From Dysidea avara (lineage: Eukaryota > Porifera > Demospongiae > Dictyoceratida > Dysideidae): 64,000 nucleotides of DNA. Location of the stretch: the NCBI RefSeq assembly GCF_963678975.1, contig NC_089281.1, positions 23,106,765 through 23,170,764 on the forward strand, read 5' to 3'. This document shows, one piece after another, positions 1 to 64,000 of the stretch (its first letter is position 1; each line of letters opens with the position of its first letter). Under the pieces are notes generated by a model, which was given only the letters and a program-made list of their open reading frames with translations, ran no database searches and was not told the DNA's origin. The translations under genes were made by a program, and so were the position numbers.

Positions 1-790
1 ATCAAATGATCACATCAATGGTGCATATTATTTAAGCAAACTATGTGCCACTGCCCAATCTTGAGTGCATTGACTCTAATATATAACTTCTCATCATGTC
101 CCACAAGTTATATGGTGACATGTGAATTTTACATAGAAGTAAAAATTCAGAATTTTAAGCTGGATTAGGGATCAAAAGAAATTAAAACACCTACAGATAT
201 ATGCATAATGGACTCTAAATCAGTATAAAGTATTATGGACCAACAGCAACCTGCAGGTATAAACAACCCCTCTTGTTTCACTACTTTTTAGATACTCCTT
301 TGTTTCACTACTTTTTTTAATTTTGATCCCTAAAATTACTACTACTTGTTTGTTATACCATAATATGACTACTGAACCAGTGCATACTGCATCAAAAAAA
401 GAATGGTGCCAGGCATGCCATAAAGTTAATTTTGTGTCTGAAAGCATGTCCCTACAATCAATTACTGAAAAGTTACATGGCCATTACATTTCTATGTTCA
501 GCCCGTTACACAGTGCTACAAACCATCTCTGCAATCAATTTAGTTGCTACGTAAAATACAGGCGATAAGCATGATAGCTAGTCAACACAGCCACAGGGAA
601 GTCATATCTTGCTATCACGAATTGACATCTTGCATTGTCAGCGAAAAGAACTGGGACACAAAGGGTGACAAAGGAAAGTGTGTATTATTTGTACATACTG
701 CGGCTGGCAAAGACACGTCTTGGGACAAAGAAATGTCGAACAGTGAAGAAATCAAGCCATCCATTGTTGAGTTATGCTTGGTTGGAGACA
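1..790. other. No gene seen; AT-rich sequence
   Basis: Only short open frames occur here, with no recognisable domain and no convincing splice-site context. At about 260-320 the phrase TTTGTTTCACTACTTTTT is repeated. It resembles the arm of the fold-back element at 59697-59928, so a fragment of that family may lie here. Confidence 0.5.
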
Positions 791-791
791 C

Positions 792-814
792 CAGTCAGTC
801 AGTCAGTCAGTCAG
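792..814. repeat. (CAGT)n microsatellite
   Basis: About five to six tandem CAGT units are directly visible. The open frames across it are artefacts of the repeat. Confidence 0.9.
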
Positions 815-849
815 CCAGTATAAAATTTTGTTAAATAAAAAGTTCATAG

Positions 850-947
850 AAAAGTTTGGAAGGGTTTAGGGTTGCTCTGAAAACATTTGTATTATGTTTC
901 AAAAGTTTGGAAGGGTTTAGGGTTGCTCTGAAAACATTTGTATTATG
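850..947. repeat. Two-copy 47-bp tandem duplication
   Basis: The 47-bp unit that starts AAAAGTTTGGAAGGGTTTAG and ends TGTATTATG occurs at 850-896 and again at 901-947 with no differences that I can see. The copies are separated by TTTC, giving a 51-bp period. Perfect identity suggests a recent duplication. Confidence 0.9.
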
Positions 948-1003
948 GTTAGGCATAGCCAATACTTGGCAGTATTGGCTATGCCTAACCAATACTGCCA
1001 AGT
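947..1003. repeat. Overlapping alternative hairpins
   Basis: Positions 947-966 and 971-990 are a perfect 20-bp inverted repeat with a 4-base loop. Positions 964-978 and 989-1003 form a second perfect 15-bp inverted repeat. The two stems share bases and so exclude each other. No function is evident. Confidence 0.85.
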
Positions 1004-1625
1004 TGTTATGAGGCTGTTTTTGGATGATATTTTCAGCACTTGTGCTGTAAAGCCTTAACAATTAAATAAAATAAATAATATTGGACAAGAACTTAATATA
1101 CAGCACTACTGTACCGTATGATACTTAGTCACGTCAATATAGCCAATTTAATAACAGCAAAATCATAGCTAGAGAATATGTGTTTCAACTGCAATACTTG
1201 TACAAAAACTTGGCAGCAACCTATACAAGAGATTTTAATTATGACCATCTTCCTGTCATTGCCAATTCATAAGTTAATCAACATAATTAACAGATTACTG
1301 GTTACAGGTGTTGTGCTGTTATTACATGTAGTTGCCTAGTTATAAGTGTTGCTGGCATCAAATGGCAGAGAATGGACCCTGAGAGGAGAACCATATGAAC
1401 GCTCAGAACCCAGGTTGTGAGGACAAGATTGTATTGCAGCAGAGGGAATGGCTCAAGGAACAGCCCAGATGATCATGATCACAGGCCACTGGGTGAGCAG
1501 GGTAATTGTTGGAAGGGGGAGGCCTTAATAACAATGCCTACAAGATTGGCATTGGAGAGGTAACATTGTTGACATAGGGGAGTTATTACCAGGGGAGTGT
1601 AAAACCAGGGAAGAGATGCACTTAA
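1004..1625. other. No gene seen
   Basis: Non-coding, AT-rich up to about 1340 and then more GC-rich. No repeat family or coding exon was recognised. Confidence 0.4.
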
Positions 1626-2087
1626 TTGGGTCCAATGTTTCTGTACACACACAGTCGTAAGAGGTGCACAGAATCCAGACCAATGGCTAAATGTCAACTG
1701 TGCCAGGAGTTCATGGGCTTGGCTTGGTTGTGGTATGGTATTGGATTCTGGCAGTACCAAGAATCAGCTATGATCAGTGGTCAACCCCTCTTATGTCTGC
1801 CAGTTGCTTTACTGGCTCAGCTAAAGCCACTACTCAATGTTGCAAACTTTGTCGGGCACCACACAAACAGAAAACCCAACAAGGAGATCCAGATCCAGAT
1901 GTGCAACAGCAGGTTAGAGCAATGGAATTTTTTTATGCTGGCCATAGCTTGCCAGGAGCCGCATTGTGTGATCAGCCCATCAGGGGAGATGTATCGTCTG
2001 TTCAACTGCAACAGCTGCTCATATTATCACATTCACATCTGTAGTGTGTGTGGTGGCAGCCACCCAGTTGGCATCTTGATCCCATGA
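1626..2087 (+). pseudogene. Possible retroelement remnant with a Cys/His motif
   Basis: A plus-strand frame of about 153 codons ends with a Cys/His-rich stretch (CNSCSYYHIHICSVCGGSHP). It resembles the small Cys/His knuckle found in gag-like proteins of tyrosine-recombinase (DIRS-type) retroelements. A second overlapping frame at 1691-2044 also has a CCKLC motif, so the reading frame may be broken. There is no recombinase or reverse transcriptase nearby. GC content is higher than in the flanks. This is a weak resemblance only; the frame may be fortuitous. Confidence 0.2.
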
Positions 2088-2495
2088 GGGAGCCCAGAAG
2101 AGCTGACATCAGTGTCTGCACAATGCCATATTGAATTCAGAATGGAGTTTTAAAACTTACATTTTTATATCCTATGATGCTAAACTTCATTCTGTGTTGT
2201 AATCCACCAGTACATAGTTACATAGCCTTGCAGGATGTTATGTTTACATGGACTGTGGTATAGGCTATAAGCATAAGTGTTCAGTTAGTTACAGTTTATG
2301 CAAAAGGGTTTATAGCTAACCATTAGGCTCTATATAGTTTATGCAGGATATCACATATAACTATATTTCATATTTTTGTTGAACTGTTGTAAATAGAATA
2401 ACTGACTGCTATATTAGAATATTTGCATTGTATTGTATTTGTTAATGTACAACCTCTATAAGAGGAAAAATGTACTAAGAAAATAATTGATATAG
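2088..2495. other. No gene seen; AT-rich spacer
   Basis: Low-complexity AT-rich DNA lies between the remnant on the left and the end of a LINE fragment on the right. Nothing was recognised in it. Confidence 0.4.
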
Positions 2496-2915
2496 TCAGT
2501 TATAAAAATAACTGTAACAATTCTTTTTAAAAGTTTCTAGATTACTATATAAAGAAGTAACAACCTCCTCTAGCAGACTGTTCCATAAAATGATGGTTGA
2601 GGGGAAAAATGAATCATTTATTCTAGTTGGTAATGTGTCTAGTTTAAATTCCTGGCCCAGAGTGTGGTTAGTACTATATTCTAAATTATGGTCCACAAAT
2701 ACAGTATCTTATACAGCATTACAACTTTAGTTTCAGTTCTTTGCTGTTTAAGTATTGGCCATCCTAGTTGTTCTGTCATTCTTGATACTGATGAGCATCT
2801 TAAAAAATCATTCACTACAAATCTTGCAGCTCTTCTTTGAACCGTTTCCAGTTTCAAAATATTAAGTTCGGTAGATGGAGACCATACAGGTGAGGCATAT
2901 TCGTATTGTACTTGT
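2496..2915 (-). pseudogene. 3' fragment of a non-LTR retrotransposon (LINE)
   Basis: On the minus strand this encodes the characteristic region after the LINE reverse transcriptase core: YASPVWSPSTELNILKLETV and VQRRAARFVVNDF, then after an in-frame stop the terminal block FFPSTIILWNSLLEEVVTS. These are hallmarks of Jockey/CR1/L2-type LINE C-termini. The polymerase core is missing, apparently because another minus-strand LINE (2916-5825) abuts at the upstream side. An internal stop separates the two blocks, so it is dead. Confidence 0.75.
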
Positions 2916-5825
2916 ATTTGTAATTATTTATACAGGGAAGACAGCATCAGCCAATAGAGGCTGTTCTTCAGCTGTGCCTTGTGACAAAATACATACAATA
3001 AGTTACAATATGAGCACACACATACAACAAAACAAACAAACTAGCACAAAATAAAGATTTAAATTGCTTAACAGTTACAGCATTATACGTATCATTTTGC
3101 TGACGATTCCAAATTGAAGTTCCACGATATTTTATTGATCGTTTACCATAATTTGTCCTTACTGCTGGAACAAAGAGTCTGTGAGGATTTCTCCCAACAT
3201 AGTCTATAACATCAACACTATAAGAGAACAATCCTTGTAAATAAGATGGGGGGGACTTTATGAAATATTTGAAGACTTGCACTGCAGTATGGTAAGCTTG
3301 GCGCTCTGTCAAAGTGACATTTAAATCAGAGTCATGTACTGAAGATATTGATGATGATTGTGATACAAATTTAGAATGAATCCTTTCAGTCTATGAATAT
3401 TCTTGGCATTAGAAGGAGACCACACTACATCACAATAATCGAAAATTGGTAAAACAAATGCCTTATATAGTAAATGAAGCAATTTGGTTTCAAACGATTT
3501 AGTGCATAAAGTTTTCCTCTAACTCTTTTCAGAACATAATTCACATGAGTGTCCCAAGTAAGATGCTGGTCAATATAAACTCCTAAATACTTTGTTGTAT
3601 AAACCTGCAGCACCATTCAAAACTAAGTTCAGATACTTTCCATTTATCCTTTGACAAGAACCAACCAGCATACACAATGATTTAACAACATTAAGCTTCA
3701 ATTTATTAACCACTAACCAAACAGAAGCATTGTCAATATCAGTTTGAAGGGTCTGCTCCACTGTTGAGAGGTCCCTGTGACTAAAATGTAGTTCAGTGTC
3801 ATCAGCAAACATATTGATATTGGATAGAGATATAACGTTGGGTAAATCATTTACATAAATCGAGAATAGCAAGGGTCCTAGAATAGAGCCCTGAGAAACT
3901 CCAACTTTGATATAGCCTCTAGATGACAAAGAGCCCTGAAAGATCACTTGCTGGGTTATATCACACAAAAAACTTGCTAGCCAGGATAGAGCATCACCCT
4001 TTATACCATAATATGGTAAATTTTGCAATAGGATGTCATGGTTAACACAGTCAAAAGCTTTAGCTAAGTCTAAAAATATAGTACCAACATAATGACCACT
4101 ATCAATAGCACCTAAAAAAGAATCAGTAACGTGTAAGAGGACATCCTGGGTAGAATATCCATTATGAAAACCAGACTGCTTTTCAGAAAATAAATCGTGC
4201 TTACAAAAATGAGCAACAATTAGATCAGACACAACTTGTTCTAGAATCTTGGAAAAGACGGGTAATACTGATATTGGATGAAAGTTTGATAATGAATTAC
4301 TGTTCTGAGATTTTAAGATGGGAGTCACAATTGCAACCTTCCAGCAATCAGGAATAGTAGAGGATAAAACACTCTTGTTAATGAGCTTTGTAAGAAGTAA
4401 AGCCATACAATGAGGAGAGGCTCGGATAAACTTTGTAGAAATACCATCTATTCTCGCTGCCTTATTGATATTTAGGTTAGAAATATACTCAACAACATCC
4501 TGAACCTCTACTTCAGACAATGACATTGATGGCAAGTCTTCATGATACTTAACATATTATAAGGAGATTTAGTAACTGATGGTAAATCACTCACAGTCTT
4601 CTTGGCAATGGAAAGAAAATGACAATTTATATCTTTACAATTCCCTTTTAAATCACTGACAGGTTGATGTGGGACTGTTTTTTGAGAAGACAAAAATTTG
4701 AAATTTCTCTAAAACTTAGAACCATCCTTCAGGTCGGATGCCAGAAGAAGAAGACCAAACCAAAGCAGTCACCTTGTTACGACACTTACGATAAATAAGC
4801 AGACCAAACTTCAGTGTTTGCAGACTTTAATGCTTTACGCTACAAGATATCCTGCTGTCATCTTGCAGCAGCAATAGCAGGACTATAGCCCCAAGGAAAT
4901 CTACGTTGCCTAACTCTCAAATTGTGCAATGGTACTAAAGCATTCATCACATGTTGCATGACAAGAGTAAATGCCTCAGTGCAGACATTTATATCATCCA
5001 CAGAAAGCACATCAGACCAACAGTCATCTAAAAGTACTTTGTCAAACATTTCAGAATCAATTTTGTGATACTGCCTCATAGACATAACTTTATGATTTAA
5101 ACAATCACTAATTCCTCAGGCACAAAAATTAGTAAGCACAGCATGATGGTCACTAGCAGTACATAGAACAGCAGCAGTGGTATGGAAATGTGATGGACAA
5201 TTTGTAAGAATAAGATCAAGTTGAGAACTAGTTGTAGCTGTTATTCTGGTCGGAGACTGCACTAGCTCATTCAAGATTGTAAAAATTTTGATTGTTGGGA
5301 TGTAAATAAGGTAGTGTCTAGTTTAAATCACCAAGGATAATTAGTTTCTGACAGTCACTCAATAATGCCTTCTCGCACTCCACTGAAAGATTGTCAAAAA
5401 AATGATAATCAGATGGTGATCTATACCCACAACATATCACGTTTGCTGCCTGGGAACAACTTTATCCATAAAGACTCCACATTTCCTTCTAATAATTCAG
5501 GACACAACATAAAAGGAATATTCCCTGAGAGAATAATGGCAATGCCACCACCTTGTCAATTTCTGTCTCACCGAACAATAGTATAAGACCTGTCAGGACA
5601 GACTTCAAAATTATATTGTTTCATCTAGCCATGTTTCAGATAATGTCATAATGTCAACACTGTAGGTCTTCATAAACAAGTACACCTCATCCAAATTAGC
5701 CATAAGGCTTCTACAATTAAGATGAGCAAGCTTTAAAAAGGAATTTTGAGGAAAAGGTGGTCCAGACAGATGACTTGTAAATTGAGAAAAATCAGTACTA
5801 TACTCAAGGAACAATCCAAATCAGA
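2916..5825 (-). mobile_element. Degenerate CR1/L2-like LINE (endonuclease plus reverse transcriptase)
   Basis: Read on the minus strand, the order is that of a Jockey-superfamily LINE. First comes the start of an APE endonuclease (about 5611-5814; LAHLNCRSLMANLDEV and LSETWLD). Next are linker frames (4858-5085), then a 320-codon reverse transcriptase block (3570-4535) with NKAARIDGIS, FLDLAKAFDCVNHDIL, GVSQGSILGPLLF and FADDTEL (the YADD-type catalytic box). A post-RT frame follows at 3425-3616 (TKYLGVYIDQHLTWDTHV) and a C-terminal block at 2968-3312 (IKYRGTSIWN). The 3' end is near TATTTATACAGGG at about 2925. Frameshifts separate the blocks and most of the endonuclease is lost, so this copy is inactive. 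Family placement comes from motif style only. Confidence 0.85.
3570..4535 (-). pseudogene. LINE reverse transcriptase core
   Basis: A 321-codon open block of the LINE at 2916-5825 covers RT motifs 1 to 5. The palm aspartates are in FLDLAKAFD (about residues 149-157) and FADD (about residues 240-243). It is intact across the catalytic core but loses frame at its C-terminal end, where the homologous continuation is found in another frame at 3425-3616. It cannot give a full-length protein from this copy. Confidence 0.8.
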
Positions 5826-5919
5826 ACAAATGCTTAAAACTGAGCAGTCATTAAAAGGTAATGTTTTGCTCAAACAGGTTGGACAAATCCATGAAAAATC
5901 AACTTTTACTTGAAAGCAA

Positions 5920-6151
5920 TCATATACTGAGCCTTATCCACATCACAACATTTACAATGGCACTATAGGCCACAGCCATCACATAAAAGGGCCCGTTAAT
6001 TCGATCATACTGAAATTCCACAAACTGCACACGGGTAACGACATGAAGGCCCAGGATTGGGATGAATATCACCGGATAAAAATAGCAGAAAATAACACAG
6101 AGTACCTTGAGAACGAAGTAACCTCTGTTTCCAATTAAAGCACTCTGCATG
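5920..6151 (-). pseudogene. Membrane-protein-like reading frame interrupted by the gypsy element
   Basis: The minus-strand frame has two long hydrophobic spans (VLKVLCVIFCYFYPVIFIPI and FYVMAVAYSAIVNVVMW) and ends at 5920. In layout it resembles the last two helices of a seven-helix receptor, but no diagnostic motif such as NPxxY is present, so the family is unknown. The gypsy LTR starts at 6152. On the far side, the frame resumes at 11282 and reaches back only about 15 codons before an in-frame stop, with a possible splice acceptor (CAACAG) there. The 4-bp duplication CATG on both sides shows that the two halves were contiguous before insertion. It could be an exon or a chance hydrophobic frame. 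Confidence 0.3.
6148..6151. repeat. Target-site duplication, left copy (CATG)
   Basis: CATG precedes the TG of the left LTR. The same four bases follow the CA of the right LTR at 11282-11285. Confidence 0.75.
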
Positions 6152-6343
6152 TGTAGCGTGGTGTACTCAAGCGACGACGACAAACACAATTCACAATAAT
6201 AACCGCTAGAAAGCACATGTACAGAGTCACGTGATGAGATTCTAATTAAGGTTACAATGGCGTATTCTAATTAATGTTACATAACAATTGGTGTACAGTA
6301 GTGTGTGCGTGTTGAGTAAGTTTAATACTATACCAATGTTACA
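6152..6343 (-). repeat. 3' LTR of gypsy element
   Basis: 192 bp, starting TGTAGCG and ending GTTACA on the plus strand. It matches the right LTR except for G versus A in the AATAACCGCTAG segment and one missing base in GTGTGTGCGTG. Confidence 0.95.
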
Positions 6344-6356
6344 TCACTCCCTCACC
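6344..6356 (-). other. Polypurine tract
   Basis: On the minus strand the sequence just before the 3' LTR is GGTGAGGGAGTGA. It is purine-rich and ends at the LTR edge, as expected for the plus-strand DNA primer of an LTR element. Confidence 0.7.
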
Positions 6357-6378
6357 AGTCTTAGTATCCTATCAAAGA

Positions 6379-9300
6379 TCAGTGTCGTACATAATCATCC
6401 AGCCTTGGTGGAAGCCTGCGAACTCTCTGAGGGCGAGTGTCGGGTTGTCTTGGCTCTGGTACATCCTGTGGTGGCAGATTTGTACAACTTGTGTATCCTG
6501 CTACTCCAGACGTTCGACCAGCTGTAATGTCACTGTAAGAGCGGCCCTTCGGTTTCTGAACCGTAATTTGCTGTGGTGGTGTCTGACAGAGTTTTAGTCG
6601 GTTCCTGTGGACCACAAATGTCTGAGTTCCACCAATCAGTTGAATTTTGTAGTTGACAACACCTGGCTTATCTATTACAGTGTAAGGACCCTTCCACAAT
6701 GATGCGAACTTCTTTGTACTCCCCCTCGGTACCACAGGATTGTACAACCATACTCGATCACCCACCTGTAACTCTTCTGCAGTACCATGATGATCATGTA
6801 GAGCCTTTTGCCGAGCATGTTGTGATTTCAGCTGTTCTCGGACAATGTTCTGAGACATTTTCAATTGCTGGTGAGCTGCTTGCACAAACTGGGGTTAGGA
6901 TCGGATTGCACTGGTCTGTATTCGGCTAAGCATCAAATCAATTGGGAGTTGAGGTGAGCGACCAAAGTTGAGGTGATATGGGGTGAAGTTGGTGGATTCA
7001 TGAATTGCTGTACGGTAGGCAAAGAGGGCCTTGGGAAGTTGGGAATCCCGGTCGTGTTGGTCATTCTCTACTGTTTTTGCCAAGATTGCTACAATAGTCC
7101 AGTTGAATCTTTCTACTTGTCCATTGCCCTCAGGATGGTACGCTGAAGTTCTTGTGGTTGTAAATCCTAACAATTGACAAAGTGATTTGACGACAGCACT
7201 ACAAAGGTTTGCCCCTTGATCACTATGGATGTAGGTCGGCACTCCATAACGACACACTACCTCATTCAGCATGATGTTGGCTAGAGTATTAGTTGTGGTA
7301 TCCTTGAGGGGAAATGTTTCCACCCACTTGGTAAAGAAGTCAGTGATAACGAGGATGTACTTATTCCCTTGTGCTGAAGTTGGGAGGGGCCCCATTATGT
7401 CCCAAGACAGTTTCTCGAAAGGTCTGGATGAGCTGATGGTCCCTAATAGTGCAGGAGGGTTTGGTTGTGGGGGATTACGCCTCTGACATTGTTCACACTG
7501 CTTAACCCAGGACTCCATGGCTTGTTCGTAACCAGGCCAGTAGAAACGAGTTTTTACATGGCCAAGGGTCTTCTTTACCCCAAGGTGACCAAGGTGATCA
7601 TGCACTTCCTTGAGTACAACAGTTCTGAGACTATGAGGGACAACTGACTGTGTGTGTACCAGCTGGGTGGCAACCTCCTTATATTCGCGGCAAATAATGC
7701 CATCTTTGATAAAACATTTCCGTAGGCCTGGGGGGCACCCACTTGGCACAGTCCCTTGTTCCAAATGCTGCTTCAAGACAGCAAGCTCCTGGTCCCAGAG
7801 TTGCTCTACCTTAAGTGTGTCCGGGTTGGCCAGGGAGATTTCATCCACTGTTGCTGTGAGCAAGTTTTCTGAGACTGGGGGTATTCTGGAGAGTGTGTCG
7901 GCATTGGAGTGACTTGCCCCGCTCTTATATTCAAAAGTGAAATTGAACTGTTGGAGGTATAATAACCAACGGGCAAGACGTCCACCAGTGTCTTTAAGTC
8001 CCTTGAGTGAAGTCAAGGGGTTATGATCTGTCAACAGTTTGAATGGAAATCCATACAAGTACGGATAAAATTCTTTAACTGCGCTAACAACAGCAAGTGC
8101 CTCCCGTTCAATAGTGGAGTAGTTCTTTTCCGCCTTTTGTAACTGGCGACTCCAATATGCAACTACCTTCTCTTGGCCATCTTGTATTTGGCTGAGGACT
8201 CCACCGATAGCATGGTCCGAGGCATCAGTTGTAACTATGAAAGGTTCCTTAAACTGAGGGAAAGTTAAGACTGGTGGAGTGGTCAGTTTGGTTTTAAGAA
8301 TATTGAAAGAGGTGTCGCACTCAGCTGTCCAAGCAAAAACCTTATTGTTCTTACGAAGAAGCCGATGTAGGGGCTCTGCTATTGCGGCATAAGAAGGGAT
8401 AAAACGGCAATAATAGTTGGACAATCCTATGAACTGTTTGACCTCCTTGCTGTTTTGAGGTGTTGGGTAATTGGCCACTGATGCTATTTTAGCCTTGTCT
8501 GGTGTAATCCCTTCATTTGAGATAACATGACCAAGGTAGGTGACATGTGCCTTGGAAAAATGGCACTTCTCCGGCTTTAGCTTCAAGCCTACAACTCTGA
8601 GCCTATCAAAGACAGATGATAGTCGGGTTAGGTGATCAGCGAAATTCGCACTAAAAACAATGATATCATCTAAGTAAATTAAGCAGTGCATGCCAGATAG
8701 TCCAGCCAAGGTACATTCCATCAGACGTTGGAATGTGGCTGGAGCATTCATCAGGCCAAAAGGCATAACGTTAAACTCAAAATGCCCCCTTGATGTGGAG
8801 AAGGCTGTTTTTTCCTTGTGCTTAGGGTCGACCTCTACCTGCCAATAGCCGGAGGCCAAATCTAAAGTTGTGAATAACTTTGAGCCAGCAAGTGAGTCAA
8901 GGGTGGTATCTATGCGTGGTAAAGGATAAGCATCGTGGTGGGTCACATTATTAAGCTTACGGTAGTCCACACAGAATCGCCAGGATCCATCTTTTTTCCG
9001 TACCATGACCACTGGTGAACTCCAGGGGCTAAAACTCTGGTGAATAATTCCCTGTTGAAGTATCTTCTGTACTTCTTCATCAATAGCATCTTGTAGGACT
9101 AATGGCTGGCGGCGTACAGGTTGCCGGATGGGCGGGCTCTCTGTGTAGATGGTATGCTTTACAGCTGACGTGTGTCCTAGGGGCTGATCCTTAACAGCAA
9201 ACAAATCCCTGTATTGATGTAACAGCGCAAGAAGCTCCCGCTGTTGGTCAGTAGAAAGTTCTGAGTCTGTAAAGTCTACATTAGGATCAAATTGGGACAT

Positions 9301-10182
9301 GGATTCTGTGAGGTCTACATTAGGGGCGGGCTGTGACATGGGTGACTGTTCGATGGCATCTACCATAAGCAATTCTGATAGCGGTGTAGCAATCCCTACT
9401 TTGGTCCCCTTATAGATGGTGGCAGCTGTTGGGCTGCTGTTCATCACCTGGAGAAGGGCACGTCTGCCACTTAGGACTGGACTAAGGGCTCTGGCCGCCA
9501 TTAGGTGTTGTGGAAGCTTAGCGTTATCAGTGGGCTCAATCAAAATGCTGTTTACATCCTGCTCCCTCAATTCCTTGGGTAACGAAACATCCACTAGCTG
9601 CACTATACGTCCTGGAATGGTAACATTCTTATCAGCACATATCACCATATTGATAGGAGGTTGAATGACATTTGCTATTCCATGGGTCAGGGTAAACGGT
9701 ATTTCATGGCCCTTGATAGCAACATGACTGTGTTTATAGTCAATTATGACTTCATGTGTGACTAGGTAATCAGCTCCCAGTAGGCAATCAACAGTTAAAG
9801 TGTTTACAACAGTGAATACCTGTTCAGTCTGATAAGTACCTATCTTCACTGGAATCTGGATCTGGCCAACCACATCCAACGGGGTTCCACTTGCTCCCAC
9901 AGGTGCTGATTTGGCTTCTGTAATCTTACATCGGAACTCACTGGGAAGAGTGTCCAACCGTACCACTGACATCGCCGCACCCGAATCTAATAAGATAGTT
10001 ACTGGTGAATGACCTAGCAGACCATTTATTCTTAGAATTGTATTAATGCTATAATACTCACTGCTATTAACACTAGAACAAGTAGACTCACTGTTGTCTC
10101 GGTGTTGTGGCTGGTGGATTATGGGCGGCGAGACCAGCTGTTGTCCACCTTCGGGGCTGGTCCATAGTAGTTTAAAGGACAA
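6379..10182 (-). CDS. pol: Gypsy pol polyprotein (PR-RT-RH-IN), one in-frame stop
   Basis: The pol frame runs from the gag overlap (10182) to 6379. In order it shows: aspartic protease LLDSGAAMSVV (Asp about residue 66); reverse transcriptase with IYLDDIIVFS (about residue 500); RNase H VTTDASDHAIGGVL (about 650); integrase zinc HHCC domain from HDHLGHLG to CEQCQRR (about 860-895); and a DDE core with WDIMGPLP, HSDQGANLC and NGQVERFN (about 930-1020). A GPY/F-like tail with VWLYNP and LWKGPYTVIDKPGVVNYKI follows. A TAA at 6895-6897 ends the first 1095 residues, yet the same frame stays open to 6379 and holds the conserved tail. The stop is therefore a recent lesion (or readthrough), and the catalytic core is untouched. 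Expression is expected as a Gag-Pol frameshift product. Confidence 0.93.
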
Positions 10183-10919
10183 TTACGGCGTAAATGGCCT
10201 TCCTCCCCACAATTGTAGCATGGTCCAATGCGGCGGTCTCTGCGGTTCCCCCTATCCCTGCCATAACCAGGCCTATTAGGTGTTTGGGATTTCCCTATCG
10301 TCACTTCCAGGGACTCTAGCCTCTTGGTGAGGGAATCCAACTTCTGATGTAATGCAGTGGCATTGGACTGTTCTGGAGTTGGCTGAGTTGGCCTTATGGC
10401 ATGAACACCATCTTCCTCTCTACCAAATTCCAAGGCGTACTCAATCTCTGTGGCATCCTTAACAGCTGCAGTAAAGGTGGTTGGTTTACTGCGCAACAGT
10501 AACTGGCGGCTGATTTCTGGGCGCAGACCAGTTAGGAGTCTCTGAAGCAGCACTGATGAAGTCATAGCTTCTGTAGGAAAGGCACTCTTAAATAACTGTT
10601 TAAGAGAAGAAGCAAAATCTGACACCCTTTCACCTTGCCCTTGGCTGCGTTGGCTGAAGCTTCTTGAAGCAGCTAGTGGATCCTCCTTTTTTCCCACTCT
10701 CTCCTCGAGTGCTGCCCTTAGTAGTTTCAGGTCGCCCTTAATAGTGTCGTCAAAGTCCACGTAGTAGTCTATCAGCTTCCCCCTCAGCAACGCTGGTATT
10801 ACTGCGAGTTGTTTGGCTGCGTCCCATTCCTTGGCCGTGGCGACGAATTTGAAGCGAATCCAACCTCGTTTGAAATCTTCCGCAACTAATTCTGGGAGTG
10901 GTAGCTCCAATTGTGCCAT
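10119..10919 (-). CDS. gag: Gypsy Gag with CCHC zinc knuckle
   Basis: 266 residues from the ATG at 10919 (MAQLELPLPEL). This start is preferred over upstream in-frame codons because it follows the leader and begins the conserved capsid-like part. The middle contains a retrotransposon Gag core (FSQRSQGQGERVSDFASSLK, and LLQRLLTGLRPEI). A short coiled region (LHQKLDSLTKRLESLEVTI) and one zinc knuckle, CYNCGEEGHLRRNC, lie near the C-terminus. It overlaps pol by 64 bases, with pol in the -1 frame. Role: particle assembly and RNA packaging for the retrotransposon. Confidence 0.9.
   Translation of the reverse strand: MAQLELPLPELVAEDFKRGWIRFKFVATAKEWDAAKQLAVIPALLRGKLIDYYVDFDDTIKGDLKLLRAALEERVGKKEDPLAASRSFSQRSQGQGERVSDFASSLKQLFKSAFPTEAMTSSVLLQRLLTGLRPEISRQLLLRSKPTTFTAAVKDATEIEYALEFGREEDGVHAIRPTQPTPEQSNATALHQKLDSLTKRLESLEVTIGKSQTPNRPGYGRDRGNRRDRRIGPCYNCGEEGHLRRNCPLNYYGPAPKVDNSWSRRP
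10170..10176 (-). promoter_or_regulatory. -1 ribosomal frameshift heptamer T TTA AAC
   Basis: On the minus strand the gag frame reads CCT TTA AAC just after the zinc knuckle. TTTAAAC fits the canonical X XXY YYZ slippery pattern in the gag frame, and a -1 slip enters exactly the pol frame (next codons CTA CTA TGG). It lies inside the gag/pol overlap. A downstream pseudoknot was not folded here. Confidence 0.85.
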
Positions 10920-11066
10920 CGCGCCGTAGGTACAAACTAAGACAGAGTCAGGAGAAGAACAAATACACAATAGTCGGATTGCTTGCTTTTGCAGGTACCG
11001 TTTACGGGATTGACAGCGAATTCCGTCCCACGGTACCAGGGTAATCGTTTACAGTAGAAGACACTT

Positions 11067-11087
11067 CCAATCCCACTCCTGTCACCA
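11067..11087 (-). other. Primer-binding site, tRNA-Leu-like
   Basis: One base inside the 5' LTR, the minus strand reads TGGTGACAGGAGTGGGATT. It is complementary to the 3' end of animal tRNA-Leu (CCA plus acceptor and T-arm) with a single mismatch over about 19 bases, judged from remembered tRNA-Leu sequence. Confidence 0.8.
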
Positions 11088-11088
11088 A

Positions 11089-11281
11089 TGTAGCGTGGTG
11101 TACTCAAGCGACGACGACAAACACAATTCACAATAATAACCACTAGAAAGCACATGTACAGAGTCACGTGATGAGATTCTAATTAAGGTTACAATGGCGT
11201 ATTCTAATTAATGTTACATAACAATTGGTGTACAGTAGTGTGTGCAGTGTTGAGTAAGTTTAATACTATACCAATGTTACA
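11089..11281 (-). repeat. 5' LTR of gypsy element
   Basis: 193 bp, TG...CA ended, differing from the left LTR by one substitution and one 1-base indel. The minus-strand promoter of the element should lie here. The repeated ATTCTAATTAA-like phrases inside are shared by both LTRs. Confidence 0.95.
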
Positions 11282-11285
11282 CATG

Positions 11286-11984
11286 TGGTGAGTGAAAACC
11301 ATCATAAAACGAAGAAATGACCATATTGTCTGTTGTAATGCTCACAGAAGACAACAATGAGTCTATATCTACCTCAGGAGAACTGAAAGTTCTACAAACC
11401 TTAATTGACACACGAGAGAACCAGTATCAGTAGCCATACACACTTCACCATTTTTTAATTTTTTTAAAATTTAATTTTATTATTTGACTTCTCTTAGAGT
11501 ATCTTGATCTTTCTATTGAGTGTGATGTGCTAGCATATTGTAGACCTTTTAACAAGGCTGTCTCAGGAAGCAATCCACAGAGATGTAGTACAAGTATGCA
11601 GAAATAGTAGAAATTTTACACTTGAATAACAAATAATAAGTTATGAAACAAGGGAGGCCATTTATACCCGTAGCTATACTAGTGGACAATTAATTCCTAT
11701 TTCAGTAATAAACAGCCTGTCAATAACATAGCCATCACAAAGTAAGGATTACATGTCCACATATACTGTACTTGTACCAAAAATTCTTTGTATTTATTCT
11801 ATACAAAAATCTGAAAAATCAAAAAAAATTATGAGCAAGACTGCAAGTCAACCAACTCCAACACTTAACAGCATGGTACATGTTTACAAAATTCTAATAG
11901 ATGCAGTACTGCTCCATGCTAGTTGCAGATGCACCTTAGCCAGTTTAAGGTCTCAAACTTCATTATATACAAAAGGTAACTTAC
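11286..11984. other. No clear exon; possible intron or 3' region of the kinase-like gene
   Basis: AT-rich DNA between the gypsy element and the kinase-like exon. I looked for a kinase C-lobe (HRD, DFG, APE motifs) on the minus strand and did not find one. Confidence 0.4.
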
Positions 11985-14900
11985 ATGTTTCTTCTCCATA
12001 CTCTAAAAATATATTGAAGGTGAGATCTCTGTCATGGTAATCTTCTACAAACCCATAAAAGCGGATTACATTTTCATGGGTAATTTCTTGTAAGATCCTT
12101 GATTCCCTGATTAAATCCTGTCTACTATCATCTGTGTTTGTAGACTTTTTGACAATGAATTGAGTGCCCTTGACTGTGTCAGAAACACGATTACATTTTG
12201 AAGCACCTCCAACCCCAGCAACAACATTATAATCCCTATCTTCCAAGTAGTAACCATCTTTTCCTAGTGTTATAACGCTCTACAGGATAGAGGACATTTT
12301 ATAGTACTCATAACCAAACATGGCGCAATAATTTTCTACTGCGGTAATTAAACTATTCATGTTCTTACCTGATCCAGTGGAAACTCAGAAAGTTGCCTCT
12401 GCATAACTAGTGGTGGTAGTTGGATCTGGAATAGGATAAAATGAACTCATGACATTTAAAATCTTAACGTGAACAATAATTACAATTCTTTCGCTACTTC
12501 ATCATTAAGTACAGCAGTGCATACTTATACCTTCCAAAAATGGCCTACCTGTAGCCTAAAACTACATACAATCAACTGAACTAGCATATATAAATTCTAA
12601 TGTGAATTGTGCATTCATGTGATTTTTTACACAAGCTATATGGGTCATTCCATACCAAATCAACAAAAAAAAATCCGGACCCCTTTTGATTTTCATGAAT
12701 TTTGGCACAAACATGGACCCTATCAAGAAACTTTCTCACACCAAAATTTAGCTTATTTCATTGGTCTCCCTTTAAGTTATGACCACTCAAAGTTTCTGCT
12801 GAAAATTATATTTTGCTTACACGTCTTCAATAAAATGACCATAACTTTGCTTGTGATTGATGTAGAAATTTCTAGTCTAGAGTTTTGAAATCCTTATTAA
12901 ATTCTCTTTCAGGTGATATATAATATTTTATAATCGCTCAAAGGAAAAGGTCAAACCACAAAAATGTAGCTTTTTCCTTTGATCTTCATTTTCAAAAATA
13001 TATATTCTTTAATTAAATTTATTTTTGGTGTACATGTTGCTCTAATACCTATGATTCATCACTGTTAGTTTAAAGTTGGGACCAATAGTAGATCATGAGT
13101 TATAAGTGTTAATGTGTAGCCTTGTAATCACTGCTGTTTGTATGGTATTTTTACAGTGTAATTTCTAATACCAATTGCAAGTAGCCTTATATTGGTATGT
13201 TAAATATCATTTATGCATTAAAATAGTATTGACAAGGGCTCACTACAGTGAAACCATATTAACAGAGCCACTTTTAAAGCTAAGAAAGTTGGAGCAATAA
13301 TAAGGCTGCCTAATAAAGGAATCACTGATTATGTTTTTGCTGTAAGTTCAGTGTCCTATAAAAAAGGTGGCTACTATAACAAGGTGGTCCTATTGTAGGG
13401 GTAGCTATATTTATAAGGGATTTACTGTAAAACTAATGATATTCCAATCTATTCTTTCACTGTATAATAATAATATTCAGCCACAGATTATGATGATAGT
13501 TTCCAATCTTATGTGTGTATAATGGATGCAAACGACAGTTATGCATACATATGTACATGTAAAGTGGAATTGAAATGCCATGTCTTAGTGATATCCAAAG
13601 CTTCTTGGTATTAATACCTAGATAGCTGTTTCATATAGTTGCACTAGAGTAGAAATACCCTATTTTAAGTTGGCTCTTATAAAAAGGTGGCCTTTAAGGT
13701 AGCTGCTAAGGTATGTTACACTGTATATTGCTTTTGAATCATACTTTGAAAGAGCAAGCCTACTACTGACCACTTAAAGGCCAACTTAATATGTTTGTAC
13801 CTATAAACAATGCCTTTGCTGGAAAAATGTACACTTTTAAAACCACTTACCAGTCAGAAATTTGATGGAATAAAGTGGAAAGTTACCACCTGTATAGAAA
13901 GGCCACCACTCCATAAGGGCCAATTTTAAATTGTTGCTATACACTTATGCAAATGTATTAAGCAGCTACCTGCACATTAAGGTCCAGAAATTTTGGCTCT
14001 AAGGTACCTGACTTTAACTCCATACATCAACTGTATCATGATAAAAATAGCAATGTATATAGCTCTTCTATAATTAGAATCATAGAAATGTTCCATAGAA
14101 ATTACATTGTAGAAAGGTTCACTACAGCAATTGCACACTGATACATATCTATAGCTTTAAGCGAAATACATTAACAATCAATTAAAGAAAGGATCAAGGC
14201 AATTAACTTCAAAGTTAAATCAGAGCATTATAGTAAAACTTGAGACTGAAAGTGGTGCATATTGCATGACAGTCTCTACAATCATTCACATGTAACTTTG
14301 ATATGCAATGAAATCTGATGCATTGATATCAGTACACAATTGAATTTTTGAAGGTATAAGTTGAAAAGACTGTTAATACTGCATCAGTCATTCATTACTA
14401 CTTTTTTTAGAAAATCTCTAGTAGATTACAATCTAATCAAAAACAGCTAAGCTGTAAAAAAAGGTGCGGCCCCAAAAAGGCCATGGTGAAAAAATGGCAC
14501 CAAATTCACCTGAATTGTCGTTATTAAAATTTTTACCATTAACCTACCATCACAGCCATTTCTTGGCCGCCACCTTGGATTTCACATCTTTTTTCACCAT
14601 GGCCTTTTGAGGCCGCACCTTTTTTTACAGCTTAGCTGTTTTTTGATTAGATTTCACTTCTTTTTGTGTTTGTATACCCCAAAGCCGGCCATAGGCCGGC
14701 TTTGGGGATTTTCTTTTCTTTACCACAGGAAGAAGAAAAGATGAAGCAGATGTTAAATACTTTAAATATTTCTGATTTTATCAGTAAATGTACAAATTAT
14801 ATATATATATATATATAATACATATATTTATTACAGAACACTCTACACGGTGGTTCTTTATAACTGAACACTCTACAAAGTGACTTCTTCTAGCTGATAT

Positions 14901-17900
14901 TTCTACAGGGTGATTTGTTTGTAGCTGAACTCTCTACATGATGGTTTCTTTGCAACTGAACTCTCTACAATGTGGCTTCTTCTAGCTGATATTTCTACAG
15001 GATTTGTTTGTACTGTAGTTGAACTCTCTACATGATGGTTTCTTTGTAGCTGAACTCTCTACAAAGTAACTTCTTCTAGCTGATGTCTCTACAGGGTCAC
15101 TAGTTTGTAGCTGAACTCTCTACATGGTGGTTTCTTTGTAACTGAACTCTCTACAAGGTGACTTCTTCTAGCTGATCTTTCTACAAGGTGACTTCTTCTA
15201 GCTGAACTCTCTACAGAGTGATCTTTTCGTAGCTGAAACTCTCTACAGGGTGATTTGTTTGCAGCTGAACTCTCTACATGGTAATTTCTTGTAGCTGAGC
15301 TCTCTACAAGGTGACTTCTTCTAGCTGAACTCTCTACAGAGTGATCTTTTCGTAGCTGAAACTCTCTACAGGGTGATTTGTTTGCAGCTGAACTCTCTAC
15401 ATGATGGATTCTTTGTAGCTGAACTCTCTACAAGGTGACTTCTTCTTGCTGAACTCTCTACAGGGTGAATTGTTTGTAGCTAATCTCTCTACATGATAGT
15501 TTCTTTGTAGTTGAACTCTCTACAAGGTGACTTCTTCTAGCTGATCTTTCTACAAGGTGACTTCTTCTAGCTGAACTCTCTACAGAGTGATCTTTTCGTA
15601 GCTGAAACTCTCTACAGGGTGATTTGTTTGCAACTGAACTCTCTACATGGTGATTTCTTGTAGCTGAGCTCTCTACAAGGTGACTTCTTCTAGCTGAACT
15701 CTCTACAGAGTGATCTTTTCGTAGCTGAAACTCTCTACAGGGTGATTTGTTTGCAGCTGAACTCTCTACATGATGGATTCTTTGTAGCTGAACTCTCTAC
15801 AAGGTGACTTCTTCTTGCTGAACTCTCTACAGGGTGAATTGTTTGTAGCTGATCTCTCTACATGATAGTTTCTTTGTAGTTGAACTCTCTACAAGGTAAC
15901 TTCTTCTAGCTGATCTTTCTACAGAGCAATTTGTTTGTAGCTGATTTCTCTACAGGATGATTTGTTTGCAGCTGAACTCTCTACATGGTGGTTTCTTTGT
16001 AGCTGAACTCTCTGCAAGGTGACTTCTTCTAGCTGAATTCTCTACAGGGTGATCTTTTTGTAGATGATCTCTTTACAGAGTGATTTGTTTGCAGCTGACC
16101 TCTCTACATGATGGTTTCTTTGTAGCTGAACGCTCTACAAGGTAACCTCTTCTAGCTGATCTCTCTACAAGGTGAACTGTTTGCAGCCGAACTCTCTGCA
16201 GGGTGATTTAAATGCTCTACAGGGTGATTTCTTTGCAGCTGAACTCTCTACATGATGGTTTATTTGTAATTGAACTCTCTACAAGGTAACTTCTTCTAGC
16301 TGATCTTTCTACAGGGCGGTTTGTTTGTAGCTGAATTCTCTACAAGGTGATTTATTTGCAGCTGAACTCTCTATAGGGTGAATTTTCTAGCTGAATTCTC
16401 TACAGGGTGATCTTTTCGTAGCTGAACTCTCTCCAGGTGATTTTTTTCAGCTGAACTCTCTTCATGATGGTTTCTTTGTAGCTGAACTCTCTACAAGGTG
16501 ACTTCTTCTAGCTGATATCTCTACAGGGTGATTTGTTTGCAGCTGAACTCTCTACATGGTGCATAGTTTCTTTGTAACTGAACTCTCTACAAGGTGACTT
16601 CTTCTAGCTGATCTCTCTACAGGGTGATTTGTTTCTAGGTGAACTCTCTACAGGGTGACTTGCATGTAATTGAATTGTCTATCAGATTAACTGGTTGTAG
16701 CTGAATTCCCTACAGAATAACTTGCAATGTAATATAATTCTTTGATGGAGTAAGTTATAAATGTAGCCGAATGCTCTATTAGGGTGACTGTTCTATTAGA
16801 GTATCACGATCTCGCATTTGCAACACGTAGTTGGCGTTCGAATCATGACTCAGTGGTTTGTTCCGATTCTTCTGTACTACTGCAAGGAGTTTCTATGATG
16901 ATTATTCCAGCTACACACCGATTTTCAGCTCATTGCTCTAAGTGGTTTGCCTGATAGGCGTGAAAACTAATAGTTTTTTTAATTCATAAAAATCGATCGC
17001 GTAATTGTGACACAGGTTGGGTTTTGTGTCATATCTCCATGGTCTTTATCTCGATTCTCTTCAAACCACAAAAAGGCACTCCTACGATGGTTACTCCATC
17101 TACATATCAATTTTCAACTCATTCCTCCAAGTGGTTTACCCTGTAGGCGTGACAGACCTTTGACCTTATTTTATGCACATAATCGGTCATAACTCCGTGA
17201 ATGTTCATCGGATTCCTACCAAAGTTGGTACTGAGATCCGCCTTAATGAGCCCTTCAAGTGTGCCAAATTTCAGCCCGATTGGAGCACGCATTCGTGTTT
17301 TATGGCGGATTTTGCGAAGTGTGCGAAATGAAGAAGTAGAAGAAAAAAAACGAAGAAATTAAAACGAAATTTTGTTCGCTCGTATCTCGGAAATGGCTGG
17401 ACCGATTTTCTTCAAATTTGGTATGTAGACTCCCATAACTGGCTGGCACGTCTGTAGCAAATTTGGTTCCAATCGGATAAGGAATCACAGAGCTACATAG
17501 GTGTGAAAATTGCATTTTCTTTCTTCCTGTTAATATACTCACGGTGTGGCGCGCCGGCTTCTTGGGCCGCACGACACACTATCATGTGTCTTGATATTAA
17601 AACATTCATGCCTGTGTTAAGAACAAAGAATGCAGCTACATAACATCATGTTTTATTTATAAGTGATTCAAATTACAGTGTAACTTGTCTTAGTGGCCAC
17701 CTGTAATGAAAGGCCACCTTTCTATTAAGGGCCAACTTTAAATTGTTCTAGTAAGACATTTATACACATCAAACAATATAAATAGCCACCTGAATATTAA
17801 GGCCAAAAAAATTGGCCCTGACTGGCTTAGATAGTTTTCACTATTGCTACATTTGTGCATCAAAATATGTACTTGCATATCAACAATCAGCATTAAATGC

Positions 17901-20723
17901 TAATAGTAGCAGTTACTGTAGCTAGTGAAAATGTCATCAAGTTCAATATTTCACTACTGTATAATAGACTTGGCGTCATAATCAGAAACAATATATACAA
18001 GCTTGATCAGGGGTAAATTACTTGAATATATGTATTTAAGTATAAGCTTTTACTGGGTTTTCTTACAAAACATAAACAAATTAACATTACTTGCAAACCA
18101 ACAATGTATTAATGATTGTGACATAGTATTATATAACGTTACTTGCAATTAGTATTGCATCTTTTTTGCATACTTGAACCATACAAACAACAGTAATTAC
18201 AAGGCTACACATTAACACCAAGAGTTAATAATAGTAGAGCCTCTCTACTATTATTAACTCTTGTTAACACTTATAACTCATGATCTACTATTGGTCCCAA
18301 CTTTAAACTCACAGTGATGAATGATAGGTATTAGAGCAACATGTAAACCAAAAATAAAGAATATATATTTTTGAAAATGAAGATCAAAGGAAAAAGCTAC
18401 ATTTTTGAGGTTTGACCTTTTCCTTTGAGCAATTATAAAATATTACATATCACCTGAAAGAGAATTTAATAAGGATTTCAAAAATCTAACCCAGAAGGTT
18501 CTATGTGAATCACAAGCAAAGTTATGGCCATTTTATTGAAGACATGTAAGCTTCATAAAATTTTCAGCAGAAACTTTGAGTGGTCATAACTTAAAGGGAG
18601 ACCAATAAAATGAGCCAAATTTTGGTGTAAGAAAGTTTCTTGAAAGGGTTCATGTTTGTGCCAAATTTCATGATAATCAAAAGGGGTCCGGATTTTTTTT
18701 GTTGATTTGGTATGGAATGACCCATATGTTTATTGTCAAAATAGATTTTTGTAGTGCTTAAAATGCAAAATGGCACTTAATCAAACCAATGACAGTTATC
18801 AGTCTGTATACTGATCGTAGAAGCTTATCAACTACCAAGTTAGTAGTGCTATGTTAAATGGCTTCTTTGTAGCCAGGCAGCTTTTGTTACAACTTAATTT
18901 TGAAATCATTTCATTAGCTGTAGCCAGGTTAACTCTGCACAAGGTATTTGAAGGTAGCTTCTTGAACTCATCTAAACAACACCAATTTTAGTTGCAGCCA
19001 AGTTCAAAGAACTTGTACTTCCAAGCCTTGTTCTTTTTGCACACATGCAAACATGTTGTGTTCCATGCCATTTTGTCAAGAGGGAATATCATTGATGAAT
19101 ACTTTGGATCACAAGGATATAATTGTCAGTGATACATTGATAGTTGCAATATGGCATTTTAATCTATTGTATACAGGTGGTTGAGTATAAGCACAAGCAT
19201 GGAAAAATTAGCAATTTTACAAACTATAGTGTATGCATTCACCTGAGCCCTGCCAAATATAGTAATATCAAAGAGGTGAACATGTGTTCACTCCCAATGG
19301 TTTTGTACAGGAACAAGCATGTTTTCATGTTGTAAACATGTTTGCGTGCCTGAATGTATGGGATATTTTTAAAGCCTCATAACTCACTTGTTCTTGCCTG
19401 CATCAAAGCACTTTTTTGATTAACGGTTCTGGCGTTTAAAGGGCTTCACAGCACTACTAAATGTTTGGGCAGCTGGCCCATGTAACAAGAGTTATTAACA
19501 AGAAATGAGGGCTCATGTGAACGCGAACTGACTATATAGTATAATGATCATTGCACAATAAAAAGTATTTAAACAAGGGGACCATCACCTAAAGTGCACA
19601 TTAATTACCAGATGTATAAAGCTATAATTATGTAACAAAATGCTCACCCTATACTCATCACTTATAAGCACTGTAGTTGGTTTGTTGTACATTTTAACTA
19701 CGTTCTGTCTGTTACACAGCATTACACATGAAGGATGATGTATAAGCTAGCCTACAACCAATCTGCTTACTCCGACTGTTTAAGGCATAGCAAAAATTAC
19801 AAACAATATCTCATGTAACAGATCCATACACAGCACAATGTGCTATGAGATAACTATAGTAACATACATGATCATCACTATGGTGTTGCAACATTTCATT
19901 AGCATTACCACTCTTCACAGTGGGAGATGATCTGCCATGATCGTGATGAAGTCCATTTTGAGCAGCCAAATTTTCTTCAGAGTGGCTCCTTATTCGCATG
20001 TCACCATCGTCGTTGCACACAGTAATGGATGCCATTTTGTGCTGTATAACTGCCGTCTGTCTCATGTGTTCAGTGTGCAATGGTGGAGTGGTAGATTTAC
20101 GAGTGTCAAACAATGTTCCTGCTATCTTATGAGAAGTATCATTTGTTACCACTGAAGGAAATTCTTGATTAGATGGAAAAGCTACAGAATACATATATAA
20201 GAAGTGAAGAACGGTATAAAGAGATCCATATACATGCCATGAAATCCACAGCAACCCTTTGGCTGGCTGTGGGTGTGGCGGCCTGGTTCTAAAATCTAAC
20301 AGCTTATAATTATTACTGAAGAATATTCACATAGCCATTATTAAAAATTATTAACACTAACATCATTGCAGCCATTTCTTGGCCGCCACCTTTGATTTCA
20401 CAACTCTTTTCATCCTAACTACAATGGCATACATACAAATTATATCTTACAATGTACATCATCAACAGGATCAAGATCAAGATGCTGCCTAGCAACATTA
20501 GTGAGAACAACCTCAAGTGTTTTCCATGTAGGATTAGGAGATGATTCCAGCCAGTTATCAAGTGTCTCTTGAAAACAAGCTACACTTTGCTGAGGATGAT
20601 CTTTTTCAATAATGTTAAGCATGCGTAGCTTTAAACCCAGTTCTAAACCAATGTCCTTCCAGTCAGCGGCATATTTCTTGGTAACATATCTATTAAGGTC
20701 TTTCATTGTTGGAGTGTCATCCT
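11985..20723 (-). CDS. Death-domain plus kinase-like gene (three exons seen, incomplete)
   Basis: Three minus-strand exons have compatible splice phases. 20451-20723 encodes a death domain (PTMKDLNRYVTKKYAADW, GLELGLKLRMLNIIE, WKTLEVVLTNV). 19868-20181 encodes a hydrophilic, Ser/His-rich linker. 11985-12279 encodes a protein-kinase N-lobe (FIVKKST as the beta-3 lysine; LIRESRILQEITHENVIRF as helix C; a hinge-like FLEYGEE). All junctions have GT/AG signals: donors GTAAGA, GTATGT and GTAAGT; acceptors GAACAG, CTGTAG and CTGTAG. Death domain followed by kinase is the IRAK/Pelle and RIPK style of innate signalling protein and is common in sponges. The first exons and the C-lobe were not found, and about 7.6 kb of repeats fills the intron. 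The gene may therefore be a pseudogene, or the exons may belong to two genes. Confidence 0.5.
12638..13164. repeat. Left inverted arm of the 6-kb element
   Basis: Contains phrases such as AATCCGGACCCCTTTTGATT and GGTCTCCCTTTAAGTTATGA, which reappear inverted at 18178-18727. Any open frame here is shadow coding. Confidence 0.8.
13240..14010. repeat. Pogo/Tigger-like repeat remnants
   Basis: Phrases such as ACAGTGAAACCATATTAACA followed by scattered AAGGTGGC and GGCCACC motifs resemble the termini of pogo/Tigger-type MITEs. The segment 13880-14010 recurs in direct orientation at about 17690-17830 (GGCCACC...GGGCCAA...TTAAATTGTT). Confidence 0.45.
14431..14652. mobile_element. 222-bp MITE with about 60-bp inverted repeats
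   Basis: The ends ATCTAATCAAAAACAGCTAA and their inverse enclose about 60-bp arms (GGTGCGGCC...GGCCATGGTGAAAAA). The core CATCACAGCCATTTCTTGGC is shared with copies at 20340-20415 and 30281-30436. Confidence 0.85.
14797..14817. repeat. (TA)n microsatellite
   Basis: About ten TA units lie between the MITE and the minisatellite. Confidence 0.9.
14830..16740 (+). repeat. About 31-bp minisatellite with a 369-bp higher-order unit
   Basis: About sixty tandem copies of a 28-33-bp unit of the form CTCTACARGGTGAYTTNTTT plus GTAGCTGAA. Monomer variants alternate (GATTTGTTTG, GACTTCTTCT, GATCTTTTCG). The block from about 15174 is repeated at 15543, giving a 369-bp (12-mer) higher-order period. A second array of the same family lies inverted at 29712-30270. 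Confidence 0.95.
16786..16805 (+). repeat. Dispersed 20-bp motif, copy at the satellite/repeat boundary
   Basis: GACTGTTCTATTAGAGTATC, the reverse-complement orientation of the consensus GATACTCTAATAGAGCAGTC. It lies exactly between the minisatellite and the 800-bp repeat. Confidence 0.85.
16786..17595 (+). repeat. 800-bp dispersed repeat, copy 1
   Basis: Runs from the 20-bp motif through CACGATCTCGC to GTGTCTTGATA. It is homologous, inverted, to 25504-26293, with about 80% similarity by eye. The reverse strand has a 90-codon open frame (17300-17572; ARHTVSILTGRKK) that is not kept in the other copy, so coding is unlikely. Family unknown. Confidence 0.8.
18178..18727. repeat. Right inverted arm of the 6-kb element
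   Basis: Reverse complement of 12638-13164. It carries an extra palindrome (18222-18265) absent from the left arm. Confidence 0.8.
18222..18265. repeat. 44-bp perfect palindrome
   Basis: AAGAGTTAATAATAGTAGAG is followed almost at once by its reverse complement. It is inserted in the right arm relative to the left. It resembles the ends (CAAGAGTACATAATAATAGA) of the MITE at 36403-36702, so it may be a minimal relic of that family. Confidence 0.8.
18728..19867. other. No exon recognised
   Basis: Intronic if the death-domain/kinase gene is real. AT-rich, with no clear repeat family and no domain-bearing frame. Confidence 0.4.
20340..20415. repeat. Fragment of the 222-bp MITE family
   Basis: CATTGCAGCCATTTCTTGGC then CGCCACCTTTGATTTCACA matches the core of the MITE at 14431-14652. 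The inverted ends are missing. Confidence 0.6.
20451..20723 (-). CDS. Death-domain exon
   Basis: 91-codon exon bounded by a GAACAG acceptor and a GTAAGA donor, both phase 1. It encodes essentially a full six-helix death domain, ending at the VARQHLDLDPVDDVH tail that is typical of death-domain proteins in the sponge genomes I know. It probably opens the death-domain/kinase gene described at 11985-20723. Confidence 0.65.
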
Positions 20724-22994
20724 CTGTTCAGATATGATAATATATGTATTATATAGTACAGAATAGTGGTTGTTTGTGTTTTTTTTTTTTAAAAACTAAT
20801 AGTTTTTCTAAGTGCCTATTAGTGCTATGCAGTGAAGCAGCCATGGAGTGCACCAGTTATTATCAGAAAGAATAAAATCCCATGCATGCATGTAGCTCTG
20901 TCAAGATTGTAGGCAGGAGGGGCCGGAACAAACTCATATCAAAACATATGTATGGGAGTTGTCAAGTCAAGCATTTTCAAGTGGTCAACATTAAAAATTT
21001 TCAAAACACTGAGTTAAACCCTTAAAATTTAAGAATTATACATTAAATCAATCTAATGTCTGTTTAATATCTTTTTTGAAACCTCAACTTGGTAAAACAG
21101 GCTGATCATAAAATCTCATCATTCCTTGTCATTCGTTGTCCAATGGAAAATATTACACTACATACAAAACATACAAAATCTCTACAGTCACACCATACAA
21201 TAAAAGAAAGCCCTTGAATTTCTCTATCCAATGCCAACCGTACAAATGGGAAAACATTGCCATAGTGACGGTTATTTACTAATGATGATGACATAATATG
21301 TGCTCCATACATTTACCAATTGGAAAATTTAATTATCTCGGCAGGAAAATCCTAATTTACAAGTTGATAACCTCAATCAAATTCGCTAAATTTGGTATCA
21401 TTCTACACAGCGAAGTATGCTTAATAAGACTCCGACCATACAAATTGTTAAACAGGTTAGTTTACAGAGATATGTTGAAAAGCACATGTTTTTACAGGCA
21501 TTCTGAACTCGCAAAGTTCGTGGTACAAGGCTCCTTTTTAGCTTCCCCATCGTTACTACACAAAGAACTTACACATGAATCGAATCGCCTTTCATCAAGG
21601 AATCTGATAAACCAAACTTTGTGTCTGTCAACCAGAGTATATGGAAGTTATGGTGCCTTGTTTAGAAGATGATGTTATTTTATGCGAAACGGGTGTAACC
21701 TATTCGGAAATCTGGAATATTTTACAAAAGTTTTGATATGTCCTATTTCAGTGTCAGAAAATTTAAAGCATGACCTTTTATTACAGCTATTGAATTATTC
21801 CTAAAGTATATAAAGATTAATTTTTCAGCACAAAAATGGTTGTAAAGGTTATCAAAGGTCAAATGTGTGATGGTCCTAAAATTTAAAGTACCTTATAACA
21901 TACTACTGTACCAAGTTTCATACTTATATCATCATTTTTCACTCATCTGCTGTATTACCTGTACAATTGACTGTTTTGTGAAAATGTCTACTTGCATTTT
22001 GCTTAGCATTACACATCATGAACCACGATAGTGGGTTCATAATAGGGATCGCAGTGGAATTTTTGAAAATCCTAATAGAGCAGTCACCTAAAACCAGCCT
22101 TAGAAAGCAGACTCGAGCATAAAACAACACTCAGAAGGCTTATTATCAAATACTGAACTCAGACAAATAGTGATATAGCAGTAAAAATGGTCTAGACGAA
22201 ATTTAGAAACATTCAAAAATTGCAAATTTTACACGAATTGTTCATATCATTATTTTGTTTCACTCGTGTACAGCCCAAGGCTTCCATTTTTTCGCGATAA
22301 AAACTACACAGCCTTACTCACTGAGTCCTTCCGCGTGTCCATGCCCATTAATTAACCCGTACTCCACAGATCGCTAACCGGCCTCCACATCGATAAATTT
22401 CTAAGTTCTTCGCCATTGCCTGGCCAGCTGTTCCGTATATGGAAAAAGCCATAGAAGAACAAAATTACGGGATTTTGTGTGCTCAGGATGTATAGTCTTT
22501 ATAACGTTTAGATGGCAGATTGAAGTTGTGCAGCACTCTTTTACCTTACAAGATCGTCATAATAGGGTCTCTAGTGAGCTTCCCATCTTGCTACAAGAAG
22601 CCGTTCAAGCGTGCATGCAAGGCATCCAGTTTATTCTTCTTCCTAGCCATCACAGTGAGTGCTTTGTTTGTCTATTATAGGTGGAAGATAAATGGTAGCG
22701 CTGATATCATGGCTGCTTTTCACACGCAAAAAAGGTTGGGTGGGGTGTTTATTACAACCCTACCATTTAAAAATATTTTGTGGTCTAACCACATATCATC
22801 AACAACCCTCCCATATGGTATCCATGTCATAAACAACTTACAGAGTGTGAAGCCTGACAGTCTTATATGGGAGGATTGTGTGCTACTGTGCTTAATCTGC
22901 TTATGTCACTGTAACTAGCTACTGTGTACTCACTCTAGCACATTCTCCGATCAGCTAGTGACATTGACAGTTGCAAACATTTAGCTATGACCAC
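20724..22994. other. No gene recognised
   Basis: Several 60-130-codon frames exist on both strands (for example 21298-21672 and 22520-22918), but none shows a domain, conserved motif or coherent splice sites. The GC content rises around 22300-22470. I cannot assign a function. Confidence 0.35.
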
Positions 22995-23803
22995 GGGTGT
23001 AACTAATCACTGGACTGGACTACTGGACTGGAACACTGGACTGGACTACTGGACTGACATATTTTTGGTTTTTACACATTCTGAGGTTGGTTTATTGAGT
23101 CTTGCTAGCTAAGGACCTTCAGAAAACTTGCAGTCTGCTACTAAAATGATGAGTATGAGGAGTGGAGTAAGCAAAAACTGACTTCTCACTACTTGTTATG
23201 CTCTACAGCATTTATACACTTCTTAGTATTGTGTTTTGGAGATTGTAATATCTAACCAAAAATCATTTTACTATATTTGTACTACCTATGATACACCCGT
23301 AGCCTTAAACTAAATAGCTCAGACCCATGGGACACAACCTATCCTTCCTAAGACTACTGTAGCTAAGTTCGTTCATACATGTAATATACAAACTCATTGT
23401 ACAACTGTAGGTATTTTCTGCTATCATGATCAGTTCTTACATGTGCTGGTTGGTGTACTACTACAATATGTGACCAAATTTACAAGCTTGCTACTATCTC
23501 CAAGACGTTATTGTTGATTAGCCATAACTAGCACATTCCCTGCAGCATACTGATAAGGAGTATAGGTATATGTACTGTAGAAGAACATAATAAATAGAGA
23601 TGAAATCACTAGAAGTAGGTTTTTGCTTACTCCACTCCTCACACTCATCATTTTAGTAGCAGACTGAAAGTTCTCTGAAGGCCCTTGGCTAGCAAAACTC
23701 AATAAAACCAACCTCAGAATGTGTAAAAACCAAAAATATGTCAGTCCAGTAGTCCAGTCCAGTGTTCCAGTCCAGTAGTCCAGTCCAGTGATTAGTTACA
23801 CCC
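22995..23803. mobile_element. 809-bp nonautonomous DNA transposon, hAT-like
   Basis: The ends GGGTGTAACTAATCACTGGA and their inverse start about 210-bp terminal inverted repeats rich in CTGGACTGGACTA subrepeats. The flanks TATGACCAC (22986-22994) and TATGACGAC (23804-23812) look like an 8-9-bp target duplication with one mismatch. Such a duplication length fits hAT-type transposition. No transposase frame. Confidence 0.8.
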
Positions 23804-23814
23804 TATGACGACAT

Positions 23815-24688
23815 GCTAACCAGACTTTGCTGACTATGCCTATGGTGTTCCACTTTGTGACTCACTGTTGCTAGCAGGCTACACCTAGGCTTTCCAGGGC
23901 TAGAGCCCAGTCTAAGTCCTGGCAATTGGAACTCAATATTCCAGCTTAAAGTACTCCTGCATGCATGGGTAATGACTGCCAAATCCCTGGTAATCATGTA
24001 AGACTGGCTACGCCACTGGCCACTGGTAGTGACATTGTGATTTGTACATGTAGACACCGGCATAGGAAGACTTTTCGGCCAAGCCTAGCCATCTCCTCCT
24101 ATTTAGCTTGATTAACACCAACTCGCACGGTTGCTGCTTTATTCAGCCCTGTTCATACCTGCATTTATACAAAGGTGTTGTAAGTGTCATCGCTACAATA
24201 ATAGCACTACAGCTACAATGTATAGCAATGTATAGCTATCTCTTCACTACCTATTCTGCTAGACAACTCTACACCTATAATGCACGTGCTTGATGTATGC
24301 ATTGTTATATCACGTGAAAATTTATCTTCTCTTTTGAAAAAAAAATTGGACTCTACAGGAAATAAAACACTAACAGTTACCATTCATATAACTTGTATCA
24401 TAGAGTTTCATTCTTGTCCTTCTGTTAGAATAAACACCTAAGACATCTTGTTCTTCTTCAAGTCTCCTGTGCTGCTATCAACACTGTCTCCTGTATGATA
24501 GGTGCACGATCAATAATTCTTCTGACAGATAGGTAGCTCATATAGCAGTGTGTTTTCAGCAATGGCACCAAGTGTGACGATGATGGCTCAAATACTGAGT
24601 ATAGACTAGGAATTAATGTATCCTGCCTTATATTTTGTGTGTACAAATCAGGATGAAAATACAGTCTTTATCATAGATTACAAAAGTA
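23815..24688. other. No gene seen
   Basis: Non-coding, with short frames only and no repeat family recognised. Confidence 0.35.
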
Positions 24689-25020
24689 ATATTACATTAA
24701 CATATCTAATGAGTTAGCCTTTTAAACTAAGGAATCTCTGTTAGCTTACCGGCTACACTAATGTGTCAATTAACTTATAATCCGTAAATGGATTTGGAAT
24801 AAAGTACACTAACTAGACATATTAAAATTTCGCTGGGATGGTAATGTAAACCACAAATCCCTATTTTGACTCTCTATAAATACAAAATTAATGATGCATT
24901 AAGATATCTAGTTATTGAGTTAACTTTTTAAACTGAGGAATCTCTGTTAGCTTACTACACTAATGTGCCAATTAACTTATAATCCATAAATGGATTTGGA
25001 AAAAAGTACACAAACTAGAC
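24689..25020. repeat. About 200-bp imperfect tandem duplication
   Basis: The phrase series GAGGAATCTCTGTTAGCTTA, then CCAATTAACTTATAAT and TGGATTTGGA, then ACTAGACATATTAAAA, occurs at about 24700-24830 and again at 24905-25025, with about 10% differences. The second copy runs straight into the MITE at 25013. Confidence 0.8.
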
Positions 25021-25262
25021 ATATTAAAAATTTAAAATAAGAAATAGGGATCACTGAAAAAAGCCACAAAACAAGAAGGGATCGCTGGGGTGGTAATGCA
25101 AACCACAAATCCCTATTTTGACTCTCTATAAATGTTCCATTTGAGTATAAAGAGTCAAAATAGGGATTTGTGGTTTACATTACCACCCCAGCGATCTCTT
25201 CTTGTTTTGTGGCTTTTTTCAGCGATCCCTATTTCTTATTTTAAATTTTTAATATGTCTAGT
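25013..25262. mobile_element. About 250-bp MITE, almost entirely inverted repeat
   Basis: Starts ACTAGACATATTAAAAATTT and ends with the inverse. Arms of about 115 bp carry GATCGCTGGGGTGGTAATG and CACAAATCCCTATTTTGACT around a 15-20-bp loop. A partial copy (TTCGCTGGGATGGTAATG) sits at about 24830-24890, so the family inserted next to itself or was partly deleted. Confidence 0.9.
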
Positions 25263-25503
25263 ATAATTGTAAATAACATTACAAGTATAGAATGTCACTC
25301 ACTATTTTGAACTTGACTAATCACCACTGCACCCTCTGCCAACATTCCTATAATAACACACAAATTTCACTTACATATCCTACGCCAAAATCACATGCCA
25401 GTAGAATAAAGGGTGCAGGATAGCCTACTGTTAAGAAAAAGGAATACACAGAACCAAACTGGTCCTTTTATATTTCTACCTAGGATTCCACAGTGTACTA
25501 GGT

Positions 25504-26293
25504 ATCAAGACACACAGTAGCGTGTCATGCTACCCAAGAATCCTGCATGCCACACTGTGAGTATATTGACAGGAAGAAAATGCGATTTTTACACATACGT
25601 CCTGTATGTAGCTCTGTGATCCCTTATCCAACTATAGTAAACCAAATTTGCTACAGAAGTGCTGCCCAGGACGAGGAGTCTACATGCCAAATTTGAAGAA
25701 AATCGCTCCAGACATTTCTGAGATACGAGCAGCCAAAATTTTGTTTTAATTTCTTCATTTTTTTCTTTGCACTTTGTAAACTCCACCATAAAACACCAAT
25801 GCGTGTTCCAATCAGGCTGAAATTCCGCACACATAAAGGGCTCATTAAAGCGGATTTCACTACCAAGTTTGGTAGGAATTCAATGAACATTCACAGAGTT
25901 ATGACCAATCATTTGCATAAAATAAGATTGAACTTCTGTCATGCCCACAGGGTAAACCCCTTAAAGGAGTGAGCTGAAAATTGCTATGTGGATGGAGAAA
26001 CCATCGTAGGAGTGCCTTGTTTGTGGTTTGAAAGGAATCCATCGAGATGACACAAAACCCAACCTGTGTCACAATTATGCGATCGAATTTTATGAATAAA
26101 AAACTATTAGTTTTCATGCCTACCAGGCAAACAGCTTAGAGCAATGAGTTGAAAATCAGTATGTAGCTGGAATAATCATCATAGAAAGTCCTTGCAGTAG
26201 TACAGAAGAATCGGATTACAAACCACTTAGTTATGATTCAAAAGCGAACTACATGTAGCAAAAGCGAGATCAAGATACTCTTATAGAATAGTC
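25504..26293 (-). repeat. 800-bp dispersed repeat, copy 2 (inverted)
   Basis: Reverse complement of the repeat at 16786-17595. It starts TCAAGACACAC, passes through CACACTGTGAGTATATTGAC and ends in a variant of the 20-bp motif (GATACTCTTATAGAATAGTC, 26274-26293). Confidence 0.8.
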
Positions 26294-27506
26294 ATTATTA
26301 TTATCATTATTACTAGGACTGGGTCACATACAACCAAGTACATGTACAAATGGGACAAACTAACAACAGGGAAAGGCATATCAAGACTTCCGGTAGTGAG
26401 TCGCACGGCCAAGGAAAGTAGGGCGCGCGACTACCGTGAGTTATTTACATGAACAACTAACTCTAATAGAACGCGCACCTAAAACCTACCTTTAAAACTA
26501 TTCTTTTGTAAAAAAAACCTCGCGATACACAAAACCTTTGGTATATTGTTATATAAGCGTATTACTAAGTAAGTAATCCCTGTTATATTGTAGTAACACC
26601 GCATGAAATTTTGCTGAAAATGTCGTATTCTTCTTCTTCTTCGCATACTCGTTAGTGCAAGCCGCCCATTCTTTTTACTCTTATATCTTACACTGTGATT
26701 ATTCCACAGCCTTGGATTTGCTATTACAAGTTCTTTGGCTAGTTAAGTTTCTTCAGTACAAATCTTGGAACTCCACCTCTCTTGTGAGAGCCACCATAAG
26801 CAATTTTCTCAAAGTTTGATTCATTCATTCTTTTACTTCATGGGACAATCTTTGATATGTAATTAAACATATGGAGTAGTTTTGCTCGATTATGACTTAC
26901 TGTTTTTCTGGGAAGTGGTGAGTTAATTTCCATATGTGATAATAACATCGCCTATGCTAATTGCTGATTTATTTTGCGGTCTTTTAGAACCCTATCTTAA
27001 ATTTAAGTCACCTCTAAATACAGTAGCGTTTATTGACAGTCGGTGAATTCGGTGCAAATTCAGCTGTAAGCGTCAACGCTAGGTGAACATGATCTGTGTA
27101 GTAAACTCAATGAACTTGCTATCACTCATGCTATTCTCGCAAGTGTTTGTTATTCAGTTGTCATTTAATAGTGGGCGGGTCTAAAGTAGCTAACGCATTT
27201 CAATGGACAATCCAGTACAATAAGAAGTTTGGGGCACATTCTCACCTGCCGGAAAATGGCCTTTACTCAATCGGTTCACTGATGGTTTTAATTAGAAGCC
27301 ATACCCTACTGAGGTTGCAATACCGACAAGTACCTGCCTACTTGTACCAAACCACATTCTTTGGTTTTGCCACTTCATGTCCCAAGCTATGATGTGGTAC
27401 ACACAATAACTGTTGAAGCTGTTGTAATATCCTAAGGTGGCTTGTATGAAACTAGCTATTAGCTTTATGCATTAATTTTTTCTTGCTCAGTGACAAAAAT
27501 GTGTGA
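26294..27506. other. No gene recognised
   Basis: A GC-richer patch near 26380-26450 and a run of short frames up to about 27400. Nothing supports a gene. Confidence 0.35.
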
Positions 27507-27935
27507 TATCCTAAAACAAAAACAGCCTTGGGGCTGTAAAAAAAGGGCACTGCCAAGCAAAGTAGGATCAATCAAACAAGCCTATTTAACATGACTGGTA
27601 AGAACAAGGACTGATATTAAGTTGCGGCCAAGTAGATTGGAATATTACCATGATCAATCTGTTAAACAACTGGTAAGAACAAGGATTGATATTAAGTTGA
27701 AAAAAAAAAAGCGGCCAAATGACAATTTAATAACAGTTCCATGTGTATTTGCTCTAGTTTTATTATATAGCTATAGCTAGATACAAAGAGAATGGGTAAT
27801 ACTGCATTCACTTGGCCGCAACTTGATATCAGTCCCTGTTCTTACCAGTCATGTTGAATAAGCTTGTTTGATTGATCCTACTTTGCTTGGCAGCACTCTT
27901 TTTTATAGCCCCAAGGCTGTTTTTGTTTTAGGATA
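27507..27935. mobile_element. 429-bp MITE
   Basis: The ends TATCCTAAAACAAAAACAGC and their inverse enclose arms of about 130 bp (CTGCCAAGCAAAGTAGGATC, TGGTAAGAACAAGGACTGAT). The phrase GGTAAGAACAAGGA(C/T)TGATATTAAGTTG occurs twice in the left half, so part of the arm was duplicated. Confidence 0.85.
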
Positions 27936-28735
27936 CTGTGTAGCTAGCACACTGTGGTCAGGTGAATAAGCTACTCCCAGTGGTGAAATATAAACACCAG
28001 GCATATAACAGCACCAGTATAGCTTTCTAAGCTGGTAATTAACCGGAGATGTGACTGCTATATTAGGGTAAGTGACTGCTCTATTAGCAATCTAAACTCG
28101 TCTGCATGATATGTGTATCATGTTTTTTCGATTGTGTTTTGTAATTTGTTCTGTATAATTATTTTGTCTTGTTTTGTAGTAGCTGTGTGTTTCTCCTTGT
28201 AGGCTAACACCTTGTACAGGCTTTGCCTATTGTGTATGCCTACTTGTTTATACTTATACAACCAAGTACTAAGAATAATAAGAAATGCAGTTAAAATTAC
28301 GTCATAAATAATAATGAATTAATAATAATGTTTGAGAAACTACAAGGCCAAAGGCTTCACACTCACCAGGAATAGAATCCATGTAGAACAATGAGACAAT
28401 CGTATAATGGGCGGGTGTTTTCGTGGAGGTGATAGAAACATACGATGATTCTATTTAACGCTGATCAAAACACCTTAGCACGTGACCTGTGTTCCATTGT
28501 GGGTACGTGTTTGCTTGCTCATCGATCAGAGAGAGATGACGGGTTGGAAAGCAGATGTACAATGGGTTAGTGTTAAACAGTCAGGTCACACGTGTTTATC
28601 AGAGCTGGTAGTTTACAGGCGCTTATTAAATACCACTAATGGTTGGTTTCATCAGCCTGTTGAAGAAATGGCACTTGCAAGATAGCTAATGTAAGAAGGC
28701 TGGAAGTAAGTCTCTTATAAATACTATACAATTGA
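27936..28735. other. No gene recognised
   Basis: Holds two imperfect relatives of the 20-bp motif at about 28050-28090 (GTGACTGCTATATTAGGGTA and GTGACTGCTCTATTAGCAAT). A 67-codon plus frame at 28482-28685 has no recognisable domain. Confidence 0.35.
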
Positions 28736-28755
28736 GATACTCTAATAGAGCAGTC
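28736..28755 (-). repeat. Dispersed 20-bp motif (consensus copy)
   Basis: GATACTCTAATAGAGCAGTC, the copy taken as consensus. It is preceded by CAATTGA, as at 48566. Confidence 0.85.
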
Positions 28756-28929
28756 AATTTAGCACACACACTGTGTTTGGTTAGCTACTTTATAGTTCTA
28801 CAAGAAATTAAATCACTAAAGTAGTTAAGTTGTGTGTGTGTTCATCAATTTATACATAAGTAATTATGTCGGAAAGACTTTGGGTTGCGATCCTCTATGA
28901 TATAAAGTGGTATACTGTTCCAAAGAAAA

Positions 28930-29691
28930 GTCATATCTCCATGAATTAATGGTGGACGGAGGAGGAACTAATGACAGGTGATGACTTCTGGTGGATGTAG
29001 TTGACTTAAACATACAGTGGCTATTAAATAAGATGGAAGTGCGCTGGAGGTAAATGTCATGTAGAAAACTGATTGAAGAAATTTTCGCCTTGATTGTAGA
29101 GAAGGGAGATTAAGTTGGGAGCAACAGTCATTTGAGGTAATAGTCCATGAGTTAGTAGTTGGATTCCAATAACTCCCACAGATCCATCGAGCTACCGGAA
29201 CTTCTAGTAGCTGGATATCTCCTGAATTATGTGGGTTCCACACAGTAGTAGCATATTCTAAAGTTGGCCTGACTATAAGCTTTTATATGCAACACACTAA
29301 GCTGTGCGGTTGCAACCAAACATTGATCTGTGCAAACAGTTCAATGATTCGGTCCCTTAATTTGCTGGCAACAAACTTGCAATGCTTGGACCAGCTTAAC
29401 TTTGGAGTCCACTATCAGGTCAAGATACTTCACGGGGCTACACCATAAAATTGGTTGGTTGTTAGTGGATGAAATTGGTTTCTGTTTGTTGGTGATCATC
29501 AATGCTTCACATTTTGTGGAATTCAATTTCAGCTGCCAACGATTAGCCCAACAAGTAATAGCAGAGAGATCATCTTGTAAGGCTGAACAGTCCTTGATGG
29601 TGTTAGCCAGAGCATATAGTAGTACATCATCTGCAAACAACTTAACAGTAGAATGCTTAACAGTCACCTTAATAGAACATTCAGCTACCAA
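28930..29691 (-). pseudogene. LINE reverse transcriptase fragment
   Basis: Minus-strand frames encode the second half of a LINE RT: VKLFADDVLLYALANTIKDC (catalytic FADD), then WANRWQLKLNSTKCEALMIT, then in another frame VRPTLEYATTVWNPHNSGDI and the C-terminal block. A frameshift near 29300 and a lost N-terminal half make it dead. It differs in sequence from the LINEs at 2.5-5.8 kb. Its upstream end is cut exactly at the 20-bp motif at 29692. Confidence 0.8.
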
Positions 29692-29711
29692 GATACTCTA
29701 ATAGAACAGTC
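29692..29711 (-). repeat. Dispersed 20-bp motif at the LINE/satellite junction
   Basis: GATACTCTAATAGAACAGTC. It separates the truncated LINE from the minisatellite, mirroring the arrangement at 16786. Confidence 0.85.
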
Positions 29712-30270
29712 ACCATGCAGCTACAAATAAACAATTCAGTCACCCTGTAGGGAGATTAGCTTGAAACCAATTTACCTTGTAGAGTTCAGTCACAAACAAA
29801 TCACTTTGTACAGAGTTCAGCTACAAGCAATTAAGTTACCCTGTAGAGAGCTCAGCTAGAAACAAGTCACCCTGTAGATAGATTAGCTAAAAACAAATCA
29901 CCCTGTAGAGAGTTCAATTAGAAAAACTCACCCTGTAAAGAGTTCACGTCCTGTAGAGAGATCAGCTAGAAAAAATTACCCTTTAGAAAGTTCAACTACA
30001 GACAAATTATCCAGCAGAGAGTTCAGCTACAAACAAATCTGCCAGCTACGAAAAAATCACCCTGTAGAGAGATCAGCTACAAACAAATCACACTGCAGAG
30101 AAAACAGTTACAAACAAATCACACTGTAGAGAGATCAGCTAGAAAAAGTTACCTTGTAGTGTAGAGAGTTCAAGTCACCCTGAAGAGAAATTACCTAGAA
30201 ACAAGTTACCCGTAGAGAGTTCAGCTACAAACAAATTACCCTGCAGAGAGTTCAGCTACAAAACAATAAT
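29712..30270 (-). repeat. Second array of the 31-bp minisatellite, inverted
   Basis: Tandem AGAGTTCAGCTACAAACAAA plus TCACCCTGT units, the reverse complement of the array at 14830-16740. About 18 copies, more degenerate. It is bordered by the 20-bp motif on one side and the MITE core on the other. Confidence 0.93.
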
Positions 30271-30280
30271 AAGCCACCCA

Positions 30281-30436
30281 GCACCAAATTCACCTGCATT
30301 GTCGTTATTAAAATTTTTACCATTAACTTACCATCACAGCCATTTCTTGGCTGCCACCTTGGATTTCACATCTTGTTTCACCATGGCCTTTTTGGGGGCT
30401 GCACCTTTCTTTACAGCTTGGCTGTTTTGATTAGAT
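30281..30436. mobile_element. Truncated copy of the 222-bp MITE
   Basis: GCACCAAATTCACCTGCATT through to TTTGATTAGAT matches the right three-quarters of 14431-14652. The left arm is missing where the minisatellite begins. Confidence 0.8.
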
Positions 30437-31214
30437 ACATTTACCTGTTCAGCAACAGGTGACAGGGAAGCCCAAGCATACATAAGCTACCACCAACTAG
30501 CCAACTATCCACAGTTGTTGATTATAATCACCAGCTAAACAGCTAATGAGAAAGTTTAAGCCAGGCAATCATGCACATGCCTTTAGCAACACGCAAAAAT
30601 TTATGATATTTCGCACAATAAGACAAAAATTTGAAACCTGTAATGGATAAGTAGGTATGACTCCTTGTTGCAAAAGTCATAAGTCAAACAAACAGCTGGT
30701 CAAATCTGTGATGGTTGCAGATCTCCTTCATGATGCCAAATCGCAGATAGAATTGTACAATGAGACATGTAAATAGTGTTCTGGATATTATAATTTCTTG
30801 ATGTAGAACTTATAATTAATCTCTACTGTACTTTTTGCGTTCATGTAGAGTAGACCATTGCAGATCATTCATTGTATTAGAGCAGGAGGGCATTCTCATC
30901 AACAATTGTGACTGGATTTGCAAAAAGGGGTCTTCCACACACATCCTATTCTATGAGCTTGGAAGACCCTTCAGTCTTGTACGTAGCTTGTCAATATACT
31001 GAAGTAGAGACTCTATATCAACTAGTACAACAACAGGTATAGATGACCTCCCTTGTACTGTACATAGCTAAGGAGAGCTGCTAAAGAGTACGCCCAGCCC
31101 TGAAATGTGTGCTGTGTGTAGTTTTTGTATATATTGTGTTGCTATGTATGTATGTGTTGTGTCTTTTTTGTATTCCAGTACCGAAGAATGGCTTTGCCAA
31201 GTATGCTATACTTG
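30437..31214. other. No gene recognised
   Basis: Non-coding, with a G/C-neutral patch near 30880-31060. Nothing is assigned. Confidence 0.35.
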
Positions 31215-31330
31215 TTAGTCTATAACCTTGTTTGACCCACCTGGCTGTTCAATGTATTGTTGATGTGGATCCCATACAACGTTTGCATATTCTACTATTG
31301 GTCTAGAATATGCAGTAGCTTTAACAGATG
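31215..31330 (-). pseudogene. Small LINE fragment
   Basis: The minus strand reads PIVEYANVVWDPHQQ, the conserved post-RT block of Jockey-superfamily LINEs. About 35 codons only, flanked by unrelated DNA. Confidence 0.55.
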
Positions 31331-31855
31331 GTTGACACTGGCATAATGTTTGCTTCAGAATACTCTATTGAAAAAGGTCAGCCAATAGAAGAACCAGTAG
31401 TAATCCAACACTATTCAATGTGAACTGCCATACTTGCAGGTGTTAAGCGATGGATTGTATCATGGCCAATACCATTTAAATGATGGCTCAAACAACCTGT
31501 GATGGGAGCAATATACCCACTACTATTCAAAATGCATGAATGGAGGCATGAGATTTTATTGATCGTCCTGTATTTATATACCTTTACAATAATGTTTATT
31601 GATCTTTGCTGTTTTAAATCAATGCACATAGGTACATGTACCCAACAGTCTAAATAAGTGCAAAAGTTTCTTTTGTTGTCCGTTTGTTTTTAAAAAAAAA
31701 AACAATAGAAGGTAGCCTAATAATCACTTCTACGTATGCAATCCTATAATTAAGGTGATGATATAGTACTTGGTTCGATTATTACAATTAAGTACTTCCT
31801 ACTTGAGTCTTTCAGGATTCTTATTTACAGTAGAGATGACACTGACCTGACTCTT
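31331..31855. other. No gene recognised
   Basis: The 72-codon minus frame at 31411-31629 has no recognisable domain. Confidence 0.35.
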
Positions 31856-31859
31856 ACCA

Positions 31860-32680
31860 GCCACAGACCTTGTTTTTCCTAGGTAACCACAGACCTTGCT
31901 TCATCCATTAGAGGTAAATATATACCTCACATTCCCAGTAGACTGAGGTAACTACAGACCTCACTTTACCCAGTAGAGGTAACCACAGATCTGGTTTTTT
32001 TTTCTGTAAAGGTTACCACAGACCTCACTTTACCCAGTAGAGGTAACCACAGACCTGTTTTTTTTTTTTTCTGTAAAGGTTACCACAGACCTCACTTCTA
32101 CTCAGTAGAGGTAATATATCTATGCTAAGTAGCATAGATTCAGGTTGCTTGGATACAACTAACACAAAGCATTTTTTTAAAAGATAAAAATATAGCATAT
32201 TCTCACTCCCCTGTGCTCTATCTTTATAAGTGACCACATACCTCACTTCACCGAGTATGTAGAGATAATTACAGACTGTATTTCAGGGTCAACAGACTAT
32301 TCATACCAGCCCACACACAGACCTCATTTTATCCAAGAGGCAACTGTAGGCCTTGTTTCTCTAGTAGAGGCAAGTTGCTTTGCTGGTAGAAGTAACCAGA
32401 CTTTTACCGTAATCAGACAAGTTTCTTTTATTGGGTGACCACACACTCTACATAGATCTAATATTTCCCAGAGGTAACCATAGACTTTAATTATGTATTG
32501 CTATAATCAAATACTGCTTGCAACCTCTTCCTTTCTACCTCTAGTAGGCCTTTTTCAGTAGAGGTGACCATTTTAACACTTGAAGTGTACCACATACCAA
32601 GGAAAACCTCTTTTCTGTAGTGAAGGTGACCATAACCATACCTTTATAACATTGACTATAGGCCTCAATTTAATCTTGGT
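31860..32680 (+). repeat. Degenerate minisatellite (CAGTAGAGGTAACCACAGACCTC...)
   Basis: About twenty degenerate 30-45-bp units built on GAGGTAACCACAGACCT plus CACTTTACCCAGTA. The best-conserved pair is at 31970-32110, where a block including a poly-T tract is duplicated. Spacing varies widely, so it is an old array. Not related to the 31-bp minisatellite. Confidence 0.85.
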
Positions 32681-32740
32681 GAGCAGATGCCACTTGGTAT
32701 GAATCCTAGCAAACACCATTTCCATCTGACATCATGGCAT

Positions 32741-32760
32741 GACTGCTCTATTAGAGTATT
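32741..32760 (+). repeat. Dispersed 20-bp motif
   Basis: GACTGCTCTATTAGAGTATT, one mismatch from the reverse-complement consensus. Confidence 0.8.
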
Positions 32761-32883
32761 TGACTGTTGCAAGGTAGCATTTTTAAAATACTGCTTTACT
32801 TTATTGCCACACTAGATAGAAATTATCATATAAAATGATGATATCACCACTTAATATAGAACAACAATAAGCTGTCAATTACA

Positions 32884-34250
32884 GCCATTGCAGCTGCAAC
32901 AAAATTGACACATTGGAACATTAGCACATCAGAATATCACAGCAGGTAATTGTGAAGCCCTTCAAGGTTGATATCATGTGGCAAACACTGTCCCCCCCCC
33001 CCCCCAAGAATTATGCACAATGTTGCACGCTATAAAGTGATTCCTCACAACACAACACTACTCATTTTCAAACTATGCTGGATGAATGCCTTGAACACTA
33101 AGGTGGTAGAATTCTGAACAGTCCTAGATGATGCTATACCTTTCTACAGGACATATTTTTGTTGTGGACCACCAGAAAATGTCTCTTCTATCTCCTTATT
33201 TATACCAACATACGTAGCTTGCTATACTGCTCTTCAGAAGAATACTGCGACTGCGACTGCTCTATTAGAGTATCTCAATTCATTGATGCTATTGAGCTAG
33301 GCTCTCAATGCTATAGATAATTTTATGGGGCTAAGCCCTTCCATAATCTTTTTGACAGGGGATACAGCCCCCCTTCCCCACTGCCCCTGGCACTAGGGGA
33401 ACAAAGTTCCTAAGCATATAGCGTTTTTAAACTTTCGTAAAAGTACTCTGTTATCTAGATCAAGTCCTTTGGTGTTTGTTCGTCATAGATTCCACCAAGT
33501 AACTAATAACGTATTTAGTCACACTGCTAGTAACTAGGAATAACTGTCCAAAATATAACATAGCTACTTAACCGCTAGTAATCATACTTTTAATAGAGAT
33601 TTCCAACCTATCGATTTTTTCACATATATATTTGCTAATTAAGTTACACCCCTTCAGCAAGTGTTTCACGAGCTGCTGTTTTAGTATGTAGTAGCCAATG
33701 CTTTGTACTTCGTAATGCACTTTACCGAATTAAATTTCATCCAGTAGTTATTGAAATTCGCGAAATCAAAGTTTGAGAAATAAAATTCCCCAATGGGAGC
33801 CCATACAAAAATTCTGTACGACATAATGTATGGGAAAGCACAGGATTTTATGGCACTAGTTATAGTAAAATGTTATTGAGTTTTCTGCGAGTTTTAGGGA
33901 TGAAAGAGTTCTAGGTAAAGTAGGTACACTGATTCTGAATTTGGCATTGGTTATTTAATGAAAAGATGTTATGTGGTGGTTAACGACAAAAATTTGTCTT
34001 GTAAAAGGGTATAGCACCATCTAGGACACTTCAGAATTCTGCGTTACAACCATCCTGGCGTTCAAGACATCCATCCACGTCAATACAAATACAGTTTGAA
34101 AGTGAGTAGTTTGTTGTGTTGTGAGGAATTGCTTTATAGCATGCAAGGTAATGCATAACTTTTGAAAAAACACTGTTTGGCAAGTGATACCAACCTTGTA
34201 AGGCTTTACAACTGTTATTAATGTCTTTTTTGTTGCAGCTGCATGACTGT
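32884..34250. mobile_element. About 1.37-kb element with about 250-bp inverted repeats
   Basis: Left arm phrases (GCAGCTGCAACAAAATTGAC, TATAAAGTGATTCCTCACAA, ACCTTGAAGGGC-like) return inverted at 34010-34250 (GTTGTGAGGAATTGCTTTAT, TGTTGCAGCTGCAT). The arms are roughly 80% alike. The left arm holds a 14-base C run at about 32992. The interior has a 20-bp motif copy at 33255-33274 and no open reading frame. Confidence 0.75.
33255..33274 (+). repeat. Dispersed 20-bp motif
   Basis: GACTGCTCTATTAGAGTATC, an exact reverse complement of the consensus. It lies inside the inverted-repeat element. Confidence 0.9.
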
Positions 34251-34644
34251 ACTTCTAGTCAGAGACAGTTTATTGTCTCTTTATTATGCAATGATGTCAT
34301 CATATTATATAATAATTACTATCTTCTGTACTTTTAGCATGGCAAATAAAGTGAAGTAGTAGCTATCAAAAAATTGCTGTGTTATAATAATATTAAAGAA
34401 TACTGGTCATATATGTTGGAATCTGATTGTCATATTTTGCAAAGTAATTGTTAATTGTGCCCTGCAATGTCAAAGGTCACTCTGTAATACAATATCACTA
34501 ATTAATCATCTGTAAATATGTTTGGGGTGCCTGTATATAATTTGTATTTACAAAACTTGCACTATTCTTAGCAAATTACTGACTCAAACATCAAATATTA
34601 CAAATGGTCATTAAATTCTACAAAGGAGTGGTCTCTTTAAAAAG

Positions 34645-35540
34645 GTTTTACCAAGAGTTCACAATAGAGTAGTGGGGTCCCACTCATATCAGGAAGTTTG
34701 GCTCAAAAACGGAAATTTCATGCCAGCTGCAGGTGATTTGCCCAATTATAATCAAAACAATTTAGCAGCTGCAACTATTTTAACTTGTTATATTTCATTG
34801 ATTATAAGGCTTTACTGTTGCTGTTTTTCACTTTTGTAGGTTTTGAGACGTTTCTGCTTAAAGGAGTCATCAAAGGCCGTCTGTGCTGCGTATAGTGTAT
34901 TCATGACAGGTGTACTGGATCCAGGCCGGAACATTAGAACAGAAGTTCTTTAATAAAATCATTTTAAAGCTCTGTATTAATTCTAAGAAGTGATTTATAG
35001 TTAAAGCCTTGCTGTGCGTTACTAGTCAGACCTTGCCAGACGGAGTCCATGCCAAATCAAAGTAATAATCTCGCTCAGAATCACGCACATACTTAACCTA
35101 CAACTTTGCCATCATTTTGACAAGTGATAGTTTACGCTATAAGTGGTCACTATGGCTTGTTGGAATCGCTCAAGAATAAGCTAAACGAATCTAGCAGCGA
35201 ATCCGGGATAATCCAAACGTGTCACGAGATATGAATGAATCTATTAGAATTATCAAAATGCCCATTTGAAATGTATTGCAGATGATGGTGTTCCTTTATT
35301 GTGAAAATGATGAACGGAGTTTTTGTGTACTGAGCTTCATTTGGTACCATCCTGTTCGCCAAGAGTTGCTCTTTCTCATGGTACTTGCAAATCTGAAATT
35401 CATCTTTTGAGTGAAAAGATATGTGAGTACAAAGTGTCAGTACAATAGAAACTATGCAACTTATAGTGAACAAATCTGTGTAGCTGGACCAAATCTCCGC
35501 AAACTTCTTGATATGACTATATTATGAACTCTTGGTTTTA
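34645..35540. mobile_element. About 0.9-kb inverted-repeat element
   Basis: Left: TTTTACCAAGAGTTCACAAT followed by TCATATCAGGAAGTTT. Right, inverted: AAACTTCTTGATATGACTAT then GAACTCTTGG. Arms are about 60 bp. The end motif CCAAGAGTTCA is akin to that of the MITE at 36403-36702. No transposase. Confidence 0.65.
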
Positions 35541-36402
35541 CCTAGCTCATGCATTTTACTACATTAAGTGGTTTATGTGGTGACAATTTCCGTGATGTCA
35601 TTAGGAGATTCATACTCAAATTTATGGCACTTTGGATATTGTGCTTGGTGCCATGTTAATTACAGAAAAGCCCTAAAAATGTCGTACACAAAAATCACCG
35701 CTCTGCTGACTTCTTTTGCTTATATCTTTTGGTAGGAGCCACCAATTGAGGTGCGGTTTGCACTAAAATGATTCTAATAGATAGCACAATATATGCCATT
35801 CCAAAGAATTTAAGAAATATAAAATTTTTAATTTGGTTGGAAATCTACTTTTAAAACCAGAACACCGAGCAGAACACTCTTTAATTTTTGTATCACACAT
35901 GCTACAGCCATACTAAGTGTGTACTGCTCTTCAATTCATGAGCTTGAGTAGCTAGCTAACCGGCAGACAAAACAATGGCTGAAATGGCCAGGGGGACAGA
36001 ATCAAGAAGTCTACATATGTACCGATCCCTTCTTTCCTTGCTAAACCTGAGTACAATAATTATGAAAAACGTCTTACAAACAAGCCTTCGAAAGTAACTA
36101 AGTACAGAGGTAAGTTACTTTTAACATAGCTATATCCATGCTTTTAACAAAGCAAGTTAAATCATGTTAAATGTAATAACTACCCTAACTCTGGCAACAT
36201 ATTATCCGCGACCCGTAAAAGGATACACCTGGCCATCACTCACTTGTACAAGCAACCTCAGTCATTGGCCTCGCCACTGGCAGAACACCGTACTTTCCAA
36301 GGTACCCACCGCACTGAAACGTCCGGTTAAAAGTATCACGTGCGCAATATACTCAAATCATGGTGTATTGATTAAATTTTATAAAATTACTACTACTACT
36401 AC
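35541..36402. other. No gene recognised
   Basis: Lies between two inverted-repeat elements. The frame at 36164-36415 is unsupported. Confidence 0.35.
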
Positions 36403-36702
36403 CAAGAGTACATAATAATAGAGTAGGGAGGAGAGTGTCTAACTTCACAAACTCACTGCGCTCAGACCTTGCGCAATCAACTATAGCCACCAAAGGTGAC
36501 AAATGGCTTGCTCTATGAAGGAGGTTGTAGCACTTCTACTGCTCAATTAGGAAATATCAACAGTCTTCTGTTCACTTAAAGGTATTGATTTATTACTAGA
36601 AGTTTTATGGATTGAAGTAGGAGGGTTTGAGCGCAGTGTGTTTGTATGGAGTATATTGAGAGTTAGACACTCTCCTCCCTCTTCTATTATTATGTACTCT
36701 TG
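36403..36702. mobile_element. 300-bp MITE abutting the pseudohexokinase stop codon
   Basis: The ends CAAGAGTACATAATAATAGA and their inverse begin about 40-bp arms including GGAGGAGAGTGTCTAACT, with a second inner inverted pair (CACTGCGCTCA and TGAGCGCAGTG). It ends 6 bp before the minus-strand stop codon at 36709, so it forms the start of that gene's 3' untranslated region. Confidence 0.88.
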
Positions 36703-36708
36703 CTACTA

Positions 36709-38285
36709 CTATATAAAAGACAAGATAGCTCCACCATATAACATCCCACGAGACATGACATTATCCTTGTACTTAATTTCCAGTTTAGTATCTATGAAAA
36801 CAAATAAATTAATTACAGAATTGATAATCGTAATGAGCATACCTGGTAGCAGAGACTGGACAGATGACTGAACTAATTCCAACCACAAATACATCGTTGA
36901 CGAACCCACCACTCCTACAGTGAAGTCTTGAAGCTTAGCCTACATATAGACCACAATATTTGCTTGTGTAATTACTGTAACATTTAACATGTTAAGTGAC
37001 TATTTGAAACAAAAGTAATTCTGAATTCACCTCTCTTACAAGCGCAGCAATCCCTACTGCCATTAGTTTGGCTGCCCTGCAGTAGACAGCAGAAGTTGCT
37101 TCACCTAATACAACTAAATCTTCTTTGTTCACTTCAACTGACATTTGTTCCAGTAAATGCCCCACAGCTTCACATTTAACAACATACCTAGAACCAGTTG
37201 GTCCATTAAAATGGAGTTAATTTTACACACTTACTTATTCCCAGTAAAGCACTCCCTGTTACTAGCAATGCCATTTAATAAGGATATAAAAGTGTCCTTG
37301 TCTAAGGTGGGAGGTAGTTTTCCATTGAACAGTTTTCCTTCGGCAATTTTGCTAATACAAACTCGCCACAATATGTCTGATAAGTAGACGTCAGAAACAA
37401 CCTTCTCAAATCTGTGTAAGATTAATTATTAAACTGTTGCTTTCTCAAGTGAGTAGACTCACAATTTTCTCCCCTTGTTATTGCTGTCAGCATCAACAGC
37501 AAAGTCAATATCAGCAAGGTACTCATCCAGGCTCCTGTTCTGTTCTCCAATTGTAGCCCAGTTGGTAACAACAGCTACTTCACTAGGCTGGCTTGTGTTC
37601 ATACGAGTCAGTTTGTCTGCACTACTTCTGTAGCAAGCGTTACTGGCATAAGACGCAAGGGAAACTACGACATCACAATTATGGTATTTCATTCCATAAA
37701 CTAGACCGGCCATACATTCAGGAACCACCTTCACTGGCAATGTAAAGCCCTAAGTCACATGCAGTGTAGTAATGAACAAAACAGCACTTAACAAACCTGA
37801 ACTTCTATTGGAGCCTTCAGCAGCTCAATAATATCAGCATTACTGTCTCCTTCAATTGTCCAGTTGGTAAGACACTTTGAAGTTAGTTTACCATCTTCTG
37901 GAGTGAAGCTATGGACTAACACTACAGAGCAGTTACGAGTTATGTTTGCTGCCCCCACTGCAAGCTGATATAGCCGAGCTATCAATGAGTCTAGTGTGGT
38001 CACATCTGAAGATAGCAGTGCAATGCCATCTTGAAGCTGTACGTCAAATTTCCCACCACAAGTGGCAACTCGATAACCAAATACACCAGCGTCAGTCCAG
38101 TATAGGACAACAGACTCTTTGTCAGAGATATGACTATCAGTAACAGTGGGTAGAGGAGCAATATCAACTTTTATTGGACTAGCATGGGACTCTTTGGATA
38201 AGCTCTCAATAAGATCAGTTTGTAGTTTCCCTGTCAAGTTCTCTAAATCATCAGCAGACATCTCAAACTGGTCTAATGGATTGAG
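36709..38285 (-). CDS. Hexokinase-like domain without catalytic residues (pseudohexokinase), C-terminal half of an NMNAT fusion
   Basis: Six minus-strand exons (37797-38285, 37463-37749, 37235-37411, 37031-37187, 36843-36939, 36709-36791) join in phase at GT/AG sites to 429 codons plus stop, close to the size of a hexokinase domain. Alignment from memory of glucokinase/hexokinase landmarks is collinear: FEMSADDLENL...LSKESH; LTNWTIEGDSNADIIELLK for the NWTKGF...G.VVxLL block; YASNACY for GTGSNACY; NWATIGEQNRSLDEY for EWGAFGD..LDE; KLFEKVVSDVYLSDI for QLFEKMVSGMYLGE; FTVGVVGS for ITVGVDGS. But phosphate loop DLGGTNFR is replaced by WTDAGVFGYR. Catalytic NDT is PEC, glucose-binding NxEW is VTNW, and the adenine loop GSGKGAAL is VMSRGMLYGGAI. 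Homology starts at the exon edge, before any Met, implying an upstream exon. The first Met (38261) is an alternative start. Confidence 0.82.
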
Positions 38286-38415
38286 CTATATGATAGGAAA
38301 GAACACTTACAACACATAGTGAAAGGCTTACTTAAGGAATACAGCACAGGTACAAACCAAATGCCAAGTAAATTTTCTATTTACATGAATGCAGCACAGA
38401 ATTTATTGCACTTAC
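38286..38415 (-). other. 130-bp intron joining NMNAT to the pseudohexokinase
   Basis: Starts GTAAGTGC and ends TTTCCTATCATATAG on the minus strand. Size and signals match the other introns of this unit (50-150 bp). Both flanking exons are phase 0, so splicing keeps one frame of 650 codons. No room is evident for a separate promoter and 5' exon. Confidence 0.75.
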
Positions 38416-39520
38416 TGAATACAGAGTAGGATTGCTTTTGATGTAGTCCACAACTGGGTCTGGGACTAGATACTTTATGCTCTGCCCCCTAGCCAGTGAC
38501 CGCCTGCAGAATGCGAACACCTCAGTACCTACCTACTACAGCCATGAGCAAAAGTCTGACTCTTGCCATAGGTTTTAACAACTACGATGTACAGTAATGC
38601 TCAAGTCTTACTCACCTAATCTTTGTGGAGCTCACTGCATTAGCAATCCATTCTGTTACAATTTCAATGTTGTTCTATCCAGTAAAAAAAATGCATTATC
38701 CTACAGTATGTTTGTAATGTATGCTTAACCTGGTGTCGTAGTAGGATGGGTGACTTGTAAATGAACCTTTGTGGGTTGTAGCCAATTCTACTGATCACCA
38801 CAAGACCAAATCGACCAACTATTTCATCAATCTACACACAAGCACTAGTGCTAATGCACTGCAAGACCTGTGTACACTTACATACATCTTCCTCTTTCCA
38901 TAGGTTAGGTACACTAAACGACTCTAACAAATCTGCTCCACACAGGAAACGAACATTGACATCCTCCCAGCCAGCTAGGAAGAGACATACAGTATTATTG
39001 TGATCAAGTAGTCACACAAAGGAAAAATCGTGCACATATACCTTTAGCAGTGACCTCTTCTTGAAAGTGTCGTAAAACTTTCACTGTAGTAGACCACTCT
39101 GACTGACGTATCTCCCAATCTGATACACTTCATTAGCCAATAGTAGCAATAAAACTAATAATCAAGCTCATGCATACCTGAGCCAATCAGATGACTGGGT
39201 AGCAAGTCGGCACATAGTCAAACGATGTTCTCCAGGTACCAAACCCTGGAACGTTAAAATCTTCCCCACAGTTTTACCATAACAATTTTACTCACCTTTT
39301 TACCATATGCGTCATGAGTTGGTGATACAATACCAGCCACTACTGTGAAGTGTCCACTTCTCTGCAGAAAGTCTCTTGACAATTCTGTTAGTGTATTATA
39401 ATGAGCTACTGCACATTATGAAATATATATATACACACCAAACAACCTCAGGTGAAGGTTGGTGATCGGACTGAAACACCCACACAATGCTAACACAATC
39501 CTATTCCTCTGGTGAGACAT
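38416..39520 (-). CDS. NMNAT: Nicotinamide/nicotinate mononucleotide adenylyltransferase (NMNAT), N-terminal half of a fusion
   Basis: Joins NMN or NaMN to ATP-derived AMP to make NAD(+)/NaAD, the last common step of NAD synthesis. Eight minus-strand exons (39439-39520, 39296-39384, 39178-39245, 39042-39127, 38886-38974, 38730-38831, 38616-38674, 38416-38503) sum to 663 nt, 221 codons, with all phases consistent. Landmarks: [14 protein letters not shown] (nucleotidyltransferase G-x-F-x-P-x-T-x-x-H box), [28 protein letters not shown], and [20 protein letters not shown] (the SxTxxR motif). Catalytic residues are intact. The last exon ends at a GTAAGT donor in phase 0 after NPTLYS; the next in-phase acceptor (TATATAG at 38286-38292) opens the hexokinase-like exons. 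If that intron is retained, the protein ends 12 codons later at 38377-38379. Start ATG is at 39520. Confidence 0.93.
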
Positions 39521-39594
39521 GACTCTAGCAAACTATCACGGTAAACAACAACATAAAACAGTTTTCTTTTTTTTACGTACAATGTAACATGTGA

Positions 39595-40122
39595 TTATTC
39601 AATCACCACACAGCTCCTTCTGGATTGGGAACGTTTTAATTCAAGCCCTTTGATTATGATGGCAGAAAGTGCCTTAGAGTACGTTACTGTAATGCCACGA
39701 TCCCCAGTTGTACATACATTCATTGGAGCCACTGAAAGTAAAATGTGAACATCTTCACCCAATGGTATGAAACCAGGCACCTTCTAATAAGGAATTTTCA
39801 GAGTTTATGAATTGTGTGTAATCATAATCATGTGTGAAGCCAGTTCGGAGAGATGAAACTGATACAGTAAGATCGAAGGAATGCCAAAGATTTGGGAAAC
39901 ACCGCAATGCTATAGATATGATGCTACGGAAAGCATAATACAGTCAATACTGTACTAAAAGCTCATGCTAATAACAAGGTATACTACCTATTACAACAGG
40001 GAGCTCACTTGTATAGGTACAACAACAGTTGGGCTTTTCTTTCTGCTATGTTTGGTTATCCTCCCAATGCGGGATTTACTGTGAGGTCCCTTTCCCTTTT
40101 TCTGCCGCTTCTTCCCTGCCAT
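39595..40122 (-). CDS. Small basic two-exon protein of unknown function
   Basis: Exons 40009-40122 and 39595-39783 (GTGAGC donor, TTATTAG acceptor, phase 0) encode 100 residues. The N-terminus (MAGKKRQKKGKGPHSKSRIG) is strongly basic, like a nuclear or nucleolar targeting sequence. The second exon (VPGFIPLGEDVHILLSVAPM, then ITVTYSKALSAIIIKGLELK) looks like a small beta-rich fold. I do not recognise the family. The stop codon is only 74 bp before the NMNAT start on the same strand, unusually tight for animal genes. A 5' leader and head-to-head arrangement with the plus gene at 40606 suggest that the unit's promoter lies in 40123-40605. Confidence 0.6.
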
Positions 40123-40605
40123 ATGTTTAGCCTGTTAATTCTATAGGATTAGTTTATGTACAATCATTCAAACACAATGTAGCAATCGATACACATATTA
40201 CAAAATTTTAAGTAACAAGTGCACTTTTATTAATCTTAGCATAGGGTATACATATACCATACTGAGTGAATGCAGAAGAAATGTCAGCTGTATGGCTCCT
40301 AGAATTCTTGGGGAGTCACCACCGGTCTGGGATATTGACTTTGACCATACGCTTGACTATTATGCAGGCAAGCTTTCACGATTTCAGTAGCCATGTTTTA
40401 ATAGCGGAACACATAAAAACTCGCAAATATTTGAACTTCTGCATGTTCATAGAGTTTTGACCATTCCTTCATCATGGTGTACACATTATAACATTCTTAC
40501 GTGTCTCGATGAACAAAACAGCACGAGCACGAACCTTCCTAATGTTGCTCACGTGGGACACGCGTTAAAATTGGGAGACGCTATTTTTCTACCCGCGATC
40601 GCGAG
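40123..40605. promoter_or_regulatory. Divergent intergenic region, likely shared promoter
   Basis: 483 bp between start codons of two divergent genes. No TATA box or named site is evident; the part next to 40606 is GC-richer (CGCGATCGCGAG at 40594-40605). Confidence 0.4.
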
Positions 40606-41206
40606 ATGTCACTATTACCCGTACTGCGAGAAGAAGAAGAGCTGGAGGACAGCGATGCTGAGAGTTCCCATCCCAGGCGAGAATCCTTCGCAACTGTCAG
40701 AAAAAGAAGACAATCTGTATACTGTCAGCGACAGAGTATCAAGGCAATTGATCTTGGGGCAATTGTAGCAGAACAGAGAAAGATTTCACTTAACCCAAAT
40801 TACACCGGTAAACAAAGTAACGAAAGAAGAGTATCTTTTGCAGAAAGAGAAAGGCTTTCTAAAGCATGTCACCGTCCTGTGGTTGTACCAATGGTCAAAA
40901 TCATTGGCAAGGTACCTGGCTATGTTGATGTCGGTCAACTACAAGGACTAAGAAGAGAGGTATTCTACCATCTATGTAACACACTAACCTGTTACTACCT
41001 GTTCATTTTAGTTTGCAGGGTTACAGAAAGAATACCATGATGTTGTGAACTCCAACTTGAAGGAGATTCACCGCAGACACTTGGAATTGATGGAAGTTAA
41101 TAAAATCAAGTCTGAGCGACTTCGTAAACGATTTATAAACACACTGAAAGCATACGGCATCAGTTCCAACATCATTGCTGACGTGCTTGCAGAACTCATT
41201 GGTTGA
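40606..41206 (+). CDS. 182-residue basic, helical protein of unknown function
   Basis: Two exons, 40606-40959 and 41012-41206, joined by a 52-bp GT/AG intron (GTATTC...ATTTTAG), phase 0. The N-terminus is acidic (REEEELEDSDAE) and followed by Arg/Ser-rich repeats (RRESFATVRKRRQSVY, NERRVSFAERERLS) that look like basophilic kinase sites. The C-terminus (LQKEYHDVVNSNLKEIHRRH, then RKRFINTLKAYGISSNIIAD) is predicted helical. No known domain recognised. Its stop codon is 78 bp from that of the convergent NOG1 gene, so the 3' ends probably overlap. Consistent splicing and the lack of in-frame stops support a real gene. Confidence 0.65.
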
Positions 41207-41284
41207 AAAAATCAAGTGTTATTTTTGTACATTTGTACACAATTCAACAACAATTAAAATGCAAGTGTATGTAGGTAGAAATTT

Positions 41285-43159
41285 TTATCTTCTTGATGTC
41301 TTTCCAGATTTTCTTTTACCAGCAAACAAATGCTTTGGCATCTTGGTAGGGATCTTTCTGTCAGCTTCTCCTTTACGGCTGTATCTTGCAATTGGTCTTT
41401 GGGCGATCTTCATTTTCTTTCGAGCTTTGGCAACTTGAGATTCATCTCTTAATCCACTCTTGTCTCGAGGTCTTGACATTGATTGTGAACCATGTTGAGA
41501 AACTTGTGATCTAGTTCTTTTCCTGTCTTTTGGTAAAACAGCAACGTCCATATCCATAGCTTCGGCATCTTGAGCAGCAGTAGACTTAGTTCTTTCTTGC
41601 GATTTTCTACGCTCAAGTGATCGAGCTGTAGTACGTGCAACTCCTGGCCTATTTCCAGATTTTCTGCCGCGTGATTCAATACGTAACAACTGCTTTTTTG
41701 CTCGTATCTTTTTAGCAGTAGAACGCATGGCAAGGATTTCTGGATCTTCCTCATCAGAGTCATATGTACCAGTTGCTTCAAGGAGCTGCTCCTCTTTCTC
41801 AAGCTCATCAAGTTTCTGCAAAATGTCCGGGTCAATAAAATCTGCTATATTGTGCCCATCAAGTATTTCTGGAATTCTGTCATGCTTCTCTTCCGGATTC
41901 TCCAACAAGTATTTCTTCCTCATATCCAAAACGTAGTCATCACCTTCTTCCAACTCAAGATCTCTTTCCGTTTTCTTTTTCACAGCTGTAGGATCATTAG
42001 CAATTCTTTTGGTTCTAGCCCCTTCAGGAATGTGTGGTGGTCGTTTGGACTCATCTGTTTCACTGGGTACAGCCAAGTGGATACGACTGATCAGGTCAGT
42101 GGCATTTTTACCTTTCAACTTAGCCTCTACTCGTTGTACAAGTAATGCGTCACAAGTGGTTGTCTTCACTACAGAAACACCTTCTTCTGTAATAGTGCTC
42201 ATAGGAAGAATGGTGATCCCTTGTGCCTCAAACTGAGTCAATTCATCTTTAATTGACTGGTCTAGTTCCTCTGGTCTGATGATGTCTATCTTGTTGAGAA
42301 TAATGAAGGTAGGCTTGTTGGAAAATAATGGCTTGATGCTGTCAAAAAGTGACAGCTGGTCTTCTAAAGAGTGGCCACATTGCTGTGACACATCCATGAT
42401 AAAAAGAACAGCAGCTCTCAGGTGAGCTAGAGCAGTGATTGCCTGCATCTCAATGGTGTTTCTATTCTCCAACGCATGGTCTAAAATCCCAGGAGTGTCA
42501 ACAACCTGCCAGCGCATGTAACGATAGTCCATGTGTCCAACAAACAATGACTTTGTGGTGAAAGCATAAGGCTGTACTTCTACGTCAGCTCTTGTTACTT
42601 TATTCATGAAACTAGACTTACCAACATTAGGAAAGCCACACACCAGAAGTGTACGAGTGTTGGGATCAATTGATGGCAACCGAGACAAGTGCTGCCTGAC
42701 TTGCTCCAGGTACTGAAGACTTTGGTTTTGTCGTTTCATTATTGTACACATTCTCCCCAATGCTGCACGTTTCAACTGCTTACACCGATAAAGCGAGTCG
42801 GCAAACTTCATCAGACGGACGTAGTCCTTTGATACATTATCAATCAGATTCTTGGCTGTATTTATCTGTCCCAGAGCAAGCTTGTAGTGATCCCTATCAT
42901 ACAACACGTTCATGAGGTCGGCATAAAACGGGTGGACGTCGTCAAGCTTGGGAAACTCTGTCACTATCATTGACAAACGATCGTGAAAGTTCTGCTGAGT
43001 AAACTTTATCTTGCGCGTGTAGAATGACCTGATCCGCGATATCTTGTACTGTTTATGGATCACTGTGGGTGTTTTCCTCTGTGTCTTCGAAAGAGTGATA
43101 TCTATCAAGTCCTTTCCACTTGGAACGACAGTAATCTTTTTAAAGTTATAGTGAGCCAT
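41285..43159 (-). CDS. GTPBP4: Nucleolar GTP-binding protein 1
   Basis: Single 624-codon exon for NOG1/GTPBP4, the GTPase needed for late nucleolar 60S subunit maturation. The start [20 protein letters not shown] at 43159 matches the conserved animal N-terminus; an in-frame extension to 43294 has no ATG and is rejected. The N-terminal helical domain ([20 protein letters not shown]) leads to the Obg-type GTPase domain: G1 [10 protein letters not shown] (about residue 170), G2 region [11 protein letters not shown]3 DTPGILDH and G4 NKIDI (about 300). A basic NOGCT-like tail ends in RKSGKTSRR. Length is near the animal norm (about 634). All nucleotide-binding residues are intact. It is head-to-head with DHX15. 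Confidence 0.98.
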
Positions 43160-43305
43160 TTCTTGCACTAAATTCAAACAACCTGTACTCTTAATACTAA
43201 CACAACCTTTCTTCGGACGTCCCCCAGACCCTTCGCCACGTGGTGTAATATTCTGATCACGTGAGTTAGTTACTGGAGGCGGATTGCGGGGCAACAGTAG
43301 CAGAA
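43160..43305. promoter_or_regulatory. Bidirectional promoter between NOG1 and DHX15
   Basis: 146 bp separate the two start codons, and both products act in ribosome biogenesis or RNP remodelling. It contains ATCACGTGAG (a CACGTG E-box at about 43257). This is only a sequence match, but E-boxes of this type bind Myc-family factors that drive ribosome-biogenesis genes in animals. Confidence 0.55.
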
Positions 43306-47839
<4,534 letters not shown>

Positions 47840-50195
47840 GTCAAATACCATCAACAAACAACTTCAATCATGCATTGACAACGTATTGCAGTAACACGTT
47901 GATGTTATTTATCCTAACAAAATGATTATTTTATGGTAACTAAGTGCATGCGTATCCGGCTGACTGACCTACACAACATGTACAGACTGATATTTGGTTG
48001 GGTGTACAATTTATTGACTGTACATGCAAACAAACTACAAATGTTAATTCAGTGTTGTACAAAGGGAAACTTTGAAGTTTGAAATTTGGCAAGCAACCAG
48101 AGTTGCCTATTCTCACCTTCAACATGGTTAACTTGCATGAAGCTAGCTACAGTATATACGATTTTTTGAACATTAGCTTGTTACTTGATTTCATCATAGA
48201 TAATGTATGCGTTCCTAGATTTTTCAAACCACTTAGGAATACATACATTATCTATTGATTTCATATAGGTTAGCTAGATAAGGAGTAACTTAGAAAAACA
48301 TGACTAGGTTGATTAGGCCATTGTTAATTTTATGTTATGTCTCACCACCTAACTTTAGTCATCATTAAGAGTTTTCACTATTATTAAATTTTCATTGCAA
48401 TGTTTAATGATTGTATACAAGTTTTAAGGTTGCTTACATAGGAAAGGGAAGGCTACATAGATGGGCTGAAGACCAACCTTGATGTAAGGAGAAGGTACTT
48501 TAAATTAATCTATCGAGAAGCGAAAGTGTTGACACTTACACTTTTCCAAATTAATAAACAATTGAGATACTCTAATCGAGCATTCAGCTAACTCTAATAC
48601 GACAGTCAAGTGCGTGTAAGATTGTAGTGAATCCCACCCACACTGATTTTGGCTAACTTTCTGATCTGAAACATAAATGTGGCCTTAACTAGATTTTTAA
48701 AATCACTTAACAATCATGATATGCTGTGTCACATAAATTCAGGATAACTGGTAAATACATGTGATCATCACATGGCACAACATAACAAGAAGATGCCCAT
48801 GTTATATATTTCGGTAGGCATGCATCTTACAGCTATGTACCAAATATTAAAGGCTACTTAGTTGGTGATTCACCAAATTCTCTTCCTACGCCAAAGTTTC
48901 CTTCCGTTAAAAAAATACAATACATAATAATACAATAATAATCATGTATAGTGTTGGTAGTTCAGAGTAGTCTCCTGGGGATCAGTGTTCATGACCTACA
49001 TGTGTGTGGATAACACATCATAGTCTCATAATTATGCGGTACACATTTATATAGTAATTTTTAAATGAATGAGATTTGGTAAGGATTGATCCAATGGATA
49101 CTTTTAGGCTGCGCATGGTAGAGCAATGACAAAAACTGTAATGAGGCCATATCAAATTAATTTAATTTCCTGGACTCTATAGGCATGACCTGGCAGTAGG
49201 AATTCTCAAATTACTTTAGACTTCTCTATTGGAGTTCTTGGTGCAGAGACTATGTCTAATTCCCATGACTACTTGTGCAATACTGGAGCTTACACAGAAC
49301 CATCTTAGCACTCTGCCAAGGTAGGTGATACATGGCCTGCTATAATTTTGCAGTCCAAATACTCTAAAGTTGAACTGGCCTAATAAAATAACCCTGTCAG
49401 TAAATAGAGGAATCTACATCATCCCCAGAAAGAGGCAGTATTATCAATTGAACTGTCACCCTCCCCCATAGGCTTCTGTGAAGCTTGGAAGTGATGTGTT
49501 AATTGTTGGATAAAATTTGGGGCAGATAAGGCTTGAATATATTACACATCTAAATATAACCCAATATTTACCTTTTTATGGTCATAGACTTGATGGGGTG
49601 TACTCCATGTCCAATACGAGCTGAGAGGTCCTTCGTGGATCAGCACACTTGCTATAGGGGTGATCATGTCATGTCGCTACATACTCAATTAGGGCTGCAG
49701 CAATTCTGACATCAGTATATCAGGCCGCTGTGTCAAAGTATTGGAATCAACTGTGGTACTGATTGATCAGATTGTGTAATTAGTCTATCAGATGTGAAAG
49801 CAAAACAGCTACCACTTGTACCTGCCTATTATGCTGGCTACTGTAAATGTCAAGTATAAACAATGGGCAGAATCATTTCCTCTCCTGAAATTACTCTGCA
49901 AATGTGTCGAATATAACTCTTATACAGCAATCAGAGAGTAGCACATCTTGTGACTGTATCATTAGAATATACAATACAGTTACTTATCAAATAGTTTATC
50001 AATGAGTACCATTCATAGAGTACAGAAGAGTGCTGTTAGTGTAAGTATTGGCTAACTTTATTATGACGTCCTATGTTATCATGAGGTTAACAAATGTATA
50101 TATTTAAGATATTTGTAGTTGCACATGCGTATTCTCAGGTGAGTGCTTGAAGTAAACACAGTCCTATTTACACATAATACACGTGTGCCACTTAC
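47840..50195. other. No gene recognised; small inverted repeats
   Basis: Contains a hairpin at 48197-48254 (TAGATAATGTATGCGTTCCTA and a near-perfect inverse) and a 20-bp motif variant at 48566-48585 (GATACTCTAATCGAGCATTC). Long AT-rich stretches follow to 50195 without coding signal. Confidence 0.45.
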
Positions 50196-50362
50196 CGTTT
50201 GTTTCTTGTCTCCACAACTTCGTGAGCATCCTTACTGATTTGTTGTGTTTTAGGAGTATACTTACTGGCTTTTTGTGTTTCTGGAGTATCTTTACTGGTT
50301 TTATGTGTCTCTGTTACAGTCTGAGTGGACTGCATTGTGTTGTTTTTTGATGTACCCTCCAT
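50196..50362 (-). CDS. Hydrophilic Thr/Lys-repeat exon
   Basis: Minus-strand exon between acceptor TTATTCAG and donor GTAAGT. It encodes about 55 residues with an internal 9-11-residue repeat (HKTSKDTPETQKASKYTPKT, then QQISKDA). The sequence is disordered and Thr/Lys/Gln-rich. It may continue the gene whose basic first exon is 52432-52878 on the same strand, but intervening exons were not confirmed and frames at 50390-50803 with hydrophobic stretches could belong to it or to nothing. Confidence 0.35.
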
Positions 50363-50854
50363 CTGAATAATATACAAATCCACTACAAGCTAGCTAGCCA
50401 ACAATATTGAAAATGTACACTGTTCTTTGATTACCAGTTCCTCATGGATAACAAATAATAAAAAAAGAAGCTTACTTGTGGGTAGTGATATAACACAGAA
50501 TGCAATTATATGTACCGTAGCTAAAATAGGAGATTTAAAGAAATTTTTCACAGCATATAATTCACAAGCTCCTAGCATAAGTAGCATAGCCTTTCGTACA
50601 TATCAGAGTTAAAACGATCAGTACACTGAATGATTGAAATACTTAAATACAGCCAATACTCTTAATAGAGCAGTGTCATAACCAAAAGCTGTATTTTTTT
50701 TGTCTATTTCCTTAGAATATACCTGCCATGTAGCATTGACCCTTTGTGGAGAGTGGAGACACCTTTCGCTAAGCAAGATGACATAAACAACGGATGTGAT
50801 CAAAAGCAGAATCAGGTCAGACTCTGATATTTTACAAAGAGAAAACTACAGAGA

Positions 50855-51803
50855 CGATATAAAAGCTGGACTGGATTCTGGACTCAGTGGCAAGTTGTGT
50901 CTCTTTTCCCACTCCTATTTATGCCCACCAGCATCAGTGGAGCAACCATACCAGCCTTGGTAATCATAGCTTAAGCCCTTATATCTGGAGTTCAATTTGT
51001 CAGTGAAAAGTATGGTTAGCCCTGGTGATCAGCCTGGCTACACCACTGCCAGCGTATGCAACTGCTGTTACTACAAATTAATGTCAAACCACATAAAAGC
51101 CCACCCAGGTGCTGTGAATCAGGTTTAACTGACAAACTCTACTAGCAGCTTTCTCAAGCAGCTATGCACAGAATCAAGGTCTGTCAAGCTACCTACTACC
51201 CCAGCTTGCTAAATTTAAAGTGGTTAAATCAAAATACCCTCAAAGAACACTAGCTACTCTAGTAGAACATCCAAAAGATTTTTTTTAAATACCACTGTGT
51301 GAGTTAAAATTGTTTGGGGGCTTAAAATAAAAACACCATTCCAAAGCAACTACTTGTGACTACTATGTAACATCATTGAATTACACACTTGACACTAAAT
51401 ACTTCCATTTACAACTACTAACTTAATATTTGACACATTAAATAAAATAATAATAATATACGCTGTTTACCATCACGAGGCTTAACCCCCTCCCCCACCC
51501 GACCTTTATTTCAATGGTGAGATAAGAATACATGTACAGGTCAAGAAGAAATAACAATTTCAACCCATTGGACATTGGTCTTTTTTAATTTAGCAGGTAG
51601 GTCAGCAGCTAAACAAGTCTCAAGTTGAACATGCTCTGCCTGAGGAAGCTGCTAGTGGAGTCTATCAGTCAAACCTGATTTGTAGGGAACATCTAATTTT
51701 GGCTTTTACATGGTTGATATTTGTAGCAGCAGCAGCATACGCCAGTGGATGTAAACAGGGGACGAGAGTGGCACTGAGTCCAGAGTCCAGTCCTGCTTCT
51801 TAT
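50855..51803. mobile_element. About 0.95-kb inverted-repeat element of the CTGGACTGGA family
   Basis: Left GCTGGACTGGATTCTGGACT and right, inverted, AGTCCAGAGTCCAGTCCTGC bound the segment (about 35-bp arms). The subrepeat CTGGACT links it to the hAT-like element at 22995-23803. Confidence 0.6.
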
Positions 51804-51879
51804 AGCAGATAAGACCCAGCTGACCTGGACAAAATGACCAAATCTGGTTTCAACCCCTGCCACCGGCAGCCATTATTAT

Positions 51880-52302
51880 CAGTGGACTAGACTACTGGAC
51901 TGACGTTTTTGCACATTCTATGGTTGGACTTATGAGCTGCGTGCGATTCTAATAAATTCAGTCACATACAGTAGACCAGCTAGCACAAGTAGCTATGGCA
52001 GGCAAAAAGAATTCTTCCATTTTGAAATGACTGTGTGTATTAGAAAGAAGTTAAGAGATGGACTTAGATTGCACATAAAGCTCTCTTGTCAACTAGTAAG
52101 TTAATTGCTGGTTAACTGTTACTGTCACATTCCCATACACCAGGGTAAGGAGTAAGAGCTGCAGAACATAACATAAACAATATTTCATTGCTTGATTCAG
52201 CATTTATTATATAGTGTTGCAAGTTCCCTAAGGCCTAGGGCCCTTCACTAGCAGGATTTCATAAAACCAACCATAGTGCTAATGCGTCAGTCTAGTCCAG
52301 TG
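51880..52302. mobile_element. About 0.42-kb relative of the hAT-like element
   Basis: CAGTGGACTAGACTACTGGA then CATTCTATGGTTGG at the left, and inverted CCAACCATAGTGCTAATGCG and CAGTCTAGTCCAGTG at the right. Same subterminal phrases as 22995-23803 but shorter, so an internal-deletion derivative. Confidence 0.65.
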
Positions 52303-52431
52303 AGTTGAACACGAAAGGTCAAAGGTACAGTAGACTTTTTACTTATATTTGTGTTTGATGCATTACAATAGCTGGCAGCATGCTGACAGGCAGTCTAGCT
52401 AGAGGGTGGGGCTATGATATAGCATACTTAC

Positions 52432-52878
52432 CAATTGTTTCCGCTCCCGCTCCGCTTTCCTCTTTTGTCGACGCCTTTCAGCTGCACGCTCATTCTCCAT
52501 CCGTCGCTTGATTGGATCTTTTCTTCGCTGCTGTTTGCGTAGTGCGTCACGTTCTCTTTCTCGTTTCCGATATTCTGGGTCTTGTCTTCGTCTTTGTTTG
52601 CGTAATTTTTCGGCCAACTTTCGTGCGAGGGACGCAGTGGGCTTCTTACTTGTCTTCGGCGTTTCTTCAGGAATTGAAAGTGTCACTATGATTATTGGTT
52701 CTTCCCTGTTCTGTGGAACAAGTGGCATATAATCATGATGTTCTATGTCTTCTCCAATAAGTTCTCTCTGACTTTGTTTGCATTGCGCATCACGTTCTTT
52801 TTCTCGTTGTCTTTGCCTTCGCTTAAGTAGCTTTGCCTGATGTGTAATGTACGCACAGGATCGCTTCATCCTAGGCAT
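52432..52878 (-). CDS. Basic protein first exon with STPR-like repeats
   Basis: 149 codons from ATG at 52878 (MPRMKRSCAYITHQAKLLKR) to a phase-0 GTAAGT donor. It contains at least three Arg/Glu-rich repeats of about 20-24 residues spaced by DPEYR- or DPIKR-type signatures (RRRQDPEYRKRERERDALRK, QQRRKDPIKRRMENERAAER). These resemble the 23-residue STPR repeats of FMBP-1-type DNA-binding proteins. A charged linker (EETPKTSKKPTASLARKLAE) separates an N-terminal and a C-terminal repeat block. The frame is open further upstream to 53082, but that part has no repeat character and the ATG fits. Likely nuclear; downstream exons not firmly identified. Confidence 0.55.
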
Positions 52879-53222
52879 TTTCACAAAACTTCGAACAATA
52901 TTTGAACATAAACACTGCTGCTTGGCGCCCTGGGCGCTTGGTGTGTCATACGAAAACTGGCTCTCTAACTTCCGTTCCCGCCTCCCAAAATAATTATTTG
53001 AACCCCCAGACAAATAAATTATTCTCCGGCAAATCAAAATGTTTGTGGTTGGAAAATAACTAAATTGGTATAGCTGCTGCATGCTGTGCCTGTGGTATCA
53101 TTTGTCGAAAGATCCAACTGATCCAGAGTAGCTAGCTAATATTGCATGGTCTTGCTGCTGCTAAGGTGGCTTGGTTATAGCTAGTCAGATGCTGGCTGTG
53201 TTGAACAGGAAACTCAGTAACG

Positions 53223-53316
53223 ATGGCTGAACTTATAGGAGAAAAAACAGGCAGCATTCATTCATTTGGAAACTCTTTGATTGGACTCAGAGGACTGGTA
53301 CTGGTCAGTGATGTGA
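53223..53316 (+). CDS. Possible first exon, divergent from the STPR-like gene
   Basis: ATG at 53223 opens about 31 codons (MAELIGEKTGSIHSFGNSLI) up to a GTGAGG donor-like site. No following exon was found. Support is only the start codon, the donor and the head-to-head position. Confidence 0.2.
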
Positions 53317-53570
53317 GGGGGCTTTGAGAGTCACTGAATGACTAACTGCATGGAGCTATATACTGAGCTATATAGGTAGAGGTATTCTATAAATCAAATT
53401 TGATTTTAATTTAACAGCAAATGCATGGCCTCGCCAAGTATCTCTAGTGGATCAGCTTGTCCTCCTTTCTTCTTCATAGCTATAGTAGTAGTACCTGTAG
53501 CTGCATGTGGAAGGTACAAAAGGGACCAACTCAGCTGAGTTTGGAGGCTCCAAGTGTTGGGAATCTGGTT

Positions 53571-53942
53571 CTATGACAAATTAAACAAAAAGAAAAGAAA
53601 AAAAACCTGTTGGTGACAATTACCCACTATAATCACACCAAAACAATCATAAATCATTGTCCACATCAGTGGGGTACCACAATCAAAATACTTCTTGCCA
53701 TCATATAAGAAGCTTCTTGAACCATGCAAGTCAACAAACCTCTTGCAAATCCTGTTTCTCAAACATATATATTGCCAGCTCAAACCTCTCTTTTGTATAC
53801 GTTTTATTAACAGGCTGCATGAAACCTGTGTAGTAGGGGGTTCTAAAAAATAGCTGCCGGCCACTCTAACTTTCTCCATTAATCCAGTAAGCAGTCCTCT
53901 GAAATGCACATATATAGCAAGATGTTCCTTTTTTGTATCCAT
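53571..53942 (-). CDS. Unassigned minus-strand frame
   Basis: A 123-codon open frame with plausible protein composition in its middle (RICKRFVDLHGSRSFLYDGK, then KYFDCGTPLM) and a phenylalanine-rich end read from an A-rich tract. The frame may be an exon ending before that tract. No domain recognised. Confidence 0.2.
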   Translation of the reverse strand: MDTKKEHLAIYVHFRGLLTGLMEKVRVAGSYFLEPPTTQVSCSLLIKRIQKRGLSWQYICLRNRICKRFVDLHGSRSFLYDGKKYFDCGTPLMWTMIYDCFGVIIVGNCHQQVFFLFFLFNLS

Positions 53943-55020
53943 GTAACTGTGTTTGCATGTTTTAATTTGCTTGAGTTATGTAGTTTTTGTACTGTTGTGT
54001 TTGTGGGTTGAACTGATAAAGATTAATTCCTATGATCATATATTAAGGAGAGACTCCAACTCATGATGCCGACATGCACCATTGAGTTTACAGCCATGCA
54101 CTATGTACCGACTATATTACAATTATAGTAACGTACAGCTCTCCATGTGAATTGTATATCCACCAAGTTAAGCATACATAATTGTACACTACACTGAATA
54201 AACATCAAGATCGAGATACTCTAACAGAATAGTCCATCAGGCAAACATTATGAGCAATAGTAGCTACTCTAATAAACTGTTAAAACTAGCCTCACATTCA
54301 ATTTTGGAGGGTATAATGTTTAAAATTTTCCTAGGTGGTATGTAGTTAGCATACAGAAAGCCAAGAAATTCAAGAATTGAGATATCCTAATAGAGAAGTC
54401 ACCCTAATACAGCACATTATACTGTGATGAACTGCTGAAATCACTCTCAGATTCAATTTCAGCGGGTCTAATTTTCCAAAACTTTCTGGGGTATAGCATG
54501 CCCTATAGGTCGGCATGCTTTGCATGCTAGTGTGCAAATTATTGTGCTTTCACACACCAAGGTATATACTATTATATACGTCTAGCTAACATACACATAT
54601 ATAATAGCATTATTATTATTTTTACTTTAATTTTAGATTCCTAAAGTGTAGCTAGCAAATTTATTAGGATTAGCCATTAAGTTTGTACATTTCCCAGAGA
54701 AAAAGCTGTGTATGAGCAATCCTGTTTACCATTCTTGCTATAATTATAATGTTTGTGATCTTATTTATAAACTATACTGTTTTAGTTGTATAGTCATCAG
54801 TTATCACATCACAAGTATAGGCTATAGCTACACGGTAAAAACAAACTAGTGAAGGTCACTACTAATGTCTGCCACAATACTTACTATTTTTGTGTAGTGA
54901 CGTTCACTACTACGTAGTGCAAAAATAGGAATAAAAACGTGTCTTTGAGACGGAAGGCAGAACCTGTACACAAGGTGTGTACCTAAATTTTTTTGTACTT
55001 TTTCACATCAGGGTAATACC
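53943..55020. other. No gene; two 20-bp motif variants and a hairpin
   Basis: GATACTCTAACAGAATAGTC at 54214-54233 and GATATCCTAATAGAGAAGTC at about 54380-54399 are variants of the dispersed motif. A small stem (GTGAAGGTCACTACT and AGTAGTGACGTTCAC-like) lies at about 54851-54918. Confidence 0.55.
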
Positions 55021-55345
55021 AAGACGGGGGGGGGGGGGGTATACAGCTACACTATGAAGACTATACACGCTATGTTTGTGTAAGGTTGGTAGTACGTTAT
55101 ATTAACCATTTGCATTTATTAGATCTTCATGAGATGAATCAAATGATGAGGCAGCTCTCTTTAACCTCTCCTGTGTTTCACTCAAAACAGCTTTCAACTG
55201 AATATTTTCCTTAGCGAGTTGATCATTCAAGCTCATCACATCTGCTTTCTTGAGCCTCATTCTTCTTATATAGCGCTTACACAAACATAATGTGTATAGT
55301 ATTCATAACAGTGTAGCTGTATATCTCTCCCCCCCCCCATCCCAT
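55021..55345. repeat. Inverted-repeat unit enclosing a coiled-coil frame
   Basis: A G run (about 55026-55038) plus ATACAGCTACACTATGAAGA...CTATGTTTGTGTAAG is mirrored by CTTACACAAACATAATGTG...CAGTGTAGCTGTATATCTCTC plus a C run (about 55330-55338). Arms are about 60 bp. The sequence between encodes the frame described at 55102-55284. Confidence 0.75.
55102..55284 (-). CDS. Coiled-coil terminal exon candidate
   Basis: About 60 codons ending at a TAA, with a heptad-like stretch (KADVMSLNDQLAKENIQLKA then VLSETQERLKRAASSF). A short C-terminal coiled coil after a basic segment (KRYIRRMRLKK) is what GABA-B-like class C receptors carry after helix 7, and a weak class C-like exon lies upstream on the same strand (56574-56810). 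The link is speculative. The frame sits inside an inverted repeat, so it could instead belong to a transposable element. Confidence 0.35.
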   Translation of the reverse strand: MCKRYIRRMRLKKADVMSLNDQLAKENIQLKAVLSETQERLKRAASSFDSSHEDLINANG

Positions 55346-56573
55346 CTTACACGTTTTTATGTGCTCGTACATGGTTCATGTTTGCTTTGTTGCATTATTA
55401 GTCTCTGTAAATAATAACACGCACACGTCCATAACATTATATGGTAGTACGTATTTATGCAATTTGCATTGCTATAACTAATGTCAAGTCCACTTCCCTG
55501 CAAACCTGCATGTACAATCAAATGAATTGTTAACCATGCAGCATAAAACATTCATGAGCATATACAGTAAATATTATTTTGGCTTAGATTATTTTTCTTC
55601 CTTGGTTAACATGAATCTTATTGACCGACTTCATTTTAGCTGTGATTCAGCCAATGATATTCAGAGGATGTACAAAGATGGCTCATTCATGATTGAGTAT
55701 TGCATGCTGATACTATATCTGTAATGGTATGTCGGTCAATTTATATAACCGATATTTCATTTAGGTAGTAGTATCAGTACTATGGTATCAGTACATAGCC
55801 TTATTGGGAACACAGAAAACTATAGACATGAAGACACATGCAAGTAAAGAAGTGCTGAAAGTCCTATCACAGTCAGATAACGGCACAAGTTCAAAATCTA
55901 CTGATTGTGATGAACTACCTAGCTAGTGCCAGTACTAAACCAGAGTAGCAACTTTAAGGATAGCATAGTATAAAGAGTTCTAATATAAAAAGAGAGTATA
56001 CTCTCATTTTATATTGTAAACTCTTGATAGTATCAGTAGATTGCATATATATAAGTAAAGCAATTAATTTTTATTCCATATGATTACATCATGTTCATTC
56101 CTCTAGTTTATATATAAACCATTAAACATTAGAATTTCAGCTATAGCATTGATACAATGTATTTTTCAGTGAAATGAGGTCATCTTGTAAATCCAAGTGT
56201 TCTCATAATAATATGTAAATAATTATGCAAGCAAAATTGATGAGAATACAATACAGTGAAACCTGTGTATAAAGGACACCTTGGGGTCAACCAAGAGTGT
56301 CCTGATTTCCAGACCAATTTACATGCTAAGCAATATTTTGTGACCATTACCAAGTGTCCACATTATGATGTCCTAATTACTGTATGTGTAATTACAATAA
56401 AGTGACTGGTCTGGGATATTTTACTGGTTCATGAATATTTAGTTCCCTTGATCACTGTGACAGATTATGCATGATTGACATTCTAAAGTATCACCACCAT
56501 CCCACTAAAGTCCTACATCTAAGTGAGGATATAGTAGTTAAACCCCAGGAATGAACCCAGTAGGTCAAAATCC

Positions 56574-56810
56574 TTAAATTTGAAGCTGATTTACACATTT
56601 GGTTGGATCAAAGGACACATCATATATAGCTGCAAGCACAGCAAAATTGAAACCATACGCAACTTTACTAGCCTCATTGTACAGTCTTTCAGGTTGGTTG
56701 TCCATGTAGGCCAAATGTAAAATGTGAATAGAAATAACCAATGAAATTTCACACCAGGTGGATGAAGCTAGTTTAAACTGAAGGCTACTGATCTCATTGG
56801 CTACTTTCAA
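56574..56810 (-). pseudogene. Possible class C GPCR-like membrane exon
   Basis: Hydrophobic frame SLVISIHILHLAYMDNQPER then LYNEASKVAYGFNFAVLAAI. The NEA-SKVAYGFNFAVL phrase resembles the start of helix 6 in class C receptors (FNEAKxIxFxxY). Only one such block is found, without the neighbouring helices, so this is a weak assignment. Confidence 0.25.
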
Positions 56811-57016
56811 GCATGTGACTTATAATGCTTTGTTTTCCTGGTCAACCAACCGGAAATAGACTGTAGTTTCTGATGAAGTAAAATGCTTCAAAGTGTAGGA
56901 TAGAAGGCATGTCATAACATGTATCAAGACCTCAATTTAGCAATTGCCACATTGTTTATGAAATCAAGTGCTTCAAAGCATGGAATAGAAGCCATATAAA
57001 CCCTACACCTGCACTC

Positions 57017-57071
57017 GTAGGATATCTGTTATCAACACCTCGGCCTTGGGTTGATAACAATAATATCCTAC
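57017..57071. repeat. Imperfect hairpin
   Basis: GTAGGATATCTGTTATCAAC and GTTGATAACAATAATATCCTAC pair with a small bulge around CTCGGCCTTGG. Confidence 0.75.
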
Positions 57072-57770
57072 TTGCAGAACATAATTGCTTTTACAATGAC
57101 ACATTTGTGAGTAAATAAGAAGTAAAGCTTTTTACATTTTTGAATCACTAGCTATCACTACATTAATTGCTCAATAATATTCCTTAATATAAAATCTCTT
57201 TGAAAAGAATTACGCATTTTCATCTTCTTGAAATCAATGGTCTTTACCACGTTCCCTAACACTAAAACCTATACATCTTATCTATCAAGGATTACGTTAA
57301 ACGTTGCCCCATTTCCATATGGAAGTTACAGAGATATGTTTATTTATGTCATGCAATGCCACTATAGTGGCCAAAGAACTATATAGATATAGCAATGGTA
57401 CCAGTTATCTCTATACCGGACCACTTAGCGCTCATATATCTGATGGGCCCATCACTCTGAAGATATCAGTGGAATATCTATCAGTAATCAGGAGATAACT
57501 AACACTTTCATTCAAATGTTAAATTGAGAAACCAATTCTACAAGTTTGAATAACTGATGTTTCATCATGAGCAGATAATTAAGCACTGCTAAGTACACTG
57601 GCTCTCCACTATAGGGCAAATTATAAAGTTTGCTGACATTCCTGCAACAGGGAAAAATTAGGAAAATTATTGGAGAAACTGTTATAGGAAGTGATCTATC
57701 AGCTAGCAATAAAAATCTTCCACTGTGACCTGTCTGCTTTCTGATAACAAAGCGTGCCATTACATTACAG

Positions 57771-57945
57771 TACCACTCAAACGCAACGTTGTCTTGTGAA
57801 AGTACAAACAATTAAATTTAAGGGTGTGGCACCTGTTTTGCTCGCGAGTATTCATCCCATTTTGTTTGGCGAGCAAAACGTGTACCACACCCTTTAATTA
57901 TCGCTCGTACTCTTGCAAGACGATGTTGCGTTTGAACAGTATGTA
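57771..57945. mobile_element. 175-bp fold-back MITE
   Basis: Left ACTCAAACGCAACGTTGTCT ... AAGGGTGTGGCAC ... TTTTGCTCGC; right, inverted, GCGAGCAAAACGTG ... ACCACACCCTTTAATT ... AAGACGATGTTGCGTTTGAA. Arms are about 80 bp with a 20-bp loop. Confidence 0.85.
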
Positions 57946-58825
57946 CCATATTTAAGTGATCAAAATTGTACTAAGGATCCATAAAATCCTTACAAAAACA
58001 ATACTACATTATTGTTTCACTGTTTTCTGGACATTCTAAATACTTGGTAACTAGTAAATGTGCAGTATTTCTAAAACGTACATTTGTGGTATTAGGGCTA
58101 CACACAAAACTCCTTCCGCCAAGTTATGGATGACAGTTTTTTATTGTAGCAACTGGTCAAATATATTTCATTGGACTTATTTATTAACAGTTTTCTGGGC
58201 ATGATTCCTTCTATTTGGGCCACCATCCCATTGACTTTGAGGGAAAGAGGTGTTACTGAAGGATGGTCTGCCCTTCGCCAACTCCTGCAGCGACATGTTA
58301 CTAACACTTGACTGTTATATATGTAATCATGCGTGCATTTAAGTAAGTGTGGGTGCATGCATTGGCTGACTAGCCTCACATAAAACAACAACAGAGTGCA
58401 CAACATATAGACATACAGATTGACATTTGATCACAAAATATGATTAGTTATATGCATATGACTGTCATTACATGTGAACAAACTAAATTTGATTGACTAC
58501 TTATGATCATGTATAGTGTTGGTGTTCTGAGTCTTCTGAGTTGTGCCTGATCACTGTGACCTACGACAACATATCCACACATGTATGATACATTTTTATC
58601 AAACAGTATGGTAGTATAGTTTAAGTAGGATTCCCCCAAAAACGACGTGTGCCGCCTAAAATGCTGCCTTTAAAAATCATTCTAGAAACATCTTACATCA
58701 TGAAAATCACCTTTACGGAATAACATTAGTCATCTAATATGAAATACAGCATTAAAAAAAGAAAACACTTACCGGTGACCGGATATAGAATCTTTTTAAA
58801 AATCTCCAAAACTTGAAATTTCGTC
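57946..58825. other. No gene recognised
   Basis: Frames at 58098-58406 and 58448-58639 lack domains. Nothing else seen. Confidence 0.35.
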
Positions 58826-58914
58826 TCACTCACTCACTCACTCACTCACTCACTCACTCACTCACTCACTCACTCACTCACTCACTCACTCACTCACTCA
58901 CTCACTCACTCACT
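58826..58914. repeat. (CACT)n microsatellite
   Basis: About 22 uninterrupted tetranucleotide units. It produces an artefactual LTHS-repeat frame. Confidence 0.97.
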
Positions 58915-58945
58915 ACAGTCGCAAGCCTAGAGCCCAAACAAAGCA

Positions 58946-59365
58946 GTGCACAGTCACCATTTTACGCCACAACAACAAACTCACTGGTGGGATGTGTCTT
59001 TTGGGATTCCGACGAGTGTACGCCCTGTGCGCCTTGTCTTTCCTTTCATCTTCAATCAGGTTGGTTGTCTTCTTCAAGCATTGAAACCATACCGAGGCGT
59101 TAATTTTCAGTATCAACACTTTTCTGTAGATACTACAAAATTATTTCAGAAAGTGCTTATGCTGCTGAAAGAGGGGGCACTTATAATTTCAAGTGTTGCC
59201 CATGAAACATTAAGGCTGCTGAGTTGTCACTTCGGCTTTTACCAATGCCTGGACTGCAATCGACGAAGAGAATTGTTAATTAATAGAAGGACTGATACTC
59301 AACAGCTTGTTCCTCTAAACACACTGACTCAAGCACTCAGTGCCGACAGTGAGACCAGCAAGTGA
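58946..59365 (+). CDS. Unassigned plus-strand frame
   Basis: 140-codon frame with GC content above its flanks and plausible composition (TLRLLSCHFGFYQCLDCNRR). It starts just after the microsatellite and has no recognised domain. It may be an exon of an unknown gene or a transposon scrap. Confidence 0.2.
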   Translation: MHSHHFTPQQQTHWWDVSFGIPTSVRPVRLVFPFIFNQVGCLLQALKPYRGVNFQYQHFSVDTTKLFQKVLMLLKEGALIISSVAHETLRLLSCHFGFYQCLDCNRRRELLINRRTDTQQLVPLNTLTQALSADSETSK

Positions 59366-59696
59366 TTGGATAGTACTCAGGTGGAAATTGTATTACTTCA
59401 TCCTGTTAGTTGAGACTAAACTCCAGACAACTGAAAGGGCTTGTTCATTCGAAATTCCGGCCCAGGTGAATAGAATGCGGACCATCGTACTGACACAGGT
59501 CATAGATCTAAGTGCCATGCACTGCTACTACGATCAAAGGTAAAAGTAAGCTATGCACGCTACTACGGGCCTATGTGCTTCCAATTTTGGCACAGTATGT
59601 ACTTTAATAAGCTGTACAGGAGCTAGCTCACAAGTTACACTGTAACCAGCTGTGCTACAACAAAAAACTAAACCAACTAGTATTTTTTTAAATCGT

Positions 59697-59928
59697 TAAT
59701 TTAAAAATGAAGTAGAAATCTATCCAATAAAAAGTAGTGAAACAAGAGATGAATGATAGTATTACAGCATAGTTCGATGGGAAAGTCCCTACTTTGGCAC
59801 ATTAGCTATAATTTTGCTCAATGCCAAAGTAGGGACTTTCCCATTGAGCTATGCTGTAATACCATCATTCATCTCTTGTTTCACTACTTTTTATTGCATA
59901 TATCCCTATTTCATTTTTAAATTACAAT
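59697..59928. mobile_element. 232-bp MITE
   Basis: Arms of about 100 bp: AAAAAGTAGTGAAACAAGAG ... TATTACAGCATAG ... GGGAAAGTCCCTACTTTGGC and inverse, around a short loop at about 59806-59822. The right arm ends CTATTTCATTTTTAAATTA. A piece of the same family may lie near 260-330. Confidence 0.9.
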
Positions 59929-61315
59929 TTTAAAAAAAGACTAGTAATCATATACCACGTATGTACAACCTAGTTAACATTTTCAGAGTATATTTAGGGA
60001 ATTTTCAGAACCTTTTGAACTTTAAACTTGTGGGCGTGTAACAGGAACACCAGTTTGGCAGCACAAATATACAGAATAAATGGGAACAGGGCAGGGTAGT
60101 ATAGTTACAGATTAATAGCAAGTGGATTAAAGGTATGATTCAATACTCTAATAAAGCAGTTTTCATAATGGAATACAATTATGACCGAGCATTAAAATTA
60201 ACAGAATTTGATTATGTATTTGGGTCACTAGAATACCAGACCAACCATAAGCCATTTAGGGCTTAAAGGAAACCAAAGATGTATTGAAAATAGTTTTTAC
60301 TATACATGAAATCATGAATCTGGTAAAATTTGAGACTTAATGTTCAAAATCTGTCAGCAGCTGGGAGCTATGCCCCCCAGACTCCTGCACCTATATCACT
60401 GACTACCAAATAAACCACCTTCAAAAATCCTGGCTATGCCCCTGAGTTTAGAATATTACAAAACAATTTGAAGATCGTATTTGGTACTAAATGCATGTCT
60501 AGACTCAGGAGCCCATCAATAACCCTGATTAGGTAGAACATAATAAAAAAAAATTGAATAATTTAAAAATATCTAGCAACAGTGTTAACAGCACGATTTT
60601 CACAAATTTTAGCTCTCTGCTGTATTAAAGGAACATATTGTGAACATCATTCATTATGATATCTTTTATGATACAATACAAGGGCTGATCCAGGGGGGTG
60701 CACAAGTGCACCCTGTTAACCTTAGCATTACTTCAACATACTGGTTGAATGTAAGGCAACTGTGTGGAAGATCCAAAGGAGGCACAAAAGGCATGAGTGG
60801 CATCTCCCCATCCACAAACCAAATAGTCTAAGTCACTGTATGCATTTGACATGGCAAATGAAAGATTTTTATATTGTGCAGTTTGTACACCATAACCATA
60901 CGATGCAAATTACATACTTTAGTGTCATAAACTAGTTATGGAAATCAGTAGTACTACTAATCACTTCAACTCGTGTTTATGAAGACCCGAGAGGTCGCTA
61001 ACGCCCCTGCAAAGTGTCAAAATTGTGTGCAAGAGTACTAATATTTATGTATTTCAAAAATATTTCAATTTCTTTTACAAGTTTTAGTTGTGAATGAATG
61101 GACAACAGGGGATCACAGAAACCTTGACAGATGTAGAGACGTAGAACAATGACATAACACTTATATCAGTATGTTAGGCTTTAATTAGAATATTTTATTG
61201 CAGATCGCGTGTGTATGATAAATGGTGGACATGTGTACTGTATGAATCACTCTGGCTTTCAGTGATCGTGACGAGGATCAAGTCGAATCCATAACAACTG
61301 CCTTCGTACATCTGT
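59929..61315. other. No gene; possible LTR of the downstream BEL element
   Basis: A 20-bp motif variant (CAATACTCTAATAAAGCAGT) lies at 60141-60160. The last few hundred bases before 61316 should contain the 5' LTR of the BEL/Pao element, but without a 3' copy in the window its start cannot be fixed. Confidence 0.4.
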
Positions 61316-61321
61316 ATATGC

Positions 61322-61338
61322 TGGTGCTGTGACCAGGC
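61322..61338 (+). other. Likely BEL/Pao primer-binding region
   Basis: TGGTGCTGTGACCAGG resembles the TGGTGCCGTGACC leader that typically follows the 5' LTR of BEL/Pao elements. It lies about 120 bp before the gag start. Confidence 0.5.
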
Positions 61339-61459
61339 CAGTTTCTTAACCCGTCACTCAGAAGTCGTGGTACCGTGGCATTCAATAACGGTACCACAGA
61401 AGGCAAGTGATTTTTCTGTCTAGAACGATTTGTTGTTGTACACTTTCCTTAGGCACGAG

Positions 61460-63391
61460 ATGGACGAGCTCAAGCAACTATGCAACTCCCGAAAAGGATA
61501 CAGATTGCACCTCAACAAACTCCTCACGAAGGCCAAGGAAATGTTAGACCACTATCAAACCTTTGAGACGGAATTTAACACTGCTACACTTACTGATATT
61601 TGTCGCCAATTGCAACAAAAGGATGATATCATTTCGAAGTTAGACTCTCAAATCGTCCCACTCATTGGTGATGAAGAGGAACTGGTAGCAGATGTTTGTG
61701 AGGCTGAAGAGATTAAAGAATCCTTATCAACTACCATCTCTCAGATCACGGAGATTCTGGAAACTCACTCACCCAGTACTGAGCCACAGTTCCCCCAGCC
61801 TAAACCGTCTGTCAATCCAGACTCCCAGAGTGATTATTCACAAGATGTCACAACACAGATTGATCAGCATAACATTGAACAAACGGAGGAATCTCGCACT
61901 GCCCAACCCCCTCCTCCCACCCAACCCAGGCCAGTTATTCAAGGTGTTACACATCTAACCAAACTCAGTATTCCCACCTTCTCTGAACCAGTTACAGTGG
62001 CAGTCTTTCTGGGATTGTTTTGAGGCAGCAGTAGATCAAAACCCCTCCATTACTGAAGTACAGAAGCTGAGCTATTTAAGATCACAGCTCCAAGGAAGTG
62101 GACTACAAGTCATTGCCGGTATGTCGCTAACCAATGCCAACTATAGGCACTCAGTGATGCTGCTGAAGGAGAGATACGATGAAGCAAGTAAGCTAGTGGA
62201 CGCCCATATGAAGGCATTGATAGGAATAAGCAGCCCAGCCAACACTTTAGTGGCATTACAACAATTCCATGACTCAGTTGAAGGCCATGTTCGTAGCTTA
62301 CAGTCTTTAGGGACCCCACCAGAACAATATGAATCCATGCTGGTCCCTATGTTACAAAGCAAACTTTCACCAGGGACTCTTAGAAACCTTGCCAGAGCCA
62401 ATGGGACAGAACAGTGGACCCTAACAAGTCACAGAAGGCAATTCTACAGGAGATACGTGTTCTTCAGTTGGGAGCAGATTCCTCTGCACACCACATCAAC
62501 CACCCCACACCTACTGCTTCATTCCTGGCTAGTACTGATCGGAAACCCTCCAAAGCACTCAAGGATCCTCAGAAACAATCCAGCTGTGTATTTTGTAAAG
62601 GATCACATGCAACAACTGCATGTGATACAGTCAAAGACACACAGAAACGCATAGACATTGTCAGGCGTAACATGCTGTGCTTCAACTGCCTGGGTCGCTA
62701 CAAAATCTCTCAATGTCAATCTAAATATCGTTGCCGACTCTGTAATCACCGTCACCACACTAGCATATGTACTGACTCATCACCAGCTGTTAACTCTGCT
62801 ACCCCAGTGTCAATTGCTAGCACAGGCACCAGTGATAGCACCAACGCAACAAACACTAATCCAACCACTACCACAGCCTCCATGACAACCCTAGCTAGTG
62901 AGTCACTCATATCACCCACCACTACTGTATTCTTGCTGAAAACTGCCATTGCTACAATCACCTCGAGCTCAGAAAATACAGAAGTCGAAGCTAACATCTT
63001 GTTTGACGAGGGCTCTCAACGTTCTTTCCTCACTGAAGACCTAGCTAGGGCCCTATCACTCACTCCACATCACAAGGAAGACATTTACCTATCATCATTT
63101 GGCTCTAGACAACCGCTCAATAAGACAATGGATGTGGCACACATCAACATCAAGACCAACACTGGAGAAGCTGTACCAATGTCGGTACTGATTGTACCGA
63201 CAATTGCCACTCCATTACGAAACACAGTACAGACCAATGGCACTCAACTACCACACCTATGTGGCCTAAAGCTGGCTCACCCCATTAGTGTGGATCAATG
63301 GTCCAACCTGGCTGTGCAACCAACAACAGTGGCCAAGATGGGATTTTCAATCGTCAATATCTCACCTCCATGCAGTGGCAGCAATCATTGA
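61460..63391 (+). pseudogene. BEL/Pao gag-protease, frameshifted
   Basis: A Gag beginning at ATG 61460 stays open to 62023, continues in another frame at 62121-62430, and again at 62414-63391 with three Cys/His knuckles and the protease. Protease has DEG at the active site where BEL proteases usually show DSG, suggesting a damaged enzyme. A threonine-rich spacer (about residues 125-165 of the last block) separates knuckles and protease. Confidence 0.8.
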
Positions 63392-64000
63392 GCCCTTTGT
63401 GCCGACCGACCAACCACCTACAACAAGCCTGCATTTCCTCATTCAAGCGACAAGGTTCAGCACACTGAGAAAACTCGAAGTGTCACATCTTATGTCCACA
63501 GATTTATACATAACCAGCGTAATCCAAATACACAACGGAGAGGTCCTATCACACCTCAAGAGCTCACCCAAGCCAACAATACTTGGATCTACAGTTGTCA
63601 ACATGAGGTTTATTGGAAGGAAATCAAGAACTTGTCTACTCCTAATCAGAAACGTCTTCCTCTTGTAAGACAACTTCGTCTGTTTCTAGATGACAAGGGA
63701 TTCCTGAGATGTGGAGGCCAAATCCACAATACAGAAGATGCCAAGTTTCCCATATCTGTTACTGCCACGACATCCGTTTACAACCTTACTTGTCTATTCC
63801 ATTCACACCCAATTGTACCATGCAGGAGTCAACAGCACAGTCACCACGATCTGCCAAAGTTATTGGATACCAACAGCAAGACAATTTGTCAAGACCCTGT
63901 TACACCGCTGCACCACATGCAGAAGACAGTGCAGTAAACCTTATCCTAACCCTGACCCAGCTCCGTTACCAAAATACAGACTGCAGGACCTCCCCCCGTT

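Follow-up and report, generated by a model that had tools for sequence, protein, structure and literature searches.

NMNAT makes NAD, and hexokinase opens glycolysis. In the sponge Dysidea avara, exons of both kinds follow one another on the minus strand of a 64,000-nucleotide window (the whole stretch of DNA that was analyzed), and the question is whether they encode two proteins or one. A first-pass annotation of this DNA had predicted a fusion of an active NMNAT to a catalytically dead hexokinase domain. The reading that we favor, with a probability of roughly two in three, is a single fusion gene in which a competent NMNAT would carry a C-terminal pseudo-hexokinase, acquired through a duplicated hexokinase gene that lacked its first exon.

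An independent rebuild of the locus gave one frame of 650 codons plus a stop, assembled from 14 exons between 39520 and 36709 on the minus strand (Table 1). The first 221 residues are an animal-type NMNAT, and the following 429 are hexokinase-like. Exons 1 to 8 sum to 663 nt, or 221 codons, and exons 9 to 14 to 1290 nt with the stop codon counted. Every one of the 13 introns is bounded by GT and AG, and the phases close throughout; the eight plus six exons, the junctions, the closing phases and the exon sums of the first-pass annotation were all exact. The introns are short, with 12 of the 13 measuring 47 to 112 bp, and the longest, at 130 bp, is intron 8, which separates the two parts. The rebuilt frame agrees letter for letter, at 100% identity over 650/650 residues, with an NCBI model named "hexokinase-2-like isoform X2 [Dysidea avara]" (P0001), and it is therefore not an arbitrary assembly; P0001 amounts to another, separate prediction of this splicing, made from the same genome. 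Numbered isoforms in annotation of the NCBI type are usually backed by transcript evidence.

Table 1. Parts of the joined gene and its product, with positions counted in the window
Feature	Position	Strand	Remarks
NMNAT exon 1	39439..39520	-	start ATG at 39520; GxFxPxTxxH-type motif; identical to P0001
NMNAT exon 2	39296..39384	-	
NMNAT exon 3	39178..39245	-	
NMNAT exon 4	39042..39127	-	
NMNAT exon 5	38886..38974	-	
NMNAT exon 6	38730..38831	-	
NMNAT exon 7	38616..38674	-	SSTKIR motif, last codon shared with exon 8
NMNAT exon 8	38416..38503	-	phase-0 end at donor GTAAGT
Intron 8	38286..38415	-	130 bp; retention stop codon 38379-38377
AATAAA poly(A)-signal-like hexamer within intron 8	38402..38407	-	
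Hexokinase-like exon 9	37797..38285	-	counterpart of canonical hexokinase exon 2; Met codon at 38261
Hexokinase-like exon 10	37463..37749	-	
Hexokinase-like exon 11	37235..37411	-	
Hexokinase-like exon 12	37031..37187	-	
Hexokinase-like exon 13	36843..36939	-	
Hexokinase-like exon 14	36709..36791	-	stop TAG 36711-36709; P0004 terminates at similar point
Fused protein, junction peptide			reads ...NPTLYSLNPLDQF...

The surroundings of the gene were also inspected. Upstream, at 39595-40122, a small two-exon-like frame on the minus strand, joined by eye (MAGKKRQKKGKG... then ...SCVVIE), ends about 74 bp before the NMNAT ATG and has no Pfam match at E 0.1. Further out, at 41285-43369, a stop-to-stop frame of 694 amino acids on the minus strand resembles, by eye, a nucleolar GTPase of the NOG1/GTPBP4 type. 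Downstream lies a MITE-like inverted repeat (36394-36711) with 51-nt arms, 90% complementary and 216 nt apart, one end of which overlaps the stop codon of the hexokinase-like part. The body of this repeat holds the sole AATAAA or ATTAAA of the minus strand within 36708-36000 (at 36594), and the transcript may thus take its 3' end from this element.

Exon 8 ends in phase 0 at 38416, before a GTAAGT donor, and exon 9 starts in phase 0 at 38285, behind an ATATAG acceptor that ends at 38286. Donor, 130-bp spacing and acceptor were all reproduced as first described, as was the consequence of intron retention, a stop after 12 further codons (the read-through is VSAINSVLHSCK and then the stop). The AATAAA in intron 8 is the sole AATAAA or ATTAAA across the 13 introns, although a chance occurrence is possible: with the minus strand of the window divided into 492 adjacent 130-bp pieces, 43 of them contain AATAAA. 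Because intron 8 holds both an in-frame stop and the only intronic AATAAA, a free NMNAT form of 233 residues, produced by retention or by ending within the intron, is plausible. The statement that the hexokinase homology opens before any Met is true at the exon start, but codon 9 of exon 9 is itself a Met and a possible alternative start. A separate 5' exon for the hexokinase-like part, which the first-pass annotation had named as evidence that would speak against a fusion, was sought in 39600-38286. The search returned three weak pairs of an ATG and a donor (GTGTGG, GTGTGT and GTAGGT), all lying over NMNAT exons or introns and none convincing.

The NMNAT half matched PF01467 in a profile search with an E value of 2e-17 and human NMNAT1 with an E value of 7e-78. 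The hallmarks of animal-type NMNATs are the GxFxPxTxxH and SSTKIR motifs, and both were found in the translation, in keeping with the first report that the NMNAT motifs are kept. In an alignment with 85 NMNATs, 35 columns reach a conservation of at least 95%, and the D. avara protein matched at 35/35 of them; the 85 are hits of the D. avara protein itself, taken from 139 proteins by length (195 to 330 residues) after removal of 14 named entries. In the predicted structure, Foldseek matched this half to human NMNAT1 (1kku) with an E value of 1.1e-24 and a target TM of 0.95, and the block pLDDT was at least 85 across residues 1 to 220, save for two blocks at 70 and 80. Judged from sequence and model, the NMNAT half should be a catalytically competent, active enzyme. 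A search of the genome for other NMNAT loci with the 650-residue query gave 11 matches, all at this locus, with a sensitivity that is limited, as the same search missed the canonical hexokinase. A PF01467 scan of the genome, which passed over the short NMNAT exons of the locus itself, hit two places outside it, and these look like choline-phosphate cytidylyltransferase and CoA synthase.

The hexokinase-like half is homologous to hexokinases across both lobes. It matched PF03727 above the cut-off (E value of 1e-25), the match of its N-half to PF00349 was weak (15 bits, below the cut-off of 24.3), and its best solved relative was human hexokinase 2 (HK2), with an E value of 1.3e-38 and the chain aligned over residues 4 to 386. 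The catalytic Asp of hexokinase sits in a VNDT motif; in D. avara this position is a Cys in the alignment with HK2 and a gap in the alignment with the canonical D. avara hexokinase. Relative to that canonical protein, DLGGSNFR has become DAGVFGYR, with the Asp, first Gly and Arg kept, CEWGAFG has become TNWATIG, with Asn in place of its Glu, and GTGTNACY has become ASASNACY at the aligned columns, in which SNACY keeps the Asn of NACY. Of WTKGF, WT is present and K-G-F is missing, the Ser of FSFP is kept, and the Glu of YEK is kept as LFEK. The first-pass annotation had described all hexokinase active-site motifs as changed. This holds for the catalytic Asp and several ligand residues, which are lost, but it goes slightly too far, since NACY retains its Asn, YEK its Glu, WTKGF its Thr, and DLGGSNFR its Asp, first Gly and Arg. 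Its description of an otherwise intact 429-residue frame was borne out, with neither a stop nor a frameshift in 1290 nt and with intact splice sites. By its sequence, then, this part is a pseudo-hexokinase, in which some ligand binding may still be possible.

A structure was also predicted for the joined 650-residue protein. Its pLDDT was 69.8 with a deeper alignment, against 53.8 before, and the C-terminal part was low. Foldseek listed hexokinases for the hexokinase-like part (best E value of 3.4e-13), and among the 50 matches listed none had a TM above 0.42 or an rmsd below 22, with the C-terminal pLDDT low. The first-pass annotation had suggested a regulatory or scaffold domain, perhaps one that senses sugar or ATP or that targets NMNAT. 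Sensing of sugar or ATP is made less likely, though still conceivable, by the loss of several phosphate and glucose residues. Hexokinases carry an N-terminal mitochondrial helix, and targeting through this helix appears unlikely, since the first hexokinase exon, where it would be expected, is absent.

The origin of the hexokinase-like part was addressed by comparison with the only other hexokinase detected in a PF03727 scan of the whole 550.8-Mb assembly, in which the window occupies C10:23106765-23170764. The two loci share a chromosome and are about 2.35 Mb apart. A rebuild of exons 2 to 6 of this second hexokinase gave E values of 2.6e-70 and 1.1e-66 for the two hexokinase families; both the label canonical and the intron comparison rest on these exons. 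A scan for an ATG-donor type of first exon produced four candidates, none confirmed, and the last exon was absent from the stretch fetched. Both canonical exon 2, which begins EEALKQF, and exon 9 of the joined gene, which begins LNPLDQF, are entered in phase 0, and the two starts coincide in the alignment. The five donors that follow are in phases 0, 2, 2, 0 and 1 in both genes (5/5). Three of the five fall in the identical column; the first is one column off, the canonical exon-2 donor having been picked by us from two candidate GTs that are two codons from each other. The last, compared by residue count outside the alignment, lies 28 versus 26 residues past a shared TV motif. This agreement of the entry acceptor and the introns with the canonical hexokinase, in phase throughout and nearly always in position, is new in this analysis. 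Because of it, the hexokinase-like part most likely descends from an intron-bearing hexokinase gene and is missing the first exon. The NMNAT exons occupy the place of that missing exon and match its phase, a match that on its own would be expected by chance about 1 time in 3. Use of the old exon-2 acceptor would account for a homology that, as first remarked, opens in mid-helix.

Protein searches identified seven sequences besides P0001 that carry the hexokinase-like domain. Six of them (P0038, P0039, P0040, P0100, P0106 and P0111) are genomic-looking frames that contain the exon-9 homologue only, with 76 to 83% identity to exon 9 in three and 42 to 46% in the three others. The four frames that reach upstream of the exon (P0038, P0039, P0106 and P0111) have ILQ or VLQ directly before it and unlike residues further up; the recurring LQ is consistent with a phase-0 CAG acceptor that has been read through. 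The codon-9 Met is common to the three closest relatives only. It is absent in P0100, P0106, P0111 and P0004, where the next Met occurs 34 to 85 residues in, the first letter of P0004 being set aside. An in-frame M, not conserved, opens the P0038, P0106 and P0111 frames within the unlike upstream residues, and an unspliced start at this M is possible.

The seventh relative, P0004, is an intron-free frame of 417 residues on a contig of 1881 bases, which is for this reason probably a transcript, and it presents the domain without an NMNAT. It is 49% identical to the D. avara domain over 427 alignment columns, which speaks against decay of the domain. In its first motif the Asp and the Arg, which D. 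avara keeps, are lost as well, and the Thr of WT is a Lys. As in D. avara, K-G-F is absent, CEWGAFG has an Asn in place of its Glu, NACY keeps its Asn and YEK its Glu. At the catalytic Asp the alignment shows a gap, preceded in the adjacent column by an Asp, and whether the residue is lost thus hinges on how the sequences are aligned. The initial M of P0004 may be a GTG written as M, for 31/31 proteins listed from the same source start with M, and P0100, P0106 and P0111 have Val at that place. The P0004 frame starts at the domain rather than in an NMNAT, which counts against a fusion there, unless intron 8 was retained or the contig ends at that point. No relatives with flanking DNA were found in the viral contig and genome contig collections searched.

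The full-length query, with scoring confined to the 7996 candidates that had the most words in common with it, gave 36 other hits of 358 to 1138 residues, and a junction query gave 109; neither set contains a second protein joining NMNAT to hexokinase. The first-pass annotation had known of no such fusion, and the protein searches agree with it. Likewise, text searches of the open-licence papers in PubMed Central listed none that, by title or abstract opening, dealt with an NMNAT-hexokinase fusion. The predicted 650-residue protein is already public, named for its hexokinase half only; what would be new is the combination of two well-known families, NMNAT and hexokinase-like, in one protein. 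Other domain pairings appeared in the same searches. Three environmental sequences (P0027, P0028 and P0030) combine an NMNAT domain with a flavoprotein domain (PF02441), and two Bactrocera dorsalis proteins (P0002 and P0003) have PF01467 with PF23989. By eye, P0002 contains two tandem NMNAT copies.

The most direct alternative to a fusion is that two separate genes lie 130 bp apart on one strand, with the NMNAT ending at the stop and poly(A) signal of intron 8 and the hexokinase-like protein starting at Met 38261 or in an unseen exon, so that the joined model would be a merge made in annotation. Sponge genes can be closely spaced, and tandem genes are therefore plausible. The in-frame stop 12 codons into intron 8, with AATAAA at 38407, the codon-9 Met that three close relatives also have, the in-frame M that P0038, P0106 and P0111 have ahead of the exon, and the solitary P0004 without NMNAT all fit this arrangement. 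However, exon 9 begins exactly at the canonical exon-2 start, behind an acceptor, which calls for an upstream exon, and 39600-38286 offers no convincing one; the codon-9 Met is missing in P0100, P0106, P0111 and P0004 (where the initial M may be GTG); and the donor is a consensus GTAAGT of matching phase. Taken together, we consider two separate genes unlikely, though still a serious contender. A joined transcript might also exist at a low level as a read-through chimera whose fused protein has no role, the working products being free NMNAT and perhaps a separate hexokinase-like protein. The intronic stop and AATAAA would permit free NMNAT, and the 36 other and 109 hits include no fusion from another source, but the frame of the hexokinase-like part is unbroken and relatives conserve it, yet the more distant ones have no conserved start of their own, which makes such a chimera improbable.

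The remaining alternatives concern the hexokinase-like part itself. If it still bound glucose or a phosphosugar, the NMNAT would be sugar-responsive. A plant hexokinase mutant without catalytic activity is reported to sense glucose still (PMC8256278). Such a role would also suit the residues that remain: D. avara and P0004 both retain the Asn in NACY and the Glu in YEK, and in D. avara the Ser of FSFP, the Thr of WTKGF and three residues of DLGGSNFR (Asp, first Gly and Arg) persist as well. Against these stand the missing K-G-F and the Glu of CEWGAFG changed to Asn in both proteins, the catalytic Asp that is a Cys or a gap in D. avara, and kept residues that differ between D. avara and P0004, and we regard sugar responsiveness as quite improbable. 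A dying pseudogene, in frame by accident, would explain the lost active-site residues; this was disfavored as highly improbable, since 1290 nt run without a stop or frameshift between intact splice sites and since the domain or its first exon is kept in seven relatives, six of them at 76 to 83% or 42 to 46% exon identity.

The single fusion gene would then have come about when a duplicated hexokinase gene without its first exon came to lie directly behind an NMNAT gene, so that the phase-0 donor of NMNAT exon 8 could splice to the old hexokinase exon-2 acceptor, also in phase 0. Each pre-mRNA would face a choice: removal of intron 8 would yield the fusion, and an end at the intronic AATAAA, or retention of the intron with its stop codon, would yield the free NMNAT of 233 residues. 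The hexokinase-like domain would no longer phosphorylate sugar and would instead give the NAD-making enzyme a module for binding or placement. Vertebrate NMNATs have isoform-specific tails at the C-terminal position, and this is the position that the hexokinase-like domain would take. It is quite probable that the fused transcript is real; that the fused protein is functional seems somewhat better than an even bet. A broader scenario is offered tentatively, as one that may well prove wrong: the pseudo-hexokinase arose by duplication in a sponge group, lost its first exon and, in all members of the group, has since formed the C-terminal domain of NMNAT. NAD synthesis would thereby be coupled to a noncatalytic hexokinase fold, and alternative ending in intron 8 would determine how much of the enzyme is free and how much is fused.

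If the fusion is real, it would be a new domain combination that links NAD synthesis to the fold of a glycolytic enzyme, and a case of pseudoenzyme capture, in which a gene copy without its first exon adopts the exons of the gene upstream. One report (PMC10823734) describes NMNAT2 and glycolysis as functionally linked in neurons. A natural fusion partner would make coupling between NMNAT and glycolysis testable in an animal without neurons.

Among known systems, the closest to the N-terminal half are animal NMNAT1 and NMNAT3, with which the D. avara protein has in common the whole catalytic domain, the motifs and the predicted fold; they carry a short tail, whereas the D. avara protein carries a 429-residue hexokinase-like domain. 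Animal hexokinase and glucokinase (PF00349 plus PF03727) are homologous to the other half over most of its length, but in the D. avara part the catalytic Asp is gone, as are several residues for substrate and phosphate and the first exon, and the PF00349 match of its N-half is weak. Bacterial fusions of the NadR and Nudix types join an NMNAT to active enzymes of the NAD pathway. They share with D. avara the pairing of NMNAT with a second domain; their partners are active NAD-pathway enzymes, whereas that in D. avara is an apparently inactive copy of a hexokinase.
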